Both the position numbers and the translations under genes were made by a program. From Pedobacter xixiisoli (lineage in GTDB: Bacteria > Bacteroidota > Bacteroidia > Sphingobacteriales > Sphingobacteriaceae): a stretch of DNA of 64,000 nucleotides. The stretch lies in contig NZ_OCMT01000002.1 of the NCBI RefSeq assembly GCF_900215335.1, forward strand, positions 62,001 to 126,000, read 5' to 3'. Positions 1 through 64,000 of the stretch are shown one piece after another; the first letter of the stretch is position 1; each line of letters opens with the position of its first letter. Under the pieces are notes generated by a model, which saw nothing but the letters and a program-made list of their open reading frames with translations, made no database searches and was not told where the DNA came from.

Positions 1-1038
1 GTGGTCCGCGTATATTTTTGAGCTGATCCTTTCCCCTTCCTTCATTACAACGCCACTATAGTTAATTGGCAGTTCCTGGGTGGTCTTTACCTTATAATGC
101 GACAATAGTGAGTCTTTCAGATGCTTAAAATGGGGATCATCTGGATTATGGCTGTCACCTACTTTAAGTACTTCTTCCTCTACTTTGGTTTCAAAAGCAA
201 TCCTGGATGGCGTTGGATAGGTATGCTGCGCTAAAAACTGAATCCCTTTTGGTAAAAACAGTACCATAAATAACCAGCAGCCTATTAGCCCAACCAAGGC
301 CGTTGCAGCACTTCGGCTACGTGCAGAAATGATCACGGTCAACGTGCTGATGAAAAAATAAAAAACCATATAAGCAGGAAACAGCAATACCAATCTAAGC
401 AGTACATCGCTCCAACTTGCTACATCCAATAACAAGGCCGCCACAAATACAATAGGAATTAGGGGCAATACAAAGAGCAATGAAAATTGCCAAAGCCCCA
501 AGACCTTGCCCCAAATTATTGTCCTCGCAGAGAGCCCCTGTACGTGGAGCAGTTTCAGGGTCGCATCTTCGCGCTCCCTTGCCACCAGGCCAAAGCCCAG
601 GAATATGAGAATTAGCGGTACAATAGTCTGCAGGATAAAGGCACTGCTAAAAGTTCCGAAACGGACCAGCGTACCCGAACTTCCCGCTTCGGAAAGATTA
701 GCGGTATTTTGCTTATGCGCCTCCAAGAAGATAACATTGCCCAGAAAATCATCAATTCCACCATCAAAGATTTGCAGCGGATGCGCATTGCGAAACACCA
801 TATAGCCGTAGTGCGCCATACGGTGCGGGTGTTTATCTGGTCGCTTTTCCCAGTTTTTTCTGGTTTCTTCCCGATATTGCTGTACTGTTTTTTGGGTATC
901 GGCATATCGGGTAAAACCAACTGCAATACTTAAAATAGCGAACAATAGCACAGCGATGAGAATGGACAGACTGCGTTTTTCCTTCAACAGCTCCTGCCTT
1001 GTTTTTTTAATGACCAAACCTAAGTTTGAAATAGCCAT
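1..1038 (-). CDS. ABC-2 type permease, DUF3526-like (3' end outside window)
   Basis: The frame is open from an ATG at 1038 to the window edge (346 residues visible). It begins MAISNLGLVIKKTRQELL, followed by a membrane segment near residues 23-43 and a large polar loop to about residue 130. A cluster of hydrophobic helices follows, then a second polar region. This layout (TM1, long extracytoplasmic loop, further TMs, and a VAREREDATLKLL motif after TM2) fits ABC-2 permeases annotated DUF3526 in Bacteroidota. Its ATPase partner would lie to the left of the window. It is the last visible gene of the minus-strand metal cluster. The family is inferred from topology and motif; the substrate is unknown. 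Confidence 0.7.
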   Translation of the reverse strand, partial: MAISNLGLVIKKTRQELLKEKRSLSILIAVLLFAILSIAVGFTRYADTQKTVQQYREETRKNWEKRPDKHPHRMAHYGYMVFRNAHPLQIFDGGIDDFLGNVIFLEAHKQNTANLSEAGSSGTLVRFGTFSSAFILQTIVPLILIFLGFGLVAREREDATLKLLHVQGLSARTIIWGKVLGLWQFSLLFVLPLIPIVFVAALLLDVASWSDVLLRLVLLFPAYMVFYFFISTLTVIISARSRSAATALVGLIGCWLFMVLFLPKGIQFLAQHTYPTPSRIAFETKVEEEVLKVGDSHNPDDPHFKHLKDSLLSHYKVKTTQELPINYSGVVMKEGERISSKIYADH

Positions 1039-1194
1039 AGTATATAATTTTATGATAATAAAGATGTCCATGTAGCTCTTACCAGAATGGACAAAGACAC
1101 ATAGCACAAACCAGTGCAATGCTCTTAATGAAGCATTACATGGCCGAATAATTCTTTGGATTGATTACAAAAGCTTAAATCAATACCGAAAAGC

Positions 1195-1560
1195 TTATGC
1201 AAAAAAATGGAAAGTTGATAGACTTGGAGGGCCTCGAAAGGTCAAATGTTCCAATACGGAAGAACGAAGATAAAAATGATACTTCTTAAGAGCCAAATCA
1301 AACGGCACCGAAAGCTGCAGGAAACACAAGCTTGAGATTTCTGGTAAAACGCCATTGTTAAATCCCAACAGCTGTGAGCAATCACAGTGCCCTCCCGACA
1401 GCTTGTTAGAGTTCGACAGCTCTTTATGGTGAACGGAAATTTCGCTATGATGTCCTTCATGCAGCAGCCCCACTACCAGACCCGTACTGTGCAGCACAAA
1501 TACAAGGAGTAATGAAAATACGGAAAATAGCTTTAACGACTTCTGCATATCAATCCACAA
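1195..1560 (-). CDS. small His/Cys-rich single-TM protein ending in an RGPP motif
   Basis: This is 121 aa from ATG 1560 (117 aa from ATG 1548). An N-terminal hydrophobic segment (residues ~9-33) is followed by a His-rich stretch (HEGHHSEISVHH) and CDC, and the C-terminus carries FRGPPS. The same layout, TM then His cluster then a Cys pair then RGPP, occurs in the 117-aa protein at 11190-11543, so this cluster is bracketed by two such proteins. The His/Cys content suggests metal binding at the membrane. I do not recognise a named family; a DUF2946-like label would be a guess. Confidence 0.6.
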   Translation of the reverse strand: MWIDMQKSLKLFSVFSLLLVFVLHSTGLVVGLLHEGHHSEISVHHKELSNSNKLSGGHCDCSQLLGFNNGVLPEISSLCFLQLSVPFDLALKKYHFYLRSSVLEHLTFRGPPSLSTFHFFA

Positions 1561-1653
1561 AGTTATCTATTGTAAATAAGCCGGTCCTTATTTTAGGGTT
1601 AAGTTTTTGTCATCTTTTAAATCAAAGATGAATTGCTTTTTTAAATCAATAGC

Positions 1654-2097
1654 TTAGAAAAATTCTGCTTCCACCAATCTTACCGGCACGTCTCCTGTAT
1701 CGTCTAATCTTAAAATACCTGTAAGATGTATAGTTTTACCGGTAAAGGCAATTGGTTGCTTAGACTCTACGTAAATCATCGCTGGTATGCCATTAGCCCC
1801 ACAAAAATTGCATTGGTTAACGGGCAATGGCGACAGCAAAAAGGTATGGTGCGTTTTTCTGGCCTTTACCGGAATTAGATAGCCCTCCAGATCAAAAGGC
1901 TTATCCTTAAATCTTTTTACTGATTCGCTATAAACAGGAGAAAACTGATTTTTATCGTTGAGTACATAATTGATCGTAGCTAATATAGACCAGTTGAGTG
2001 AGTTGATCTGGTCTGTGGATTTATGCGCCCTCTGCTGTGCCATTGCGGCAACGCTGAAGAAAACAACCAATAGTAAAACAAAAGATTTTTTATACAT
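1654..2097 (-). CDS. exported protein, DUF3299-like
   Basis: 147 aa from ATG 2097, chosen because it opens a clean signal peptide (MYKKSFVLLLVVFF...AMAQ); the ATG at 2127 would place it internally. The mature part contains GYLIPVKARKTHHTFLLSPLP, then CNFCGANGIPAMIYVE and a final beta-rich stretch. This pattern (G-x-L-x-P, a Cys pair before a proline-rich strand) fits small periplasmic DUF3299-type proteins, found near ABC systems and metal transporters. The gap to the GTPase gene upstream is small, so cotranscription is likely. Function is unknown. Confidence 0.6.
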   Translation of the reverse strand: MYKKSFVLLLVVFFSVAAMAQQRAHKSTDQINSLNWSILATINYVLNDKNQFSPVYSESVKRFKDKPFDLEGYLIPVKARKTHHTFLLSPLPVNQCNFCGANGIPAMIYVESKQPIAFTGKTIHLTGILRLDDTGDVPVRLVEAEFF

Positions 2098-2142
2098 AAG
2101 GGAGGTAGGATGAAGCCAAGCGGTCATTGCTATCGATAATGT

Positions 2143-3360
2143 TTAATTTCTAATTATTTCCAAAGGCACTTTAAGCGTACCATTTTTAAAATCACAGATT
2201 TCAACTTCGTCTAACAGACATCTTTCCAAAGCGGCCTGCAATTCTTTTTTATCAAGGTCTTGGGCAATAAACACGATTTCATTCATCCTATCGCCAAAAT
2301 CCCTGTGCCACTTAGCCTCTATCGCTGCTTTATTCTCCACAAAATCGGCATACATGGTGCGCTCTTGGTACGGCATGCTGCACCACCAAACACCTGCGCC
2401 TTCCAATCTGGAAGATCCCCCTGCTTGTGAGAAATTCAGTGCTTCGTTGGGTCGATCGGCCATCCAGAACAGCCCTTTTGAACGGATGATTTTACTTGGA
2501 AAATCCTGCTGCAAAAACCTCATGAAGCGTTGCGGGTGAAAAGGTCTTCGGTCCCTGAAAACCATAGAACTTATACCATACGCTTCAGTTTCCGGTTTGT
2601 GTACACTGTCCAGTTCTTTGATCCAGCCTGCCGAAGCCGATGCCTTATCAAAATCGAATAAGCCCGTATTCAGTATTTGCTTTGGATCCACCCTACCAAA
2701 CTCGCTTTCGATCAGCCTCGCATCTGGATTCAGCTTTTTCATCAAAGCCTTGATCAAACCTAAATCAACCGGTTTGATCAAATCTGTTTTATTGAGGATA
2801 ATCACATTGGCAAACTCAATCTGGTCGGTCAACAGGTTGACGATGGTTCGCTCGTCTCCTTCCATATCGGTCAGGTCCCTGTCTACCAATCTTTCTGCCG
2901 TACTGAAATCTTTGAAAAAGTTAAAACAGTCTACCACGGTAACCATCGTGTCTACATAACTAAAACGTGAGAGATCAATCCCCTGCTCTTCATCTATAAA
3001 AGAGAAGGTTTGTGCCACCGGTACCGGTTCCGAAATACCGGTACTTTCAATGACCAAATAATCAAACCTATTTTCCTTGGCCAATTTTTCTACCTCTATC
3101 ATCAAGTCTTCACGCAGGGTACAGCAGATACAGCCATTGCTCAGCTCTACCAGCTTCTCTTCGGTCCTGGACAGACCACCCTCCTTTTTTATCGTCTGCG
3201 CATCAATATTCACTTCACTCATATCATTTACAATGACAGCTACTTTCAGCTCCTGCTTGTTATGTAAAATATGGTTCAACAAAGTGGTTTTTCCGCTCCC
3301 AAGAAATCCACTTAGTACGGTAACTGGTAATCTACTCATTAAGGTATGTTTTGTTGTCAT
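2143..3360 (-). CDS. COG0523 (G3E) GTPase, CobW/YjiA/zinc-chaperone family
   Basis: 405 aa from ATG 3360; ATG 3339 ([11 protein letters not shown]) is an alternative. The ATG at 3513 lies upstream of the promoter found here and inside the preceding gene, so it is rejected. Visible motifs are the P-loop [13 protein letters not shown], the metal-binding CxCC motif ([11 protein letters not shown]) about 65 residues on, ESTGISEP and the guanine motif NKTD. The C-terminus holds the CobW_C-type region (R-P-F-H-P, then SKGLFW). The family delivers Zn, Co or Fe to client proteins and is often induced by zinc starvation. Here the gene sits behind a 29-bp palindrome shared with the start of the cluster, which fits zinc control (inference). 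Confidence 0.9.
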
Positions 3361-3397
3361 TTCCAAATTGGTCAAATCTACTTCAGTCCAATCGGAA

Positions 3398-3427
3398 TAA
3401 AGATAAACATTATTTTTTTTAACGCAA
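3398..3427 (-). promoter_or_regulatory. promoter of the COG0523 gene
   Basis: On the minus strand, TTG (3427-3425) is followed after exactly 19 nt by TATCTTTA (3405-3398), one mismatch from the Bacteroidota TAnnTTTG -7 element. Transcription would start near 3391, leaving a leader of about 30 nt before ATG 3360. The TTG lies inside the palindrome at 3416-3444, so a bound repressor would block it. Confidence 0.6.
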
Positions 3428-3444
3428 CATAGTTGCATTAAAAA
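3416..3444. promoter_or_regulatory. 29-bp palindromic operator (metalloregulator-like)
   Basis: Arms TTTTTAACGCAAC and GTTGCATTAAAAA flank ATA; 12 of 13 positions pair. The 18-nt core CGCAACATAGTTGCATTA differs by one base from a site at 11544-11561, directly before the first gene of the same cluster. It covers the -33 element of the GTPase promoter, the place expected for a repressor. A Fur/Zur-type regulator is inferred from the gene content, not from a known consensus. Confidence 0.65.
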
Positions 3445-3473
3445 TCTTGATTTCGCTTTTAAAGAAAAATAGC

Positions 3474-4664
3474 TTATGTAAAGAAAAATCGAATTATAGT
3501 GGTCAAGCTCCACAGGTTGAACAGTACAAAAACACAGGGCGCTATTTTTTGCGCAATACTAAGTCCCATATTCTTACGGAAAAGGATCAGGACAGCCAGC
3601 AAGGCAATCAGGTTCATCAATAAAGCAGAACAGAACATCACCTGTTTGAATGTACCGGTAAAGATCATCAAAGAAACCAAAACCAACTGGAGCAGGCTTG
3701 CATTGAAAGGTATACCTTTACCATTGTTCCTGGCCATCACATGCAATTTCCAATCGCGGGCAAACCTGGCGATGATCCGGGGGCCAATCCAGACCATGGC
3801 ACTAATGGTAGCCAACAGCAATGCGGCCATCAATCCACCAAGCCAACTCCCTACATTGGCACCAAATAGCTGCTTTGCGGCAAGTACACCAATCTCGAGC
3901 TTACCATCCATTACCTTAAAAGGCAATACCCTTAAAAAAATGTAGTTAAGCAAAAGATACAGTACCACGACCAATAAACAGCCCAATAATATGCTCCGCT
4001 TAATGGTACGTTCGGCATCCGAAATCTCGGAGAAAATGTACACACAAGCATTCCAACCCGAATAGGCAAAGGATACATAGACTAATGAGATGGCAAAACT
4101 GTTTGAAAACAACAGCTTCTTATCATCCTCAGAAAATAGGATAGGATTACCTTTTGGAACTGCCTGTAGCCCAAAGATAATCAGCACCAAAATAAGCAAT
4201 ACTTTTATCGCGGTAAGCATCATCTGGAAACGACTGCCCCATTTGATATTGAAAAGATGTGGCAGGGAAACCAGCAACACTACAAAAAATGCAAATAGCT
4301 GGCGTGGCAGCGCTGGAAAGATGGCACCGGCATAGGCAGCAACCGTCATGCAGCTCAAAGCTATAGGCCCTATAAATCCAGATAGCACCGAAATTGGCCC
4401 TACCCCGGTTGCGAGCCAATTTGGGTAACAACTATTGATGTAATGATATTCGCCACCTGTTCCCGGCACTAATTTGGCCAAATGGATGTAACTTAAAGCA
4501 CCACAAAACGCAACCAAACCACCTATGGCCCATAACAATAGTAAAATCGCCACTGAAGGCAGACCAGCGACCTGGAACCCCAGACTCGTAAATACACCGG
4601 TACCAATCATACTGGCAACGACCAATGCCGTTGCCGGCCATAAACCTATTTTATGGTTTTGCAT
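3474..4664 (-). CDS. APC-superfamily amino acid permease
   Basis: 396 aa with about 11-12 hydrophobic helices. The N-terminus has the APC signature ([20 protein letters not shown], helix 1 with the GTG break), followed by GGEYHY after helix 2 and SFAYSGWNA in the middle, both typical of amino acid/polyamine antiporters. Its start overlaps the lipoprotein stop by 14 nt, so the two are translationally linked. An amino acid permease inside a metal-uptake cluster is unusual; it could export or import a metal-chelating amino acid such as histidine (speculation). Confidence 0.85.
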
Positions 4665-5535
4665 CTGCCAACGCTAACAAACGTACAAAAAGTGGATAAT
4701 AGGCAACCTTGCCCTGTTGATCCGTAAATTTCTCCCTTAACAGTTTATAGTTTGCCAAAGCCACCGCCGCCCTTTCTTTAATGGCCAGGTCTAAGGTTCC
4801 AGGTTTACTATCCTTTGGAATGGCGTATACAAATCTTCCTGTTTCCCTTGAAAATACCGGCATATTGAAGAAGTCACGCTTGACGAATTCCTTTTTTTCT
4901 TCATTTTGTATAGCCGCCTGCACAAAAAAATCAACGGCATGTGCCGGATAGCCGAACAGATTCCCATAAGATCGAAAACGGTCGTAGTTCTTTTCATATT
5001 CGGTAACAGCGATCAGCATAGGCGCAGGAGTTCCCGGTACAAAGCCAAACTGTCCGTAAAACGAAGCATTGGCCTTTACCAAAGAATCCACCAAACTTTG
5101 ACGGTAGACATTGATAGATGCATTTCGATAGCCATCGTAGGTGATCTTGAATGGATGAAACACAAAATTCACATCGCCGAACTGTAGCGCATTTACCACC
5201 CTTTGATACTGTATTACGCTCTGATAATCTTTACTGTCCACATCGGCAACCCTAGCCCTACCTTTGGCGGTACTATCCTTTTGGGCTAACAGGAACCTAA
5301 GATCGTACACACTGCTCATTGGCTTGATCCGTCCGGACAAGGTAAAAAGCCCCTCATTTTCCATCGCATATTTTAACAATGTATCGGCCAATTGTTTGTC
5401 ATTGACAGAAAGCTGGTCATAAGCTGAACGCTTGTCATTTAACTTCAGCTGTTTAGTACTGCTACAGGCACTTAAAAAGATTAGGATTAATAGGCCTAGC
5501 ACCAAATTTATTTTTTGATTTTGATTGATTTTCAT
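4651..5535 (-). CDS. lipoprotein of unknown function
   Basis: 294 aa. A signal peptide with a lipobox (LIFLSACSS, Cys at ~24) makes it a lipoprotein. The mature region has no motif I recognise; it is mixed alpha/beta with a stretch reading FGFVPGTPAPMLIAVTEYEKNYDRFRSYGNLFGYPAHAVDFF that suggests one compact domain. It lies 14 nt after the DUF6850-like gene and overlaps the permease start, so it belongs to the same transcript and probably works at the outer membrane or periplasm with the receptor above. Confidence 0.7.
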   Translation of the reverse strand: MKINQNQKINLVLGLLILIFLSACSSTKQLKLNDKRSAYDQLSVNDKQLADTLLKYAMENEGLFTLSGRIKPMSSVYDLRFLLAQKDSTAKGRARVADVDSKDYQSVIQYQRVVNALQFGDVNFVFHPFKITYDGYRNASINVYRQSLVDSLVKANASFYGQFGFVPGTPAPMLIAVTEYEKNYDRFRSYGNLFGYPAHAVDFFVQAAIQNEEKKEFVKRDFFNMPVFSRETGRFVYAIPKDSKPGTLDLAIKERAAVALANYKLLREKFTDQQGKVAYYPLFVRLLALADAKP

Positions 5536-5549
5536 TTTTCATCTAAGTT

Positions 5550-7100
5550 TTAAAACACCATGTTAAGGGAAATCTTCGCATGGTTTCTTTGTAGAGCGTT
5601 TTTAGTAGATCGCAGTTCATAACTTGCCGTCAAACGGTACCATTGTTTGTTTACAGGGAAAGTAACACTTGTTCCCATTCCCGCAAGCAGGTAGGAACTG
5701 GACATGATGGCATGGTCCGGAACTTCCAACAGGTTTGAAATTACAGTTGGCCTCGCTATAGACAGGGCATCTTTTAGCGGAAAGCTATAGCCCATGCTCG
5801 GTACAACAGAAACACTAGCACTCTTACGTAGCCCAAACCGCCAATCAAGTTCAAGCAGCTGCTCAAAATTGAGGGCATCCCAGTCTGTACCGGTCATAAA
5901 TTCGTAATGGTTCAGGTAGCCGGTATGTGTGTGATAGGCCAAACGCCACTGCCCGCCATTTGCCCTCGGTTTCCAATAGGCAGCCTGGGTAACAATATTC
6001 CATAAAAAACGTTCGGCATTGACTCCATTAAACCTTGGATCAAATGCTTTTCCGTCTTTCAATGTGGCATCAAAGTTGAATGACCAGCCGCCCGAGGGTT
6101 TTGAACGCTGATAACCTCCATAGGCGTGAAACTGCATTTCATCGTACCCTCCCACCAGCAATGGACTTAACACCTTGGTTACCGGGTCTTCCGATATCCC
6201 CTCTTCGGCATCCTGTGCCAAAAAGGAAACATCACCACCTAATAACCAAACATCTATCTCGTTTTGCTGCATAAAGAGCAAACCTCCCTTCATAGCCGAG
6301 CCATGGTTATACCTACTGGCACTCACTACCGGAACAAAATCATAGGTTCCATATCCTCTTAAACTATACAATTTGCTGTTGTTCCTGGAAACCTGCCCAG
6401 TCTCGATAGTTTCGGTCAACCTTCGATAACCACCTCTTAAGGTTAACCTAGACTGTTTACCTAACTGATAACTAAGTGACTGCGAGATCTCCATATCCAG
6501 ATAACGGTATATCGGACGTGGATCATTCCCCCTGCTTCCCTGTTCGGTGAGGTAATCCAGGGAAGTAGCGAAGGACCACCTGCCAACAGCCGGATAGGCA
6601 ACCTGTAGCATCCCCTTTAGCTGGTCAGCTTTCCAGTTGCCACCTATAGAGTCGGCGGTAATGAACGGACTGCCCTCATAGGGACGTGCCACATTACTGA
6701 AGTTGATACTGTCCCTTTTTAGTTTCTGATAAGCGAATTCCCCATAGAAACGCCACTTGCGTAAACTACGGTAACCTTGTGCACGGAGACCATATTGCTG
6801 TATGCGCCGGGCTTCCTGTGGGCGTTTAAAGTCTCCGGAAATATTTTCATAGCCTAGCCCAACACTTCCGTAATTACCCCCCTGTTTTCCATCCAATGGT
6901 CCCAGTTCCCCGGTAAGAAGCCAAGGGAATACGGAGGGCCTATGTTTCCATTCTACCAAGCTATCCGCCTTTAGGTGTTTTTCCGTATATGAATTAATAG
7001 GGGCTGTTTCTTGCGCAGCTATTCTCTGACTATCAAATATCACAAGGCCTAACAAGATCAAACAAACTGAAAAAACAGGAGTTAATTTTAACGAAACCAC
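5550..7100 (-). CDS. DUF6850-like outer-membrane beta-barrel protein
   Basis: 516 aa with an N-terminal signal sequence (VFSVCLILLGLVIFDSQRIAAQ). The rest is built of alternating aromatic/polar strands with short turns (for example WRFYGEFAYQKLKRDS, SLSYQLGKQSRLTLRGGYRR), ending in an aromatic residue (SLNMVF), the usual outer-membrane insertion signal. No plug domain is present. Its position next to a DUF4876 protein and a TonB receptor matches the DUF6850 family as I know it in Bacteroidota. It is likely a receptor accessory or a channel. Confidence 0.65.
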   Translation of the reverse strand: MVSLKLTPVFSVCLILLGLVIFDSQRIAAQETAPINSYTEKHLKADSLVEWKHRPSVFPWLLTGELGPLDGKQGGNYGSVGLGYENISGDFKRPQEARRIQQYGLRAQGYRSLRKWRFYGEFAYQKLKRDSINFSNVARPYEGSPFITADSIGGNWKADQLKGMLQVAYPAVGRWSFATSLDYLTEQGSRGNDPRPIYRYLDMEISQSLSYQLGKQSRLTLRGGYRRLTETIETGQVSRNNSKLYSLRGYGTYDFVPVVSASRYNHGSAMKGGLLFMQQNEIDVWLLGGDVSFLAQDAEEGISEDPVTKVLSPLLVGGYDEMQFHAYGGYQRSKPSGGWSFNFDATLKDGKAFDPRFNGVNAERFLWNIVTQAAYWKPRANGGQWRLAYHTHTGYLNHYEFMTGTDWDALNFEQLLELDWRFGLRKSASVSVVPSMGYSFPLKDALSIARPTVISNLLEVPDHAIMSSSYLLAGMGTSVTFPVNKQWYRLTASYELRSTKNALQRNHAKISLNMVF

Positions 7101-7171
7101 AATATTTTACTTTTATAATGTTAAACCTGCACCAAACCGTTAAGCTTGGTGCAGGTAAGTTCTTTCAAAAA

Positions 7172-8371
7172 CTAGTTAAATTTCTTAGGTGTAGGCGTGG
7201 CCAACTTCACAAAGTCGTTTCCGCTGTTATTGGTATCCTGTAAAACAATGCGTCCACCTACGGTATTGGATACTTTCCTTCTGAAACTTTCCGCAGTATA
7301 AGTATCAGAGGCGTAAACAAAGCCAGCATCCAGAGCCACAGGTACCCTCTTGTAGCTTGCGCTAGAGGCATCCTTTAGGCCCTCAAAAGCATCTATCACC
7401 AAGCTGTTCGGGATCTTGATACGCTCTGGAAGGGTACTGTTAGAAATAGCTACCTTTTCTAATTTGCTAAAATCATCCGTTCTAAAGATGACGATGCCTG
7501 GTCCAAAAACGGTTAACAACCAATCAAATCCGCCAGTAAAGTATAACTTCTCCAAGTTCGGTACATTCGGTGCATCGGCGTCACGGTTATCGGGACGCTC
7601 GTTATAGGTTTCCCAATCCGCATTGGAAAGATCGACCGGGCTATTGGGGTTTAAAGTAGCGTCCTTGTGGTTTACGCCATCTTGTGCAATCACAATACTG
7701 GCTCCCGCCGCCAAAGGATGTTGCCTGCCAGTTCCTGGAATACGCCATACGTTACTTGCGTAGGAATTTTCTTGATCGCCCTGAAACGGAGTTGCTGGGC
7801 TTGTAGGATTGATCAGACCGGAGTTACCATAAAGATCGGCAATACAAAGTCCATCCAAATAGATGGTTTCGGCAGAATTGTTATAGATCTCTACAAACTG
7901 GTCTGAAAAATAGGTACTGCCCGATGCGGTTTTAGACCCCGTGTAATAAACTTCCTTGATCAAGATGTTGCCCGCAGCAGAACCGTTCAATTTAAGTGTC
8001 AAACTGCCAGTGCCGCCATTTACCTGAAAATCATTGGCCGCAGCATTCAATTGCAGGGCCTGTGAAACACCGGTCAACTGTTGTGCCTGGGCCGCAGTTA
8101 AAGCCTTGGTGGTAGATACGTTATAGGTACCTGGCACTACATTGTTAAGGGTAGCCACACCACTTTCATTGGTGGTCGCGGTAAGTGTGGTACCATCGGT
8201 CCTACTCACCAGTTTCACTTCGGTAGCAGTTGCTACGGTCTGTGTATACCCAACAGGATATTCTACCTTGACCTGCACGGTAGCTGTCTGGATACTTCCC
8301 TCTCTTTTTTTACAGCCAAAGATAGCTGCCGTACCCAGCATCAAGGCCAGGATTACTTTTGTTGTTTTCAT
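7172..8371 (-). CDS. DUF4876-like surface lipoprotein
   Basis: 399 aa. The lipobox is AIFGCKK (Cys ~20). Residues ~30-110 form an Ig/carboxypeptidase-regulatory-like domain (TVQVKVEYPVGYT..., GTYNVSTT). Residues ~125 to the end form a domain starting ILIKEVYYTGS and containing FVEIYNNSAETIYLDGLCI, a lamin-tail-like strand pattern. This two-part layout fits DUF4876 proteins, which accompany TonB receptors. It lies 25 nt after the receptor gene, so it is likely its surface partner, comparable in role to SusD (inference). Confidence 0.7.
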   Translation of the reverse strand: MKTTKVILALMLGTAAIFGCKKREGSIQTATVQVKVEYPVGYTQTVATATEVKLVSRTDGTTLTATTNESGVATLNNVVPGTYNVSTTKALTAAQAQQLTGVSQALQLNAAANDFQVNGGTGSLTLKLNGSAAGNILIKEVYYTGSKTASGSTYFSDQFVEIYNNSAETIYLDGLCIADLYGNSGLINPTSPATPFQGDQENSYASNVWRIPGTGRQHPLAAGASIVIAQDGVNHKDATLNPNSPVDLSNADWETYNERPDNRDADAPNVPNLEKLYFTGGFDWLLTVFGPGIVIFRTDDFSKLEKVAISNSTLPERIKIPNSLVIDAFEGLKDASSASYKRVPVALDAGFVYASDTYTAESFRRKVSNTVGGRIVLQDTNNSGNDFVKLATPTPKKFN

Positions 8372-8396
8372 TATCTGTTATTGTTTATAAAATTCA

Positions 8397-11129
8397 TTAA
8401 AGTCTGAGCGTAAATTCTGCCCCGAAAAACAGCTTCTGGTTACGGGCAACCAATTGGTTGGAAAGCGTATTATGATAAAGCCCCCTATCGGCAATGATGT
8501 TATCGATGTAGAATGCCAGGCGGCTGTTATTTTTAAATTCTTTGCTGAGCCTTAGGTTAAAAAGCCATAGTGGTGGCGCCTGGTCCGTGCCAGAGAGCGT
8601 ACTGCTCAAATTTCTCCGTAATGGCTCATATTCCGACTGCATCGCCTGTGATGGCGACAGGTAGACGGTTTGCCCATTGTTGTCGATATATCCTATTGGG
8701 TAGGGACTTAGGTCCATATTCCGGTTACTTACCGACCAGACCGTTTGTACCAGTCCCGTCAACAGGAAACGTAGTTCCGGAAAATGGGTCTCAAAGGAAA
8801 GCTTGGTACTGAAACGACGGCCGATATTACCGAAACCAGAACGGTATATCGCAACCCGATCTGGGGTTACACTGCTAAAGATTGCTTTCTGGTAATCTGC
8901 CGCTTCGCCATTATCGTAGCCGATGGTCTGTGCCCAGGCCCCATTCAGATCAAAGCGGGTGTTGATCTTTTCCAATCTGGGTGTTACCAACTGGAACTCT
9001 ATTCCCTTATTCACGATACGACGGTTGTTTACCGAACGGTCATACCCAGCATAGAATGGCGTATAACTTACAGGTTCCGGCACCAACACAGGTGGCTGTC
9101 CTACCGGGAAACTTGCCGCAGCCAGACGTGCTACCGGCAATACCACTACTTCTCTATTGGTACCAAAAGCATTATTGGTGGCATCACGATAAAAGGTAAC
9201 ATAACCACGGAAACCAGCAATTTCATAATCTAGGCCAAACTCTCCTTTTTTTGCCACGTAGCTCTTCAGTTGCGTATTATCAGTTTCAAAGATTTTTGTG
9301 GTCATCACCACCAATCTTTCTGCAGGATTTTGGGCGTAATAATTATAGTTCACCAGGTCGACGTAACGTTTACCCGGGTACATGAAACTCAGCGTTGGCG
9401 ACTTGGCCGTCATGCCATAACCACCTTTGATGCGTAATCCCTTTACAATATCCATCGCCAAATTCATTCTTGGCAGCAACTGGTTACCAAACCTACCGCT
9501 AAAGGGACCGTTTGGCTGGATATTATCATACCTCAGACCGAAATGAAAGTCCAAGGTTCTTTCACCAAAACCAATACTGGTCTGGTCTTCGATATAATAG
9601 GCCAATTGTTGTAACGCCGGCACTTCCGCAAATGATCTTGGCCTATCGCCCACGGCATAGTTCTGTCTGGGCGGACGGGTAGCGTCGAACATCCTACCCT
9701 CGCCTTTGTTGCCGTCGAAACGGTACTCTAGTCCCGCCAGCACCTTGTGTTGCCATTTCCATAATTGCTTGCCCGAAAGCAGTACCCCTTCCAACCGGTG
9801 ATAGATCGAAAGCGGCCTACCGGAAACGGTAACCTTGGAAAGGTATTCACTTTCACCGTAACGGGCGATATGCATCCCCTCCGCTGTTGCATCGGTGACC
9901 GGAAAAAGATCTCTGGTTACCAGCTCTTGCACATAACTGTCCTGTCTGCCATAAGTCACTCCAAAATCCATGATCAATGAGGAGAACCAGCTATTTCCCG
10001 TATTCAGCTGCCAATTGCTTCCGAGATTGAAAGACTGATCCTTACTGTAGATGCGGCTCTGATAGCGCAGGTCATCGGGATCCTGTTTCTGGTTGTCGAG
10101 TGTATTGCTCCATCCCAAGCGGGTAGTGCTATAGATTTTATCGCCCGCAAAACCTTTGCTCCAGGCAAACTGGCTACCCAAGCGGGTGTATTGGCTCAGG
10201 ATAATCCGAGGATCTTCGATGGAATGTGTATAATCATGATCCATACTGAGTATGCCGCCACTTTTACCCAACTTAAAGCCCATCCCCACCGCTTGCTGGA
10301 ACAGTAAGGGGTTCAGTCGTGTGGTCAGCTGGGGACGAAACGCTCCGGCCCTTCGTTTGACCAAAACCCCTCCCGCAGTCAGGTCGCCATGTCGTACCGA
10401 TGGCACACCGGTAACCACCTCCACGCTCTCGATCTGGTCGGCCGGTATCTGCCTGAGGTCTATCCCCCTTCCGGCCACAGAAGAGAACTCGGGCAATGCC
10501 CCTGGACTACTGTTGAGGATGTTTACATTGTACTGCATATTAGCATTGTTGCTTACCGGAATACCATCCAGGATGATGGAGGTACCCAAGGCATTCGCCC
10601 TACCTGCTTCGCTACCGCTCGGTACCTGCCTCAAATTGATCTGTTGGGCACTGGACATATCTGGGCTTCTGGCCAATTGCCCCGGCAATAACTGTAGCAC
10701 ATCGCCCAAGCTGCTAGGCTGTAAATGGCTGATGGCCGTACGGTCAATAACAACGGAAGAGCCGATCCTTTTCGGCCTGGTGGCCACTGAAATCTCTTTC
10801 AGCGATAGGGACTGCACCTTCATTTTTACATTAAACGCCGAATCCCTGACCAAGGTAAGCTGATAGGTAGCGGGCAACATCCCCAAAAGACTGAAAGAAA
10901 GCTGTAGTTGGCCCTTCTGCTGGGCCGGCAATACATAATAGCCCTGTTGGTTGGTGCGTGCGAAGCTTCCAGAGGAAGCCACCTGTACAATGACGTCGGC
11001 AAGCGGAAGATTGTCGTCTTCACCTACCACCCGACCAGATACCACCACACCTTCCTGTGCCATGGCCACGCCACAGCAAAGACTAACCAACAGGCCAATT
11101 CCAAACGAAATGATCCTGTTCTGATACAT
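8397..11129 (-). CDS. TonB-dependent outer-membrane receptor
   Basis: 910 aa. Signal peptide MYQNRIISFGIGLLVSL...AMAQ; then a carboxypeptidase-D-regulatory-like domain (GRVVGEDDNLPLADVIVQV, residues ~30-110); then the plug (ISVATRPKRIGSSVVIDRTAI ... GTSIILDGIPVSN ... SVEVVTGVPSVRHGDLTAGGVLVKRRAG, ~110-270); then a 22-strand-type barrel ending FFGAEFTLRL. It imports a substrate with energy from TonB-ExbBD. The neighbouring COG0523 GTPase and His-rich proteins point to a metal or metal complex, but the barrel gives no direct substrate evidence. It is shorter than typical SusC proteins and lacks an STN domain. Confidence 0.9.
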   Translation of the reverse strand: MYQNRIISFGIGLLVSLCCGVAMAQEGVVVSGRVVGEDDNLPLADVIVQVASSGSFARTNQQGYYVLPAQQKGQLQLSFSLLGMLPATYQLTLVRDSAFNVKMKVQSLSLKEISVATRPKRIGSSVVIDRTAISHLQPSSLGDVLQLLPGQLARSPDMSSAQQINLRQVPSGSEAGRANALGTSIILDGIPVSNNANMQYNVNILNSSPGALPEFSSVAGRGIDLRQIPADQIESVEVVTGVPSVRHGDLTAGGVLVKRRAGAFRPQLTTRLNPLLFQQAVGMGFKLGKSGGILSMDHDYTHSIEDPRIILSQYTRLGSQFAWSKGFAGDKIYSTTRLGWSNTLDNQKQDPDDLRYQSRIYSKDQSFNLGSNWQLNTGNSWFSSLIMDFGVTYGRQDSYVQELVTRDLFPVTDATAEGMHIARYGESEYLSKVTVSGRPLSIYHRLEGVLLSGKQLWKWQHKVLAGLEYRFDGNKGEGRMFDATRPPRQNYAVGDRPRSFAEVPALQQLAYYIEDQTSIGFGERTLDFHFGLRYDNIQPNGPFSGRFGNQLLPRMNLAMDIVKGLRIKGGYGMTAKSPTLSFMYPGKRYVDLVNYNYYAQNPAERLVVMTTKIFETDNTQLKSYVAKKGEFGLDYEIAGFRGYVTFYRDATNNAFGTNREVVVLPVARLAAASFPVGQPPVLVPEPVSYTPFYAGYDRSVNNRRIVNKGIEFQLVTPRLEKINTRFDLNGAWAQTIGYDNGEAADYQKAIFSSVTPDRVAIYRSGFGNIGRRFSTKLSFETHFPELRFLLTGLVQTVWSVSNRNMDLSPYPIGYIDNNGQTVYLSPSQAMQSEYEPLRRNLSSTLSGTDQAPPLWLFNLRLSKEFKNNSRLAFYIDNIIADRGLYHNTLSNQLVARNQKLFFGAEFTLRL

Positions 11130-11156
11130 GAAAATAAAATATGGGTAAAACTATTT

Positions 11157-11196
11157 GCCCGGAAACGGGCATATTGGAGAAAAGCCTAGCTAGGCT
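11157..11196 (-). terminator. hairpins between the small protein gene and the receptor gene
   Basis: Two structures lie in the 60-nt gap: AGCCTAGCTAGGCT (11183-11196, a perfect palindrome reaching the stop codon of the upstream gene, followed by TTTTC on the minus strand) and GCCCG-GAAA-CGGGC read on plus (11157-11170). They could act as a partial terminator or RNA processing signal that lowers receptor expression relative to the small protein. No strong U-tract follows, so full termination is unlikely. Confidence 0.3.
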
Positions 11197-11543
11197 ATAT
11201 TTTTAGGTGGTCCCCTGTTCGTTGTCAAACAGATCGTAACATCTAACACACCAACAACCTGGTCCAAAAAGCAAAACGCTGACACGTTGAGCCAGGCTGA
11301 CCACTGTACCTGCCCTTTATCTAGTAATAAGTGTTGCGAGTGTACAAATTGATAATAGCTACATACGTCACACTTGGTATCCTTCCCTACATTTTCCCCG
11401 CTATAATGATGCGAATGTTCAGCAGCGTGATGGAACTGATGGGCCAGCTCGGCAAACTGCACAAAGCAGATCGACCACAGTATGGCGATCGCCAATAGCA
11501 CATTGCCGTTTCTAACCTGTGGTCTATAGCCCTTTTTCAACAT
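11190..11543 (-). CDS. small His-rich single-TM protein ending in an RGPP motif
   Basis: 117 aa. A hydrophobic segment (residues ~14-34), a His-rich block (HQFHHAAEHSHH), a Cys pair (CDVCSYYQ) and a C-terminal NRGPPKN. It has the same architecture as the protein at 1195-1560. It is the first gene of the minus-strand cluster, and its ATG lies 1 nt from the conserved palindrome at 11545-11557, so it is probably the gene most tightly tied to the regulator. A membrane metal-binding role is likely from composition; there is no named function. Confidence 0.6.
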   Translation of the reverse strand: MLKKGYRPQVRNGNVLLAIAILWSICFVQFAELAHQFHHAAEHSHHYSGENVGKDTKCDVCSYYQFVHSQHLLLDKGQVQWSAWLNVSAFCFLDQVVGVLDVTICLTTNRGPPKNIA

Positions 11544-11561
11544 CGCAACAAAGTTGCATTA
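11541..11561. promoter_or_regulatory. second copy of the palindromic operator
   Basis: GCAAC-AAA-GTTGC (11545-11557) within CGCAACAAAGTTGCATTA, matching the site at 3423-3440 in 17 of 18 positions. It touches the ATG at 11543. A -7-like TTTG box lies just upstream on the minus strand (11567-11575), so the operator would cover the transcription start and the ribosome landing site. Confidence 0.6.
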
Positions 11562-12202
11562 TTTTTATCAAAGTTTAGGTAGTACAATGCAAATATTTTC
11601 ATGATTAAATTAAATTTTAGGTATTCCATTGCCACTCGTAAAAGCCCGCAGACTGCTAAAAACATTTGAGTGGGGTTATGTCGGACATTTTGGAACATAA
11701 ACCAACCAAGTCAATCTTCCTAATGGCTGATTTTTGGCTGAGTAAAGGTTTTACAATTTATTCTGATAAGAAAAGAGCATAAAAGCATTAAATGCAATAT
11801 TCTCCACACTGTGCCTCATTTGCATTCAGAAACACCATTCTGAGGCCAACACTTAATGTCACTGACAAATCTTTGGCTTTCAGGACAATCATAAATTCCT
11901 AAATATTTGAAAATAGAATATTTATACGGTTAGGTGGACTTTCCTATACAATTTTCAAAATATTTCATTCATGATTTGAAAAAATTGGCAGGAGTAGTCT
12001 GACTTCAAAATATAACAAAAATATCCCTAGGAGCAGATTTAAAATCACTACTAGGGACATTTATTTCAGATACTTCACTAGTAGTTATTTAATAGGCGGT
12101 AAGATATTTTAAGAATAGTCGAGAATTCTATCCCTATTTGAACATAGACCTATAAATTAAAAAGTAGAAATTGGTTTGAAACTGAATAGAACTTTTAAAG
12201 GC
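11562..12202. other. AT-rich gap without a recognisable gene
   Basis: About 640 bases. I found no open frame with coding character on either strand. An inverted repeat TCCCTAG / CTAGGGA (near 12027 and 12053) is the only structure noted. Directly beyond lies a truncated gene and an IS relic, so this is probably decayed sequence. Confidence 0.4.
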
Positions 12203-12607
12203 TTAAAATAATTCTGGAAACAAAGTTGACAACAAACTATGATATTCCTTCGATGGCTCTTGATTCCTATCCAGCGTATTAAGCTTCTTTATAAAAGATT
12301 CTTTTTTATTAAGGTCTTCAATCTGTCCATATTGTGTGAAGGCATATAAAAACAAATTTCCAAATGATTTGTAATGCTCTAGTGCATTATTGGCTACCTG
12401 CACAAAGTTGTTGAAACGGAAAGCGACAATTTTGCCAAATTTGGCGCTTAATAAAACACATAATTCTCGATAAATCTTCGACATTTTTTTAAAATCTTCT
12501 TTTAACTTTATTTTCAAAAAACAATACCCAAGCAGAATGCTCTCGAACTCTTCTGAAGAAAAATCTTCTTTATTATCAATTGCTTTCTGAATATATTGGG
12601 GGTTCCG
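12203..12607 (-). pseudogene. 5'-truncated gene of unknown function
   Basis: The frame is open from 12607 (just after an in-frame TGA) to the stop at 12203, about 134 codons. It begins with RNPQYIQKAIDNKEDF and has no ATG in its first third, so the 5' part of the gene seems missing. The translation looks like a real soluble helical protein (EEFESILLGYCF, KFGKIVAFRFNNFVQVANNALEHY). The break lies about 30 bases from the IS21-like relic, which suggests truncation by the insertion. Family not recognised. Confidence 0.45.
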
Positions 12608-12639
12608 TCAATAATGGCCATCTAGCCTGTATTAATATT

Positions 12640-13075
12640 GGTCACTAATTACGCTCCAAAGTGACCACTTTTCACGCCTAAAACTGTCCAGTTGGCTGAT
12701 TTTCGAGGCTTTTAAACACTTCTAAATATTGGGTAATGTCTTTATCGGGACAGGGGGTGAACGCCCTTTGTGGGTGTTTATACGGGCTAACAAAAAAGAT
12801 ATTTGTCCCCCTGACTGAACGCCTGTTTCCGACTATCGAAAAATGACATAGCAGACCATCGTTTTACGCTGGTGAACAAAGAAAGACAGGTGTATGGGGG
12901 TTGGGATTGGAAAAGGGTACAAAACTCAAAGGCTTGGAAATTGGCCGGGCTTGGAAAGTACCTGCAGAGAATTACTTATTTGATCTGGCTGTTCAGCCAT
13001 TCGCTGCTACCCATGGCAGCTAAGGGGGTGGCCACTTTGCCCCGAAATGGAGTGACTACTTTCTCCGTAATATAC
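12640..13075. mobile_element. relic of an IS21-like element (terminal repeats only)
   Basis: The right end carries two units in tandem, GTGGCCACTTTGCCCCGAAA and GTGACTACTTTCTCCGTAAT (13028-13075). The left end carries three decayed units starting GGTCACTAATTACGC, TGACCACTTTTCACGCC and TGTCCAGTTGG (12640-12700). Repeated ~22-bp GTGnCCACTTTnnnCCGnAA units at the ends are typical of IS21-family elements in Bacteroidota. No istA or istB reading frame remains in the ~350 bases between them. A 73-codon frame at 12872-13093 runs through it but has no coding character. Confidence 0.45.
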
Positions 13076-13148
13076 AGTTATTTCACTGATTAATTTCATT
13101 AAATTAGATAAGAAGCCTAAGTTACGAAGATTAACCTTATTAATTATG

Positions 13149-13180
13149 TTTCCATGCGTAACAACTTGTCAATAACTTTA
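13149..13180 (+). promoter_or_regulatory. candidate promoter of the TIR operon
   Basis: TTTC (13149-13152), 20 nt, then TAACTTTA (13173-13180): one mismatch each from the Bacteroidota TTTG / TAnnTTTG boxes, 54 nt before the ATG at 13234. Confidence 0.4.
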
Positions 13181-13233
13181 TTTTAATCCCCTGAGTTTTA
13201 TATGGATATTTAAGCTGATAACCTTATATACAA

Positions 13234-14103
13234 ATGAACGCTAACTATTATCAAAACCAGGTCAATCGCATCGAGAGCGATATCGCCGCACTGCACAAAA
13301 AAATTGCAGACGAAACCAAAAAGGAACTGGACAAAAACAAACAGATAAATTCAACTCAAAACTCGATCACCAAAAACACCAGTATCTCGACCTTACAAAG
13401 CAAGCAACGGCAGATACAAGGTTACATGAACGACATCCTTAGCTGTAAAAAAAAGATTGCCGACTATCAAAAACAGATTGCGACCAAGACCACTGAACTG
13501 GGAAGAAAGAAACAGGAACTCAGAAAAGCGGAGGAAAGCGCAATAAAAAAACAACAAAGGGAGCAATCAGATTTTCAGAAAAAGCTACAACAGGATTACC
13601 AACGCAAAAAAAATGCGATGGATAACCTTTTTAACCAAAATTACCTTAGCCAAGGGACCAACATAGCTCCAGATGAACAAGAAACCACTGAGAAGGAATA
13701 CGATTTCTTTATCTCCCACGCCTCTGAGGACAAGGAAGCATTTGTTCGCATATTCGCCGACGGACTAAAGAATGAAGGATTTAACGTATGGTATGATGAA
13801 TTCGAGTTGAAAATTGGAGATAGTCTTAGGAAAAAGATAGATCAGGGGCTTTCCAAATCAAAATATGGAATCGTTGTGATTTCTCCCGATTTTATGAAGA
13901 AAAACTGGACAGAATATGAATTCAATGGTATGATTGCTAGGGAAATGAACGGTCAAAAGGTAATCCTACCGATCTGGCACAAGGTCACCAAGGACGAAGT
14001 GCTTTCCTTTAGCCCTTCCCTTGCCGATAAAATGGCACTTAACACCAGCATCAACTCAATAGAAGAAATCATCGCCCACCTCAAAGACCTATCCAATGTT
14101 TAA
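13234..14103 (+). CDS. coiled-coil protein with C-terminal TIR domain
   Basis: 289 aa. Residues 1-~135 are a long Lys/Glu/Gln-rich coiled coil. Residues ~152-285 are a TIR domain: EYDFFISHASEDKEAFVR (box 1), NVWYDEFELKIGDSLRKKID, IVVISPDFMKKNWTEYEF, then IIAHL at the end. WTEYE fits the WxxxE pattern holding the catalytic Glu of bacterial TIR NADases, so enzymatic NAD+ cleavage is possible. The coiled coil could provide assembly or sensing. The ATG of the next gene overlaps the stop by 8 nt. A Thoeris-like or other TIR defence role is inferred; no ThsA or SAVED partner is present. Confidence 0.85.
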   Translation: MNANYYQNQVNRIESDIAALHKKIADETKKELDKNKQINSTQNSITKNTSISTLQSKQRQIQGYMNDILSCKKKIADYQKQIATKTTELGRKKQELRKAEESAIKKQQREQSDFQKKLQQDYQRKKNAMDNLFNQNYLSQGTNIAPDEQETTEKEYDFFISHASEDKEAFVRIFADGLKNEGFNVWYDEFELKIGDSLRKKIDQGLSKSKYGIVVISPDFMKKNWTEYEFNGMIAREMNGQKVILPIWHKVTKDEVLSFSPSLADKMALNTSINSIEEIIAHLKDLSNV

Positions 14104-15184
14104 TAAACTTTTCAAGCAAGCCAAACCAACGAAACTGTCCCAATTCCTACAGGAGGTCTTCCATAACCAGAAAGACCCATTTTCAACCTTGGGCATCAAT
14201 ACCGAGAAGCTTCGAAAAGCTTCCTTTGAACAACTTCTGGATAATCCCGGAGACATCGCTGAGGGAGTTAATAAAGTCCAGATGGATTTCTCAAACACTT
14301 ATTTTACTTATTTCGGTGACCTTGTCATCAAAACCTATGATGACGGAATGTCGAGATGGATGTTCTACGACAACATCACAGACGCCAACATTGTGATTAA
14401 GATTTTCAATGATATCAAAAAAGAACTAGGGGCAGGAATGATACATGATGAAAAATTTGCCACATTTAATCAATTAGACAAAATAAAAGCCTTATCAATG
14501 GGCAAATACAGTAGTAAAGGTGATGAAATCCTGCATTTATGGCAAAACTCAAAAACTACCGTAAAGTTGAACTACCAGCTTGAACCACTTCGACGACTAG
14601 TATTGTCATTCAATTTCTATCCAGAAAAAAAGAAAAGCACTACTGTCCGGAACAAGGGAACATTGATAGGAATGATGAAAAATGATCTTCGGCTCTTGAT
14701 ACTAGAGTCTGAAATCTGTGCCATACCTACTGAAGAAAAAGGTAGAATCAAATTCATAGACTATACCTACCGATTACAGCCCATAGAATTGAACATTTTT
14801 GATAGGGTAGATATTCGGCTATTTTCCGAAAGTAAATTTATGGACGAAGAGCATCATGCGAACATCACCTATTGGAGTACAAAATCAGTAGAGGTGGAAG
14901 ACGTAATCTTATTGGTGGACCAACTTGCCAGAATTTATGGAACAGACAACCACAACGATAAAGAACTGAAGCCACACGAGGTAGAAATGATCGAAAACGG
15001 AGAATCATGGACTGGACGTACCTGGGATTTTAACAATAATCATCAGCTGATAGATTATCATGACGACAGCCAAAATTATCTCTACAACCTACGGCTTGAC
15101 TTTCAGCCCGAAGACAGGGGATTGAAAGTCTCGGTCATTTTCTACCACAAGATGTTAGGGCATCATCTGGAACACTTTTGCTAA
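14096..15184 (+). CDS. unrecognised protein coupled to the TIR gene
   Basis: 362 aa, starting inside the last codons of the TIR gene (ATGTTTAA overlap), so translation is coupled. It is soluble with no signal peptide or TM. Two regions (about 70-190 and 235-355) share a layout: paired beta strands with an aromatic end, an amphipathic helix (DANIVIKIFNDIKKELG versus VEDVILLVDQLARIYG), a G-[KE]-[YS] turn, a linker and two strands ending in F-x-F/I-F-Y. This suggests an internal duplication. I recognise no family. The context makes it the sensor, activator or inhibitor of the TIR protein (inference). Confidence 0.75.
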   Translation: MFNKLFKQAKPTKLSQFLQEVFHNQKDPFSTLGINTEKLRKASFEQLLDNPGDIAEGVNKVQMDFSNTYFTYFGDLVIKTYDDGMSRWMFYDNITDANIVIKIFNDIKKELGAGMIHDEKFATFNQLDKIKALSMGKYSSKGDEILHLWQNSKTTVKLNYQLEPLRRLVLSFNFYPEKKKSTTVRNKGTLIGMMKNDLRLLILESEICAIPTEEKGRIKFIDYTYRLQPIELNIFDRVDIRLFSESKFMDEEHHANITYWSTKSVEVEDVILLVDQLARIYGTDNHNDKELKPHEVEMIENGESWTGRTWDFNNNHQLIDYHDDSQNYLYNLRLDFQPEDRGLKVSVIFYHKMLGHHLEHFC

Positions 15185-15191
15185 CATCAAC

Positions 15192-15226
15192 CAAAAAAGC
15201 GGCCAAATCGGCCGCTCTCTTTTTAT
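15192..15226. terminator. bidirectional terminator
   Basis: A perfect 7-bp stem AGCGGCC / GGCCGCT (15198-15204, 15210-15216) with loop AAATC, a T-rich tail on plus and an A-run on the other side. It separates the convergent TIR operon and XRE operon. Confidence 0.8.
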
Positions 15227-15528
15227 CTGAGTTCCTTGGGCACATTAAAAACATCCAACAATAGGCCCGACACGCTCGGAAATATCTTTTCGAACATTTC
15301 CCGGTTACGCTCAGGAATATCCTCCACATCGGTAGCCAGCAGATAGATGACCAGTTCGGGCACCCCGAAATAATCACAGATCTTCTTCAGACTACCACTG
15401 TTAGGTTTCTTTACCCCAGATTCAATCTGAGATAGCGAAGTCTGTGTCATCCCTACCCTTTCGGCCAGTTCCGACTGGTTCAGCGACTGTTGTTTTCTTA
15501 GTTTCTTAATGGCTCTGCCTACATTCAT
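15223..15528 (-). CDS. XRE-family transcriptional regulator
   Basis: 101 aa. Residues 5-60 are a canonical HTH_3: IKKLRKQQSLNQSELAERVG, then MTQTSLSQIESG as recognition region, then KPNSGSLKKICDYFGV. The C-terminal 40 residues (VIYLLATDVEDIPERNREMFEKIFPSV) may bind a partner or ligand. It is the last gene of a three-gene minus-strand operon, 3 nt after the 74-aa protein, and likely controls that operon or neighbouring mobile functions. Confidence 0.85.
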   Translation of the reverse strand: MNVGRAIKKLRKQQSLNQSELAERVGMTQTSLSQIESGVKKPNSGSLKKICDYFGVPELVIYLLATDVEDIPERNREMFEKIFPSVSGLLLDVFNVPKELR

Positions 15529-15531
15529 CTT

Positions 15532-15756
15532 TTAACCTCCGTCCTGTCGGAACAACTGCATTACCAGCGTCGCCCCTTGGACCACCAGATTGGCAACTGC
15601 CGACCAATCCGTTTTATTCTCATACCGCTGCTCGGCAAGCGAAAGGATTTCTTTTGCTTCTACGATCAGCGTTTTCTGTTGCTTACTTAGTTTTTTATTT
15701 TCATGCTGCAATTCCTCCAATTTTGAACGCAGCTCCACGATATATTTGATGTCCAT
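15532..15756 (-). CDS. small coiled-coil protein
   Basis: 74 aa: MDIKYIVELRSKLEELQHEN opens a helix with heptads, ending in a hydrophobic helix (VANLVVQGATLVMQLF). Its start overlaps the upstream frame by 56 nt and it ends 3 nt before the XRE gene. The operon position between an unknown protein and an XRE regulator resembles small toxin/antitoxin-type modules, but nothing in it is diagnostic. Confidence 0.55.
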   Translation of the reverse strand: MDIKYIVELRSKLEELQHENKKLSKQQKTLIVEAKEILSLAEQRYENKTDWSAVANLVVQGATLVMQLFRQDGG

Positions 15757-16297
15757 GATATTGTTTTAATTTTAAATAACCTGCTCGAGCGTTGTCTTGA
15801 AAGTTATTTACGGTATCATGTTCATCGTCCAAATTCTTAAAGAGCATCCTTACGATCGCACGGAAACAGGCCCTTTTGTCCCTGACCAAGCTTTCAAGCT
15901 TGCGCTCTTCCTGGCCAATCTGCCTCGAGATAGATCTTAACCTCTTGCTTAGACGGGAATAAAGTGCTGCCACTAGGGCCAGTACTTCCAGGAAGGTCAG
16001 CCTTTTTACTTCTAAGACTCCGCCTTGCTCCGATAACGGAATGTCGACGATGCTGTAGAAACCTTTATCCCAATCCCAAACCACCTGCTTGGTAAAAGGT
16101 CCAGTGTACTTATTCAGATAATCCCATAGCCTGCTAGTAAGTATTGTCGCATCTATCCAATCTGTGCCTTCACTGTAAGTTATTTTTTGTCTAGGCTTAA
16201 AATTATCGACAAAGCTGTTTTCCCACTCCCATAGCGTTGACTCTTGGAACTTTTTCAGTCCATCGATCTTAGATTTAGAAAAAAGAGAATTGCTCAT
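15701..16297 (-). CDS. unrecognised 198-aa protein
   Basis: Soluble N-terminal part with many Trp (TLWEWENSF, SRLWDYLN, VVWDWDKGFY), then a hydrophobic helix (TFLEVLALVAALYSRL), then a basic helical region. The last 19 codons overlap the next gene in another frame; the C-terminus after DNARAGYLK may be spurious if a frameshift exists. A near-consensus promoter lies 18 nt upstream of the ATG. It is the first gene of the operon that ends with the XRE regulator. Function unknown. Confidence 0.6.
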   Translation of the reverse strand: MSNSLFSKSKIDGLKKFQESTLWEWENSFVDNFKPRQKITYSEGTDWIDATILTSRLWDYLNKYTGPFTKQVVWDWDKGFYSIVDIPLSEQGGVLEVKRLTFLEVLALVAALYSRLSKRLRSISRQIGQEERKLESLVRDKRACFRAIVRMLFKNLDDEHDTVNNFQDNARAGYLKLKQYHGHQIYRGAAFKIGGIAA

Positions 16298-16314
16298 TGA
16301 TATAAATTATTACC

Positions 16315-16346
16315 CAAACTTAATAAAAATTATAGGTTAACACAAA
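16315..16346 (-). promoter_or_regulatory. promoter of the three-gene XRE operon
   Basis: Minus strand TTTG (16346-16343), 20 nt, TAAGTTTG (16322-16315): an exact match to the Bacteroidota consensus TTTG-N19/21-TAnnTTTG, just before the ATG at 16297. Confidence 0.75.
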
Positions 16347-16354
16347 TTTTATAT

Positions 16355-16389
16355 AAAAAATAAAAAAAAGCCACCGATAAATCGGTGGC
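16355..16389 (-). terminator. terminator after the histone-like gene
   Basis: A perfect 8-bp stem GCCACCGA / TCGGTGGC (16370-16377, 16382-16389) with loop TAAA, followed on the minus strand by a run of 8 T. It ends the long tra transcript. Confidence 0.85.
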
Positions 16390-16411
16390 CCTTTCCCAAA
16401 TTAACTCAATA

Positions 16412-16594
16412 TTATTTACTTTCCTTGTTCTTCAGCTCGGTCACTTCGTTACGGCCAGCAGAAGCCAAGTTCTTGATTTCCATATAGGCTTTTCTCAAAC
16501 GTGTGCCGGCAGCCTTGTTACCTTTTGCATAAAAAGCGGTAGCATCTGCTTCAGTAGCAGCAATCAGTTCTTTCAATTTTTCAAATGAATTCAT
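16412..16594 (-). CDS. histone H1-like protein (Hc1 type)
   Basis: 60 aa from ATG 16594 (MNSFEKLKELIAATEADATAF...); the longer frame to 16645 is unlikely because this start matches the family. Lys/Ala-rich helical protein with KGNKAAGTRLRKAYMEIKNLA and EVTELKNKE, the pattern of the short Hc1-like DNA-binding proteins common in Bacteroidota. It binds DNA non-specifically. It sits at the end of the tra cluster before a strong terminator, so it may help condense or protect element DNA. Confidence 0.8.
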   Translation of the reverse strand: MNSFEKLKELIAATEADATAFYAKGNKAAGTRLRKAYMEIKNLASAGRNEVTELKNKESK

Positions 16595-16648
16595 ATTATT
16601 TTGATTTTTTAAAGTTCTAAAATATGGATTAACGACAGAAAGCACAAA

Positions 16649-18247
16649 TTACACCGAAAGTCCCTGCTGTTGATCGGCCTTTTTATCCCTGCCCTTGCCT
16701 TTCTCATTTTCCGAAGAAAACACGTTCTGTTTCTGGAACTGTTCACGTTTTTCCATTTTTCCGTCCATCTTATAAAAATTGAAATTGCCGTACCTAGGCA
16801 TTGCCTCGATACGCATCTGCTGCTCTACCCCCTCGGCATCTTTCACCGTCACTACAGGTCTGTGGCCATCTTTCAGCTGCGCAATCACCTCAGCCTCTTT
16901 TTTGGGATCGGCCAGCTCCTTGATATTATAGCCCGCCAGTTCTTTAAGAACATCCACACCGTAGTTCTCGCCATATTGTTTGACCTTAAAATTGCCATAC
17001 TTGTCCTTTGCCTCGTTGAACTCAAAGGTGTTCCAAGCTTTATAGGCTTCACCCGTTCCTCTATTCACCAGGTCATCACGGAACACCGCTCGCCCCTGCA
17101 TCAGGTTGATGCCCTGTTCTACATTGATCCCCTTGCCCCTATCCACATAAAAGGTATTGGTTCGGATGGTTCCATAATAGGCCATTTTGAAATCTTTCTC
17201 TACATAGTCCACTTTCACCGCATCACGGGTTGCCAGCGTAAACTTATCCGCCGCTGTCTTTCCTACCGCAAGTTCTTTTGCTCCTGGCGTAGTCTTGAAA
17301 TACTCCATGGCCTCAGCTGCATTGACAAAAGATTTTACCGGAGTTTCACCCTTTTCGTTCTTCTCAGCTGAAAGCACAAAGTACTGCCTACCTGCTTCCA
17401 AAGGTTTGGCACTCGTCATCGAAAGCTCATATTTGTTCAGGTAATAGTATTCACTGGAACCCGACTGCTTGAAGTGCAGGGTCAGGTCCATCTGCCCCTT
17501 GTCTATCATTACAGCTGCACGCAGCTCGAATAGTGGCCTACCTCGGCCCATCTCTTTCTCCATTTCCTTAATCAGCGCCTCGTTAAATTTCAATACTTTC
17601 ATCTCCGCTTGAAGATTTTCCAAATTTGTTTTATTGATATTCATCTCTAATAATTTAGAAACAGGCGTCATCACCTGTTTCGATCCATAAATATTTTCTA
17701 GTGCCTGTTGCAAGGTCACTTCCGAAGTAAGGTAATGACGTTTATAAAAAAGGCCATAATAATCGGGTATACGGCCTATTACTGGACTTTCCGAATCTGT
17801 TCCACCCAGATATTTGCTGAACAAGGTCTCTACAATATCATCCATACGGAACTGATACTCGGTGGTCAGCTCTTCATAATTCGTGGTAAACGTCGAAACA
17901 GCATCGACTACTCCCCACTTCTCCGCTGTCATTTCACCCGACCAATCCTGTTTAGCAAAACGTCCTTCCAGTTCGCGACTATCGATCCCATTATTGATAA
18001 AATGCGCCAGATCGACGGCTGGGTGTGGCTGGATCAGGTAATACATATGCCATACCATACCCTTACTGGGAGTATTCCAAATGTCAAATTCGGCGTATAG
18101 TCTTTTCTCAACTTGGTCAAATGAAATGTTCACCCTAAGGTAATGGCGATCACTTGTACCAAATTCCAACAACCTTTCTTTCAGAACATCATCTAACTGA
18201 AATCCAGTTGCCTCGATTTTGGCAATAATAGCCTCCGCAGTTTCCAT
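16649..18247 (-). CDS. conjugative-element accessory protein, DUF3945/DUF4099-like C-terminus
   Basis: 532 aa, cytoplasmic (no signal or TM). The C-terminal part (GYNIKELADPKKEAEVIAQLKDGHRP, then VKDAEGVEQQMRIEAMPRYGNFNFYKMDGK) resembles the repeat found in DUF3945/DUF4099 proteins of Bacteroidota conjugative elements. The final 35 residues are polar and Lys/Gln-rich. It starts 1 nt before the traM stop on the same strand, in the place where traN is found in CTnDOT-type clusters, but it is not TraN: it has no signal peptide and no beta-rich DUF4138 domain. Role unknown. Confidence 0.55.
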   Translation of the reverse strand: METAEAIIAKIEATGFQLDDVLKERLLEFGTSDRHYLRVNISFDQVEKRLYAEFDIWNTPSKGMVWHMYYLIQPHPAVDLAHFINNGIDSRELEGRFAKQDWSGEMTAEKWGVVDAVSTFTTNYEELTTEYQFRMDDIVETLFSKYLGGTDSESPVIGRIPDYYGLFYKRHYLTSEVTLQQALENIYGSKQVMTPVSKLLEMNINKTNLENLQAEMKVLKFNEALIKEMEKEMGRGRPLFELRAAVMIDKGQMDLTLHFKQSGSSEYYYLNKYELSMTSAKPLEAGRQYFVLSAEKNEKGETPVKSFVNAAEAMEYFKTTPGAKELAVGKTAADKFTLATRDAVKVDYVEKDFKMAYYGTIRTNTFYVDRGKGINVEQGINLMQGRAVFRDDLVNRGTGEAYKAWNTFEFNEAKDKYGNFKVKQYGENYGVDVLKELAGYNIKELADPKKEAEVIAQLKDGHRPVVTVKDAEGVEQQMRIEAMPRYGNFNFYKMDGKMEKREQFQKQNVFSSENEKGKGRDKKADQQQGLSV

Positions 18248-18248
18248 C

Positions 18249-19298
18249 CTAGCGTTGCTCTATCCTCAATAGCACCGGATAACCGTTCTTTAGAGGCTGT
18301 CGGATACGCTTCAGTTTTTTGGTAAGCAATCCCCTCGCCGCATCGATACCCGCCCCTGCTAGCTGGGTGGTCAGGTCCATACCCATCATCCCAAAACTAC
18401 CCATGGCATCCACCCCACCGCCACGAGCGGCATCTGCCAACATCGCCTCCGGTGCATTGACCCCAACCATGGCATCCTTCCTATCAAAAACAGTCAACCG
18501 AACAGGTATGATCGAATTGCCCATTCGTATATTCCTGATCTCCAGATTGAGCCTTTGGTTAGAAAAATTCCCAAGGGCATACACATTATAGCCCTTGGGA
18601 ATAACATAGCCTCCAACAACCATGGTATCCAACAATTTCAGTTTCACTACCGAACCCTGAACCGCTTTTTGGTTACCATCGACCACTGCCGGAATAGCAC
18701 CAAATACGCTATCTATGGACACCTTACCACCATGCTCTGTCTTATACTTTAGCCTGGCCAATTCAGGGTCACCAATTTCCTGGATACGTTCAAGTATCGT
18801 AGACAGCTGTTTCATCTCTACATCCTCCCCACTACCTTGCTGCATCCCCTGCATCAGGCGTTCCAACTTTTCCACCTCACGCCCTGAACCTAAATCCCTA
18901 CCGCTAGACCTTGAACTTTCCGTCTTGGGCTCTTCATATCCCTTGGCCATCTCGGTGTTGAGCATAGCCAAACGTTCGTTGATGGCCACCACCTTTGGAT
19001 CCTCCCCCAATCCGTCAAAGCCCAATCTTCGGGCCACTTCATCCATACCATTTTCTGGGCTATCGATTTCAAAACCAGATTTTTGCTGGCTATCATATAC
19101 CGACATCTTCCCCTGCAACGTATCGGTGGCGAACTTTGCATCAGGTAACGATACGTTTAGTCCCGCACTCCCAGTGACTTTCTGAGTCTCCAACTTGCGG
19201 CCGCCACCCAGATAATAGAATGCCCCTGCCAGTATCGGCCATGCCAAAAGGGGCAATAGCAGCAACACTTTTCTCGCTTCAATCCTCTTTCTTTTCAT
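18249..19298 (-). CDS. traM: conjugative transposon protein TraM
   Basis: 349 aa. An N-terminal cytoplasmic basic stretch (MKRKRIEARKV), one TM (LLLLPLLAWPILAGAFYYLGG), a variable periplasmic linker with Ser/Arg/Glu-rich coils, then a conserved C-terminal domain (SVVKLKLLDTMVVGGYVIPKGYNVYALGNFSNQRLNLEIRNIRMGNSIIPVRLTVFDR). This corresponds to the VirB10-like component of the envelope-spanning channel. It follows the small TraL-like gene. Confidence 0.85.
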   Translation of the reverse strand: MKRKRIEARKVLLLLPLLAWPILAGAFYYLGGGRKLETQKVTGSAGLNVSLPDAKFATDTLQGKMSVYDSQQKSGFEIDSPENGMDEVARRLGFDGLGEDPKVVAINERLAMLNTEMAKGYEEPKTESSRSSGRDLGSGREVEKLERLMQGMQQGSGEDVEMKQLSTILERIQEIGDPELARLKYKTEHGGKVSIDSVFGAIPAVVDGNQKAVQGSVVKLKLLDTMVVGGYVIPKGYNVYALGNFSNQRLNLEIRNIRMGNSIIPVRLTVFDRKDAMVGVNAPEAMLADAARGGGVDAMGSFGMMGMDLTTQLAGAGIDAARGLLTKKLKRIRQPLKNGYPVLLRIEQR

Positions 19299-19335
19299 GC
19301 TTCTTTTTTGTTTTTAATTATTGTTCAACCTTCTA

Positions 19336-19560
19336 TTAATTCAATGCATCGATGACCAGATAGGCACAATAACCGCCCATCAGCAGGCACAGTAGTACCA
19401 GTAATACTAGCCAACTCCGTCTACCCCATCCGGCCGTCCTAACATTGAGATCATCCGCGATTTTGCGCTGTAATCTGCAAATGCGATCCGCCATCCGTTG
19501 CGCTAGCTTATCCTGTGAGCTGCTCAACTCCAGTTTTTTCCTTCTTCCAAATACCCTCAT
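19336..19560 (-). CDS. traL: TraL-like small membrane protein (DUF3989 type)
   Basis: 74 aa: a basic cytoplasmic helix (LAQRMADRICRLQRKIADDLN) followed by one C-terminal TM (WLVLLVLLCLLMGGYCAYLVI). Length, topology and position between traK (4-nt overlap) and traM identify it as the TraL equivalent; sequence alone would not be enough. Confidence 0.65.
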   Translation of the reverse strand: MRVFGRRKKLELSSSQDKLAQRMADRICRLQRKIADDLNVRTAGWGRRSWLVLLVLLCLLMGGYCAYLVIDALN

Positions 19561-20180
19561 CGCAGCTCGGTTTGATGACCTACATCCTCATTGGAAATCG
19601 TCTCCCATTTTTGGATCAGAAAACCATGTGGATTATTGTCAGACCGGCTCACATTCCGTAGTTCGCCCTGTGTGACCAGCTTCCTAACAGCAGAAGAACT
19701 GGATCGCACCAGCTTCTGGGTAGCATAGCACCTGAAATTATAGGGATGCTCACTGATATCCAACCGAATACTATCTATGGCTATCTCTTGGGAGATATTG
19801 GCCGAAATGATATTGTTGTAAAAGCCGCGTTCCTTCAAGCTTTCATAGTTTTTCCTTGCCGTCTCATCGGCCAGATTCAGTGCTTTGGCCACATTAGCCT
19901 TGATCACCTTGTCATCGGGATCAAGCGTAAAGAACCAATGATGGAACGTGGAGATGTGGTCACGAGCCTCTACGGCTATATTGTCTTTTCGGGAAGCAGC
20001 TATGGCTTCCAATACCTTTCCACTGGAAAGGATGTAGACGGTTCCCTGCACCTGTTTGACCATCTGGAAACTGGTATAGACCGCAAAACCTGAGATCAGT
20101 ATACAAGCTGCTACCAGAAATAGGCTAAAGCGCTTAATGTGCTGGAATGCGGTATCTATATTTTTTAATTGTGTCAACAT
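19557..20180 (-). CDS. traK: conjugative transposon protein TraK
   Basis: 207 aa. N-terminal cytoplasmic segment (TQLKNIDTAFQHIKRFSLF), one TM (LVAACILISGFAVYTSFQMV) and a periplasmic domain containing VEARDHISTFHHWFFTLDPD, SLKERGFYNNIISANISQEI and LDISEHPYNFRCYATQKLVRSS. These are typical TraK (VirB8-like) segments. It lies between traJ (5-nt gap) and traL. Confidence 0.9.
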   Translation of the reverse strand: MLTQLKNIDTAFQHIKRFSLFLVAACILISGFAVYTSFQMVKQVQGTVYILSSGKVLEAIAASRKDNIAVEARDHISTFHHWFFTLDPDDKVIKANVAKALNLADETARKNYESLKERGFYNNIISANISQEIAIDSIRLDISEHPYNFRCYATQKLVRSSSSAVRKLVTQGELRNVSRSDNNPHGFLIQKWETISNEDVGHQTELR

Positions 20181-20185
20181 AAGCT

Positions 20186-21364
20186 TTACTTTTCACCTCC
20201 AATCTTGTTCTTGAAATAATCATTACCGGCAGCTTCCGCCATACCCTGTCCCGTTTCCCTTTTGGTATCGCCAAATCTATCGGCTACCATCCCCGCACCA
20301 GATTTCAAAGCGCCAACAGTTGAACTTCCTCCCGATACAACCAGCGTATTCACCTTTTGCAGCATCGCATTCCCACCACCGGCATGTACGATATAATTGG
20401 CGACATTCGGTACGGTCAGATAGCCGACGATCCCGATACAGAGAAAAACGAGGTAGGCAAAATCACTTGGTGAAAAGAAGGTATCCCCCGCCTGACCAAT
20501 CTGCGAGATATCAATTTTCAGCATCTGCTCCTGGATTTTGCCCAGGATGCTGCCGAAGATATTGGCCACCGGCAGCCACATGAAAATGTTCACATAGCGG
20601 GCGAGCCATACCGTCAGGGTGTGCTGGAAACCATCATAGACGGCAAAGCCGAACACCAACGGACCTAATATGGCCAGCACGATCAGATAGAAGGTACGGA
20701 TGGTATTGATGCACAGCGAAGCGGCGGCAAACAGCACCTGCAGCACCTCCGACATCCATTGTTTGATCGAGTTTTTCATGTTATAGAAATTTCGATCCAA
20801 CCAGAACTTCATGCTATTTCCAATCCCTTCAAACATTCCCTCCTTTTCCCTATTGGGATCATCTGGATGGGTGTACTTGTACCAACGATCCTGGTTGCCC
20901 GTCCCCGTTTCCCCAACATACATCTGCCAATGGGCAGAACGCTTAATAGCCTGCTCCTTCTGCTTCAATAAAGCCTCGATTGCCCGATTGCTATTCCTCA
21001 CCATATTTCCTGTGGCAGAAGACACGGGCTGAAGCACCCCATTGATCACACCGATGACCATCGGGAACAACAGAATGGCCAATCCCAAAGCAAAGGGCCT
21101 CAATAGCGGATAAAAATCCACGGGCTCGGCGGCTGCCAAATGCTTCCATACCCTAGAAGCGATGTACCATAAAGCCCCAAATCCTGCCAGTCCACGAGCG
21201 GCACCGATCAGTCCCGAACACAGCGGCATCATTTCCGCATACACCCTATCCAAAACCGGCTGCAGGCCACTGATACTTCCGGCAACACCTCCCTCGGCAT
21301 ACGAAACAACGGGCAATACTATCCCTGTAACCACCAAAACGGCAGTCAAAAAAATCCTTTTCAT
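20186..21364 (-). CDS. traJ: conjugative transposon protein TraJ
   Basis: 392 aa. A cleavable signal (MKRIFLTAVLVVTGIVLPVVSYA), then several TM helices at ~60-110 (LAGFGALWYIASRVW, FALGLAILLFPMVIGVINGV) and ~210-330 (IRTFYLIVLAILGPLVFGFAVYDGF, LARYVNIFMWLPVANIFGSIL). The WLARYVNIFMWLPVANI region is characteristic of TraJ/VirB6-like inner-membrane channel proteins in CTnDOT-type elements. The soluble C-terminus is Gly/Ala-rich. Confidence 0.9.
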   Translation of the reverse strand: MKRIFLTAVLVVTGIVLPVVSYAEGGVAGSISGLQPVLDRVYAEMMPLCSGLIGAARGLAGFGALWYIASRVWKHLAAAEPVDFYPLLRPFALGLAILLFPMVIGVINGVLQPVSSATGNMVRNSNRAIEALLKQKEQAIKRSAHWQMYVGETGTGNQDRWYKYTHPDDPNREKEGMFEGIGNSMKFWLDRNFYNMKNSIKQWMSEVLQVLFAAASLCINTIRTFYLIVLAILGPLVFGFAVYDGFQHTLTVWLARYVNIFMWLPVANIFGSILGKIQEQMLKIDISQIGQAGDTFFSPSDFAYLVFLCIGIVGYLTVPNVANYIVHAGGGNAMLQKVNTLVVSGGSSTVGALKSGAGMVADRFGDTKRETGQGMAEAAGNDYFKNKIGGEK

Positions 21365-21380
21365 AAAATCTGTAAATTAA

Positions 21381-22022
21381 TTATCTCTGCCCGAAATATC
21401 CGGATACACCATTGACTTCAGCCTTCTCCTTCGCCCGCTGCAATCCAAGCAAATTTGTATCCCGATTGAACGACCTTAAAAACACGAGTTTGTCAGCCAT
21501 ATCAGCATGGATACGGTCGATGGCCTTCAGCCGTTCCTCATCGTTCATGTGCAGTTTGGAAGTAGTGATGACCATTAACAGCCGATCCAGGTTCTGCAGA
21601 CTCTCCCGATTGAGCCTGCCATACACCTGCTCCAGATAGCCCAGATCGGAAGAGGAAAAAACGTTCGAAGCAGACAACCTCTTAAAAGCGGACCTATAGT
21701 CGGAAAGTATTGCTGATTGCAAACGAACAATATCGGCCACCTTATGGTATTTCCTGACCTCTGGCGAGACGATCATCAGCCCGTCCAAGAATACCTCATG
21801 TAGATTAAAATTGCCCTGCGCTATATTTTTGACTGTATTGTAGCCATTATGGAGTATGGTATACCCCTGCTTCATGTCCGAGAGTATATTTTTCATTTGG
21901 CTAAGCTTCTCGACATTCAATAGCAGTTGCTGCACTTCATTGCTCTGCGCACAGACCTTGATAGCAACACCGCCTAAAAGCATGACAAAAACGTACCAGA
22001 ACTTTTTATTCATTGATTTCAT
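21381..22022 (-). CDS. TraI-like periplasmic protein, paralogue 3
   Basis: 213 aa with a signal peptide (FVMLLGGVAIKVCAQ). The mature part is helical: EVQQLLLNVEKLSQMKNILS, GYTILHNGYNTVKNIAQGNFNLHEVFLDGL, DLGYLEQVYGRLNRESLQNLDRLLMVITT. It shares order and motifs with the two genes upstream. Members of this family are often annotated TerB-like in Bacteroidota conjugative clusters. Its ATG overlaps the previous stop by 17 nt. Probably a pilus or channel component (inference). Confidence 0.7.
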   Translation of the reverse strand: MKSMNKKFWYVFVMLLGGVAIKVCAQSNEVQQLLLNVEKLSQMKNILSDMKQGYTILHNGYNTVKNIAQGNFNLHEVFLDGLMIVSPEVRKYHKVADIVRLQSAILSDYRSAFKRLSASNVFSSSDLGYLEQVYGRLNRESLQNLDRLLMVITTSKLHMNDEERLKAIDRIHADMADKLVFLRSFNRDTNLLGLQRAKEKAEVNGVSGYFGQR

Positions 22023-22656
22023 AAAATCCTCCTAAGTGTTTAATCCCCTTACTTTCACCATCTATCTGTTTGGACAACTGCAGCACCTTTGCCGAAAAAT
22101 CCTGTACAAAAGCCGATCTGTCCTGCATCCGCCGATAGATCCCCTCCAATCTTGTCAGCCTTTCACTATCGCCCATCTCCACTTTGCCCGAGGTCAAGAC
22201 CAACAGCAGTTCGGCCAGATCGTCAAGGCACGCTTCCATCACGGCAGCTTTTACCGATCGCAGATAAGCTAATCGATCAGGCGGAAGTCCCTCCAAATCT
22301 AGCAGTCGTCCAAAGGAACGGACCATTCCGATTTCCATTGCTACAATGTCCGCGATACGTGCATCATTACGAATAGCAGGCGATACCTTTTTTAGTCCGG
22401 AAATAAAGAACTCATGCAATTTGAACTCGCCATCGGCAATATCCCTGACCATGCCCAATCCGTCACGGGCAATACCATAGCCTTTTTTGACATAGCCTGT
22501 GTACACCTGTAGGGCCGCAATCTGTTCCAACAAATACTTCTTTTGTGTATGCCGCTGTCGGAACCATTCGCCCCAGGTCTGGGCATTCGCCTGAAAACCG
22601 ATACATCCAGAGAGAAACACCAACCAGAATAGCCAAATACTTTTACCTGATCTCAT
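22006..22656 (-). CDS. TraI-like periplasmic protein, paralogue 2
   Basis: 216 aa, signal peptide (LFWLVFLSGCIGFQANAQ), helical mature part with QIAALQVYTGYVKKGYGIARDGLGMVRDIADGEFKLHEFF and VLTSGKVEMGDSERLTRLEGIYRRMQD. The block G-Y-x-x-x-x-x-G-x-x-x-(I/V)-(K/R)-x-I-A-x-G-x-F-x-L-H-E is shared with paralogue 3. The ORF overlaps both neighbours by 14-17 nt, a tight translational chain. Confidence 0.7.
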   Translation of the reverse strand: MRSGKSIWLFWLVFLSGCIGFQANAQTWGEWFRQRHTQKKYLLEQIAALQVYTGYVKKGYGIARDGLGMVRDIADGEFKLHEFFISGLKKVSPAIRNDARIADIVAMEIGMVRSFGRLLDLEGLPPDRLAYLRSVKAAVMEACLDDLAELLLVLTSGKVEMGDSERLTRLEGIYRRMQDRSAFVQDFSAKVLQLSKQIDGESKGIKHLGGFYEINE

Positions 22657-23332
22657 ATACCAATTTTAAGGTCTTCACTTCCAGTTCCGATTTTGCCCTT
22701 TGGATGGAAAGGCTAATGTTCTGCTGGCCAAACTGGCGCAGATCGTTATAGTTCCCCTCCATCTTTTCCGCTGCCGCATCGATCAGCTCTAGGCGGGCGG
22801 CATCCGACATCTGCGTTTTGAAGGAATTCACCACTACAAAGATCTGGTCAAGATTTTTCAAGCTCTGCTCCAACATCCCGCCGTAAACGTCTTCGATGTG
22901 CCCGAGCTCATCAGGGGTAAAATGGCTGTCCCTCCTAAATTTTCCAATGGCCCATTTATATTCAGACAGGATATCGCCCTGCACACGGGCAAGCTCGCTG
23001 ATGCGCTGATAGGTGGCAATGACCGATTTGACCTTGTGCAGTTCCTCATAATAGCCCGAGTACAGCTTGCGCTGCCTTTCCGTCCAATCCGAGATTTCGC
23101 CCAACTTGAATTTGGACAGTTCATTTTCGATCACCTTTTGGGCATTCTGTAGCCAGATGGTCTTGTTCTGCAGCCGCTGTACCTTCAGGTCTACCGCCCT
23201 GATCACTTTTTTGACCCCAGCCTTGATCACCTCGGCAATGGCGAGCTGGGCATTAGCCCCATCGGGCATCGTAAACAGGATCAGTGCCGCACTCAGCGGC
23301 AGCACGATCCTGTATGTTTTCAGTATACTCAT
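22643..23332 (-). CDS. TraI-like (DUF4141-type) periplasmic protein, paralogue 1
   Basis: 229 aa, signal peptide (VLPLSAALILFTMPDGANAQ). The mature protein has VIKAGVKKVIRAVDLKVQRLQNKTIWLQNAQKVIENEL, then WTERQRKLYSGYYEELHKVK and DELGHIEDVYGGMLEQSLKNLDQIFVVVNSF. The NKTIWLQNAQK segment is the hallmark of TraI of CTnDOT-type systems, so this is the archetype of the three tandem copies. It ends 13 nt inside paralogue 2. Confidence 0.75.
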   Translation of the reverse strand: MSILKTYRIVLPLSAALILFTMPDGANAQLAIAEVIKAGVKKVIRAVDLKVQRLQNKTIWLQNAQKVIENELSKFKLGEISDWTERQRKLYSGYYEELHKVKSVIATYQRISELARVQGDILSEYKWAIGKFRRDSHFTPDELGHIEDVYGGMLEQSLKNLDQIFVVVNSFKTQMSDAARLELIDAAAEKMEGNYNDLRQFGQQNISLSIQRAKSELEVKTLKLVYEIR

Positions 23333-23361
23333 ATCTTCTCCTTATCACATTACTCCATTAA

Positions 23362-23781
23362 TTAGTGCAAACGTTGATACACCGCTTTTTCCAAGACCAG
23401 CGCATCATCCAGCATCTTTAGTTCCCTGCCCTTGCTACGTTCCAACAGCAGCTTTCTCTCCTGATCGAATTGCAGTTTCCAGCTTTCCCTTTGGATCACG
23501 GGCTTTGCCTTTTTGCCCTGCTCGTCAATGATTACAATACCCGTACTGCGATAGATAAGGTAATCCAGCTCACCCACCTTTTCCACACGTAACGTATCGA
23601 AAGCCTCACTGAACTCGGAACTGGCAGCATTCACAAAGGTGCCTTCAAAGCTGGGCGCTGGCTTAGGATTACAGCCCGCCAAAACCATCATCCAAAGAAG
23701 TACCATTCCAGACCAAAGCGTTTTCCACTCGTTTTTCCTTACCGAAAAACTCGACCCTGTTAAAATTTCAATTGTTCCCAT
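23362..23781 (-). CDS. small lipoprotein of the tra cluster
   Basis: 139 aa. A lipoprotein signal (LLWMMVLAGC, Cys ~38) and a ~100-residue beta-rich mature domain (FEGTFVNAASSEFSEAFDTLRVEK, DYLIYRSTGIVIIDEQGKKAKPV) ending in a helix. It lies between traG and the TraI paralogues. Small lipoproteins in this position occur in conjugation clusters and could anchor the channel or act in entry exclusion; neither is shown. Confidence 0.6.
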   Translation of the reverse strand: MGTIEILTGSSFSVRKNEWKTLWSGMVLLWMMVLAGCNPKPAPSFEGTFVNAASSEFSEAFDTLRVEKVGELDYLIYRSTGIVIIDEQGKKAKPVIQRESWKLQFDQERKLLLERSKGRELKMLDDALVLEKAVYQRLH

Positions 23782-23801
23782 TTCGTTAACATTTAAAAGG
23801 T

Positions 23802-26291
23802 TTATAAATCTTCCTCGCCACTGGCAATCTTGGACGCCAGTGCGGCGACCCCACGGGCGAAGTCGCCGTACCTGGCGGCGTATGCCGCTACCTTCAGCTT
23901 CTCCTTCTCCTCTGTCGTATAGGTCAGGTATTCTGCAATACTCAGTTCCGTACGATAGACCTTGCTCATCTGGCCGCCCAAGGAAATAAATACCTCCTTG
24001 TAATTTAATTTGGGATCATTATTCCGGTTCATCGATAGCACCTGCGCCCGTTCCTTATCGGTCAGTCCCAATAGTTCCTGCACGGCATCGAACTTGTTCT
24101 GATACTTACGCTGGTCCAACAGGATCTTGCAATCGGCATTATTGATAATGGCCTGCTTGACAATCGGCGAGGAAATGATATCCTCGATCTCCTGGGTGAC
24201 CACGACCGCCTCCCCAAAGAACTTACGCACCGTCTTGAACAAAAACCTCAGATAATCTGCCATCCCAGCTCCCGAAATCGCCTTCCAGGCCTCTTCGATA
24301 CAGATCAGCTTGCGCACTCCCTTCAGTTTCCGCATCTTGGAAATAAAAAGTTCCATAATGATCAGCGTCACTACCGGAAACAGAATTGGATGTGACTTGA
24401 TCGTATCAATCTCAAAGACGATGAAACGCTCGTGCAACAAATCCAGATTTTCCTGGGCATTCAACAGATAGTCGAACTCTCCTCCCTTGTAATAGGGGTT
24501 CAACACATAAAGGAAACTCTGGATATTGAAATCCCGCTCCTGTACCTTGCCATCCTTGAGTACCTCTAGGTATTCGTCCATCAAAAACTCATAAAAAGAG
24601 TTGAAACAGGGGAAGACCCCGGGGTTCTTTTCCAGATAGGCGTAGTACATCGTCAGGGCATTGGAAATGGCCACATATTCCGCCCTTGAATACGTCTCAT
24701 CATCCTTTTTCCATAAAGCCAACAGCAAGGTCTTGATACTCTCCTTCTTCTCGGTATCCAACACATCTCCAGGCGAAAGATAGAATGGGTTGAACTGGAT
24801 CGGACTTTCCTCCGAATAGGTGAAATAATAACCACCCACCAAATCACATAAACCTTTGTAACTATGGCCGACATCGACAATGACCACATGTGTTCCCTGT
24901 TCATAATAACTGCGCAGCATGTGGTTGGTAAAGAAACTTTTCCCCGAACCCGAAGGTCCGATAATGAACTTGTTCCTGTTGGTCGTCCAGCCCCTTCTCA
25001 TCGGCTCGTCCGAGAGGTCCACATGTACCGGATAGCCGGCGCCTCGTTCCGCCAAACGCATCCCGAAGGGTGACAAAGATGACCTGTAGGAAGTTTCCAT
25101 ATTCAGAAAACAGCAGGCCTGCTCGGCAAAGGTATCGAAGGTATCGTTCATCGGAAAATCACCCGCATTTCCCGGAATGCCGGCAAACCAGATCTGCGCC
25201 GCCCCATCGGTCTCCTGCTTACAGACCGCATCCATGGCGGACATGGACGAGGCCACCTTGTTCTTCAGTTCGGATGCCTCTACCTCATTATCCGCCCAGC
25301 ACAACACATTGAAATGTGCCTTGATCGGCAGCTTCTGGGTAGCGATCGCCTCGTTCAGAAAATCATTTACCGCATCCCGACTAATGGCATTTTCCCTAGA
25401 ATAGCCAGACAAGGATTGCAAGCGTAGTTTTCTAGCTTCCAGCTTTTTCAAAGTCAGCGCTGAATCCTCCACAAACAAGAATTGCGAGTAGATATGGTTA
25501 CAATCCAGAAATCCGCCCAATGGAGAGGCAAAGCCAATCGAATACTTGCTCTTATCCGTAGAATACCTGTCATAATTGATCCTTTGCCCACAGTAAGCTG
25601 GTAGCTCCTGCACATCCGAAAGCGTATAGAGTTCCACTGGCTGATCTCCCACTCGGATACCTCCCGCCACATGCACATCGCTGATCATCGGTTGTTGCGA
25701 CCTGCCCAACAGGAACAGGTAACGCTCAATGATCCCTGCGGAATTGGCCGTCCCGCAAAGCTCATCATCGGTCAATCGAAGCATTTCCATTAGTCCACTA
25801 TCCAGCAGTATCCTTTCAAACTGGCCGCAGGCCGAAAGGAAAGTGGAAAACAACCGTTCATCTGCCACCCGAACCGGTGCCACGGATTTGCGCAATATCC
25901 CCGAATAGGACGAACTCGAATTTCTCCGCCCGATAGGCTTCTGCGTCAAAAAGATATAGCATTCGTGGGACAGGAAAGGCCTTTCGTTGAAATGTTGTTC
26001 CGATGCCCTCGACAATACGCTAGAAATACCCGACCCAGCAGCCACATCACCACTAAAATCTGCCTTCACTTTCGAGCGCAAGAACCAGTCCATCTTGTGC
26101 ACAATACTGCCCGCAGGCAATACCCTAACGGCACGGACAAAAGCCTGATGAAAGGCATCGAACTGTTCGCCAGACAACGTACCCGTTTCCGGCAGCATCA
26201 CCTTAAAGCCGATAGTCAAGTCTCCCTGCATAGATACCATTGCATTGCTTTCCACCTTCCAGATCGGCATGATATTATTGATATCAATCAT
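23802..26291 (-). CDS. traG: TraG, VirB4-type conjugation ATPase
   Basis: 829 aa. Residues 1-~400 form the TraG N-terminal domain (NIMPIWKVESNAMVSMQGDLTIGFKV). The ATPase core follows: Walker A IIGPSGSGKSFF (~445-455), IVDVGHSYKGLCDLVGG, then Walker B-like KLICIEEAWKAISGAGMADYLRF (~660) and a VVTQEIEDI motif. Full length for the family, no frameshift. It energises pilus biogenesis and substrate transfer at the inner membrane. Its start overlaps traF by 8 nt. Confidence 0.95.
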   Translation of the reverse strand: MIDINNIMPIWKVESNAMVSMQGDLTIGFKVMLPETGTLSGEQFDAFHQAFVRAVRVLPAGSIVHKMDWFLRSKVKADFSGDVAAGSGISSVLSRASEQHFNERPFLSHECYIFLTQKPIGRRNSSSSYSGILRKSVAPVRVADERLFSTFLSACGQFERILLDSGLMEMLRLTDDELCGTANSAGIIERYLFLLGRSQQPMISDVHVAGGIRVGDQPVELYTLSDVQELPAYCGQRINYDRYSTDKSKYSIGFASPLGGFLDCNHIYSQFLFVEDSALTLKKLEARKLRLQSLSGYSRENAISRDAVNDFLNEAIATQKLPIKAHFNVLCWADNEVEASELKNKVASSMSAMDAVCKQETDGAAQIWFAGIPGNAGDFPMNDTFDTFAEQACCFLNMETSYRSSLSPFGMRLAERGAGYPVHVDLSDEPMRRGWTTNRNKFIIGPSGSGKSFFTNHMLRSYYEQGTHVVIVDVGHSYKGLCDLVGGYYFTYSEESPIQFNPFYLSPGDVLDTEKKESIKTLLLALWKKDDETYSRAEYVAISNALTMYYAYLEKNPGVFPCFNSFYEFLMDEYLEVLKDGKVQERDFNIQSFLYVLNPYYKGGEFDYLLNAQENLDLLHERFIVFEIDTIKSHPILFPVVTLIIMELFISKMRKLKGVRKLICIEEAWKAISGAGMADYLRFLFKTVRKFFGEAVVVTQEIEDIISSPIVKQAIINNADCKILLDQRKYQNKFDAVQELLGLTDKERAQVLSMNRNNDPKLNYKEVFISLGGQMSKVYRTELSIAEYLTYTTEEKEKLKVAAYAARYGDFARGVAALASKIASGEEDL

Positions 26292-26649
26292 GCGCCCTCC
26301 TTCTTACCAAGGCATTGTCAGAAGGAAATCGGCGAAGACCTGTAAACACCCTTCGCGAGCGGAACACCAAATAGTTGGGCAATCCACGTCTGGCCAGAAA
26401 CTTCTCCATCCCGTGCACACCAAAGCGTTTCGACATCCATCCCACCGACCAGAACAAAAATGCACCCAGTCCCAGGACTAATGGCAACAACACATACACC
26501 GATAGTCCCGAAACATAGCCCACTGCAAAACCCACCAACAGTAGCACTAATCCAATGGCCAACCATGCGATGTACTGCCCCTGCAAACCCTGAAAAACCA
26601 TAGGCCTGTTCACCCCCTTATTGATCTGAAATATTGCGCTCATAAACAA
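26284..26649 (-). CDS. traF: TraF, DUF4133 membrane protein
   Basis: 121 aa with two adjacent TM helices (IAWLAIGLVLLLVGFAVGYVSGL, VYVLLPLVLGLGAFLFWSVG). It starts FQINKGVNRPMVFQGLQGQYI, the typical TraF/DUF4133 opening, and ends in a basic tail. VirB3-like, works with TraG. Between traE and traG. Confidence 0.9.
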   Translation of the reverse strand: MFMSAIFQINKGVNRPMVFQGLQGQYIAWLAIGLVLLLVGFAVGYVSGLSVYVLLPLVLGLGAFLFWSVGWMSKRFGVHGMEKFLARRGLPNYLVFRSRRVFTGLRRFPSDNALVRRRAHD

Positions 26650-26704
26650 TCCTAAAAAATTAACACCTTACAGATCTGGCACCAAGTGCAGACCAGAATA
26701 AAAA

Positions 26705-27028
26705 CTAAATACCAAAGAATGACTTCAGCACCGTGGCCACGATGACCAAAAACACACAGGAACCGAACCAGGCCGCCGCCACCTTATTGGTATCGGGCTC
26801 CCCCGAATTCCATTTCGAAAACACTTTCACCGCACCAATCAGTCCTAGCACTGCACCGATGGCATACATCAGGTTACAGCCCGCATCAAAATAGCTCCTG
26901 ACCTGACTGGTGGCCTGATTGATCCCTGATGCGCCATCCTGTGCCATGGCCACTGCGGTCCAAAACAGCTGTAGTATGCCTAACCATACTGCCATTACTT
27001 TAAAACAGCCTCTCTTTTTTTCTTTCAT
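26705..27028 (-). CDS. traE: TraE, DUF4134 membrane protein
   Basis: 107 aa from ATG 27028, chosen because AGGGGAG lies 5-7 nt upstream and the signal-like segment (VMAVWLGILQLFWTAVAMAQ) starts cleanly. The mature part has GINQATSQVRSYFDAGCNLMYAIGAVLGLIGAVKVFSKWNSGEPDTNK followed by a second TM: the classic DUF4134 (VirB2-like pilin) layout with two TM helices around a conserved F-x-K-W-N-x-G loop. Confidence 0.9.
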   Translation of the reverse strand: MKEKKRGCFKVMAVWLGILQLFWTAVAMAQDGASGINQATSQVRSYFDAGCNLMYAIGAVLGLIGAVKVFSKWNSGEPDTNKVAAAWFGSCVFLVIVATVLKSFFGI

Positions 27029-27129
27029 TTTCAACTCCCCTTGATTTGATTTTTCCCAATTGCGGTAATTACCGCTGAACAAAGCGTAAGAAAATCTTCT
27101 CCAAGAAACCATCGAAATACCCAAAGCGA

Positions 27130-27600
27130 CTAAAGCCAGAGCCCATCCAGTTCTTCTTCACTGATAAAAAACGGCAGCTGCTCACGGATAAAATCCTCCA
27201 ATGGCAACCTGGCAGCAAGCGATACAGGATAACTGGCCAGCACCCCTGCCAATACCGAAAGAAACTCTTCCTTTTTAGCCAGGTTACTTTCCAGCTCACG
27301 ACAGGAAACCTTGATCTGCTCCTGCACATCTGCCACTACCCCCAATTGTTCCACTTGGTCTGGTTCCGAAAAACCAAAATCATTGGATGAGACTACCTTT
27401 TCCCCTTCTGCCAGAACAGGCTTACCCAGCAGTTCCTCTTCCACCAGGGCCGACCTTTCCTCTTCATCATACCGATTTGCATCCCCAACAACAACAGGTT
27501 TCTTCCTAAAGAAAAACAGCCACACCAGTCCATACCATAGCACACTCAACAGCACCGCTACCAACAGGAAATCCTGCCACGAAAAATTCTGAAACAACAT
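27130..27600 (-). CDS. single-TM protein upstream of traE
   Basis: 156 aa: an N-terminal TM (DFLLVAVLLSVLWYGLVWLFFFRKK) and an acidic cytoplasmic part with a terminal helical region (VLAGVLASYPVSLAARLPLEDFIREQLPFFISEEELDGLWL). It lies before traE, where accessory genes of the conjugation operon are found. Family not recognised. Confidence 0.6.
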   Translation of the reverse strand: MLFQNFSWQDFLLVAVLLSVLWYGLVWLFFFRKKPVVVGDANRYDEEERSALVEEELLGKPVLAEGEKVVSSNDFGFSEPDQVEQLGVVADVQEQIKVSCRELESNLAKKEEFLSVLAGVLASYPVSLAARLPLEDFIREQLPFFISEEELDGLWL

Positions 27601-27766
27601 AAACTAAGATTTAGATTCCACTGGCTCCATTGCCAATGGAAGACAGGGACAAAATTCCAAAACCCTGAAAATCCTTTGTCACTAGTAGAGAAAAATAAAT
27701 AATGGAAAGTGTCCTGAAATCGTAAATAAGCGGAAAATAAAACCCAACAAACCTTGAAGTGCTAGG

Positions 27767-28627
27767 TTAGGCCTCACTCTTATCAATATATTCCGTCAAC
27801 ATTTCCTGCAACAAACGAATAAAATGGAGTTTTTCCATCCGTTTGCGTCGCTTGATTTCACGGAGACGATTAGCGGGAATACCAATCTCTAAGCCAAAGG
27901 AACTTTCCAACCAACGGAAGATCTCCCCCAGTCCAGCTTTGCCCCCACCAATCTGGCCTGAAACATATAGTGCATAGCCGAGTTCCACCAGATTGATCAC
28001 CTCCCCAGTCCATTCCATCACCTTTCCGCCACCTATGACAGGACTGCCAGCCGGAATTACCAAACGCGTCCCCTGATCGAGCTGATCTATTTCCGCAAGG
28101 ATCAGTTCCTGCAGACGCTCATAGGCGATAAACTTGGCAAACATATAATCTCCAGAAGTACAAAAGGAAGCATCCAATTCGGGCACCTCCAATATGAACA
28201 CTGGAGCTACTTCGACGCCCCGAACAAAAAGCAGTTCGTCCAATTCGGTCATACCAGAGCGGAAATATTGGTAATGAAAGGCATGTTGTGAAAAAAAGCG
28301 ATAGATGAAACGCAGTTCCTCGGTAAAATATTCACGCTGCTGTTGCGCCGTCCCCTTGGGCCTACCATTCATCAGCGTGTACCATCCGGCCACATAGATC
28401 TTCATGGCATAGTATTCAGGCTTTTCAAACTTAAAAAAATAAATCTCCTCCATCTGATCACTAAAGCCTACGTCGAGACGCTCCAACCTAGCATAATCCA
28501 AGAATGTTGCCACTAGCGGCATGGCCTGATTAAAGCGCTGCATCAAGGACAAGGCCTCATTGGCTAACAAGGATTCCACTTCCGAATGCATTTCCCGGAA
28601 GGCGACCTTTAACGTTTTTCTTCTCAT
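27767..28627 (-). CDS. RteC-family regulator (full length)
   Basis: 286 aa from ATG 28627; the longer frame to 28723 lacks family similarity in its first 32 residues. The N-terminal half contains YYAMKIYVAGWYTLMNGRP, FIYRFFSQHAFHYQYFRSGMTELDELLFVRG and CTSGDYMFAKFIAYERL. The C-terminal half has MEWTGEVINLVELGYALYVSGQIGGGKAGLGEIFRWLESSFGLEIG and IKRRKRMEKLHFIRLLQEMLTEYI, the winged-helix-like DNA-binding part of RteC. RteC activates excision and transfer genes in CTnDOT, so it may control the tra cluster directly downstream. Confidence 0.85.
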   Translation of the reverse strand: MRRKTLKVAFREMHSEVESLLANEALSLMQRFNQAMPLVATFLDYARLERLDVGFSDQMEEIYFFKFEKPEYYAMKIYVAGWYTLMNGRPKGTAQQQREYFTEELRFIYRFFSQHAFHYQYFRSGMTELDELLFVRGVEVAPVFILEVPELDASFCTSGDYMFAKFIAYERLQELILAEIDQLDQGTRLVIPAGSPVIGGGKVMEWTGEVINLVELGYALYVSGQIGGGKAGLGEIFRWLESSFGLEIGIPANRLREIKRRKRMEKLHFIRLLQEMLTEYIDKSEA

Positions 28628-28834
28628 GTGATTAAAGTAATTAAGTAAATCCCCGGGGCACCTGTTGACTGGCTGATTACTTACACACCACGGGAAAATG
28701 GGTAGCATTTTATTCATACGCATTCATCTTGTTAAAATCTAGAATGAGGGAATTAATGAATTATCAAGGCGGAGCCCAGCGAATCAAATCCCCAGGAAAA
28801 GCTCAGCAACAAGCTGCTGACAAATAATTTATGA

Positions 28835-29407
28835 TCACCTATTGATCGGAACCAATCCGTCCAGCGCAAAGATTTGTTGCTGGAGAAAGGAAACCATCTT
28901 TTCTGAAGCTATGAAGCGTGTAAAAAGATGATCTCCATTGGTGCAGAAATCTCGGTGACTTGCTTCAGTGGAAGCAATTAGCCTTCGGTCGTTGGTAAAA
29001 CATTCACGGAGAAACAAAAGCTCGTCGAGTGCCGAATCATCCTGCCTATAGTATCGATAATAGAAACCGTAATTACAGAAAAAGCGTTCGATACGCCTTA
29101 TCTCGTTGAAAAAGTAATCAAAAGAGGTTTGGTAATCTCCACCTACGCACCAGGTCTCAATTCGATAGCGTTCAACGGCATACAATTTCCAGCATTCAAA
29201 TTGGGGCTTGATCTTTTTAAAAAAGAGGATTTCATCCGCGGCATTATCAAATTGATTAGCACCTACCAACTTTCGCAAGTGTTTCAATGCAGACTCTGCA
29301 GCTGCTATCGTCTGCACAAATTTTTCAAAGGGCCCAAAATCTTCAAAGGCTATCCTTCCTAGTTCACCTTCAAGACCTTTCAGCCCATCCCTTATTGCAT
29401 CTAACAT
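28835..29407 (-). CDS. RteC-like protein lacking the C-terminal domain
   Basis: 190 aa from ATG 29407. It has only the RteC N-terminal half: WKLYAVERYRIETWCVGG, FFNEIRRIERFFCNYGFYYRYYRQDDSALDELLFLREC and DFCTNGDHLFTRFIASEKM. It stops right after LDGLVPINR, where the full-length paralogue continues into its WTG...VELGYAL DNA-binding part. No remnant of that part lies in the 207 bases downstream. It may be a natural inhibitor or heterodimer partner of the paralogue, or a truncated relic. Confidence 0.7.
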   Translation of the reverse strand: MLDAIRDGLKGLEGELGRIAFEDFGPFEKFVQTIAAAESALKHLRKLVGANQFDNAADEILFFKKIKPQFECWKLYAVERYRIETWCVGGDYQTSFDYFFNEIRRIERFFCNYGFYYRYYRQDDSALDELLFLRECFTNDRRLIASTEASHRDFCTNGDHLFTRFIASEKMVSFLQQQIFALDGLVPINR

Positions 29408-29620
29408 CATAGAGAAAACTAAATATAACATCCCTAGCCCGTTGACTGGCATTAACTCATACTCAGGATGTTGAAACGTAACATTTATCCATAAGCCAAT
29501 TCATTGGTTAGCAGACACAAATTTCTTTCAAGTTTTTAAAAAACCCTTTGACAATTGTTAAAATAATTCCAGTGATAAATACGGCTCCAACGCGCACAAT
29601 ACATAAAGTTTTGAAAACTG

Positions 29621-29636
29621 CTGTGATAATTCTCAC
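29621..29636. promoter_or_regulatory. perfect CRP/FNR-type site, TGTGA-N6-TCACA
   Basis: TGTGA (29621-29625), TAATTC, TCACA (29632-29636). It lies in the 376-base gap between the divergent RteC-like gene and the Crp-family gene starting at 29784. The Crp protein has the recognition-helix residues RETxxR that read TGTGA in E. coli CRP. An AT-rich hairpin CTCCC-A7-GGGAG follows at 29680-29697. Nothing else was seen in the gap. Confidence 0.6.
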
Positions 29637-29783
29637 AAAACGTGTCGATTTCAGCACTAAATGCAAAACGTTAGCACTACTCCCAAAAAAAGGGAGCAAA
29701 TGTCCCAAAATGACCTCAGAAAAAACATCCTAAATAATTCGACGTTACCAAAATATAATCAAATCACGCACAAGCAATATATT

Positions 29784-30383
29784 ATGGAAACCCATGAAAC
29801 TGAAACGACATCCCTGCTACAAATGTTGGGGAGTGTTGTGCCCACCTCTGCTGAATATCAACAACGACTGGCTGATCAGCTACTGACAGAGAGCTTACCT
29901 GCAAAATCCCACCTGACCCGGGCTGGCGAAATCTGCCGCAGGTTATATTTCATAGAATCGGGAATCGTACGATCCTATCATATTGACGATTATGGAAATG
30001 AATGTACGAACTGGTTCATGGGAGAAGGAGATCTGGCATGCGCCGCAACCAGCTTCTTCGAGCAGAAACCCTCTCTGGAAAACATCGAATTGTTACAGGA
30101 TAGCGTGCTTGTTTCCATCACTTGGAACCAGTTGAACGCTCTTTATGCTGATTTCAACGAAGCTAACCTCATCGGAAGAGTGATGGCCGAAAAATATCTG
30201 GTCATCATCGCAGCAATCAATATGCAACGAAATACACCAAAGATCATGAGCAGATATGCCAACCTGCTCAGACAACATCCAAATATAGAACAATTGACTA
30301 CGCAAGGAAATATCGCTTCGTACTTGGGAATCACCAGGGAAACGTTATCCCGATTGAAGGCAGAGCTAATCCGCAACAAATAA
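29784..30383 (+). CDS. Crp/Fnr-family transcriptional regulator
   Basis: 199 aa from ATG 29784. A cyclic-nucleotide-binding-like beta roll (residues ~25-120: KSHLTRAGEICRRLYFIESGIVRSYHIDDYGNECTNWFMGEGDL) and a C-terminal helix-turn-helix (NIASYLGITRETLSRLKAEL). The usual cNMP-binding R-A is absent, as in many Bacteroidota members. The RETLSR segment matches the RETVGR recognition helix of E. coli CRP at the three base-reading residues. The matching site lies 148 bases upstream, suggesting autoregulation and control of the divergent RteC gene. Confidence 0.9.
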   Translation: METHETETTSLLQMLGSVVPTSAEYQQRLADQLLTESLPAKSHLTRAGEICRRLYFIESGIVRSYHIDDYGNECTNWFMGEGDLACAATSFFEQKPSLENIELLQDSVLVSITWNQLNALYADFNEANLIGRVMAEKYLVIIAAINMQRNTPKIMSRYANLLRQHPNIEQLTTQGNIASYLGITRETLSRLKAELIRNK

Positions 30384-30406
30384 GTTTGATTACCTAAAAA
30401 TACCGT

Positions 30407-31240
30407 TTAGCCGTTCAACTCCTCTTTCTCCTCATCAAACCATTTTCTGAATTCTGGTGAACGTCTACGAGAAACGATCATCTCATACTCGAAGTCGAAA
30501 TGAAGCTTCAACAAAATCCGCTTTCCAGAAATGTTTTCCAGATCGGCAATAGCCAAGCGATGGATGACCCAATGTCTTTGTCCGCTATAATAATCTTCGT
30601 CTCCCAATCTTTCAATAGAGGTTTTGACCGGCTCCATCCAAACCATTTGCTTGCCCAGAAAATCATAGGCTAACACCCCTGCCTCAGTGGCATAAACCAG
30701 GGCGGGCAATTCGGGCTCGGATACAACTATCATCCTCGGCTCCACCTTTTTAGGGATCAGGCGTTTCACCGTATGTTTCACTACCGGATTTTTATTCATG
30801 TAGTAAATCACGTAACAGAGGTTAATGATCAAAATAAAAAGGACGATAGGGCCAAACAGCTTCCTAAAAAAAGCAGTCTCTGGCAACCATAGTCCATGCA
30901 TTCCGAACAGGGCAGCAGCTAGCAGCAGTTCCAAGACAATAACCACTACAAAACCATAAGTAAATTGGTCCATTGCCCACTTTTTCGTCAAGCCCTTTCC
31001 ACGATGTTTCCGGGAGAGCTTATAACTTACCGCGTAAACAGCTAACTGAAGGAACAAGGCAATCGTCGCACTATATCCTACCGACCGATAATAGGCAGGC
31101 ATCTTCCATAATTGAGCTAAGGTCTCCTTCCGCCCATGCGTAACAATAAAGTGTCCTGCCAGTAGCGAAATTATAGTTATCAATAACAGATTGATCAGAA
31201 AAAATTTGGTACAAATATGTTTGAGGATTCTCTTCAGCAT
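30407..31240 (-). CDS. membrane-bound LytTR regulator
   Basis: 277 aa. Four TM helices (residues ~14-30, ~50-70, ~92-115, ~128-150) followed by a LytTR domain (~175-270): PALVYATEAGVLAYDFLGKQMVWMEPVKTSIERL, HWVIHRLAIADLENIS, YEMIVSRRRSPEFRKWFDEE. It lacks a histidine-kinase or receiver domain, so it senses directly at the membrane. LytTR proteins bind direct repeats about 21-23 bp apart; such a repeat lies 64 bases before its ATG (31304-31339). Confidence 0.85.
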   Translation of the reverse strand: MLKRILKHICTKFFLINLLLITIISLLAGHFIVTHGRKETLAQLWKMPAYYRSVGYSATIALFLQLAVYAVSYKLSRKHRGKGLTKKWAMDQFTYGFVVVIVLELLLAAALFGMHGLWLPETAFFRKLFGPIVLFILIINLCYVIYYMNKNPVVKHTVKRLIPKKVEPRMIVVSEPELPALVYATEAGVLAYDFLGKQMVWMEPVKTSIERLGDEDYYSGQRHWVIHRLAIADLENISGKRILLKLHFDFEYEMIVSRRRSPEFRKWFDEEKEELNG

Positions 31241-31303
31241 AGAGCAAAGCGTTAGGTGAACAATGGCTGAATAAAACTAAGATAGCAAAAATTTCCGAAA
31301 CTG

Positions 31304-31339
31304 ACCACTCAGCAAAATTTATGGGTACCACTCAGCAAA
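31304..31339. repeat. 13-nt direct repeat, likely LytTR site
   Basis: ACCACTCAGCAAA occurs at 31304-31316 and 31327-31339, 23 bp start to start (about two helical turns). It lies in the divergent gap between the LytTR gene and the plus-strand block starting at 31425. Spacing and context match LytTR operators; no experimental link. Confidence 0.55.
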
Positions 31340-31424
31340 TGTCCCAACGAAAAGCTTTTAACTTAAGAAAAGCGCCACTATCTTGCTAAAAACAACAAAT
31401 GGTCTCATTTAAAACTTTGAAAAA

Positions 31425-31808
31425 ATGCAAAAACAACCTTTTGATGAAACTGGTCTTCAGTCCCTCCTACAAGCGCTTTACGCACTAACTGACCAACAAC
31501 TTAACGAAGAAGCGGCAGCGCTTAAACTTCAACCAAAGCTATGGATCAACGGACATTTCGAACTGACCTCCGAGCAGCTGGACTATCTCGATCAGATGCC
31601 AGCTCCCATTTCCCACTTTCTCGGCGAACAGGGCAGTTTTGCCATTGGTAACCGATTACCAATAGTGTTGCACAAAGAAGGTGATACCCCCGGAGACGAA
31701 GACAAACTCTTTAAACCAAAGAGCAACTTGACTATAGAAACCGATAGCCAAGGGCACATCTCCGTAGGAGGAAGCATGTCCATAGACATCACGTACTTAA
31801 ATTCCTAA
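31425..31808 (+). CDS. unrecognised 127-aa protein, first gene of a regulator block
   Basis: No signal or TM. Residues 1-60 are helical (LQSLLQALYALTDQQLNEEAAALKL, then LTSEQLDYLDQMP); the rest holds FAIGNRLPIVLHKEGDT and a C-terminal beta-rich end (LTIETDSQGHISVGGSMSIDITYLNS). It starts the plus-strand block that runs through two Crp-like proteins to a MauE-like protein and a DUF6520-type peptide. A peptide-precursor role is conceivable (leader-like helix, short tail), but nothing decides it. Confidence 0.6.
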   Translation: MQKQPFDETGLQSLLQALYALTDQQLNEEAAALKLQPKLWINGHFELTSEQLDYLDQMPAPISHFLGEQGSFAIGNRLPIVLHKEGDTPGDEDKLFKPKSNLTIETDSQGHISVGGSMSIDITYLNS

Positions 31809-31816
31809 TCTTAAAA

Positions 31817-32440
31817 ATGATCGATATCAAGCAAATCATAGATGCATTGGCTCCGATCTCTAGCTGCCAAACGGACACAAAAATTTTGTTTGGCAGCTGC
31901 TTTACCCTACAAAAAATCAAAAAGGGACAATTGGTCCCTCAAGAGAGAAAAAAGAGAATGCTCTATTTTCTGTCGCAGGGCCTGCTGCATAAATACTATC
32001 AGGCATCTGTAGAACCCCTATCTTCCATTGAACCCAGTCCAGCAACACCAGTAGAGCAGTCCAGCAACACCATCAGGTTCTATGAATCGGGTTCCTTCTT
32101 CCAAAGACACCCCATCGATGACAACAAATTCTCACCCTATCATCTCTGTGCCCTCAGCGACAGTACCATCTACCAGTGTAACTACGAAAACATTATCGAG
32201 CTCTATCAAACCGATCACAGCATTGCCGAACTCTTCTTGCACCTACAGGATAACTGGACCAAAAGACTAACTGATGAAATTATCCTACAGCATCAGGAAC
32301 CAGCGTTGCTCCGCTACCAAAAATTTAGGGAACGGCAACAAAGTGCCAACCAGATACCCATGAAATTTATCGCCAGCTACCTACACATCAGCAGAAAACA
32401 CCTTGGAAGGTTAAACCGGCAATTGTTAAAAACTAAGTAG
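31817..32440 (+). CDS. Crp-like protein with a diverged HTH
   Basis: 207 aa. A divergent beta-roll region (IKKGQLVPQERKKRMLYFLSQGLLHKYY... ) and a C-terminal HTH (IPMKFIASYLHISRKHLGRLNRQLL) with the RKHLGR recognition helix instead of RETxxR. A 15-nt segment CAGTCCAGCAACACC is repeated in tandem frame (32037 and 32058), giving a Ser/Pro/Thr-rich insertion in the middle of the roll. Starts 8 nt after the 127-aa gene and ends 4 nt before the next Crp-like gene. Confidence 0.75.
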   Translation: MIDIKQIIDALAPISSCQTDTKILFGSCFTLQKIKKGQLVPQERKKRMLYFLSQGLLHKYYQASVEPLSSIEPSPATPVEQSSNTIRFYESGSFFQRHPIDDNKFSPYHLCALSDSTIYQCNYENIIELYQTDHSIAELFLHLQDNWTKRLTDEIILQHQEPALLRYQKFRERQQSANQIPMKFIASYLHISRKHLGRLNRQLLKTK

Positions 32441-32444
32441 TCGT

Positions 32445-33032
32445 ATGGAATTCAAAACAAAGAACATCAATGAATTGCTCGCGATATTGGCAAGTAATGT
32501 ACCTCTAACAAGCAAATTTGAAAAATCGCTTGCCCGGGCTTTGGATCTACAAATCGTCCGTGCAAAAAAGGAATTGATCATCCTTTCTAAAGACATCCAT
32601 TATGCCTGGTACAGTGTTGACTGCTGGATAGCAGAATATCGCACACTTACCACAGGAAAAGAGGAAGTCTATGCCATTTACGGACCCAAACAAATCTTTA
32701 CGGACATAGACAGTTTTCTAAAAGAAACGGCCTCTAATCACAAATTCATGATCATCAGTGGCTCGAGACTGTTAAGTATTGAGCGAAACAATTTTCACAT
32801 CCTACGTAAATTTAGGGAAACGGCCCTTCTATTAGAGCATTACATGCTAAAGCAATGGGAATTGGACAAATGGCATTCGGAACTGATGACCTATTCTGAC
32901 TATCAGAAGGTAAACCATTATGCACAAAAATATCCTATCAATGACCTACCTGCCAAGGTCAGCTCCTCTTTCCTTCGAATGACACCTTCCCGTTTCAGCG
33001 GCGCCAGACTGCAGTTCAACAAGAACAAGTAA
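32445..33032 (+). CDS. degenerate Crp-like protein
   Basis: 195 aa. Fold order as in Crp relatives (VRAKKELIILSKDIHYAWYSVDCWIAEYRTLTTGKEEVYAIYGPKQIF, then helices LLEHYMLKQWELDKWHSEL and a C-terminal HTH-like MTPSRFSGARLQ). The ligand roll is shortened and the final HTH is poorly preserved. It may be a non-DNA-binding partner of the Crp-like protein before it. Confidence 0.65.
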   Translation: MEFKTKNINELLAILASNVPLTSKFEKSLARALDLQIVRAKKELIILSKDIHYAWYSVDCWIAEYRTLTTGKEEVYAIYGPKQIFTDIDSFLKETASNHKFMIISGSRLLSIERNNFHILRKFRETALLLEHYMLKQWELDKWHSELMTYSDYQKVNHYAQKYPINDLPAKVSSSFLRMTPSRFSGARLQFNKNK

Positions 33033-33221
33033 CTCAAAACCAATGCATTATTATCCTTTCGGATATTTTTTAAACGAAAAATGCTACGGAACTTTGGGTA
33101 ACTAAAACATAATCAAATAGAAAGGAGGTCAGTGACAACGATCAGACACTAAAGAAATTGGGCCAAGCGCCCAAGGTGACCGACACCACCCAATCGAAGA
33201 ACCAAAAATAGAAATAGAACC

Positions 33222-33689
33222 ATGAACAGCACCAGTATTTCAAGCAAACAGCCACTTTTACAAAGATACCAGATCAAGCAGATCCTGATATACGGCATCA
33301 AGGCCCTATGTATATTTCTCCTAATCTATACTGCAAAGGAAAAGATAGTTGACCACGAGAGATTTCTCAGAGGCTTACAGAGAATTCAATTTCTGAACGA
33401 CCGTGCCCTTACCATCAGTTGGCTGGTACCCATCAGTGAACTGGCCATTGCATTAATACTGATCATCCCACAAACCCAAAAATTAGGATTATATCTCTTC
33501 ACGATCATGATGAGTATATTCACGCTACACATCTCGTCGATGTTACTTTGGGCAGAAAACAAACCCTGCCATTGCGGGGGAGCAATAGAAACGCTCACTT
33601 GGGGACAGCATCTGGTGTTCAACATCGGTTTTATCTTGATTTCCATCTTCGGAATCTACCTCCACAAAAACAGCAACCGAAAGCCGTAA
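33222..33689 (+). CDS. MauE/DoxX-type redox membrane protein
   Basis: 155 aa with four TM helices (IKALCIFLLIYTAKEK, LTISWLVPISELAIALILIIP, LYLFTIMMSIFTLHISSMLLW, HLVFNIGFILISIFGIYL). Between TM3 and TM4 is PCHCGGAIETLTWGQHLVFN, the Cys-containing pattern of MauE-like proteins that support disulfide formation in the periplasm. It lies 27 nt before the small exported peptide gene, opposite a TlpA-like gene, so a role in its disulfide formation is plausible (inference). Confidence 0.75.
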   Translation: MNSTSISSKQPLLQRYQIKQILIYGIKALCIFLLIYTAKEKIVDHERFLRGLQRIQFLNDRALTISWLVPISELAIALILIIPQTQKLGLYLFTIMMSIFTLHISSMLLWAENKPCHCGGAIETLTWGQHLVFNIGFILISIFGIYLHKNSNRKP

Positions 33690-33716
33690 AAATTAAAAAA
33701 CTTAAAGAATTAAGAA

Positions 33717-34022
33717 ATGAAAAATTTAAAAAATTTAGCATTTGGACTGCTAGTTGCAGTTCTTGCTATCTCAACACAAGCGTTCAAAAACAGTGAAACT
33801 GAACCGACAGCAAAATTTGTAAATCACTATTATGGATGGAATGGTACAGAATATCAGTTGATAGGGACTACATACGACTCGGAAAGATGTATTTCTGGAG
33901 ACGAACTGTGTGTAAAAATCCTAGATACAGATACTCCTCCAGCGACGATTTCGCAACAAGATGCAGAAAACCTTCCTTCGCCAATGAACACGCCTGAAGA
34001 TAGCCAATACAGATTTGATTAA
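33717..34022 (+). CDS. small exported protein, DUF6520-type
   Basis: 101 aa. A signal peptide (MKNLKNLAFGLLVAVLAISTQA) and an ~80-residue mature part with two Cys in RCISGDELCVKI and a Pro/Thr-rich end. This size, leader and Cys pair match DUF6520-family proteins, which often sit beside MauE-like and TlpA-like genes in Sphingobacteriia. Function unknown. A strong terminator follows directly. Confidence 0.7.
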   Translation: MKNLKNLAFGLLVAVLAISTQAFKNSETEPTAKFVNHYYGWNGTEYQLIGTTYDSERCISGDELCVKILDTDTPPATISQQDAENLPSPMNTPEDSQYRFD

Positions 34023-34036
34023 TGTTATAGTATTTG

Positions 34037-34070
34037 AACTGGCTGGTCACTAACCAGCCAGTTTATTATT
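34037..34070. terminator. bidirectional terminator
   Basis: A perfect 10-bp stem AACTGGCTGG / CCAGCCAGTT (34037-34046, 34054-34063) with loop TCACTAA and TTATTATTTT on plus. It separates the convergent plus block and the TlpA gene and overlaps the latter's stop region. Confidence 0.85.
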
Positions 34071-35511
34071 TTGACAAATGTTGCTCAATAATGTCTATAA
34101 AATTTGCCCGAGATGCTTCATCTATCGGCACCACAGGTGTCGAAGTTACTATTAAACCATGTTTATCAATAATGATCAACCTAGGATAGGCAGTAATGTT
34201 GTAGTGTCTAAGGATAGGAGATTTCATTCCCCCCAAGAAAAGATTAATTGTGCCCTGATGCGTGTAGTTTCCCTCTTTGACTGCATTCTTCCATTTTGCC
34301 TGATTTTGATCTACATTAGCTGTGATGAATACAACGTCCCGCCCCTTTAGCCCATGACCAATCTTTTTCATTTGTTTTGCCAATTCCAAACAAGGAATGC
34401 AGCCTACAAACCAGAAATCGATCACCACGATTTTTCCCTTGAAATCATCTAATCTATTTATCCTACCTGAAGTATCTGGATAAGCGAAGTCATAGGCCCT
34501 TTTACCTTTACTGAAGGATGAATCAAAATGCTTAAATATTGCAGCATATTGTCTATCATCCACTACAGGGGTCGTCTCCTTAAAATCCTGTAAAACTTCT
34601 TCATTATAACTATAAAAATGTGTAAGCATCAGCATTTTGAGATGATAGGAAATCCGGGGTTCAAACTTGCTAGTAATATTTTCAAGAAGTTTACGTGCCA
34701 GTTGTTTACCATTAACACTTAACTCTGTAGTAAATTTTTCTTTTTGATATAAATAATCCATCAGGTAGGGCGCAACAATATCCTGTGTAGAAATATATTT
34801 AGCATCCCCAGCTTCCAACCAAGCTAAAACATCTTTAGTTTGAAATGACTTGTCGTCTTTTCTGAATTTCAACCTGAATCGAAGTAGCCGAAGTATGTCC
34901 CAGTTTCTGAGTCCATAGCACTGGTCCCTCAGATAAGCGAGCTCATCCGTTGAGATCAGCTTTTTGTTGTCGTCTAATAAATCTAATTGTCTAAGGTAGA
35001 TATCGTTCCTTGCAACGATATATTCTTCAAAAGGAACTGTGGAATCTATAGGCGTTTCCATTAAATGAAAAAGTTGAGCCTGCAAGTTCATCTTTGCCGA
35101 ACCATCCCCAGTAAACCTAACAAAATCTTTAAAAATTTCACATTGTAATCTATCACCTTCAGCTATCAAATATGTATACCTATACTTGAAGAATGATTGA
35201 GACCTTCCCGACTTACGATAGGAAATATTTAGGTAAGCAAATCTGGAGGGCAATTTGATCTTCCAGCTATCTTTGCTTTCATATCCCAATGACATTTTAA
35301 TTGTTTGGGCATTAATAATAAAATCGAAATTAGAAAAAAACTCATGAACAGTAAGCTGCACAAAATCTTTTAATGCAGTGGCGTTCAAATCATGGTTAGT
35401 TACGGATATCTCGAACCCATTTTTTCCAGGTATAGTCGGAATGGACGAGCATCCAGCATATATTGGAATGGCAATTAATATTGCCATTATGGATGTTTTA
35501 AGCAATTTCAT
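34066..35511 (-). CDS. TlpA-like thioredoxin-fold lipoprotein
   Basis: 481 aa. Lipoprotein signal (ILIAIPIYAGCSS). The N-terminal ~330 residues are a variable helical and beta domain; the C-terminal ~140 are a thioredoxin/TlpA fold: PDTSGRINRLDDFKGKIVVIDFWFVGCIPCLELAKQM with the active-site pair CIPC, then VVFITANVD and YNITAYPRLIIIDKHG (cis-Pro loop). A periplasmic thiol reductase or oxidase with a partner-binding front domain. It is the last gene of the SusC/SusD transcript, 19 nt after SusD. Confidence 0.9.
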   Translation of the reverse strand: MKLLKTSIMAILIAIPIYAGCSSIPTIPGKNGFEISVTNHDLNATALKDFVQLTVHEFFSNFDFIINAQTIKMSLGYESKDSWKIKLPSRFAYLNISYRKSGRSQSFFKYRYTYLIAEGDRLQCEIFKDFVRFTGDGSAKMNLQAQLFHLMETPIDSTVPFEEYIVARNDIYLRQLDLLDDNKKLISTDELAYLRDQCYGLRNWDILRLLRFRLKFRKDDKSFQTKDVLAWLEAGDAKYISTQDIVAPYLMDYLYQKEKFTTELSVNGKQLARKLLENITSKFEPRISYHLKMLMLTHFYSYNEEVLQDFKETTPVVDDRQYAAIFKHFDSSFSKGKRAYDFAYPDTSGRINRLDDFKGKIVVIDFWFVGCIPCLELAKQMKKIGHGLKGRDVVFITANVDQNQAKWKNAVKEGNYTHQGTINLFLGGMKSPILRHYNITAYPRLIIIDKHGLIVTSTPVVPIDEASRANFIDIIEQHLSK

Positions 35512-35530
35512 ATTGTTTACTAATTAGATT

Positions 35531-36913
35531 TTAGCGATTATTCTGTATGATTCCACTCATAGCGATTTCGTTGTCTGGAATTGGAAATACATATCGTAAG
35601 TCATTAGCAGGCAATGTATAAGTAGCCTGCCCTATCTGTCTTGATAGCATTATATTTCGGCTTTCCATATTCAAACGCTTTAAGTCAGACCATCTAATCC
35701 CCCTCCAAACGAGTTCTTTCCAGCGTTCTTTTAGAATCATGTCAAGCGCATTCTCTGCACTGCTCGCTGTGGAAGACGTGTAACTTCCCTTTAAATATCG
35801 ATTGATCAACAATCTATCTAAAAATTGTAATGATAAATCCTTTTCCCCCCGCCTCGCTAGGCATTCGGCTTTTATCAAGTATATTTCGTCACATGCCAAT
35901 CCTGTGAATGCATAAAAACCACCTCCAGCATATCCTCGCTTTACATTATATCTTCCCTGGGAATTTACCAGATAAAATATGGATTTACGGAGATCATTCG
36001 CAGCGTATTCTTGAATTAAAATAGGGTTAACTTCAATCGCTGGCAGATTATCGTAGGATGTCAACGAGGAATAATTGACAATCTGGGAAGAATGATATAT
36101 TATTTCGGCAGTATTATATGAAAATGGCGTTGACGATGTTCTGCTTATAGAATTGTAGTCAACAATTTTATCATGATATTTAAGTGAACTGTCGGCAGAC
36201 CTCTCAGCCATATCGTAATCTCTTATATAGATACCAATTCTCGCTTTTAGCGCATATGCCGCTGCCTTAGACGGTCTGTTACGGTTATTTTCTGGAACCT
36301 TCGCCTCAAGAAGGCCTACAGCTTCATCAACGTCCAAAATAATTTGTTCCAAGGTCTCTTTAAGTGATGATCTTTGCAAAGTCTCATCCACGTTTGGACC
36401 AAGTCTTAATGGCACACCAAGGACAACATCTGCTGTTGACTTTTGAAACCCGCTAGAAAAGTTTCGCATAAGGTCGAAATAAGTATAAGCCCTGTCAAAA
36501 AGTGCCCAACCTTTTGTTTTTTTTCCATCCGAAAGTAAATCTAGCTGTAGATCATTTAATGTTTTCAGCACATTATTACAATAGAAGATCTGGGCATATA
36601 ACTTATTCCAATCCGCATTAACTTCTCCCTCATAAATATCTTTTGCCCATATGTAGGCATTACGCTCTGTGACAGAAGGGAGCGCCAGATAGTTTTGCTC
36701 AGAAACTATCTTGTATTCATCCGCCGAAATCTGTGGCAGAGCCGCTGTCTTGTTCATGATATTCGTGTTCTCCAAAAGTGCATTTAGTTCCTGTATGGAA
36801 GTTGGGGACAGAATGCTCGAGGATGGTTTTTTTTCCAGAAAATCTTTCTTACAACCCCCCACTGAAAGCATCGTCAAAACCACAAGTAGGTATTCAGTTA
36901 TTTTTTTCATCAT
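35531..36913 (-). CDS. RagB/SusD-family nutrient-binding lipoprotein
   Basis: 460 aa. Lipobox (LTMLSVGGCKKDFLEKKP). Classic SusD features: TPR-like helices (NADWNKLYAQIFYCNNVLK, WALFDRAYTYFDLMRNFS), VPLRLG, SKAAAYALKARIGIYIRDY and a C-terminal KERWKELVWRGIRWSDLKRLN. Surface partner of the SusC protein directly upstream (8-nt gap). Confidence 0.95.
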   Translation of the reverse strand: MMKKITEYLLVVLTMLSVGGCKKDFLEKKPSSSILSPTSIQELNALLENTNIMNKTAALPQISADEYKIVSEQNYLALPSVTERNAYIWAKDIYEGEVNADWNKLYAQIFYCNNVLKTLNDLQLDLLSDGKKTKGWALFDRAYTYFDLMRNFSSGFQKSTADVVLGVPLRLGPNVDETLQRSSLKETLEQIILDVDEAVGLLEAKVPENNRNRPSKAAAYALKARIGIYIRDYDMAERSADSSLKYHDKIVDYNSISRTSSTPFSYNTAEIIYHSSQIVNYSSLTSYDNLPAIEVNPILIQEYAANDLRKSIFYLVNSQGRYNVKRGYAGGGFYAFTGLACDEIYLIKAECLARRGEKDLSLQFLDRLLINRYLKGSYTSSTASSAENALDMILKERWKELVWRGIRWSDLKRLNMESRNIMLSRQIGQATYTLPANDLRYVFPIPDNEIAMSGIIQNNR

Positions 36914-36921
36914 TATCTTCT

Positions 36922-39900
36922 TTAGAAATCAGCTTTTAAACCAAAAGAAAAATTAGTTCGGGGCGACACAGTCCCAAGAGCTTTTCTTGGAACGTCGGGG
37001 TCCAGCCCCAGATCATTTGCAACCCATAAATATCCTAGGTTTGAAATGTTAGAATACAATTTTAGACGAACGCCATGTTTTTTAAGAAAGGCAATTTTAT
37101 TGGCATTCCATAAAAGACGTATATCCTGCAACCTTATATTATCTCCCTTTTCAATTAAAACATCAGCATTCATATATGCGTTGGTACGTTGCGTCACATT
37201 GGGGTAGACTAATGCCGGTACGCTCGTAATCAACTCATCTCCAGCTTGTTTCCAACGGTTCGCATAATCGATATTCTGGGCAAAACCACCTGTGGAATAT
37301 ATTAGTGCGTTATTCAAGGAATTGCGACGGAAGTAATATCCTAGTCGATAGGTAACATTGAATGATATTTCGAATTCCTTATAGTTAAAATTATTAATGA
37401 TGTTACCATAAGTTGTCGGTACCGTAGAACCTATATACCTGATATTTGAACGGTTTGTACTATTAGCTACTGCACTGTAGGATTTCGAAACCTGACCATT
37501 TAAGTATAGCTGAGGATCGCCAATGTTATCCAATCCCGCCCAACGGTAGCTATATATCGAAAAATAAGGATTGCCCACCATTGGGTTATTGTACGTCTGA
37601 GTGATGAAATTTGAATTTACACCTTGATCCCTATCGTATTCAATAACCTTATCTTTCGTAACACTGAAATTAAGGTTAGTAGACCATTGCAGCGGCGACT
37701 TAAGATTTATAGTGTTAAGCGAGATATCTATCCCCTTTGTTCTAGTACTTGCCGTATTACCAAAGTAGGTTGCCATACCGGTCTGCGGGGCAAGCGCACT
37801 TTCTCCAAAAAGATCTAAACCATCTTTTAAATAAGGTTCGATAGTACCAGAAACCCTATTTCCAATCGTAGCGAAGGACAGCCCAAGGTTAATAATTTTT
37901 ATTTTTTCCCACCTGAGGGATGGGTTTGGAGGATTGATTATGGCGCTGTATACAATCCCATAATTATTAGTCACCTGAGGCGAAGCGGTAAGGTAAGCGG
38001 AAAGATCTTTGCTTACATTCCCAGAATAACCATAACTAGCCTTAAATGAAATAAACGGAAGCCACCCAGACCTATAAAAACTTTCTTTTGAGATATTCCA
38101 TAACGCACCGGCAGACCAAAGCGGAACGCCTTTCTGATTAGACTTTACCCCAAAAAGATTTGACTCATCTTTTCTGGCACTAAGTGTCAACACATACCTA
38201 TCTGAAAACTCATAGGATAGATTACCGAAATATGAAAGATAACGGTCGACCTGATAGCCATTGGCAAACCCCATATCAATACGCCCAGTTCCCCCGTTGT
38301 AAATTACAGGATAGTTCCTGGTAAAATCAATCCCCGCGTTTCCATTAGTAAATGTTTCAGGGTTAAAACCATACAGTCTGTTCGCTGCCGTTTCATTTCG
38401 AGAACTTCTTATTTCGAATCCGCCCATTACAGATAAGGAGTGCACTTCGTTAAAGTTTTCACTGAAATTAAGTTGGGCACGACCATAGTCGGCGACATAG
38501 CTTGATTGATTATTCAATCGGATCTCTCCTACAGGTATTGGACTGTTTACAGTACCAGCGGAATAATTGATCACCGAATAGCGGTTTATCAAATCCCGTA
38601 CATAATACGATTCACCCCCATAGATACCGATATTTTCGCTGTTCTGTCGCTGATGCTGGTAAAGGATATTCAGTTTAAACCAGTTAGTAAAAGCATAATT
38701 GACACCTGTGTTTACCACGTAATTTAGTTGTCCTCTCTTACTTGAAGTTATATTCTCCCCTAGCGGGTAGTAACGCCAATCCAATAATTTTCCACCACCG
38801 ATGGTATCAATATATGAAAACCTAAGATCTCTTTGAACCGGCAAAACATGACCACTGCCATCCACAAGCCGTTCGTACGGGGAAGCAGGGCTAACATAGG
38901 CGTTAGGATTATTTCCAGCTTTCATTGTACTGAAATTAATTCGAGAAGTTATTTCAAGCTTATTCTTTATTGCCCGAAATATATTGTTCACCGTCAGCGT
39001 GATCCTGTCACTATAGTCTGTTGTTCTCGATCCCAGATTTCCATCATAGCCGCCAGAGATCACATATTTGTGATTTTCGCCACCACCGTTAATGTTCACC
39101 GCATACTGTTGACTAAAATTATTACGATATAAATGATCAAGCATCTGTGATCGGATATCATTACCCTTCAGCTCGTTGATCATTCGCAATGAATCTGCAC
39201 TTGAAATTAAATTTCGCCTCCGCTTATCCATAATAGCTACACCTTCCGAAACATAGCCAAAGCGATTGTTCAATGTTGTATTATAGGCACCCCTACCAAA
39301 AAGAAACTGTTCTATATCCAGCCACTCTTCATTGGAAAACCACGGAGCTTGGTATAGATCAGGTTTGCCAAAAACGGTTGTGTTCACATTGATTGAAACG
39401 GACGGTTTAGAACTAAAACTCCCAGAATAGGTTGTTATCACTATTACACCATTACCAGCTCGTGTACCCCATATTGATGCGGCGGCGGCATCTCTTAATA
39501 TGGCTATATTCTTTATATCATTAGGGTTGATACTATTGAGATCGCCTTCAAATGGAAAGTTGTCCAGTACGACGAGTGGTTTATCTTCTCCGAAAATGGT
39601 ACTTCTCCCCCTGATGTTGAATTCGCTCTGGGAGTTTTGTGTACGATTTCTATTGAATACCAAACCACTAGTAACTCCATCCAGACGTTCAATAATATTA
39701 CTTCCTACACTTCTATTAATTAAAGTACTATCAATTAGTGTAAAGCTCCCAGTTACTCGCTCCTTTTGTAATTGTTGATATCCCGTACTTACAAAATGTA
39801 CCTCTTCCAATGTATTTTCGCTCGGAGTGAGCGTAAATAATCGTTCTTCAGCTGACGGAGTAACCAGGTCAACCTCAAGAACAGCATAGCCAAGATACTG

Positions 39901-40476
39901 TATGGTCAATTCATATCTACCATTCGGCAAATTCAACTCAAACTCCCCTTTATCATTGGTGACGACAGACATAGGGGGAGATTTCACTTTCACCAGCACA
40001 CCAGCAAGAGGCTCCTTGGTCTGCGCATCCACCACCTTTCCCCTTACCTTCTCCTGTAGAGCTTTCCTAACTGGAACGACAGCAGGCGGAGTCGCCAATT
40101 TCCTTTTAACGACAACAGTTCTATCAAATACCTGGTAAGTCAAAGGCTGGCCTTTCAGACAAGCTTCCAGCACTGTCGTCAAATCAACATTCTTCACATC
40201 GATGGTTACACGAGGCAGATCAGCGATATCTTTCTTTTCATACCAGAAGCCATAACCACTCTGTTTTTTGATCTCGGCGAAAGCGGTCTCTAACGGAACA
40301 GATTTGAGGTTAAGTGTCACTTGTACCGCATGAGTAACAATAGATATAAACAGAAATGTAAAAAGTAATAAAATACGGAATAATGTAGGTGGCCTAAAGA
40401 GACGGCCTAACTGTCTAAAAATAGACAGCGGCTGCTTATCCCCAGAATGGGAACAGCAGTTATCAAAAAAAATCAT
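36922..40476 (-). CDS. SusC/RagA-family TonB-linked outer-membrane protein with STN domain
   Basis: 1184 aa. After an N-terminal membrane segment (LFRILLLFTFLFISIVTHA), an STN domain (residues ~52-130: VTLNLKSVPLETAFAEIKKQSGY), a carboxypeptidase-regulatory domain (KVRGKVVDAQTKEPLAGVLVKV), plug with FNIRGRSTIFGEDKPLVVLDNFPFEGDL and ILRDAAAASIWGTRAGNGVIVITT, then a barrel ending FSFGLKADF. The STN domain is the part that signals to an anti-sigma factor, fitting the FecR/sigma genes upstream. Substrate unknown; the TlpA and peptide genes near it suggest a peptide or thiol-bearing compound (inference). Confidence 0.95.
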   Translation of the reverse strand: MIFFDNCCSHSGDKQPLSIFRQLGRLFRPPTLFRILLLFTFLFISIVTHAVQVTLNLKSVPLETAFAEIKKQSGYGFWYEKKDIADLPRVTIDVKNVDLTTVLEACLKGQPLTYQVFDRTVVVKRKLATPPAVVPVRKALQEKVRGKVVDAQTKEPLAGVLVKVKSPPMSVVTNDKGEFELNLPNGRYELTIQYLGYAVLEVDLVTPSAEERLFTLTPSENTLEEVHFVSTGYQQLQKERVTGSFTLIDSTLINRSVGSNIIERLDGVTSGLVFNRNRTQNSQSEFNIRGRSTIFGEDKPLVVLDNFPFEGDLNSINPNDIKNIAILRDAAAASIWGTRAGNGVIVITTYSGSFSSKPSVSINVNTTVFGKPDLYQAPWFSNEEWLDIEQFLFGRGAYNTTLNNRFGYVSEGVAIMDKRRRNLISSADSLRMINELKGNDIRSQMLDHLYRNNFSQQYAVNINGGGENHKYVISGGYDGNLGSRTTDYSDRITLTVNNIFRAIKNKLEITSRINFSTMKAGNNPNAYVSPASPYERLVDGSGHVLPVQRDLRFSYIDTIGGGKLLDWRYYPLGENITSSKRGQLNYVVNTGVNYAFTNWFKLNILYQHQRQNSENIGIYGGESYYVRDLINRYSVINYSAGTVNSPIPVGEIRLNNQSSYVADYGRAQLNFSENFNEVHSLSVMGGFEIRSSRNETAANRLYGFNPETFTNGNAGIDFTRNYPVIYNGGTGRIDMGFANGYQVDRYLSYFGNLSYEFSDRYVLTLSARKDESNLFGVKSNQKGVPLWSAGALWNISKESFYRSGWLPFISFKASYGYSGNVSKDLSAYLTASPQVTNNYGIVYSAIINPPNPSLRWEKIKIINLGLSFATIGNRVSGTIEPYLKDGLDLFGESALAPQTGMATYFGNTASTRTKGIDISLNTINLKSPLQWSTNLNFSVTKDKVIEYDRDQGVNSNFITQTYNNPMVGNPYFSIYSYRWAGLDNIGDPQLYLNGQVSKSYSAVANSTNRSNIRYIGSTVPTTYGNIINNFNYKEFEISFNVTYRLGYYFRRNSLNNALIYSTGGFAQNIDYANRWKQAGDELITSVPALVYPNVTQRTNAYMNADVLIEKGDNIRLQDIRLLWNANKIAFLKKHGVRLKLYSNISNLGYLWVANDLGLDPDVPRKALGTVSPRTNFSFGLKADF

Positions 40477-40518
40477 AAGTTTGTAGTTTAGGTTAAAGAT
40501 TAATTGAATTGTTGAACC

Positions 40519-40588
40519 GGTGTCCTAGACACCTTCTTTTGATCCCCCTAAAACCGCCGGAAGTGCTTCGAACACCTCCGGCTTTTTT
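40519..40588. terminator. two hairpins between FecR and SusC
   Basis: Hairpin 1: GGTGTC-CTA-GACACC (40519-40533). Hairpin 2: GCCGGA/GTG paired with CAC/TCCGGC (40556-40582) followed by TTTTTT on plus. On the minus strand, where FecR and SusC are transcribed, the tail of hairpin 2 is only GGTTTT. They may attenuate SusC transcription, stop antisense transcription, or protect the SusC mRNA 5' end. Confidence 0.45.
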
Positions 40589-40657
40589 ATTTAGTGGGGA
40601 ATTAATTAACTAGTACTAAATTTTCCGTTTTTACTTCATTGGCAAATGCATCTATAT

Positions 40658-41791
40658 TTAAGGTTCAACAATTAGTTTTTTGGTCGGAGAGCCATCCGTT
40701 TCGATACGGAACCTGATATCGGAATAGGATAATATCTTTAATAGTACCGACAAATTGGAATGACGGGAAACGCTACCGTTGAATACACGATTGGGGACTT
40801 CCCCCCGATATTCGACTTCAAGGTCGTACCACCGTGCCACTTCATTCAGAATAGTTTTCAATGAGGCATCCCTGAATTCAAACACGCCGTTTTTCCAGGC
40901 CATGGCCAGTTCCAAATCAGCCGCCCGAATTACAGTCCTCCCATTTCCAGCAATCAATTGCTGCATCGGCTTCAATAGCTTAGCTCCCTCATTCTTACCG
41001 GCTAACGAAACGCTAACAATACCCTCCAATAAAGTGGTAGTAGTAGCCCCATTATCTCCATAAGCATTTACATTGAAATGGGTACCCAACACCCTGATCA
41101 ATTGATCTTTAGATGCTACTAAAAAAGGCTTTGACCTATCCTTCGCCACTTCAAAATAAACCTCTCCTGTAATCGAAACCCGACGCTCTTTCGCCCCCTC
41201 AAAGGAAGACGGATAGCTAATGGACGAAGCGGCATTTAACCAAACCTTTGTTCCATCCTGCAATACCACTTGATACTGCCCTCCCCTAGGGGTCGAAAGC
41301 GTCTGCGTCATTTGTGATGTTAGTTCATTTTCTATTCTTGAGCCGTCCAGATATCTCATCGTATTTCCTTTGATAACAAGTCCATCCTTGCTACCATTTA
41401 ACGCAACAGACTCTCCATCCTCATAAGTCAGCGTAGCCTGATTTCCTATAGGCGCCACATCTTCTATTACTTTTGCCTGTTTAAAAAGTTGGAGATTTTC
41501 CTCCAATCGCCAATGTGCAATTGCCAAAATAGAAACCACCAAAACTGCCGCAGCACTGCTCCATCCGTAAATCCTCAACTTGTTTCTTTTATGAATTGGA
41601 AGTGCAACATAAACTTCAGCTTTTAACTGGTCTAATAGTTCCTTCGATAAGCCAGCTTCATTTTCATTATAATCTAAAAACGAGCTTTCTACCAAAGCTT
41701 TTTCAGCTTCAGTGCATTTTCCTTCATGATACTTTTTTAAGAGCTGATTTGCTTCCTCTGTAGTCATTCTTTTTGGATTACCTACCGACAT
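40658..41791 (-). CDS. FecR-family anti-sigma factor
   Basis: 377 aa. Cytoplasmic N-terminus with an anti-sigma-like helical region (EEANQLLKKYHEGKCTEAEKALVES), one TM (~86-103, GWSSAAAVLVVSILAIAHW) and a periplasmic FecR domain (LSTPRGGQYQVVLQDGTKVWLNAASSISYPSSFEGAKERRVSITGEVYFEVAKD) with a DUF4974-like end (VFEFRDASLKTILNEVARWYDLEVEY). It should bind the ECF sigma factor encoded at 43699-44274, from which it is separated by an opposite-strand gene. Confidence 0.95.
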   Translation of the reverse strand: MSVGNPKRMTTEEANQLLKKYHEGKCTEAEKALVESSFLDYNENEAGLSKELLDQLKAEVYVALPIHKRNKLRIYGWSSAAAVLVVSILAIAHWRLEENLQLFKQAKVIEDVAPIGNQATLTYEDGESVALNGSKDGLVIKGNTMRYLDGSRIENELTSQMTQTLSTPRGGQYQVVLQDGTKVWLNAASSISYPSSFEGAKERRVSITGEVYFEVAKDRSKPFLVASKDQLIRVLGTHFNVNAYGDNGATTTTLLEGIVSVSLAGKNEGAKLLKPMQQLIAGNGRTVIRAADLELAMAWKNGVFEFRDASLKTILNEVARWYDLEVEYRGEVPNRVFNGSVSRHSNLSVLLKILSYSDIRFRIETDGSPTKKLIVEP

Positions 41792-41941
41792 ACACGAACA
41801 CCTAAATAGATACAGGAAGATTTATTTGAATATTTTATTTTAGATCTAACAAAACACGTAGCCGCTAAATATCCAGTATTCGGGAAATCCCTTTAAAAAT
41901 GAAACGTTTTGCTTAATTTTAAAAACAAAAGACGCTTTGAG

Positions 41942-43672
41942 ATGGATGCAAAGGACAAAAAAGATTTAGACCGTATATTGAGCTTCCTGTATAAGGGTAG
42001 CTCAAGTGCTTGGTACAATATATATACAAGCTTAAAACTTGACAAAGCCCGTGCTGATCACCTTTTCAAGATAGGCTTTGCCTTTGATTATTTACAGATC
42101 GAACACAAAGGTGCGTTAGAGTATCCCACCGACAACCACTACGTTGGAATTACTAGCGCTGGAATAAGATTTTTCTCCTTATCCAATTTCTCGGGAACCG
42201 AAAGAACCGAAGAAGAAAACAGCGAACCACAAAAATTCAACGTTTATATTGGTGGAAGCAATGGAGGTTTTAACCTGCTAGATGTGGATGCGCAGCAGCT
42301 CCAGATTGTGGTTGACGCATATTTGGAGGCAAAACCCGACTTCACGATTGTTGGACAGACATACCACCCCAAAAAATTCCATAGCCTGAAAATATTTGCC
42401 AACAACTCAGGTAAATCTACAAGGGAGCTTAAGGAAATAGGACTGACCAATGGTAGCAAACAAGGATTTAGAGGCCGGTTTTTTAACTCAGAAGATCTTG
42501 AAGAGTTTGGGGAAGATTTGACCTATTCGGTCATAGGGAATGCACAACCAGGATCGGGAAGAAAAAAAGGAAGCACATCAGTTCAGCTAGACATGGGCAC
42601 ACTGCCAGTTGCTAACCACTCAGAAGCCGAGACTGAGGCTAGCACCGATAATCCAATATTTATATCTTATAGCTGGGATTCTAGGAACCACGAAGAACAT
42701 GTTATCAGTTTTGCAAACGAACTTAGAAAGAACGGGTTCCATGTAGATATCGATAAAATAATTAGCCAGAGGAAAACTGCAACAAATTTTAATCAGATGA
42801 TGCATGAAGCTTTTCTCACCAGTGAATTTATCATTGTTGTCCTATCCAAAGGATATAAAGAAAAGGCGGATACTTTCAAAGGTGGGGTCGGAATTGAATA
42901 CCGTTTGATCCTTGGCGAAATCGACAGACATCCCAAGAAATACATTCTAGTTAGTTTTAATGGTCGGGATGCCGATATTATACCATTGGGATTAGACGGG
43001 AGAGACATCATTGACATCAACAGCAACGGCATGGAGCCCCTATTCCGGAAATTAACAGATCAACATGAGTTTGTACTTTCATCAGTGTCTAAACAGAAGC
43101 CTATTCTTACTCAAAGAGCTATTCTCCCATTTGAACAGTTCCAAAAGCAATTTTCCTCAAAACCAAGCTCAGAGGCTGAAAAATCCAGCTTGATTGCCGA
43201 GCGTATACAAAAGAAAAACAAGCTCAAAAAGGACTTCGCCAAATGGTTACATTACAAAAAAGAAGACGTTAAGAGACGTTTTAGGATGATTATCCATTCT
43301 TCTGAGAATGATACCTATCCTGAACAGCCAATGATCGAAAATGTTCCCCCTACTTGGTTTGGTGCGGAGATACACGGTGCAAGCCATCTGGGCATGGAAT
43401 TCTGCAATGAAAACACTCAGATTTATGTCAATGATAAAAATAAGTGGCGTTTAGAGCCAGCAAGTAATTTTGAGGAGATCAATGTTTCTGTCATTAAAAC
43501 AATCGTTTACGACGATATCATTGCTTGGGATATGGAAGGCGACGGCATATACAATTGCCCCCATTTTTATGTCAATTTTACTAATGGACTACCATGGAAA
43601 GACATTTATTATATCAATAGCAAAAAGCCTTATATGAGATTCGATACTTCGAACAGAACTGACCAAGAATGA
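41942..43672 (+). CDS. SEFIR-domain protein (possible defence protein)
   Basis: 576 aa from ATG 41942; the TTG at 41909 is less likely. N-terminal ~80 residues look like a winged-helix/HTH-like fold (LDRILSFLYKGSSSAWYNIYTSLKLDKARADHLFKIGFA). A linker is followed by a SEFIR domain (~245-390): NPIFISYSWDSRNHEEHVISFANELRKNGFHVDIDKI, EFIIVVLSKGYKEKADTFKGGVGIEYRLI, KKYILVSFNGRD. The C-terminal ~150 residues are unrecognised. SEFIR domains are TIR relatives used in bacterial antiphage proteins. The gene stands alone on plus between the sigma and FecR genes, which suggests insertion. Confidence 0.85.
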   Translation: MDAKDKKDLDRILSFLYKGSSSAWYNIYTSLKLDKARADHLFKIGFAFDYLQIEHKGALEYPTDNHYVGITSAGIRFFSLSNFSGTERTEEENSEPQKFNVYIGGSNGGFNLLDVDAQQLQIVVDAYLEAKPDFTIVGQTYHPKKFHSLKIFANNSGKSTRELKEIGLTNGSKQGFRGRFFNSEDLEEFGEDLTYSVIGNAQPGSGRKKGSTSVQLDMGTLPVANHSEAETEASTDNPIFISYSWDSRNHEEHVISFANELRKNGFHVDIDKIISQRKTATNFNQMMHEAFLTSEFIIVVLSKGYKEKADTFKGGVGIEYRLILGEIDRHPKKYILVSFNGRDADIIPLGLDGRDIIDINSNGMEPLFRKLTDQHEFVLSSVSKQKPILTQRAILPFEQFQKQFSSKPSSEAEKSSLIAERIQKKNKLKKDFAKWLHYKKEDVKRRFRMIIHSSENDTYPEQPMIENVPPTWFGAEIHGASHLGMEFCNENTQIYVNDKNKWRLEPASNFEEINVSVIKTIVYDDIIAWDMEGDGIYNCPHFYVNFTNGLPWKDIYYINSKKPYMRFDTSNRTDQE

Positions 43673-43698
43673 TTGATGCGTTTAACGCATCTGACAAA

Positions 43699-44274
43699 TC
43701 AAAAAAACATAAGGATAATAGATCTTCCAAGCTTGACTTTCAAAATTCTAAGCGCATTTGTAATTTGTTTGGAGACGTTATGTTCCGATGTTTCCAGTAC
43801 CGCCGCAATCTCCTTGTGAGATAGATGTTGCTTTCTTGAAAGCTCAAAAATATGCCTCATTTTTGAAGGTAAAGTCACTATCTGTCTTTCTATATAATCT
43901 GACATCTGCTTCTCCCTAATTAAAAAATCAGTGCTTTTTGAACTTTGCAGGCTATAGCTTGCCAAAAAATCAACATACCTATTTCTCACTTTTTGATGGG
44001 CAAAATAATCAAGCATCCTATTTCTCATTGATGTAAACATAAACGATGAAAAATTGCCCTCAACCGATAAGCTTTCCCTACGATGCCAAATACCAGTAAA
44101 CTGCTCTTGTACAAAATCCTTCGCCAACTCCTCATCCCGCAACTTCTTATAGGCAAACACAAACATCAATTGGAAATACCGATCATAGATTTCGGTATAC
44201 GCCGCAGCATCCCCTTCCCTTAAAAAGGCAATCAATTCATTATCCGAAAGGTTTTGATAAACAGGCATGCTCAT
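43699..44274 (-). CDS. ECF sigma factor of the SusC/FecR system
   Basis: 191 aa from ATG 44274 (ATG 44268 is the next choice). Region 2: AYTEIYDRYFQLMFVFAYKKLRDEELAKDFVQEQFTGIW, then NFSSFMFTSMRNRMLDYF. Region 4: LPSKMRHIFELSRKQHLSHKEIAAVLETSEHNVSKQITNALRIL. The longer frame to 44415 runs through a structured RNA leader and has no sigma similarity, so it is rejected. The start codon lies inside a 9-bp hairpin, so translation is probably controlled. Confidence 0.9.
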   Translation of the reverse strand: MSMPVYQNLSDNELIAFLREGDAAAYTEIYDRYFQLMFVFAYKKLRDEELAKDFVQEQFTGIWHRRESLSVEGNFSSFMFTSMRNRMLDYFAHQKVRNRYVDFLASYSLQSSKSTDFLIREKQMSDYIERQIVTLPSKMRHIFELSRKQHLSHKEIAAVLETSEHNVSKQITNALRILKVKLGRSIILMFF

Positions 44275-44292
44275 TATCTGGTTATAATGAGC
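44269..44292 (-). promoter_or_regulatory. hairpin sequestering the sigma start codon
   Basis: A perfect 9-bp stem GCTCATTAT / ATAATGAGC with a 6-nt loop. On the minus-strand mRNA the ATG at 44274 lies in its 3' arm and the second ATG (44268) directly at its base. A closed hairpin should hide the start from ribosomes. Confidence 0.7.
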
Positions 44293-44329
44293 CTCAAAAA
44301 ACAAAGGGAAACAGCAATTGTAAATACAA

Positions 44330-44433
44330 TAGGGCCGGTAACCCGCAAAGTCAAAATGTACCGTTGGCTCTGGTAAGCCACCTCTCCTTTCGAAGAGGTT
44401 TCCATACATTTGCATAAGCGAGCACCGGCCCTA
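44330..44433 (-). ncRNA. branched structured RNA in the sigma-gene leader
   Basis: Read as minus-strand RNA: closing stem UAGGGCCGGU / ACCGGCCCUA (10 bp); then CUCGC / GCGGG (5 bp with one G-U); then CAAAUGUA paired with UACAUUU-G (bulge); then a junction with CCUCUUC-GAAA-GGAGAGG (7 bp with one G-U, GNRA tetraloop) and UGGCU-UACCAG-AGCCA (5 bp). The two G-U pairs become C-A mismatches on plus and the GAAA loop exists only on minus, so the RNA is on minus. CCCTA upstream (44446-44442) can pair with the 5' arm of the closing stem, an alternative fold. I do not recognise a known family. Confidence 0.65.
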
Positions 44434-44534
44434 CAGTTATATAGGGTGCGGATACTCTACTTACACTCACATGGAAATTTACCAGATTTACGGTGTGAGG
44501 CTCGTAAGCAATCCTTACGTTTAGATAAGAATTA

Positions 44535-44567
44535 CAAATCTATTTATTTTTTTACTCTATTTGTCAA
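44535..44567 (-). promoter_or_regulatory. candidate promoter of the sigma gene
   Basis: TAGATTTG (44542-44535), an exact TAnnTTTG, with TTG (44567-44565) 22 nt upstream, slightly long. Transcription from here gives a leader of about 250 nt before ATG 44274. It also contains hairpins CGTAAG-CAATC-CTTACG (44502-44518 region) and CTCACA / TGTGAG. Confidence 0.5.
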
Positions 44568-44732
44568 TATAATACAACTCAATTTCTTCTCACCTGTGAG
44601 ACAACGAGTTATTCAAATATAAGTATTAACAGGTCAAAAAACAAACGATTTGTATTTTTAAAATTACGTATCGTATTTTTTAGTTTAAAAAAAGTTATTT
44701 CAACCCGACCTTAGGTGTACAGCATTACATAC

Positions 44733-45047
44733 ATGGGGAATTGGAAAAATAATGATTTTGAAATATCTACTGAATTAGCTTCTATTGCTTTGTTATTTGA
44801 AGCAAAAAAAGTTAAACGCATGTACGATATTGCTGGATTATTTCCCACAAAGATTTCTCGACTGCTAGGCATAAATTCAGATAGATATTCTGTAAAATTA
44901 TCTAATCCCGAGAAATTCTCTGTTTTCGAAATCTTAAAGCTCGCTTATATTCTAGGACTTGATCCTAATTTAATTCTAGATGTAATTCAGATTGAAACAG
45001 AAACTCTGGTAAGTAAAAAGATAAAGCAAAAATCTACCTCTGCATAA
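44733..45047 (+). CDS. small putative HTH protein
   Basis: 104 aa from ATG 44733 (MGNWKNNDFEIS). Helical, with MYDIAGLFPTKISRLLGINSDRYSVKLSNPEKFSVFEILKLAYILGLDPNLIL, which looks like an XRE-like fold (helix, turn, PTKISRLLG, and a terminal LGLDPNLIL helix). No close family recognised. An A/T-rich gap separates it from the sigma leader on the opposite strand. Confidence 0.5.
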   Translation: MGNWKNNDFEISTELASIALLFEAKKVKRMYDIAGLFPTKISRLLGINSDRYSVKLSNPEKFSVFEILKLAYILGLDPNLILDVIQIETETLVSKKIKQKSTSA

Positions 45048-45161
45048 AGCTGATTCCAAAACCTAAAAAGCTCAGCAAAAGGATACCAATTATTATTTCT
45101 TTCCAAATATAGATTTCGTTGTTATCTTTAGCAATAATCAAAGACGTTTTTTTGACCCCAT
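45034..45161 (-). pseudogene. small membrane protein frame interrupted at an A7 run
   Basis: From ATG 45161 the frame reads MGSKK, then hits a stop unless one base is gained in a run of seven A (minus strand). After the shift it encodes TSLIIAKDNNEIYIWKEIII... with one TM helix to a stop at 45034. Either a small gene with an indel, slippage at the run, or chance. It follows the XRE/TM gene by 14 nt. Confidence 0.25.
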
Positions 45162-45175
45162 TGAAGCGACCCTTG

Positions 45176-45658
45176 CTATTCGCTGACTTCTTTGTCAATT
45201 TTCAGGTCAAACCTGTGAACTATTTTAACTTTTATATACCGCAACACTAAATAAGTGTAAACACAGGTAACCACTGCCCAAAACATCAATAGCTCAAAAG
45301 TTGTCTCCGGAAAGGTGGGACTTTGGGCCAAAAACGCACTGGCAAAAAGCACAGCACATATGCCAAGCAAAATCACGACCACGAAGAATTTAGATGTCCC
45401 CGTCTTTCCATTTTGAAATGCACGTCGGTCCATAATTAAGGAAGGTTCCATCCTCAAGTCCGTCGGTGGAATTTCGAATTCCAATGCAGTGGCCAAAGAT
45501 CGTAGGGTAAAGGCTCGTGGGCAAACCTCGCCGCTTTCGATACGCTGGACTGAGCGTAGGCTCAAATGGGCAAGTTCGGCCAGTTCGAGCTGTGTGTAGT
45601 TCTTAGCAAGCCTGGCCTGCTTGATCAGGTGTGCTATTTTTTGTTTAGGATCTTCCAT
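45176..45658 (-). CDS. XRE regulator with C-terminal membrane helices
   Basis: 160 aa. N-terminal HTH_3 (IKQARLAKNYTQLELAELAHLSLRSVQRIESGEVCPRAFTLRSLATAL), linker, then two TM helices (FFVVVILLGICAVLFASAFLA; TFELLMFWAVVTCVYTYLVLRYI). Membrane-tethered XRE proteins of this type often neighbour transport or protease genes. It is divergent from the CPBP protease gene (93-bp gap) and may respond to membrane state and regulate it. Confidence 0.85.
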   Translation of the reverse strand: MEDPKQKIAHLIKQARLAKNYTQLELAELAHLSLRSVQRIESGEVCPRAFTLRSLATALEFEIPPTDLRMEPSLIMDRRAFQNGKTGTSKFFVVVILLGICAVLFASAFLAQSPTFPETTFELLMFWAVVTCVYTYLVLRYIKVKIVHRFDLKIDKEVSE

Positions 45659-45751
45659 TGCAATGCGACATTCTTACGCCATTTGCCATCTGCGTCAAAT
45701 TCGTAATTGCAAAAATAATATTTTCGGTGCTTAAACCCTTAAAAAAAAAAC

Positions 45752-46447
45752 ATGCTAGGAATCCTTATCCTGATGGCGCTGTCCTATATACTGTTGCACT
45801 TTACCAACAAGCAACTGAGCCTTTCGACACTCCTTCATACCAGCAAAACATTCACAACATTGGCAATTGGACTTGCCTGGCCCATAATCTATTTTTGTAG
45901 CTATGAATTACTTTTAGGCTGGCTGGTAGCCAATCCGTACGTACTCAACAGCACATTCACACTCTCACAGGGAATTGCAACGGTACTCTATATCCTTCGT
46001 TCGGTAATTTATGAGGAGCTGATTTTTAGGGGCGCCATATTTTTGGCAGTTTGGAAAAAGCTGGGATCTAGACCAGCCATTTTGATTTCCTCGTCCTGCT
46101 TTGGCGTGTATCACTGGTTCGCCTGGCAGGCATTTGGCAGTCCTATGCAAATGGCAACCATCTTCCTGATGACAGGTTCAGTAGGCATGGTCTATGCCTA
46201 CGCCTTTGTCAGAACGAAGGGCATGTACCTGCCGATCGCGCTACATTTCGGAGCTAATTTCACTAATATGCTGATATTTTCTAAAGATAAGCACATTGGC
46301 CTACAATTGCTGTTCAAAAGATTTGCCAACGAACCAGTGGTCCCACACCCGATGATCGGACTGGCCATGATCGCATTGCATTTTACGGGCTATCAAATAT
46401 TTACTTTCTTATTGACCCGGTGGCTTACCTATCGAAAGCAACCTTAA
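45752..46447 (+). CDS. CPBP-family intramembrane metalloprotease
   Basis: 231 aa with about six TM helices. Motif 1 YEELIFRGAIF (EExxxR), motif 2 SCFGVYHWFAW, motif 3 LPIALHFGANFTNM: the three conserved blocks of CPBP (Abi/CAAX-type) proteases. Substrates include membrane-anchored peptides. Divergent from the membrane-bound XRE regulator. Confidence 0.9.
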   Translation: MLGILILMALSYILLHFTNKQLSLSTLLHTSKTFTTLAIGLAWPIIYFCSYELLLGWLVANPYVLNSTFTLSQGIATVLYILRSVIYEELIFRGAIFLAVWKKLGSRPAILISSSCFGVYHWFAWQAFGSPMQMATIFLMTGSVGMVYAYAFVRTKGMYLPIALHFGANFTNMLIFSKDKHIGLQLLFKRFANEPVVPHPMIGLAMIALHFTGYQIFTFLLTRWLTYRKQP

Positions 46448-46573
46448 AGTATTCCGATCAATTAATCCGGCAAATGCGTTGTGAAGTGTTTAATCCCTTT
46501 AGCCTGTGTTAAATATCATGATTACATAGTTCAGGAATAGCTGCCCTACATAGCAACCTACTACCTCCATTGT

Positions 46574-46729
46574 TTATTCGTCAAGCCCCACATCGCTCAC
46601 ATTTTCCCATATCCTACGAATTGCTTCATATGTTGCAGGGTTGGGAGATACGACAGGATTGAAATACCGATCAATTATCTTCTTCGCATAAACAATAACT
46701 AAATTAGGATTTGTACACCATCGAATGAG
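46574..46729 (-). pseudogene. 3' fragment of an unrecognised gene
   Basis: A 51-codon open frame without an ATG, from just after a TAG to a TAA at 46574: LIRWCTNPNLVIVYAKKIID, then RYFNPVVSPNPATYEAIRR and IWENVSDVGLDE. The translation looks coding, so this is probably a C-terminal remnant. The family is not recognised. The flanking bases are otherwise without genes. Confidence 0.35.
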
Positions 46730-47226
46730 CTAGGCATGCACTAGCTAATTAACCAAAGACTTTCGAAAATGGTAATGGGTATACGTCCCCATCGGCACAC
46801 CAGAAAACATCATGGCAAAAGGAATAAACATCTTATAAGATACCCATGATCTTATGGAGATCTTCACCCCTATTTACCTGCGAAGGCTACCAGACAACCA
46901 GCTTATTGGCGTCATAATAGCACTCCAACCACAAACTTGTAGCTAAAATGCCAGCACTAAATTGCTGTAAGATGCTATTTCATAATTACCGTCGTTCTCG
47001 ACACCTTTCAAGCCTAGAAAAATTTCTACATTACATCTTTCAAAATAAAATACTTTATTACCAAAACAAAACTTAACGATTGATGTTTCCATAATAGATT
47101 TCAGGAAGTAGTTCAAGAACACCTTAAAGATTTCCGTTTATAGATTAACATTAGTAACTTCCCCGCTAATTCACAAATTCAAACATCTGATAGGTATAAC
47201 CTAAAAACTTAAACTGATCAATCCAC
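46730..47226. other. gap before the stressosome operon
   Basis: About 500 bases. No open frame with coding character on either strand. It must contain the promoter for rsbR, but no clear TTG-N19/21-TAnnTTTG pair stood out. Confidence 0.4.
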
Positions 47227-48102
47227 ATGTCATTTAATCTTGCAAAATTGCTAGAAAAACAAAAAAAAAACATCCTAGAGCTTTGGATGAAAAACCAACT
47301 ATCTGATGAAGGTCTTCGCGAAGACCTGATCAGCAACGAAGAGCTCCGTAGTCAATCTGAGGAATTGGTCAGTTCAATTGTAGCTAACCTCGGCAAGTCT
47401 GATGTGAGCAACCTTGATGACGAAAGCTGGAGTCCAGTGATCGAGATTTTAGGCGGCATTGCTATCACTAGAGCACGCCAAGGCTTTAGCCCACGTGAAA
47501 CCGGTAGGTTCGTGTTTTCTTTAAAAGAAGCCTTATTAGAAGTCCTCCAGAAGGAGATTACGAATGACCCCGCATTACTTTTTCAAGAAAGTGTTAAAAT
47601 AAACAAGCTGATGGACAACCTTTCCATCGTTACTTTTGAAACATTTATCAAAGGACGTGAGGAAGTTATTCTACGACAGACTGACGAAATTGCTGAAATT
47701 TCTACACCAGTCATCAGAGTCTGGGACGGTATTCTGGCGTTGCCGATCATCGGCACGCTTGACAGCCAACGCACACAGATCGTGATGGAAAACCTTTTAC
47801 AGGAAATTGTAGAAACAGGGTCTAGTATTGCCATTCTCGATATTTCTGGCGTACCTGCAGTAGATTCTCTCGTTGCCCAACACCTTATTAAAACGGTAAG
47901 TGCAACTAGGTTAATGGGGGCTGAATGTATCATTAGTGGCATCAGACCAGAAATTGCGCAGACCGTTGTACATTTGGGCATTGATCTTTCGAGTATCATT
48001 ACAAAAGCAAGTTTAGCTAGTGCTTTAGCCTATGCCTTTAAAAGCTTGAAATTAGAAGTCAGAAAACAATCGTTAAACACCAATCATAGACAACATGGAT
48101 AA
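47227..48102 (+). CDS. RsbR-like stressosome protein (STAS)
   Basis: 291 aa. N-terminal helical sensor domain (LLEKQKKNILELWMKNQ, ISNEELRSQSEELVSSIVANL, FSPRETGRFVFSLKEALLEVL; an RsbRD-type sensor) and a C-terminal STAS domain (~165-275: LALPIIGTLDSQRTQIVMENLLQEIVETGSSIAILDISGVPAVDSLVAQHLIKTV). Forms the stressosome core with RsbS and captures RsbT. Overlaps rsbS by 8 nt. Confidence 0.9.
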   Translation: MSFNLAKLLEKQKKNILELWMKNQLSDEGLREDLISNEELRSQSEELVSSIVANLGKSDVSNLDDESWSPVIEILGGIAITRARQGFSPRETGRFVFSLKEALLEVLQKEITNDPALLFQESVKINKLMDNLSIVTFETFIKGREEVILRQTDEIAEISTPVIRVWDGILALPIIGTLDSQRTQIVMENLLQEIVETGSSIAILDISGVPAVDSLVAQHLIKTVSATRLMGAECIISGIRPEIAQTVVHLGIDLSSIITKASLASALAYAFKSLKLEVRKQSLNTNHRQHG

Positions 48103-48505
48103 AATTCCTATTCTTCGGATGGGAAACTTTTTACTGGTTACAATCCAAGTTGACCTGTATGATCGTTTAGCACTGAATCTAGAAGCTGACTTGGTACAAA
48201 TGGTGAACAAAACTGGTGCAAAAGGAGTACTCATTGATATCTCGGCAGTGTCTATTGTAGACTCTTTTATGGGACGTATCATCGGAAATATCGCGAGTAT
48301 GTCTAAAATTTTAGATGCTGAAACCGTTGTGGTAGGCATGCAGCCCGCTGTTGCCATTACCCTGATCGAACTAGGCCTTCCATTGAAAGGTGTACAAACG
48401 GCATTAAATGTAGAACGTGGGATGGATTTGCTGAAAACAATGATTGATGAATCGCCAATAGAGGACGAACAGGAATACCCAGAAGATGATCCTTTCGCTC
48501 AGTAA
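48095..48505 (+). CDS. RsbS-like STAS protein
   Basis: 136 aa, a lone STAS domain (KIPILRMGNFLLVTIQVDLYDRLALNLEADLVQMVNKTGAKGVLIDISAVSIVDSFMGRIIGNIASM). The D-S-F motif after the ISAVSIV strand carries the Ser phosphorylated by RsbT in RsbS proteins. An acidic tail (EDEQEYPEDDPFAQ) follows. Overlaps rsbT by 20 nt. Confidence 0.9.
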   Translation: MDKIPILRMGNFLLVTIQVDLYDRLALNLEADLVQMVNKTGAKGVLIDISAVSIVDSFMGRIIGNIASMSKILDAETVVVGMQPAVAITLIELGLPLKGVQTALNVERGMDLLKTMIDESPIEDEQEYPEDDPFAQ

Positions 48506-48899
48506 GGATAACATCGAAGTGGTCAGGGAACAGGATGTTGTCCTGCTCCGCAACCGCGTGAAAGAGGTGGCCGTAAAGATTAAAATGGGCTTGTTGAACC
48601 AGACAAAACTCATCACAGCTGCAAGCGAGCTTGTTCGAAATATGCTACGCTACGGAAATGGCGGAACCTGCCTTATAGAAGTGGTATCCCGTGGCCGCGA
48701 TAACGGAGTTCGCCTGACCTTTAGCGACCAAGGTCCCGGAATAGCAGACATTGGCCAAGCCATGCGTGATGGCTTTTCTACCGGGAAAAGTTTAGGTCTT
48801 GGTCTGCCTGGTTCCAAACGTTTGGTTAATGAATTTGACATTAAAAGTAAAGTGGGAGAAGGAACAACAGTGATGATCTTAAAATGGGCAAATGGTTGA
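48486..48899 (+). CDS. RsbT-like serine kinase
   Basis: 137 aa, HATPase fold: AASELVRNMLRYGNGG (N box), FSDQGPGIADIGQAM (G1), SLGLGLPGSKRLVNEFDI (G2) and VGEGTTVMILKW. All ATP-binding boxes are intact. Phosphorylates the STAS proteins and is released to a downstream target. Overlaps the next gene by 8 nt. Confidence 0.9.
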   Translation: MILSLSKDNIEVVREQDVVLLRNRVKEVAVKIKMGLLNQTKLITAASELVRNMLRYGNGGTCLIEVVSRGRDNGVRLTFSDQGPGIADIGQAMRDGFSTGKSLGLGLPGSKRLVNEFDIKSKVGEGTTVMILKWANG

Positions 48900-49899
48900 T
48901 TCAACACATATAAGGCTGGCGGCAAGTGACCGTAGCTATTTTTCACTGGTAAAAAAAGAGATACGCCGTAAAGCTATTGAAATAGGCATCAGCGAAAAAC
49001 GTACCGCCGAAATAGATCTCATCGTTGCAGAAATTACCAGTAATCTATACAAATATGCCATCGATGGAGAAATCTTAGTGGGTACATTCAACGGTGCTGG
49101 CAATCCATATATAGAGATTATCTGCATTGACAGTGGTCCTGGTATCATCAACACGAACCGGATGCTGCAAGATGGACTGTCTACCACTAACACCTTAGGC
49201 CATGGCCTCGGTAGCATTAAAAGGCTCTCAGATGTTTTTGATATTTATTCCCTGAATGGCTGGGGCACGGTTTTGTTGAGTCGCGTATATCTCAAGATAC
49301 CGGGCAAACCCACCTCACCTTTGGATATCAAATCCATTGTAATTGCCAAACCAGGAGAAACCACCTCCGGTGATGGTTTCATGATGAAAGAAACCAAAGT
49401 TGGCTATAAATTTATGCTCGCTGATGGACTTGGACATGGCCCTGAAGCCAATGCCGCCATCAATGAGGCGGAGAAATATTTTAGGGCATTTCCAGATGAG
49501 GACCCTGTCGAGACCTTACGGTTTTTGCACCAATCGATCAAACGCACTAGAGGCATGGTAGCCAATGTTGTCTGTTTTAACCTCAAATCCAAGCTGTGGA
49601 GCGCCATTGGAATTGGCAATATTGGCGTACGCTGGCTCGGACCAAACGTCTCTAAGAACCACATGTCCTATAACGGTATCGTTGGACACAATATCCCCAA
49701 TACGATGAACACACAACAGTATCCCGCAGAATTATACAATCAAGTGGTACTGGCTTCCGATGGGATCAAAACCAGGTGGGACATTGCCAAATACCCTATG
49801 ATACAAAAATGCGACCCTTCCATATTGGCTGCCGCAATTTATAAAGACCACGCCAGACATACAGATGATATGTCTGTAGTAGTTATCAAATATAGATGA
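48892..49899 (+). CDS. fusion: RsbT-like ATPase plus PP2C-type phosphatase (RsbX-like)
   Basis: 335 aa. Residues ~5-135 are an RsbT/RsbW-type HATPase (IVAEITSNLYKYA, IDSGPGIINTNRM, TLGHGLGSIKRLSDVF). Residues ~145-335 are a PP2C/SpoIIE-like phosphatase: GFMMKETKVGYKFMLADGLGHGPEANAAI, VVLASDGIKTRW and DDMSVVVIKYR. The phosphatase half fits RsbX, which resets the STAS proteins. The ATPase half is a Bacteroidota-type addition. It overlaps the kinase gene by 4 nt. Confidence 0.85.
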   Translation: MVDSTHIRLAASDRSYFSLVKKEIRRKAIEIGISEKRTAEIDLIVAEITSNLYKYAIDGEILVGTFNGAGNPYIEIICIDSGPGIINTNRMLQDGLSTTNTLGHGLGSIKRLSDVFDIYSLNGWGTVLLSRVYLKIPGKPTSPLDIKSIVIAKPGETTSGDGFMMKETKVGYKFMLADGLGHGPEANAAINEAEKYFRAFPDEDPVETLRFLHQSIKRTRGMVANVVCFNLKSKLWSAIGIGNIGVRWLGPNVSKNHMSYNGIVGHNIPNTMNTQQYPAELYNQVVLASDGIKTRWDIAKYPMIQKCDPSILAAAIYKDHARHTDDMSVVVIKYR

Positions 49900-51095
49900 G
49901 CATGAAAGATGTTGTAAGTATCACACTGGAAAATGAAATGGACCTCATCCTGGCCCATAAACGGACCATGAAAGTCGCCGAAAAAATTGGACTGACTACC
50001 GCTACCCAAACGGTATTCGCCACTGCGGTATCAGAAGTAGCCCGAATAGTCATTGAACATACCCATCTAGGCGTTCTGAAAGTAGGCATTGGAGGCGAAA
50101 ACCCAAGATACAGTCTTTCGGCTTCCATTGTTTTTGAGAGCATTACAGACCTATCAAGAAATCATGAAGGCTTTTTCTATGCGCAAAAACTCGTGCCAGA
50201 ATTCAGTTTCAATATTGCCCAGGGCAAATGTATCATTGAATTAGCCACGGGCTTGCCCCGTTCACTGAAGGTAGACCAAACCAAGATCAGGAGCCTGCAG
50301 GATTTTTTTAAGAGCGAGCCCCCAATCAATGCTTATGAGGAGATAAAGAACCGTAATAACTACCTCAGTAAGGTAACCAACGAACAGGAAATGGAAATCC
50401 GGCAGGAAAAATTGATCAATGAAAAGAAAAGCGAGTTCATATCAATCGCCAGTCATGAGATTAAAACGCCCATCACGGTGATCAAGGCCTATACCCAGAT
50501 GCTACAAAAGCTCAAATTCAAATGCGACCCAAAGGTAATCCCAATCCTGGATAAACTTGACCAACAGACAACCAAATTATCCACGCTTGTCCAACAGCTG
50601 ATGGATGTCTCCCAAATCGAGAACGGCTCCCTAGTGTACAGCATGAAAAAGTTAAATATTCATGAATTTCTCACCGACGTTGTCGCTATGCTGAGCCATG
50701 TGCACAGCAACTACCATATCAAGTTGGAACTCGCTGAGCCGCATTTCGTCCATGCAGACCGTTTGAGACTTGAGCAGGTACTGACCAACTTATTAGGCAA
50801 TGCGGCCAAATATTCCCCGATTGACACCCAAATCACCGTTTCTTATCAGGTCATGGATCACGAACTGGTCATCGCTATCAAAGATCAGGGGCAGGGCATG
50901 GAAAAAGATTCGTTAGAAGCCATTTTTCAAAAGTTCTATCGCAATGCGGAAGTGGAAGCCACTCACCCCGGTCTTGGAATGGGTCTATATATCACTTCCA
51001 AAATCGTCGTCGACCATGGAGGCAAAATCTGGGCTGAAAGCCAGCGAAATATCGGTTCTATTTTTTATGTCAGCCTGCCACTTGTAGTTGATTAG
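49896..51095 (+). CDS. histidine kinase with N-terminal degenerate RsbT-like domain
   Basis: 399 aa, no TM. Residues 1-~135 align in layout with the RsbT-type domains before it (LENEMDLILAHKRTMKVAEKIGL, AVSEVARIVIEH), but the N-box Asn is missing (SEVARIVIE instead of SELVRNML) and no G boxes remain. A coiled linker follows, then HisKA (SEFISIASHEIKTPITVIKAYTQML), N box (NLLGNAAKYSP), DQGQGM and GLGMGLYI. The degenerate front may dock to the stressosome and couple it to phosphorelay. Continues with a response regulator 107 nt downstream. Confidence 0.85.
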   Translation: MSMKDVVSITLENEMDLILAHKRTMKVAEKIGLTTATQTVFATAVSEVARIVIEHTHLGVLKVGIGGENPRYSLSASIVFESITDLSRNHEGFFYAQKLVPEFSFNIAQGKCIIELATGLPRSLKVDQTKIRSLQDFFKSEPPINAYEEIKNRNNYLSKVTNEQEMEIRQEKLINEKKSEFISIASHEIKTPITVIKAYTQMLQKLKFKCDPKVIPILDKLDQQTTKLSTLVQQLMDVSQIENGSLVYSMKKLNIHEFLTDVVAMLSHVHSNYHIKLELAEPHFVHADRLRLEQVLTNLLGNAAKYSPIDTQITVSYQVMDHELVIAIKDQGQGMEKDSLEAIFQKFYRNAEVEATHPGLGMGLYITSKIVVDHGGKIWAESQRNIGSIFYVSLPLVVD

Positions 51096-51202
51096 AACGG
51101 TAAGCCAGTATATTGATTCCAAAGTATCGGGTAAAATACCTGAAATTAGACAGACTCAAACAAAGCCTACCACAACCCGTTGTACCCCTATATTCCTATC
51201 TT

Positions 51203-51562
51203 ATGAAAAAACATGTTTTTGTACTTGAGGATGATGATGGTCTAAGAGAGCTTTTTACGCTATTGCTCGAAGCAGAATCATTCAAAGTCGATACCTTTCC
51301 TACCGTCGAAAGTTTCAGAATTGGGCTAGCTCAGCAGCAGCCAGACTTAATCATCATGGATGTGATGCTACCGGACGGGAATGGCCTGGAAGTGTCGATA
51401 GCAATTAGAGCGGACCAAAGAACCAGCGGTATCCCTATCATCATGATGTCGGCACATCGTAATTTTAACCAGGACAAAGGCAATTCTCCTGCGGAAGAAT
51501 TTATTGCCAAACCTTTCGACGTAGATTACCTGTTAGAGCGTATCAATCACTATATAGGTTAG
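51203..51562 (+). CDS. single-domain response regulator
   Basis: 119 aa from ATG 51203; the longer frame from 51113 has no receiver similarity in its first 30 residues. Receiver motifs: EDDDGLRELF, DLIIMDVMLPDG (phospho-Asp), PIIMMSAH and EEFIAKPFDVDYL. No output domain, so it acts by protein interaction. Likely phosphorylated by the kinase before it. Confidence 0.9.
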   Translation: MKKHVFVLEDDDGLRELFTLLLEAESFKVDTFPTVESFRIGLAQQQPDLIIMDVMLPDGNGLEVSIAIRADQRTSGIPIIMMSAHRNFNQDKGNSPAEEFIAKPFDVDYLLERINHYIG

Positions 51563-51830
51563 GTACCCGATGAACGACCCAGGGGAGCACACCAAAGCTT
51601 TAGCTAAAAGGAAGTGCTAAGGGTCGATGTGTCCAGCCAAATCTGACCAATGATTTATATCCAATATTTCGTTAATTGCCTGAAATGTCATCATTACAAG
51701 TGAAAGCGAAAATCAGACCATGTTCTAATGAAGCTCATTCCCATGAGCACCCGATCGTCCTTGATTTTATTCTTAGATATGCAAAATCTTGTTTTGGAAT
51801 ATCGCGGAAATTGTGTTACCCCCCCTCCCA

Positions 51831-52040
51831 CTAGCGCAATATAAAATAGCGAGGATCTCCAGTCAACCGCTCGCCAGCATTTAATATTTCGTCAATGAAT
51901 TTATCAGCTAATCTATATTCCTCACTCCTAATCGGAGCTTTCGTGCAAACTCTTATACAAACTTCTCGAAAGTCCTTTATTTCTTTCAGAAACTCGGCGC
52001 TATCCAAATCACTAAAATGTCTCTTTGATCGTCTACTCAT
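51831..52040 (-). CDS. small unrecognised protein
   Basis: 69 aa from ATG 52040 (MSRRSKRHFSDLDSAEFLKEIKDFREVCIRV...). Polar helical protein, no TM. Standing alone in a non-coding neighbourhood; coding character modest. Confidence 0.4.
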   Translation of the reverse strand: MSRRSKRHFSDLDSAEFLKEIKDFREVCIRVCTKAPIRSEEYRLADKFIDEILNAGERLTGDPRYFILR

Positions 52041-52161
52041 TTTTATACATTTTGCATAAAGGTAAAACAAAACCTTAAAATACTAAAAAAATTAGCAAAA
52101 ATATATTTCAACTATTGTTCATCTCCATTAATAAAATCCATAGTTTAAGGAATATATCACA

Positions 52162-52563
52162 CTACTTGTTCAGTTGCTTTTCCTCTTCGCCAGTCCCGCG
52201 TTCCAGCGGACTGTAGCCTGCCTCCCTGTCGAATTTCTTACCGCCCTTAGTTGGCATATCGCCTGGCACGGTATAGCCCATCTGAAGATACTTCCTTGAC
52301 ATGTCCGCTCCGACGAAATCGTTCTGCCGGATATAGCTTTTGAACATCCCAAAGATCCGCTCACTGCTTTCCCTGGCGATCACCTCTGTCCTGAACCGCC
52401 AGTATCGGCCGATTTTGGACTTGTAGGGTTCGCAAATCAGCACGCCCTGCTCAACCTTGCCGACCCTGTATTGCTCAGGATGCTTCTTATAATCAACGCC
52501 CGCTTTCCAAGGATAGCTTTCCAGGTCAAAGTTTAGATAAGACGGTTTTCTAGTTGAACGCAT
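52162..52563 (-). CDS. DUF4385-family protein
   Basis: 133 aa from ATG 52563, since the longer frame to 52671 adds an unlikely N-terminus. Core: FDLESYPWKAGVDYKKHPEQYRVGKVEQGVLICEPYKSKIGRYWRFRT, EVIARESSERIFGMFKSYIRQNDFVGADMSRKYLQMGYT. This matches the DUF4385 pattern (HPExYRVGxGEQGVLxxEPYKSE, RESS, DFVGADMxRKxLQMGxT). Function unknown, often near stress genes. Confidence 0.85.
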   Translation of the reverse strand: MRSTRKPSYLNFDLESYPWKAGVDYKKHPEQYRVGKVEQGVLICEPYKSKIGRYWRFRTEVIARESSERIFGMFKSYIRQNDFVGADMSRKYLQMGYTVPGDMPTKGGKKFDREAGYSPLERGTGEEEKQLNK

Positions 52564-52686
52564 GGGTTTGGAACAATTGGGAAAGGAATTATGTTCTGTT
52601 GCGGTACACAATCCCTCTGACCCAATATTCCAGCCAGACCAAACAACCCCGCAAAATTTTTTGTTTAGCATAAAAACTTACCAGAT

Positions 52687-52983
52687 ATGAACAGATGTCC
52701 TTTTTTAAATCAATTGCGCTATTGCTACGCTTCAGCGCAGATCAGTGCCGAAGGGCAAAACGTTTCGATCAGGTTCGACCAGGAACTTAATATCGAAAAC
52801 GGCACTGACGCCCTCCGTTTTATCCTTATGCCACTCTGTGAGCTTGCTGAAATAGACTGCAGCTACATTGTAAGTATTTACACCCCTAGCATGGTTTACC
52901 TCCCCTGCCAACTCAAGCTGGGCAAAGGTGAAATCAATATTGCACCCCACCCATCATTTGGCACCATTGAAAAGGCATCTTAA
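52687..52983 (+). CDS. small unrecognised protein
   Basis: 98 aa, soluble. Three Cys residues lie in polar strands (RCPFLNQLRYCYASAQIS, LCELAEIDCSYIVSIY). Starts divergently 124 bases from DUF4385 and runs into DUF1810. No family recognised. Confidence 0.5.
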   Translation: MNRCPFLNQLRYCYASAQISAEGQNVSIRFDQELNIENGTDALRFILMPLCELAEIDCSYIVSIYTPSMVYLPCQLKLGKGEINIAPHPSFGTIEKAS

Positions 52984-53031
52984 ATAGTCCCCACACCGCA
53001 ATTTCTGATCCTGACACGAAAATTTTGAGCC

Positions 53032-53451
53032 ATGAATAAAGACCTCGTTAGATTTATTGCAGCGCAAAACAAAAGCTATGACACCGCCCTTTCGGAAATC
53101 AGATCGGGACGGAAACATTCCCATTGGATGTGGTACATCTTTCCACAGCTCAAGGGATTGGGCTACAGTCAAACCGCAAAACACTATGCCATTGAGGACC
53201 TTGCCGAAGCCACCGCTTACCTCAACCACCCGATCCTTGGCAAAAACCTGGTCGGGATTTCCAAAGCGGTATTTGAACTAGAGCGGAAGACAGCCCGAGA
53301 GATTTTCGGAACCCCTGACGACCTCAAGCTACGCTCGAGCATGACCCTATTTGCCCAGGTCAGCGACACCCATCCCATCTTCAGGCGGATCATCGACAAA
53401 TATTTCGACGGCAAACCAGATTCTATTACACTGGAGCTGCTGGAAACCTAA
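53032..53451 (+). CDS. DUF1810-family protein
   Basis: 139 aa: LVRFIAAQNKSYDTALSEIRSGRKHSHWMWYIFPQLKGLGYSQTAKHYAIEDLAEATAYLNHPILGKNL, then FGTPDDLKLRSSMTLFAQV and ILDKYFDGKPD-type end. The HWMWYIFPQ-GLG-S block is the family signature. Function unknown; family members are linked to ADP-ribose-related domains in other bacteria. Confidence 0.9.
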   Translation: MNKDLVRFIAAQNKSYDTALSEIRSGRKHSHWMWYIFPQLKGLGYSQTAKHYAIEDLAEATAYLNHPILGKNLVGISKAVFELERKTAREIFGTPDDLKLRSSMTLFAQVSDTHPIFRRIIDKYFDGKPDSITLELLET

Positions 53452-53505
53452 TTCTTGCAAAAACAAATTTTAAGGCGCCCCCGTTATACATCCCAAACAA
53501 CAATC

Positions 53506-53721
53506 ATGGCCGAACAATTTGAATATTTCCGACTGCAGCTGCTTAATAATTTTCCAGAATATTTATTACTTGCTGATTTTAAGGATAATGAAACATTACT
53601 GCTCATGGTAAAACCTTTTCTACCATTGGATCAGGTCATGGCCGAAATCTGTGATGACATCCTTGACAAGAAGTTTCCGCCAGCACCTGGATATCCACCT
53701 GTGCAGCTTTGGAATAAATGA
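53506..53721 (+). CDS. small unrecognised protein
   Basis: 71 aa from ATG 53506 (MAEQFEYFRLQLLNNFPEYLLLADFKDN). Acidic, helical. 54 nt after DUF1810, so possibly cotranscribed. No family recognised. Confidence 0.5.
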   Translation: MAEQFEYFRLQLLNNFPEYLLLADFKDNETLLLMVKPFLPLDQVMAEICDDILDKKFPPAPGYPPVQLWNK

Positions 53722-54116
53722 CAAGATAGAAATTGCCATCAATTAGGCTCATACAGGATGTTACTTACCATTAGGAGTACCAACGTGAATTACAATCCAT
53801 ACCCAGGCAATTTCACCGGCACTACTGATCCATAAAAAGAGTGAAAATATGCAGTCCCTCAATATCATTAACTCAAATTAATCTGGTGTGTGGGCAGTTC
53901 TAGTTCGTCCTTTCTGGAGTATGCTGGAAGCTACCGTCTGATATACGAGCTGGCAAATCCCACTCTTCCAATGCTTTCTTACTCCAAATATTCCACCCTA
54001 AATTCATCATTTAAAAATCTCGGATGACGCTCCAACTTTTCGCCAAGCACCTGCGCCAATTCCTTCAGTCCATAAATGTGCCACAGCACTTCACAAAAAA
54101 TTGATCTTGATCAATT
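53722..54116. other. gap without a recognisable gene
   Basis: About 395 bases between the 71-aa gene and the reductase remnant. No frame with coding character was seen. Its right part probably held the lost N-terminal part of the flavoprotein gene. Confidence 0.35.
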
Positions 54117-54480
54117 AGAACAGAGATGAAACCACGAAATACAATGATCTTGATATCATGGATCAGGATATTGCCAATATCCACCATGACAACGGCCAAC
54201 TCAGGACAGTCTCCTTTCAAGATGGTAGCAGTATAGCAATCGATGTACTGTATGCCGACCCCATTTTTAAAGAACACACTTCCCTTCCATCCTCCATCGG
54301 CTGCAAGCTCACCGATAAGAAACGTATATCTATCACTCCGGACCAGCAGACCAGCATTCTGGGTGTTTATGCCTGTGGCGATTGTACCAGCCTAATGCGC
54401 AGCATCGCTGCAGCAGTAGCTTCCGGCAATCTGACGGGGCCATGATCAGCAAAGCATTGTCGGAAAACCTGTACGAATAA
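54117..54480 (+). pseudogene. C-terminal remnant of an FAD-dependent reductase (thioredoxin-reductase type)
   Basis: The frame is open from 54117 and contains the family end pattern GVYACGDCTSLMRSIAAAVASGNLTG (the second GxxxxGD FAD motif). The N-terminal GxGxxG FAD and NAD(P) domains are gone. After GNLTG the frame ends at CCA TGA, but one base inserted in the GGGGCC run would restore A-MISKALSENLYE to a TAA at 54478. Thus truncated at the 5' side and frameshifted at the 3' side. Confidence 0.65.
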
Positions 54481-54639
54481 AGTAGTTAGTCATTTTGTTT
54501 GAGGCATCCAATACCCGCTAAAGTAAACTGTTTCCTAGTTAAAATAAAGTGGTTGTCCCGGAAATCCCATACGGAATTGCCAAAATGTTTTCTTATTGCT
54601 AACTTCATTTAAAATTAGCCAATTTTTAACGCTAAGCTC

Positions 54640-55746
54640 ATGAAAGATACGGCAGAACTTCAACAACAGCTTGACTACTACCAGCAGGAAAACAACGAAC
54701 TTAGGCAGAGGGTGGATGAACTGTCCGACTTCTTCGAAAATGCCGCTGTCCCCTTGCATTGGGTAGACGCAAAAGGGATCATCATTTGGGCGAACCAGGC
54801 CGAATTGGATGCACTGGGCTATAGCAGAACTGAATATATCGGATTTCCGATTAGCGACTTTCATGCAGATCCTGCAACCATACAGGACATCCTCACCCGC
54901 CTCACCAACAACGAGACCCTTTATGACTACGCCGCTAGACTCAAATGCAAAGATGGGTCAATCAAACATGTACTGATCAATTCCAATGTACTGCGGAAGA
55001 ATGGGGAATTCATCCACACCAGGTGCTTCACCAGGGATGTCACTGGAAAAATGCTCGAGGACCAGCGGAAGAATGATTTTGTTTCCATGGTCAGCCATGA
55101 ACTCAAAACCCCATTGACAGCTATCAATTCCTATGTCCAGCTATTGCTCAAAAATTACGTGGAAAAGACTGGTGACAATCGCTTGGCCATCATGTTAAGA
55201 ATCCAGGCGCAGACCAAGAAAATGATCGCTATGGTACATGATTTCCTGAACTTGGCACGTATTGAGCACGGCAAGATACAGTTGCACAGGCAGCAATTCG
55301 ATTTACAGCCCTTAGTAGAAGAGATTGCAGCCGATGCGCAGCTGCTCACTTCTATCCACACCCTTGAGCTGAATAACTTTGCAGGAATTAGCCTCTATGC
55401 CGATCGTGACAAAATTGGACAGGTACTGATCAATCTGGTCAGCAATGCGGTCAAATATTCTCCCAACGGCGGACCGATAACTATCGGTTGCCAAAACGAG
55501 ATGGACAAGGTAAGGATTTATGTGAGTGACCAGGGCATGGGCATCAGTCCGGTCGAGCAACAACGGCTTTTCCAAAGATTTTACAGGTCGGACAACGAAA
55601 AGATCAGGCATGTTTCGGGCTTTGGTATAGGCCTATATCTCGTATCAGAAATCCTTCGCCAGCACAATAGCCAGATCAGGGTTGAGAGCAGGGAAAATGA
55701 AGGATCTACCTTCTTTTTCGAACTTGACCGCATCAAAAATAATTAG
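54640..55746 (+). CDS. PAS-domain histidine kinase
   Basis: 368 aa. Coiled-coil start (LQQQLDYYQQENNELRQRVDEL), PAS domain (~30-135: FFENAAVPLHWVDAKGIIIWANQAELDALGY...), HisKA (DFVSMVSHELKTPLTAINSYVQL), HATPase (INLVSNAVKYSPNG, VSDQGMGIS, GFGIGLYLVSEI). Soluble sensor kinase. The response regulator following it is a pseudogene, so its partner may be the intact regulator at 57430 or 51203. Confidence 0.9.
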   Translation: MKDTAELQQQLDYYQQENNELRQRVDELSDFFENAAVPLHWVDAKGIIIWANQAELDALGYSRTEYIGFPISDFHADPATIQDILTRLTNNETLYDYAARLKCKDGSIKHVLINSNVLRKNGEFIHTRCFTRDVTGKMLEDQRKNDFVSMVSHELKTPLTAINSYVQLLLKNYVEKTGDNRLAIMLRIQAQTKKMIAMVHDFLNLARIEHGKIQLHRQQFDLQPLVEEIAADAQLLTSIHTLELNNFAGISLYADRDKIGQVLINLVSNAVKYSPNGGPITIGCQNEMDKVRIYVSDQGMGISPVEQQRLFQRFYRSDNEKIRHVSGFGIGLYLVSEILRQHNSQIRVESRENEGSTFFFELDRIKNN

Positions 55747-55839
55747 CGCAGCATGTTTGCCAGGTATTCTAAACCAACTACACCTAAATATCCAAAAAGA
55801 GTATTACGTTAAGGCATTGAACAAATTATTTAATTGTTG

Positions 55840-56231
55840 ATGAGAAAAAAGTACGGATCGTAGAGGACGATCCGATATCGGTGAATTGATTTGCTGGTGC
55901 TCACCGAAGATATCCATGACATCACCCTCTTCAGTGATGCCACCAGTTTTAACAATGCGCTGGATTTGACAAATGCTAAAGCGGACCTCTTTCTGGTGGA
56001 CGTCATGCCTCCCGATGGAAGGGAATCTACCTTTGTCAGACTACTAGGGTCATACCGACCTTAGTACAAGTATCGATACTTATGATGTCGGCCCATGCTG
56101 GTTTTAAATCCATTATGGAACGCTGCAGTGCAGACGACTTTATGCCAAAACCTATCCATATCCACCATCTTTCTGCCAAGGTCAACCAGCTCCTGCTAAT
56201 CGACAATCCATGGAGAACCCATACAATTTAA
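55840..56231 (+). pseudogene. response regulator with several frameshifts
   Basis: Pieces of a receiver domain appear in different frames: EKKVRIVEDDP at the start, LTEDIHDITLFSDATSFNNALD, KADLFLVDVMPPDG (phospho-Asp region), SILMMSAHAGFKSIMERCSADDFMPKPIHIHHL and an end at TAA 56229. At least two frame changes and a stop after SVN are needed to join them. The order matches the intact single-domain regulators at 51203 and 57430. Confidence 0.75.
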
Positions 56232-56247
56232 GGTCTGGTACGTAGCC

Positions 56248-56278
56248 AAAAAAAAGCATCCTAGCAAAAGCTGGATGC
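56248..56278 (-). terminator. terminator of the cold-shock gene
   Basis: GCATCC / GGATGC with AGC/GCT inner pairs and loop AAAA (56256-56278), then a run of T on the minus strand (A8 at 56248-56255). Confidence 0.8.
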
Positions 56279-56302
56279 CCTACAAACATTTTCAAATGCC
56301 AA

Positions 56303-56494
56303 TTACACTACTTTGACGTTGACCGCATTTAGTCCCCTTTTCCCATTTTCCACCTCATAAGTGACTTGGTCATTTTGCTGCACTTGATCAATCAGTCCTG
56401 AAATATGGACAAATACCTCACTGCCCCCATTAGCTGGCGTAATAAAACCAAAACCTTTGGTTTCATTGAAAAATTTTACTGTTCCCTGTTGCAT
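56303..56494 (-). CDS. cold-shock protein (CspA family)
   Basis: 63 aa. MQQGTVKFFNETKGFGFITPANGGSEVFVHISGLI: RNP1 (KGFGFI) and RNP2 (VFVHI) are intact. RNA chaperone. Own terminator directly downstream. Confidence 0.97.
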   Translation of the reverse strand: MQQGTVKFFNETKGFGFITPANGGSEVFVHISGLIDQVQQNDQVTYEVENGKRGLNAVNVKVV

Positions 56495-56624
56495 TGTATT
56501 TTAAATAAATTCTGTTCGCCGGATATGCCCGACGGATAGCTAACAATGATGTAATTAAAATTGTTTTCTCCCCTGTCCATCCAAACTCCGAAACACCGTT
56601 ATGCTATCGAGTGTAAACGAGCTA

Positions 56625-57134
56625 TTATTTTTTATAGGCCTTCAACTGTTTTTGTAACAACTGACGGGCCATGTGGATCCTGGTTTTAACGGTTCCCAAT
56701 GGCAAGTCCAGTTCCTCGGCAATTTCATGATATTTATATCCCTCGAAATGGCGAAGAAAGGGAATGGTATAACAGTCGGGCACGATAGAAAGTGCCTTAT
56801 TGATATCCTCCATGGCGAACTTTGCATCCCCACGATTGGCTACTGCACTAACGGCCAACTGCGAAGAAGAAATTTCCTCTTCGGTAGTAATCAGCGCCGT
56901 TTTACGAGTATTGGAACGATAGCCATTGATAAAGGTATTTCGCATGATCGTAAATAGCCAGCCCCTCATGTTCGTTCCCTCTTTGTATTGTTCATGGTAT
57001 TTCATGGCTTTGACCAAAGTGTCCTGTGTAAGGTCATCAGCGGTCTCTAAGTCATTGGTAAACTTATAGGCGAACTGCTTTAACATACTCTGGCTGCTCA
57101 GCAATTGCTGGCTGAAATTGGTATCCATTTGCAT
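56625..57134 (-). CDS. ECF sigma factor (SigE-like group)
   Basis: 169 aa (ATG 57134, or ATG 57128). Region 2: LKQFAYKFTNDLETADDLTQDTLVKAMKYHEQYKEGTNMRGWLFTIMRNTFINGYR; region 4: IVPDCYTIPFLRHFEGYKYHEIAEELDLPLGTVKTRIHMARQLLQKQL. No anti-sigma gene adjacent. A free-standing stress-type ECF sigma. Confidence 0.95.
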   Translation of the reverse strand: MQMDTNFSQQLLSSQSMLKQFAYKFTNDLETADDLTQDTLVKAMKYHEQYKEGTNMRGWLFTIMRNTFINGYRSNTRKTALITTEEEISSSQLAVSAVANRGDAKFAMEDINKALSIVPDCYTIPFLRHFEGYKYHEIAEELDLPLGTVKTRIHMARQLLQKQLKAYKK

Positions 57135-57429
57135 ATCTTTCGGTTTTAGTTTTGGTAATCTCCTCTATAACAACAATTATTCCCATTTTGTGTATCAGCA
57201 TATTTTAAGCCTGTATGGACAATTTTGGACAAGGCGAGCTTTATCAATCGTTAGATTTTTAGGCCAATTGTAGATTTTCTCGAACACTGCTGATATTGTC
57301 TTTAACCAATCAAGTCATCTCTCCCGACACTATTATACAACTACCTTCGCCTAAATCTAAATACCTGATTTACCAACGTTTCACTAAAGTGGCAACCGCT
57401 TTGGGCCGGCTACCGTATATGTAAGTAAT

Positions 57430-57783
57430 ATGAAAAGAGAAATCACCATTCTGGAAGACGACCAAGATATCAGGGAAATTTTCACCTATCTGTTCACGAG
57501 CGAAGGCTATAAGGTAAACGCATTTGGAAGCGTCTCGGCCTTTGAAGACCACCAGAGCCATCCCGACATTTTTTTATTGGATGTGATGTTGCCGGATGGC
57601 AGCGGACTTGACGTATGCAAAAACCTAAAGGCTGATCTTGGCTATGCCTCAATACCCGTTATCATGATGTCCGCACACCTGGAAAAAGTAAACATGATCA
57701 AAAGCTGCAAAGCTGAGGAATTTCTAGAAAAACCTTTTGATATCAATCTTTTGTTGTACCATGTTGACAAACTGATTAAATAG
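57430..57783 (+). CDS. single-domain response regulator
   Basis: 117 aa: LEDDQDIREIF, IFLLDVMLPDGSGLDVC (phospho-Asp), PVIMMSAHLEK and EEFLEKPFDINLL. The sequence is close in layout to 51203-51562 and the pseudogene at 55840. Likely regulated by the PAS histidine kinase or by the stressosome kinase. Confidence 0.93.
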   Translation: MKREITILEDDQDIREIFTYLFTSEGYKVNAFGSVSAFEDHQSHPDIFLLDVMLPDGSGLDVCKNLKADLGYASIPVIMMSAHLEKVNMIKSCKAEEFLEKPFDINLLLYHVDKLIK

Positions 57784-57908
57784 GGCACAGCAAGTTATCC
57801 ATTTAAGGTGATGGCTGTAATTCCGCGACAACTTAATGCAATCACCGCAATTTTTTATGACCAATAAAGGGTAAGCTATAAAGTGTTATCTTCGTAAAAA
57901 CAACTTGA

Positions 57909-58772
57909 ATGAGCTTTAAAGTCCTGGCGATGGTGCTGACGGCCGCACTGCTCCACGCCTTTTGGAACCTGCTGTCCAAAAAGACCAACGGAAGGATACC
58001 CTTTGTATGGCTGATGTATATTGCCAGCTCACTATTGTACCTGCCCATACTACTCTATAGCCTAAACCAGGGAGAAACCCTTATTTCCCAGCCCATCCTA
58101 TGGCTATCCATCACCAGTGCCATCCTCCATATCGGCTATTTTCTCGTCCTGCAGAAAGGATACCGTAGCAGCGACCTGTCCATTGTCTATCCATTGGCCC
58201 GTGGAACGGGACCGCTTTTCTCCTGCATGGCCGCCATACTTTTCCTCAGTGAGCCCCTGAAGTCGAAAGCAAGTTTAGGGCTGGCATTGATACTGGCCGG
58301 GGTACTGGTGATCACCGGGATAAGTTTCAGCAGAAAAAATAATTCAAAAGTATTGTCCGGAGTTTTCTGGGGCATACTGACCGGCCTTTTTATCGCCCTA
58401 TATACCTTCAACGATGCCCTTGCCATCAAAAGCTTCACCATATCCCCCATCGTCCTGACCTTTGTTTCCAACGTTTTCTGTACCTTCCTGCTCCTTCCGT
58501 TTGCCATCTCAGAAATGAGGGAAGTTAAACAGGAGATCAACACCCACAAGTGGAGCATTTTGGCCATTGGCCTAATGAGTCCCGCGGCCTACATCTTGGT
58601 CCTTGAGGCCCTGAAATATGCCCCCCTTACCGTCGTCGCCCCAGCACGGGAAACCAGTATCCTGTTCGGTGTATTCATGGGCGCGGGGATTTTGAAGGAA
58701 AGAGATGGTAGGCGAAGACTGGTCGCAAGTGTGCTCATCCTAGCCGGCATCGTCTTGCTCAGCCTGAACTAA
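57909..58772 (+). CDS. EamA/DMT-family transporter
   Basis: 287 aa with ten TM helices, two EamA repeats (residues ~5-135 and ~150-285: MVLTAALLHAFWNLLSKK..., GVFWGILTGLFIALYTFNDALAI... VAPARETSILFGVFMGAGILKER). Exports small metabolites or amino acids; substrate not predictable. Confidence 0.92.
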   Translation: MSFKVLAMVLTAALLHAFWNLLSKKTNGRIPFVWLMYIASSLLYLPILLYSLNQGETLISQPILWLSITSAILHIGYFLVLQKGYRSSDLSIVYPLARGTGPLFSCMAAILFLSEPLKSKASLGLALILAGVLVITGISFSRKNNSKVLSGVFWGILTGLFIALYTFNDALAIKSFTISPIVLTFVSNVFCTFLLLPFAISEMREVKQEINTHKWSILAIGLMSPAAYILVLEALKYAPLTVVAPARETSILFGVFMGAGILKERDGRRRLVASVLILAGIVLLSLN

Positions 58773-58832
58773 TCTCGTGAGCAAAACCACCAAGCTGGTA
58801 ATTACCTAATTTCCTATTGTCTTTTTTTATAT

Positions 58833-58853
58833 ATTACTAATATTTTTAGTAAT
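58833..58853. repeat. inverted repeat upstream of the AlkB gene
   Basis: ATTACTAA-TATTT-TTAGTAAT, perfect 8-bp arms. It lies between the EamA stop and the AlkB start, 160 bases before the latter. Could be an operator or a weak hairpin; no strong U-tract. Confidence 0.35.
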
Positions 58854-59012
58854 TTTACAAAAAAATAAGAGGTCCTTAATGGACAGGCGACGTACCAAAA
58901 GATCTACCCTGCTTGGAAGCTTTATTTTCGAGGGCATTCCACTTAAACTGGAATGATAGGGAGTGAGGTATATTCCTGTTCCCCATGAAAGGACTATAAA
59001 ACTGAAAAACGA

Positions 59013-59621
59013 ATGGAACAGTTGGCTTTTTTCCCTGAATATGGACAGTCCAAAGGCCTTCCCAGTGAATTACTGGTATACCTGCCAGGCCTATTTAAGG
59101 CCGAAGAAGGCTATCAGATCATGAACCGCCTAGTTAGCGAAACACCCTGGACTCAAAAAGTAGTTAGGATGTACGACAAACAGGTTATCACACCACGCCT
59201 TTCGGCATGGTATGCCGATGCAGAAACCTACGACTATACCTCGCTCAGAAAATCCGCGCCAAACTTATGGACACCAGCATTGCTGAAAATCAAAGCGATG
59301 GTAGAACCGATCGCAGAAGTAAGCTTCAACAGTGTCCTGCTGAATTATTACCGCGATGGCAGGGATTCGGTAGCTTGGCACAGCGACAACGAGACGGCAC
59401 TTGGCTCCCATCCGACCATTGCCTCGGTCACATTTGGCCAGGTACGCTCATTTGATATCCGCAAAAAAGCAGAACATCAGGAGACCTATTCGGTGCGCCT
59501 AGAGCATTGTTCGCTGCTGCTGATGAAAGGTGACTTACAATCCAAATGGGAACATCGTATCGCCAAAGCAACAAAACCCATGAAACCAAGACTGAACCTT
59601 ACTTTTAGGGTCGTGATTTAG
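59013..59621 (+). CDS. AlkB-family dioxygenase
   Basis: 202 aa. SVLLNYYRDGRDSVAWHSDNETALG with the Fe-binding H-x-D (WHSDNE), the second His in KWEHRIAK and the 2-oxoglutarate-binding Arg in PRLNLTFR. The family oxidatively demethylates damaged DNA or RNA bases. Full length, no partner gene nearby. Confidence 0.95.
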   Translation: MEQLAFFPEYGQSKGLPSELLVYLPGLFKAEEGYQIMNRLVSETPWTQKVVRMYDKQVITPRLSAWYADAETYDYTSLRKSAPNLWTPALLKIKAMVEPIAEVSFNSVLLNYYRDGRDSVAWHSDNETALGSHPTIASVTFGQVRSFDIRKKAEHQETYSVRLEHCSLLLMKGDLQSKWEHRIAKATKPMKPRLNLTFRVVI

Positions 59622-59714
59622 CACATACCAGCCGTGACACGGGTAACGAAATACTGCATTAGGACTGTTCCCTTCGTCATCGAGTCCTTTAAATATTAAC
59701 CATAGGGTCTAAAA

Positions 59715-59864
59715 ATGTTTTCAATCGTATCAAATTTTATGCATCAGGAAACTAAAGAAGCACTCCAGGCACTTTTTAACTTAATGATCAGCGAGGATAG
59801 CTGGCTACAGCACCTTCTTCTTTTCCTACCCAATCCATATCGCTTAAAAACAATCCCCTCTTGA
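59715..59864 (+). CDS. possible 49-aa peptide
   Basis: MFSIVSNFMHQETKEALQALF, then NLMISEDSWLQHLLLFLP and a short basic end, stop at 59862. Amphipathic helix-like. No ribosome site or conservation evidence; it may be chance. The rest of this 360-base gap holds nothing I can name. Confidence 0.25.
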   Translation: MFSIVSNFMHQETKEALQALFNLMISEDSWLQHLLLFLPNPYRLKTIPS

Positions 59865-59983
59865 AAACGTTATCAGCCATCGGGATATACCACACATTTG
59901 CATAAGCTTGAGCCTGCGCCAAGTAAAACACTGCATTTCTATCCTGTAAAACTAACGGAGCGTTACATCATAGAACCATTACA

Positions 59984-60475
59984 ATGAAAAAGGCTAAAGA
60001 CAGACAGGATAATTTTTTCGACCGTTCGGCCAATGCGATTACCTGCTGGACGGGAAGCTCGGCAGCTTTCCTTACCGCATTTGCCATCGTCCTGTTCTGG
60101 GCGCTATCGGGTCCGCTGTTCCATTTTTCGGATACCTGGCAACTGGTGATCAATACCGGCACCACCATCGTCACGTTTCTGATGGTATTTCTTATCCAGA
60201 AATCTCAGAACAAGGATGGCAAGGCCATACAGCTCAAACTGAACGAGCTCATCGCCGCCAGTAGACATGCCAGCAACCGGATGGTGGATATCGAAGACCT
60301 CACCGAAGATGAACTGGACGTGCTCCGACGCTACTATCAGCTACTGTCCGATAGGGCCGAAGAGGATGAGGACATCCATACCTCCCACTCCATCGATGCG
60401 GCCAAAAGGGTACAGGCAGAAAAGAACATGGCAAGGACAAAGTCGAAAACGGATAAAAAAGCAAAACATGGATAA
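59984..60475 (+). CDS. low-affinity iron permease-like membrane protein
   Basis: 163 aa with two TM helices (SSAAFLTAFAIVLFWALSGPLFHF; TWQLVINTGTTIVTFLMVFLIQ). FFDRSANAITCWTGSS and the NTGTTIVTFLMVFLIQKSQNKDGKAIQLKLNELI block match the low-affinity iron permease family. The C-terminal 70 residues are a polar coiled region. Overlaps the SemiSWEET gene by 8 nt. Confidence 0.85.
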   Translation: MKKAKDRQDNFFDRSANAITCWTGSSAAFLTAFAIVLFWALSGPLFHFSDTWQLVINTGTTIVTFLMVFLIQKSQNKDGKAIQLKLNELIAASRHASNRMVDIEDLTEDELDVLRRYYQLLSDRAEEDEDIHTSHSIDAAKRVQAEKNMARTKSKTDKKAKHG

Positions 60476-60728
60476 CACGCTATTGATAGGCTTTGCCGCC
60501 GGCGTACTGACGGCCATTTCCACAATTCCCCAGATCATCAAATTGATCAGGGACAAAAAGGCACAGGACGTTTCCCCAGTCATGTATTTTGTATTGTTGG
60601 CGGGAAATGCACTCTGGTGCTACTACGGACTATTATTGGACGAACTACCGATCATTGTCACCAATGCCTTTTCTGTGGTCTGCGATATGCTGATGATCAT
60701 CCTCAATTACCGATACTCCAAAAAATAG
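60468..60728 (+). CDS. SemiSWEET sugar transporter
   Basis: 86 aa from ATG 60468, inside the last codons of the previous gene. Three TM helices; GFAAGVLTAISTIPQIIKLIRDKKAQDVSP (PQ-loop-like motif) and NALWCYYGLLLDELPIIVTNAF (conserved Trp and Asn) identify SemiSWEET/PQ-loop. Works as a homodimer. Confidence 0.9.
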   Translation: MDNTLLIGFAAGVLTAISTIPQIIKLIRDKKAQDVSPVMYFVLLAGNALWCYYGLLLDELPIIVTNAFSVVCDMLMIILNYRYSKK

Positions 60729-60790
60729 GTATTCTCCGATAAATGGTCAGCACAGTTCCATCGGCAATGATAAGGCTAGATTGTCCATGC

Positions 60791-60958
60791 CTATGGCTGG
60801 TCGACATCCTCCCTATGTTTGAACTCCTCTATCTGCTCCTTCACTTCATCCAGTTTTTTAATGGTCGATTTGGCGCGTTCCTTTAATGCCTTTGATTTTT
60901 CAAGCAAGTTTTCCGTCTGCTTTTTTATATCCCGGTCTTTCGATGCTGTAGGCTCCAT
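60791..60958 (-). CDS. small coiled-coil protein
   Basis: 55 aa, ATG 60958 to TAG 60791: MEPTASKDRDIKKQTENLLE and on through KALKERAKSTIKKLDEVKEQIEEF. A single strongly amphipathic, charged helix. No family recognised; the frame uses typical codons. Confidence 0.5.
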   Translation of the reverse strand: MEPTASKDRDIKKQTENLLEKSKALKERAKSTIKKLDEVKEQIEEFKHREDVDQP

Positions 60959-61179
60959 ACGAAAATGATTTTATGCAATTTAAAAAATAGATTCCAAAAC
61001 TCCTACTATGGATAATTTTCCGGTGAATCATTCCAAAGCAATCCGCCCGATACCCTGAGGAACAGCAGGTATTTTTTAACAACGAACGTGCAATATACCT
61101 GTTCTATGTCCATCGTAAACCAAGCGACTGATTTGATGTTACCTAGCTGACTCTTATGTCAAATCAACATATAAACAAC

Positions 61180-61719
61180 ATGGCGACTAAAACAAAAAAA
61201 CCAACCGGCAAGACCGGCAAAATGGAAGATTCAGAATTCCATGAATTTTTCGTAGACGAACTGAAAGATATCTACTGGGCAGAGAAACACCTGGCCACGG
61301 CATTGCCAAAAATGAAAAAGGCAGCTACCAGCACCGAACTTGCCGCTGCTTTCGAAAAGCATGCCGAGGAAACCAAACAGCATATTGCTACTTTGGAACA
61401 GGTATTTGAGCTTTTGGGTGAAAAGGCGACGGCCAAGAAATGTGACGCGATGGCCGGCCTTTTGGAAGAGGCTAACGGGATCATAGAAGATACCGATAAG
61501 TGTACGATGATCCGTGACGCAGGGCTGATCCTAGCTGCCCAGAAAGTGGAACATTACGAAATTGCCACCTACGGCACACTGAGGGTATTTGCAGAGAACA
61601 TGGGCCATACAGAAGTTATGGACCTGCTTGCCCAGACCCTGGAAAACGAAAAGGCAACAGATGTTGCCCTGACGAGCATTGCCGAAGGCTTTGTGAACGA
61701 ACAGGCCGCAAGCGAATAG
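61180..61719 (+). CDS. DUF892 (YciE/YciF-type ferritin-like) protein
   Basis: 179 aa from ATG 61180 (ATG 61156 would add 8 residues). After a basic start, FHEFFVDELKDIYWAEKHLATALPKM, then AFEKHAEETKQHIATLEQVFELLGEKATAKKCDAMAGLLEE, IRDAGLILAAQKVEHYEIATYGTL and AQTLENEKATDVALTSIA: the four-helix metal-binding fold with E/H residues at each helix. General stress protein. A damaged duplicate lies 1.7 kb downstream. Confidence 0.93.
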   Translation: MATKTKKPTGKTGKMEDSEFHEFFVDELKDIYWAEKHLATALPKMKKAATSTELAAAFEKHAEETKQHIATLEQVFELLGEKATAKKCDAMAGLLEEANGIIEDTDKCTMIRDAGLILAAQKVEHYEIATYGTLRVFAENMGHTEVMDLLAQTLENEKATDVALTSIAEGFVNEQAASE

Positions 61720-61745
61720 GATAAGGATAGGTTAAAACAAGGAAT

Positions 61746-61796
61746 AGAGCTACGTAATAGTGTAGCTCTTTCCATTGATGGGAATCACATCAATGG
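61746..61796 (+). terminator. tandem hairpins after the DUF892 gene
   Basis: AGAGCTAC / GTAGCTCT (61746-61753, 61762-61769) followed by TTT, then CCATTGATG / CATCAATGG (61772-61780, 61788-61796). Perfect stems of 8 and 9 bp. The first is a terminator; the second may be an additional stop or a site. Confidence 0.7.
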
Positions 61797-61908
61797 AACC
61801 TACAAGAAGTGATTGTTCTCCCTTACCTTTCCACGGGTTAACAGCTAAGGACCCTGGAGTTGACTATCACAAAAAAGTCCGAAGACTACTTGCCCAAAGC
61901 CTGAACCG

Positions 61909-62547
61909 TTAGTAAATGATATGGTTACGTACGGCAAAAGTGATCAACTGTGCGGTGTTCCGGCTCTTAGTCTTATCCAATAAACTTTGACGGTGACCTT
62001 CCACCGTCCGCTTGCTCAGGAACAGCTGCTCCGACATTTCCAGGTTTGTCCTGCCTTCGGCAATCAGTGCCAGTATCTCCAGTTCCCGTTCGGTAAAAAT
62101 TTTTCTATCGATCGGCGGAGCCTTTATATCTGTGCAGTCCCTTGACGATTCCAACAGCCTGGAAGAAATGCCCGAGCACAGATACTGCCTTCCGGCACTG
62201 GCACATTTCATGGCCACTAACAGTTCTTCATATAAGCATTCCTTGAGCAGGAACGCACTTGCCCCATGGGCAAAAGTCCGATGAACAAGCCCCAGATCAA
62301 ACTGGTCCGAGAGCACCAATACCTTTAGTGACGGTACAATGCCGAGTGCCCGTTGGATAATTTCCGGGCCATTTTCAGCCGACATGTCAGTAATGAGGAA
62401 CTGTGCATTTGTTTGGGGCAACAAATCTAGCGCCTCTTCAAACGTACTGGTTTCGATGACATGCGTGTCATCTGAGGTTCCAAGCAATAATGTTTTCAGG
62501 CCACTGCGAACTAACTGCTGTTGATCTGCTAAAATTATATTTACCAT
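61909..62547 (-). CDS. NarL/LuxR-family response regulator
   Basis: 212 aa from ATG 62547 (MVNIILADQQQLVRSGLKTLL). Receiver domain with D-Q replacing the usual acidic pair, then AQFLITDMSAENG (phospho-Asp), KVLVLSDQ, ASAFLLKECLYEEL. LuxR HTH at the C-terminus (FTERELEILALIAEGRTNLEMSEQLFLSKRTVEGHRQSLLDKTKSRN). No kinase adjacent. Confidence 0.93.
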   Translation of the reverse strand: MVNIILADQQQLVRSGLKTLLLGTSDDTHVIETSTFEEALDLLPQTNAQFLITDMSAENGPEIIQRALGIVPSLKVLVLSDQFDLGLVHRTFAHGASAFLLKECLYEELLVAMKCASAGRQYLCSGISSRLLESSRDCTDIKAPPIDRKIFTERELEILALIAEGRTNLEMSEQLFLSKRTVEGHRQSLLDKTKSRNTAQLITFAVRNHIIY

Positions 62548-62889
62548 ATCTTTTCCTAAAAAAATTAATTTGGGGTGAGCGTTTTGCCGGCATGAATGCA
62601 AGCTTGGTATAGCTAGCTATACCAAGCTTAAAACAAAAATTATATCCCATTGTTTTGAAATACACAGATAACCAATATATGGACCATATGTCAATAAAAC
62701 GCCTTGGTGAGTTAATTGAAAACAAAAAATTGTCTTTAGCCTTTACCTAAAGCTCAGTGCGAAAAGGCGGACATAGAATTTAGCCTATGTAAAGAATGCC
62801 TGCTTGAAAGAGCATATCATGTAGGTGCGCAAGTCAATTATGGAAAAGCGTTTAAGTTGCCCCTGTTAGAATAGAACTATTCAATCAAA
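62548..62889. other. gap with a small frame of uncertain nature
   Basis: About 340 bases. A 40-codon frame (62752-62872) reads QCEKADIEFSLCKECLLERAY and continues to VNYGKAFKLPLLE, with a Cys cluster; it has no ATG and I cannot identify it. Nothing else seen. Confidence 0.3.
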
Positions 62890-63020
62890 AACATAGCAGA
62901 ACTAAAACAAAGAAACCACCGTCGAGATCGGCAAAATGGAAGGTTCAAAATTCCAAGAATTTTCGTAGATGAATTAAAAGATATCTTCTGTGCACAGAAA
63001 CACCGTGCCACAGCCAGTAC
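62890..63020 (+). pseudogene. decayed duplicate of the DUF892 gene start
   Basis: Bases 62890-63020 align with the first ~125 bases of the intact gene at 61180: ACTAAAACAAAGAAACCACC, GCAAAATGGAAGGTTC, ATTTTCGTAGATGAATTAAA and GATATCTTCTGTGCACAGAA all have counterparts. The ATG has become ATA and small indels shift the frame. The rest of the gene is absent. Confidence 0.75.
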
Positions 63021-63179
63021 TACTATCTCTTAATTTTACTCAGATTGTATCATAAATTTCTAACAACCAAAAAAGATATGTTAATTTCAGCGTCTTTAGC
63101 CAGTCCAGTGCTGCACTTTATCAACAAGTAGTTGTATTGCGAGCTATCAATCCATTAACGGATTAATTTCGGTCATGTT

Positions 63180-63701
63180 TTAATCTAATTCATCAATATC
63201 TGACAGAGAATGCTGTTCGGTTGGCAACAAACTCCGTTTAACTACAGAAAGTTGCCCGTTCAATTCCATCACTACCGCAAGTACATCTTCCATCCTATAC
63301 AAACGAAATTCCCGAATTGCGGCATACACCTCTTCCTTAGTCACAAATTCCTTTTCCATGTTTTTTTCGAGGAATTGGCCATCGTAAAACATTAGCGTCG
63401 GCTTAGTATTGATCACCTGTTCCATAGTTTTCGATCGCTGTGCAAAAAATGCCAATGCATACTGCAAGCTGATGATAATAATTAACGCAATAGCCCCATC
63501 GATTAAAACTGTTTTTCCAAGGATCATGGATGACAAAGTAGAACCTAAGGTAACCGTGACTACGAAATCAAAGGCGGTAAGCTTGGCCAAGGTGCGTTTT
63601 CCCGAAATACGTATGAACAGAAATGCCGTTAGAAAAGATATGGAGGCGCATATCAATACGTTTAGGCTACTCTCCCAATCTTTAAATAGTAATGTTTCCA
63701 T
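63180..63701 (-). CDS. DUF421 (YetF-like) membrane protein
   Basis: 173 aa. Three TM helices (SLNVLICASISFLTAFLFIRIS, FDFVVTVTLGSTLSSMILG, AIALIIIISLQYALAFFAQ), the motif GKRTLAKLTAFDFVVTVTLGS, and a C-terminal cytoplasmic domain (KPTLMFYDGQFLEKNMEKEFVTKEEVYAAIREFRLYRMEDVLAVVMELNGQLSV). Diagnostic for DUF421. Confidence 0.93.
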   Translation of the reverse strand: METLLFKDWESSLNVLICASISFLTAFLFIRISGKRTLAKLTAFDFVVTVTLGSTLSSMILGKTVLIDGAIALIIIISLQYALAFFAQRSKTMEQVINTKPTLMFYDGQFLEKNMEKEFVTKEEVYAAIREFRLYRMEDVLAVVMELNGQLSVVKRSLLPTEQHSLSDIDELD

Positions 63702-63748
63702 ACTAGACTAACATTGCTTTGCTTTAAATGTTTCTCTATAGACAGGAA

Positions 63749-63877
63749 TTAGCCCGTCTGCAGGGTTCCCGGGAGTCCCATGTCTGACGCCACAGCAATA
63801 CTACCGATCAGTACCGCCAGAAAGATCAGCTGGCCCGCTCGATCAGCCAATGGTAGGGCTCTCATAAAAATGTCCAT
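63749..63877 (-). CDS. possible 42-aa membrane peptide
   Basis: MDIFMRALPLADRAGQLIFL followed by a hydrophobic segment and a short tail, stop at 63749. One TM helix. 48 bases before the DUF421 start on the same strand, so it may be cotranscribed, but there is no other support. Confidence 0.35.
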   Translation of the reverse strand: MDIFMRALPLADRAGQLIFLAVLIGSIAVASDMGLPGTLQTG

Positions 63878-64000
63878 TTTTGGGAACTCGGTTCATGTTC
63901 CTAAATGTTAGCCCGCTAATAATTTAAACATAAAAATGTTTTGTTCTCAACGATATCATTTTCTCGCAGGGGCAAATCAAAGATTAGGTAGTGCTCGCAG

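What the first reader, a model, noticed from the sequence alone, without database searches (positions are those of the whole stretch)
44269..44567. Structured RNA leader with start-codon hairpin upstream of an ECF sigma gene: a candidate new riboregulator
Seen: the minus strand has a TAnnTTTG box (44535-44542), then ~250 nt of leader. Within it a ~104-nt domain folds with a 10-bp perfect closing stem, a 5-bp stem, an 8-bp stem with one bulge, and two arms, one being 7 bp capped by a GAAA tetraloop. Two G-U pairs and the GNRA loop exist only on the minus strand, so the element is an RNA on the sigma transcript. An upstream CCCTA can pair with the 5' arm of the closing stem (mutually exclusive fold), and the sigma ATG sits in a perfect 9-bp hairpin 37 nt after the domain. 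Aptamer-like domain, switching option and sequestered start make the layout of a riboswitch or thermosensor. Inference: it controls the sigma/FecR/SusC system. I do not recognise the family.
Basis: partly seen in the sequence, partly recalled or inferred. Interest (0 to 1): 0.82.

Follow-up and report, generated by a model that had tools for sequence, protein, structure and literature searches.

The report
Widespread RNA switch before gene starts
Just before a sigma-factor gene of this Pedobacter lies a roughly 250-base RNA with an elaborate fold, shared by more than 60 other genomic sites in Bacteroidia; compensating mutations show that the fold is real and can change shape next to the gene's start codon, so it is probably a previously undescribed RNA gene switch.

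Summary
The leader (44269-44542, minus) matches no Rfam family. Genome searches gave 64 alignable copies (Pedobacter, Mucilaginibacter, Sphingobacterium, Olivibacter, Belliella, Algoriphagus, Pontibacter and others) plus weaker relatives elsewhere in Bacteroidia. Against a tree-based null, 16 of 74 proposed pairs covary significantly, versus 0-2 when partners are slid. New features: an 8-bp kissing loop (paired in 64/64), two further pseudoknots, and two mutually exclusive helices (P2, P3) sharing one strand, both supported. The start-codon hairpin is widely kept; its 5' arm is complementary to a bulge in the main domain, with compensatory changes between subfamilies. The element is not sigma-specific: it lies between a divergent small, mostly Cro/C1-type HTH gene (57/65) and varied genes (22/58 ECF sigma, others HEPN, DUF6166, SusC/D operons); 11 HTH and 19 cargo clusters are shuffled around one RNA. 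Best reading: a cis-acting leader RNA switch, transcribed opposite a divergent HTH regulator, that gates the downstream start. Signal, direction of switching and expression are untested.

The parts
44535..44542 (-). TAnnTTTG promoter -7 box (TAGATTTG), with TTG about 20 nt upstream
   Evidence: exact TAnnTTTG lies within the first bases of 34 of 64 aligned copies against 5.8% of 501 upstream control windows; consensus of the Bacteroidota primary sigma factor as stated in PMC7366714
44508..44535 (-). P0 hairpin (44535-44526 with 44517-44508), starts at the last base of the promoter box
   Evidence: all 9 counted pairs show changes on both sides, 80% of cells paired; helix sum above every one of 150 tree-based simulations
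44461..44507 (-). P1 hairpin: P1a 44507-44503/44465-44461, 3-nt bulge AGC 44502-44500, P1b 44499-44495/44470-44466
   Evidence: P1b paired in 97% of cells with C-G to U-A changes, pair 44495-44470 E 0.0024 against the tree null
44360..44494 (-). Pseudoknot PK3: ACCGT 44494-44490 with ACGGT 44364-44360
   Evidence: all 4 counted pairs change on both sides; two of them are among the five strongest covarying pairs, not reached in 150 simulations
44369..44486 (-). Kissing loop: P1 loop TCTGGTAA 44486-44479 with P6 loop TTACCAGA 44376-44369
   Evidence: paired in all cells of 64 sequences, G-C 37/A-U 27 and U-A 40/C-G 24 at the two variable pairs, not reached in 150 simulations
44399..44477 (-). 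Pseudoknot PK2: TTTCCAT 44477-44471 with ATGGAAA 44405-44399
   Evidence: longest complementary run 4.86 in own pairs against at most 3.64 in 2000 permutations of partners
44421..44456 (-). P2 arm (alternative hairpin): AGTA-CC-CCCTAT 44456-44441 with GTAGGG-GG-TGCT 44434-44421
   Evidence: 94.8% of cells paired; pair 44453-44424 covaries, E 0.0006 over the structure; shares its 3' strand with P3
44329..44434 (-). P3 closing helix: 44434-44418 with 44346-44329
   Evidence: 96% of cells paired; pairs 44427-44336, 44424-44339, 44420-44344 covary, E 0.0008-0.013 over the structure; excludes P2
44380..44399 (-). P5 hairpin, 8 bp with GAAA loop
   Evidence: 8 of 8 pairs with changes on both sides, 6 significant against the tree null
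44366..44379 (-). P6 hairpin GGC/GCC whose loop is the kissing strand
   Evidence: GGC/GCC in some copies, GGT/ACC in others; weak covariation in the alignment
44289..44503 (-). Long-range complementarity: P1 strand/bulge GAGCCTC 44503-44497 with GAGGCTC 44295-44289 at the start hairpin
   Evidence: mean complementary run 5.46 vs 3.52 in shuffled tails; compensatory versions GAGCCTC/GAGGCTC, AAGCCTC/GAGGCTT, GAGCTTC/GAAGCTC, AGAACC/GGTTCT, GAATC/GATTC, GTCTC/GAGAC
44269..44292 (-). Start-codon hairpin GCTCATTAT/ATAATGAGC with in-frame ATG at 44274
   Evidence: a GGCT-type anchor was found in 59 of 64 copies, usually 19-34 nt past P3, folding with mean z -1.8; arm sequence changes in step (CTCATTAT/ATAATGAG, CTCATATT/AATATGAG, CTCGTTTT/AAAACGAG and others)
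43699..44274 (-). Downstream gene: ECF sigma factor (191 aa from ATG 44274)
   Evidence: TIGR02985 127.8 bits, above its curated cut-off of 126.4
44715..45047 (+). Divergent small HTH gene (110 aa; about 105 aa if read from the ATG)
   Evidence: no Pfam hit by sequence, but predicted fold (pLDDT 82.5) aligns best to HigA-type Cro/C1 HTH proteins (Z 7.3 to 3cec, 7.1 to 2eby)

Best explanation
It is the 5' leader of the sigma mRNA and a member of a new family of cis-acting RNA switches. Transcription starts at the TAnnTTTG box, facing a divergent small HTH gene whose product probably sets initiation (inference). The RNA folds into a compact core: the P1 loop binds three downstream strands (PK3, the P1-P6 kissing loop, PK2). 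The core is joined to a two-state element: strand 44434-44421 pairs either back (P2) or forward (P3). A second choice lies at the gene start: GGCUC (44292-44288) either closes the start-codon hairpin or pairs with the GAGCC strand of P1. My reading: the start hairpin alone keeps translation low; when the core settles so that the P1 bulge captures GGCUC, the start codon is freed; P2/P3 exchange sets which state is reached, and in flavobacterial relatives P3 is followed by a U-run and could also terminate transcription. Shown: the helices, the exclusivity and the cis geometry. Inferred: function, direction of switching, signal (ligand, protein or temperature unknown).
For: 64 homologues with helix-by-helix covariation that survives a tree-based null (16 of 74 pairs at E<=0.05, slid controls 0-2) and a permutation test for PK2. 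One column (44424) covaries with partners in both P2 and P3. G-U 335 vs A-C 79 puts it on RNA of this strand. Same-strand gene start within 330 nt in 57 of 65 copies by an ORF rule that misses the window's own gene because its frame runs open into the leader; start hairpin and its complement to the P1 bulge covary across subfamilies. Promoter box next to P0 in 34 of 64 copies. U-run of 5 or more after P3 in most Bacteroidia relatives of the short subfamily.
Against: No expression data. The U-tract after P3 is weak in the window (UAUUGUAUUUACA). The P2 arm has only one significantly covarying pair. Nested folding of the window alone strongly prefers P3 over P2 (P3 domain -56.4, P2 arm -14.1 kcal/mol on different lengths). 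P0 overlaps the promoter box, so the 5' few bases may not be transcribed. Some relatives (9 copies in one genome) lack the divergent HTH gene. The long-range pairing is partly confounded with the pairing inside the start hairpin, and its match counts are contaminated by AT-rich runs in some groups.
Confidence: 0.6

Rival explanations
1. A trans-acting or stand-alone structured RNA that ends near P3 (or after the start hairpin) and happens to be encoded between an HTH gene and varied genes.
For: Own promoter box; U-rich stretch after P3, a true U-run in many short-subfamily relatives; some members have their next annotated reading frame more than 200 nt away.
Against: In the main subfamily the sequence that complements the P1 bulge is the 5' arm of the hairpin at the downstream start codon, at near-constant distance, with different genes behind it. 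A stand-alone RNA does not need this.
Confidence: 0.2
2. A guide RNA of a TnpB/Cas12f-like protein: some copies precede a sigma gene followed by a nuclease-dead-looking TnpB-like gene, so the RNA could guide such a complex.
For: The element stands upstream of sigma + TnpB-like operons in G002, G010, G025, G027 and the distant G436; size and pseudoknots resemble guide scaffolds in general (own knowledge).
Against: No TnpB-family match in the window's genome or in six of seven other element-bearing genomes tested; sigma + TnpB operons of G003, G006, G036 and G007 have no detectable element; variable 3' segments are alike in close relatives and were not shown to match targets.
Confidence: 0.06
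3. An RNA thermometer: the start-codon hairpin simply melts with temperature and the rest is scaffolding.
For: AT-rich 9-bp start hairpin in the window, present in most copies.
Against: A thermometer does not explain 8-bp kissing loop, PK2, PK3 and P2/P3 exchange, all conserved.
Confidence: 0.07
4. A DNA-level feature (operator array of the HTH protein, or the end of a mobile element) whose inverted repeats only look like RNA stems.
For: Several copies lie near mobile-element genes; palindromes near a promoter; P0 overlaps the promoter box.
Against: G-U pairs outnumber A-C four to one; kissing and pseudoknot pairing has no meaning in duplex DNA; the same RNA goes with 11 unrelated HTH clusters; single copy in this genome.
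Confidence: 0.07

Closest known systems
Riboswitches with a pseudoknotted or kissing-loop core and a switching expression platform (cobalamin riboswitch as the layout analogue, from own knowledge)
   Same: Leader position, compact conserved core with loop-loop pairing, mutually exclusive helices, sequestered start
   Different: No Rfam match to any riboswitch family; no ligand known; varied cargo that shares no metabolite; paired with a divergent HTH gene
Structured 5' cis-regulatory RNAs without Rfam hits reported in Flavobacterium psychrophilum (PMC9723704)
   Same: Structured 5' regions with no Rfam family in the same class of bacteria
   Different: [quoted passage not shown] whether any member of this family is among the 64 listed could not be checked
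DUF805b RNA (RF02914)
   Same: Cis-regulatory hairpin near a start codon; one match lies 21 nt past a distant relative of this element (L180)
   Different: 35-nt model, no core; not found next to the other members or in the window
RNA-guided TnpB-derived or dCas12f-type transcription factors
   Same: Some copies share an operon with sigma and TnpB-like genes
   Different: No TnpB-family protein in this genome
HigA/Cro/C1-type (XRE) autoregulators
   Same: Divergent HTH gene product has this fold
   Different: No toxin gene beside it was identified; regulation of the leader is inferred

Membership tests
Riboswitch | Conserved structured aptamer-like domain in an mRNA leader | tested here: met
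Riboswitch | Expression platform with mutually exclusive pairing | tested here: met
   P2 and P3 share a strand, each with significant covariation
Riboswitch | Direct binding of a small ligand changes the fold | not testable with these tools
   no biochemistry possible
Any known Rfam family (4227 models) | Match at or above the family's gathering score | tested here: not met
   window: none, none convincing at E up to 10 in 44200-44750
RNA thermometer | Start codon or ribosome site paired in a hairpin | tested here: met
   44292-44269, and most copies
RNA thermometer | Melting at a physiological temperature controls translation | not testable with these tools
   needs probing and reporters
Transcription attenuator | GC-rich helix followed by a U-run, competed by an antiterminator helix | tested here: inconclusive
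   U-run of 5 or more in most short-subfamily members, weak in the window and many main-subfamily copies (mean 7.4 T in 14)
TnpB/Cas12f guide RNA | TnpB/Cas12f protein encoded in the same genome | tested here: not met
   none in G000 by protein or profile search
Protein-coding leader | Reading frame conserved across homologues | tested here: not met
   upstream extension of the window sigma frame into the leader is absent in homologues, which carry indels and stem-compensating changes

The most novel reading that the evidence does not exclude
A new class of modular RNA-gated cassettes used across Bacteroidia: one large pseudoknotted RNA switch forms a constant hub, while its transcriptional regulator (many unrelated HTH proteins) and its cargo (sigma factors, SusC/D systems, HEPN proteins, sigma plus dead TnpB) are freely exchanged; the RNA reads a general cellular signal and unlocks the start codon through a long-range pairing.
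Probability: 0.35. Interest if true: 0.9.

Novelty: new variant of a known kind. Interest (0 to 1): 0.78.

Why it matters
It would add a large, highly structured leader-RNA family to a phylum where RNA-based control of surface transport systems is little known, with an unusual arrangement: a constant RNA core between exchangeable regulators and exchangeable target genes. The two switching contacts are precise to the base, so compensatory-mutant tests are straightforward. If several hundred sites use it, identifying its signal would explain a whole layer of regulation of sigma factors and SusC/D transporters in Bacteroidia.

Tried and rejected
Rfam scan of the whole window and, at E up to 10, of the leader: no family. 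Other copies in the window's own genome: none beyond chance. Plasmid and phage collections by distant blastn: none; viral contigs by pattern: 2 hits that lack the kissing partner and are chance. Guide-RNA idea for sigma + TnpB operons: rejected for the window because its genome has no TnpB-family match. Coding-leader idea: rejected. P4 (CUUAUG/CAUUAG-like pairing inside P3) was considered by eye and not pursued. Reverse-strand model hits overlapping true copies are artefacts of symmetric stems. Several literature searches found no description of the element; the Weinberg 2017 paper is not held. The pattern scan used to collect copies requires the core motif, so its conserved columns are partly fixed by selection; the model and the distant subfamilies do not share that bias, though the model was built from those copies. 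First covariation run scored over all pairs gave 7 significant pairs, 6 in the structure; the structure-wide test is.

Full report
Observation. Rfam gives no family for the window at gathering scores and nothing convincing for the leader at relaxed scores.

Homologues. The element is single-copy in its own genome. BLAST in related genomes found about 20 copies at 72-82% identity. A degenerate pattern scan of 84,980 species returned 75 stretches; requiring the complementary kissing strand left 65 elements including those, in Pedobacter, Mucilaginibacter, Sphingobacterium, Olivibacter, Daejeonella, Belliella, Algoriphagus, Litoribacter and Pontibacter. A covariance model built from 64 of them finds copies in 60 of 145 genomes of the genus, and in samples of the class and phylum 15 of 395 and 20 of 395 genomes, with all phylum hits in the window's class. 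E-values are rough, and weak minus-strand echoes of true copies show that E near 1e-5 is not safe. Weak hits near 40 bits are nevertheless real relatives where read: they keep the kissing pair (ACTGGTA/TACCAGT), PK2 and PK3 with different letters, and mostly lie 80-116 nt from a divergent XRE-type gene.

Structure. With pseudoknots, 88% of cells in 62 pairs are standard, 39 pairs change on both sides, covariation score 0.372 against 0.185 in shuffles and at most 0.122 in slid structures. The kissing loop is paired in every cell, with G-C 37/A-U 27 and U-A 40/C-G 24. Because related sequences inflate such counts, I simulated columns independently along a FastTree tree: 16 of 74 pairs reach E<=0.05 over the structure (P5 6, PK3 3, P3 3, kissing loop 2, P2 1, P1b 1) against 0-2 in slid controls. 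Over all 23,005 column pairs, 7 are significant at E<=0.05, 6 of them in the structure and the seventh next to the kissing loop. PK2 is misaligned by gaps; a partner-permutation test supports it (4.86 vs at most 3.64). G-U outnumbers A-C 335 to 79, so the fold belongs to the minus-strand RNA.

The switch. Strand 44434-44421 can pair with 44456-44441 (P2) or with 44342-44329 and its neighbours (P3). P2 is paired in 94.8% of cells, P3 in 96%. Position 44424 covaries with 44453 (P2) and with 44339 (P3), both significant over the structure. In the short subfamily of flavobacterial and other relatives the same exchange is seen with other letters (GCTCACG/CGTGGGC against GGCGTGGGCTC/GAGTTCCACGCC) and P3 is often followed by a run of 5-9 U. 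In the window the tail is only U-rich, so termination is not claimed for it.

The start codon. In most copies a hairpin beginning GGCT lies about 19-34 nt past P3 at the start of the next gene, with arm letters that change in step. Its 5' arm complements the P1 bulge: GAGCCTC/GAGGCTC in the window, and AAGCCTC/GAGGCTT, GAGCTTC/GAAGCTC, AGAACC/GGTTCT, GAATC/GATTC and GTCTC/GAGAC elsewhere. Complementary runs average 5.46 nt against 3.52 in shuffled tails; tails match bulges of their own group best in most groups, though AT-rich runs blur groups B and C. This contact competes with the start hairpin and is the main reason to read the element as cis-acting.

Surroundings. 57 of 65 copies have a divergent ORF of 69-157 aa within 330 nt upstream, against 38 of 283 control positions (the control counts a narrower range). 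39 of 57 match Pfam HTH_26. The window's own gene matches nothing by sequence, but its predicted model (pLDDT 82.5) aligns to HigA-type Cro/C1 HTH structures at Z about 7, a middling score. Downstream proteins: 22 of 58 ECF sigma, 6 DUF6166, 5 HEPN, others unassigned or short frames ahead of SusC/D operons. BLAST clusters give 11 HTH groups and 19 downstream groups in many combinations: for example sigma cargo goes with six HTH groups.

Mechanism. Shown by sequence: the core, the two exclusive pairings, the cis geometry, the promoter box. Inferred: that the leader is transcribed as one unit with the gene, that the start hairpin lowers translation, that the P1 bulge relieves it, that the HTH product controls initiation. 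I prefer 'locked by the start hairpin, unlocked when GGCUC is captured by P1'; the opposite direction is not excluded. The signal is unknown.

Known or new. No Rfam family, no paper found in the open library. The closest layout is a riboswitch with a loop-loop core, but ligand binding is untested, so it is not filed as one. Papers on Flavobacterium and Bacteroides transcriptomes (PMC9723704, PMC7366714) give the promoter consensus and report unclassified structured leaders, but their supplementary lists could not be consulted, so an earlier sighting as an unnamed leader is possible.

Noticed in passing
window 41909-43672 (+): A bSEFIR anti-phage defence gene (PADLOC bSEFIR E 2.3e-38) sits convergent between the sigma gene and its FecR gene; in the relative G044 (L007) sigma and FecR are adjacent, so it looks like an insertion that splits the operon.
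   Followed up: partly
L035 6571-8485 (-), L036 7594-9523 (-), L053, L225, L226: ECF-like sigma gene followed by a short (about 365 aa) TnpB/Cas12f-like gene that ends early and, by eye, lacks the usual RuvC aspartate motif; 8 of 42 genus genomes searched have it and five such loci (one outside the genus) carry the RNA element upstream. Candidate RNA-guided transcription system.
   Followed up: partly
L191-L199 (genome G165): Nine low-scoring copies in one genome, with a changed kissing pair (GTGGAAA/TTTCCAC) and start motif; eight form a uniform subgroup without a divergent HTH gene, several ahead of HEPN-like genes.
   Followed up: partly
L180 1712-1747 (+): Rfam DUF805b RNA (47 bits) lies 21 nt past a distant relative of the element, which suggests that DUF805b may be the start-side part of a larger leader.
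   Followed up: partly
L017/L105, L117/L209, L039, L198: Tandem duplication of the element, an internal deletion from P2 through P3 that keeps the start hairpin, and decayed copies, showing turnover of the cassette.
   Followed up: no
L178 and L182: Very distant relatives keep AATCTGGTAAATTT and TTTACCAGA but differ in all other stems, ahead of genes of unknown function.
   Followed up: no
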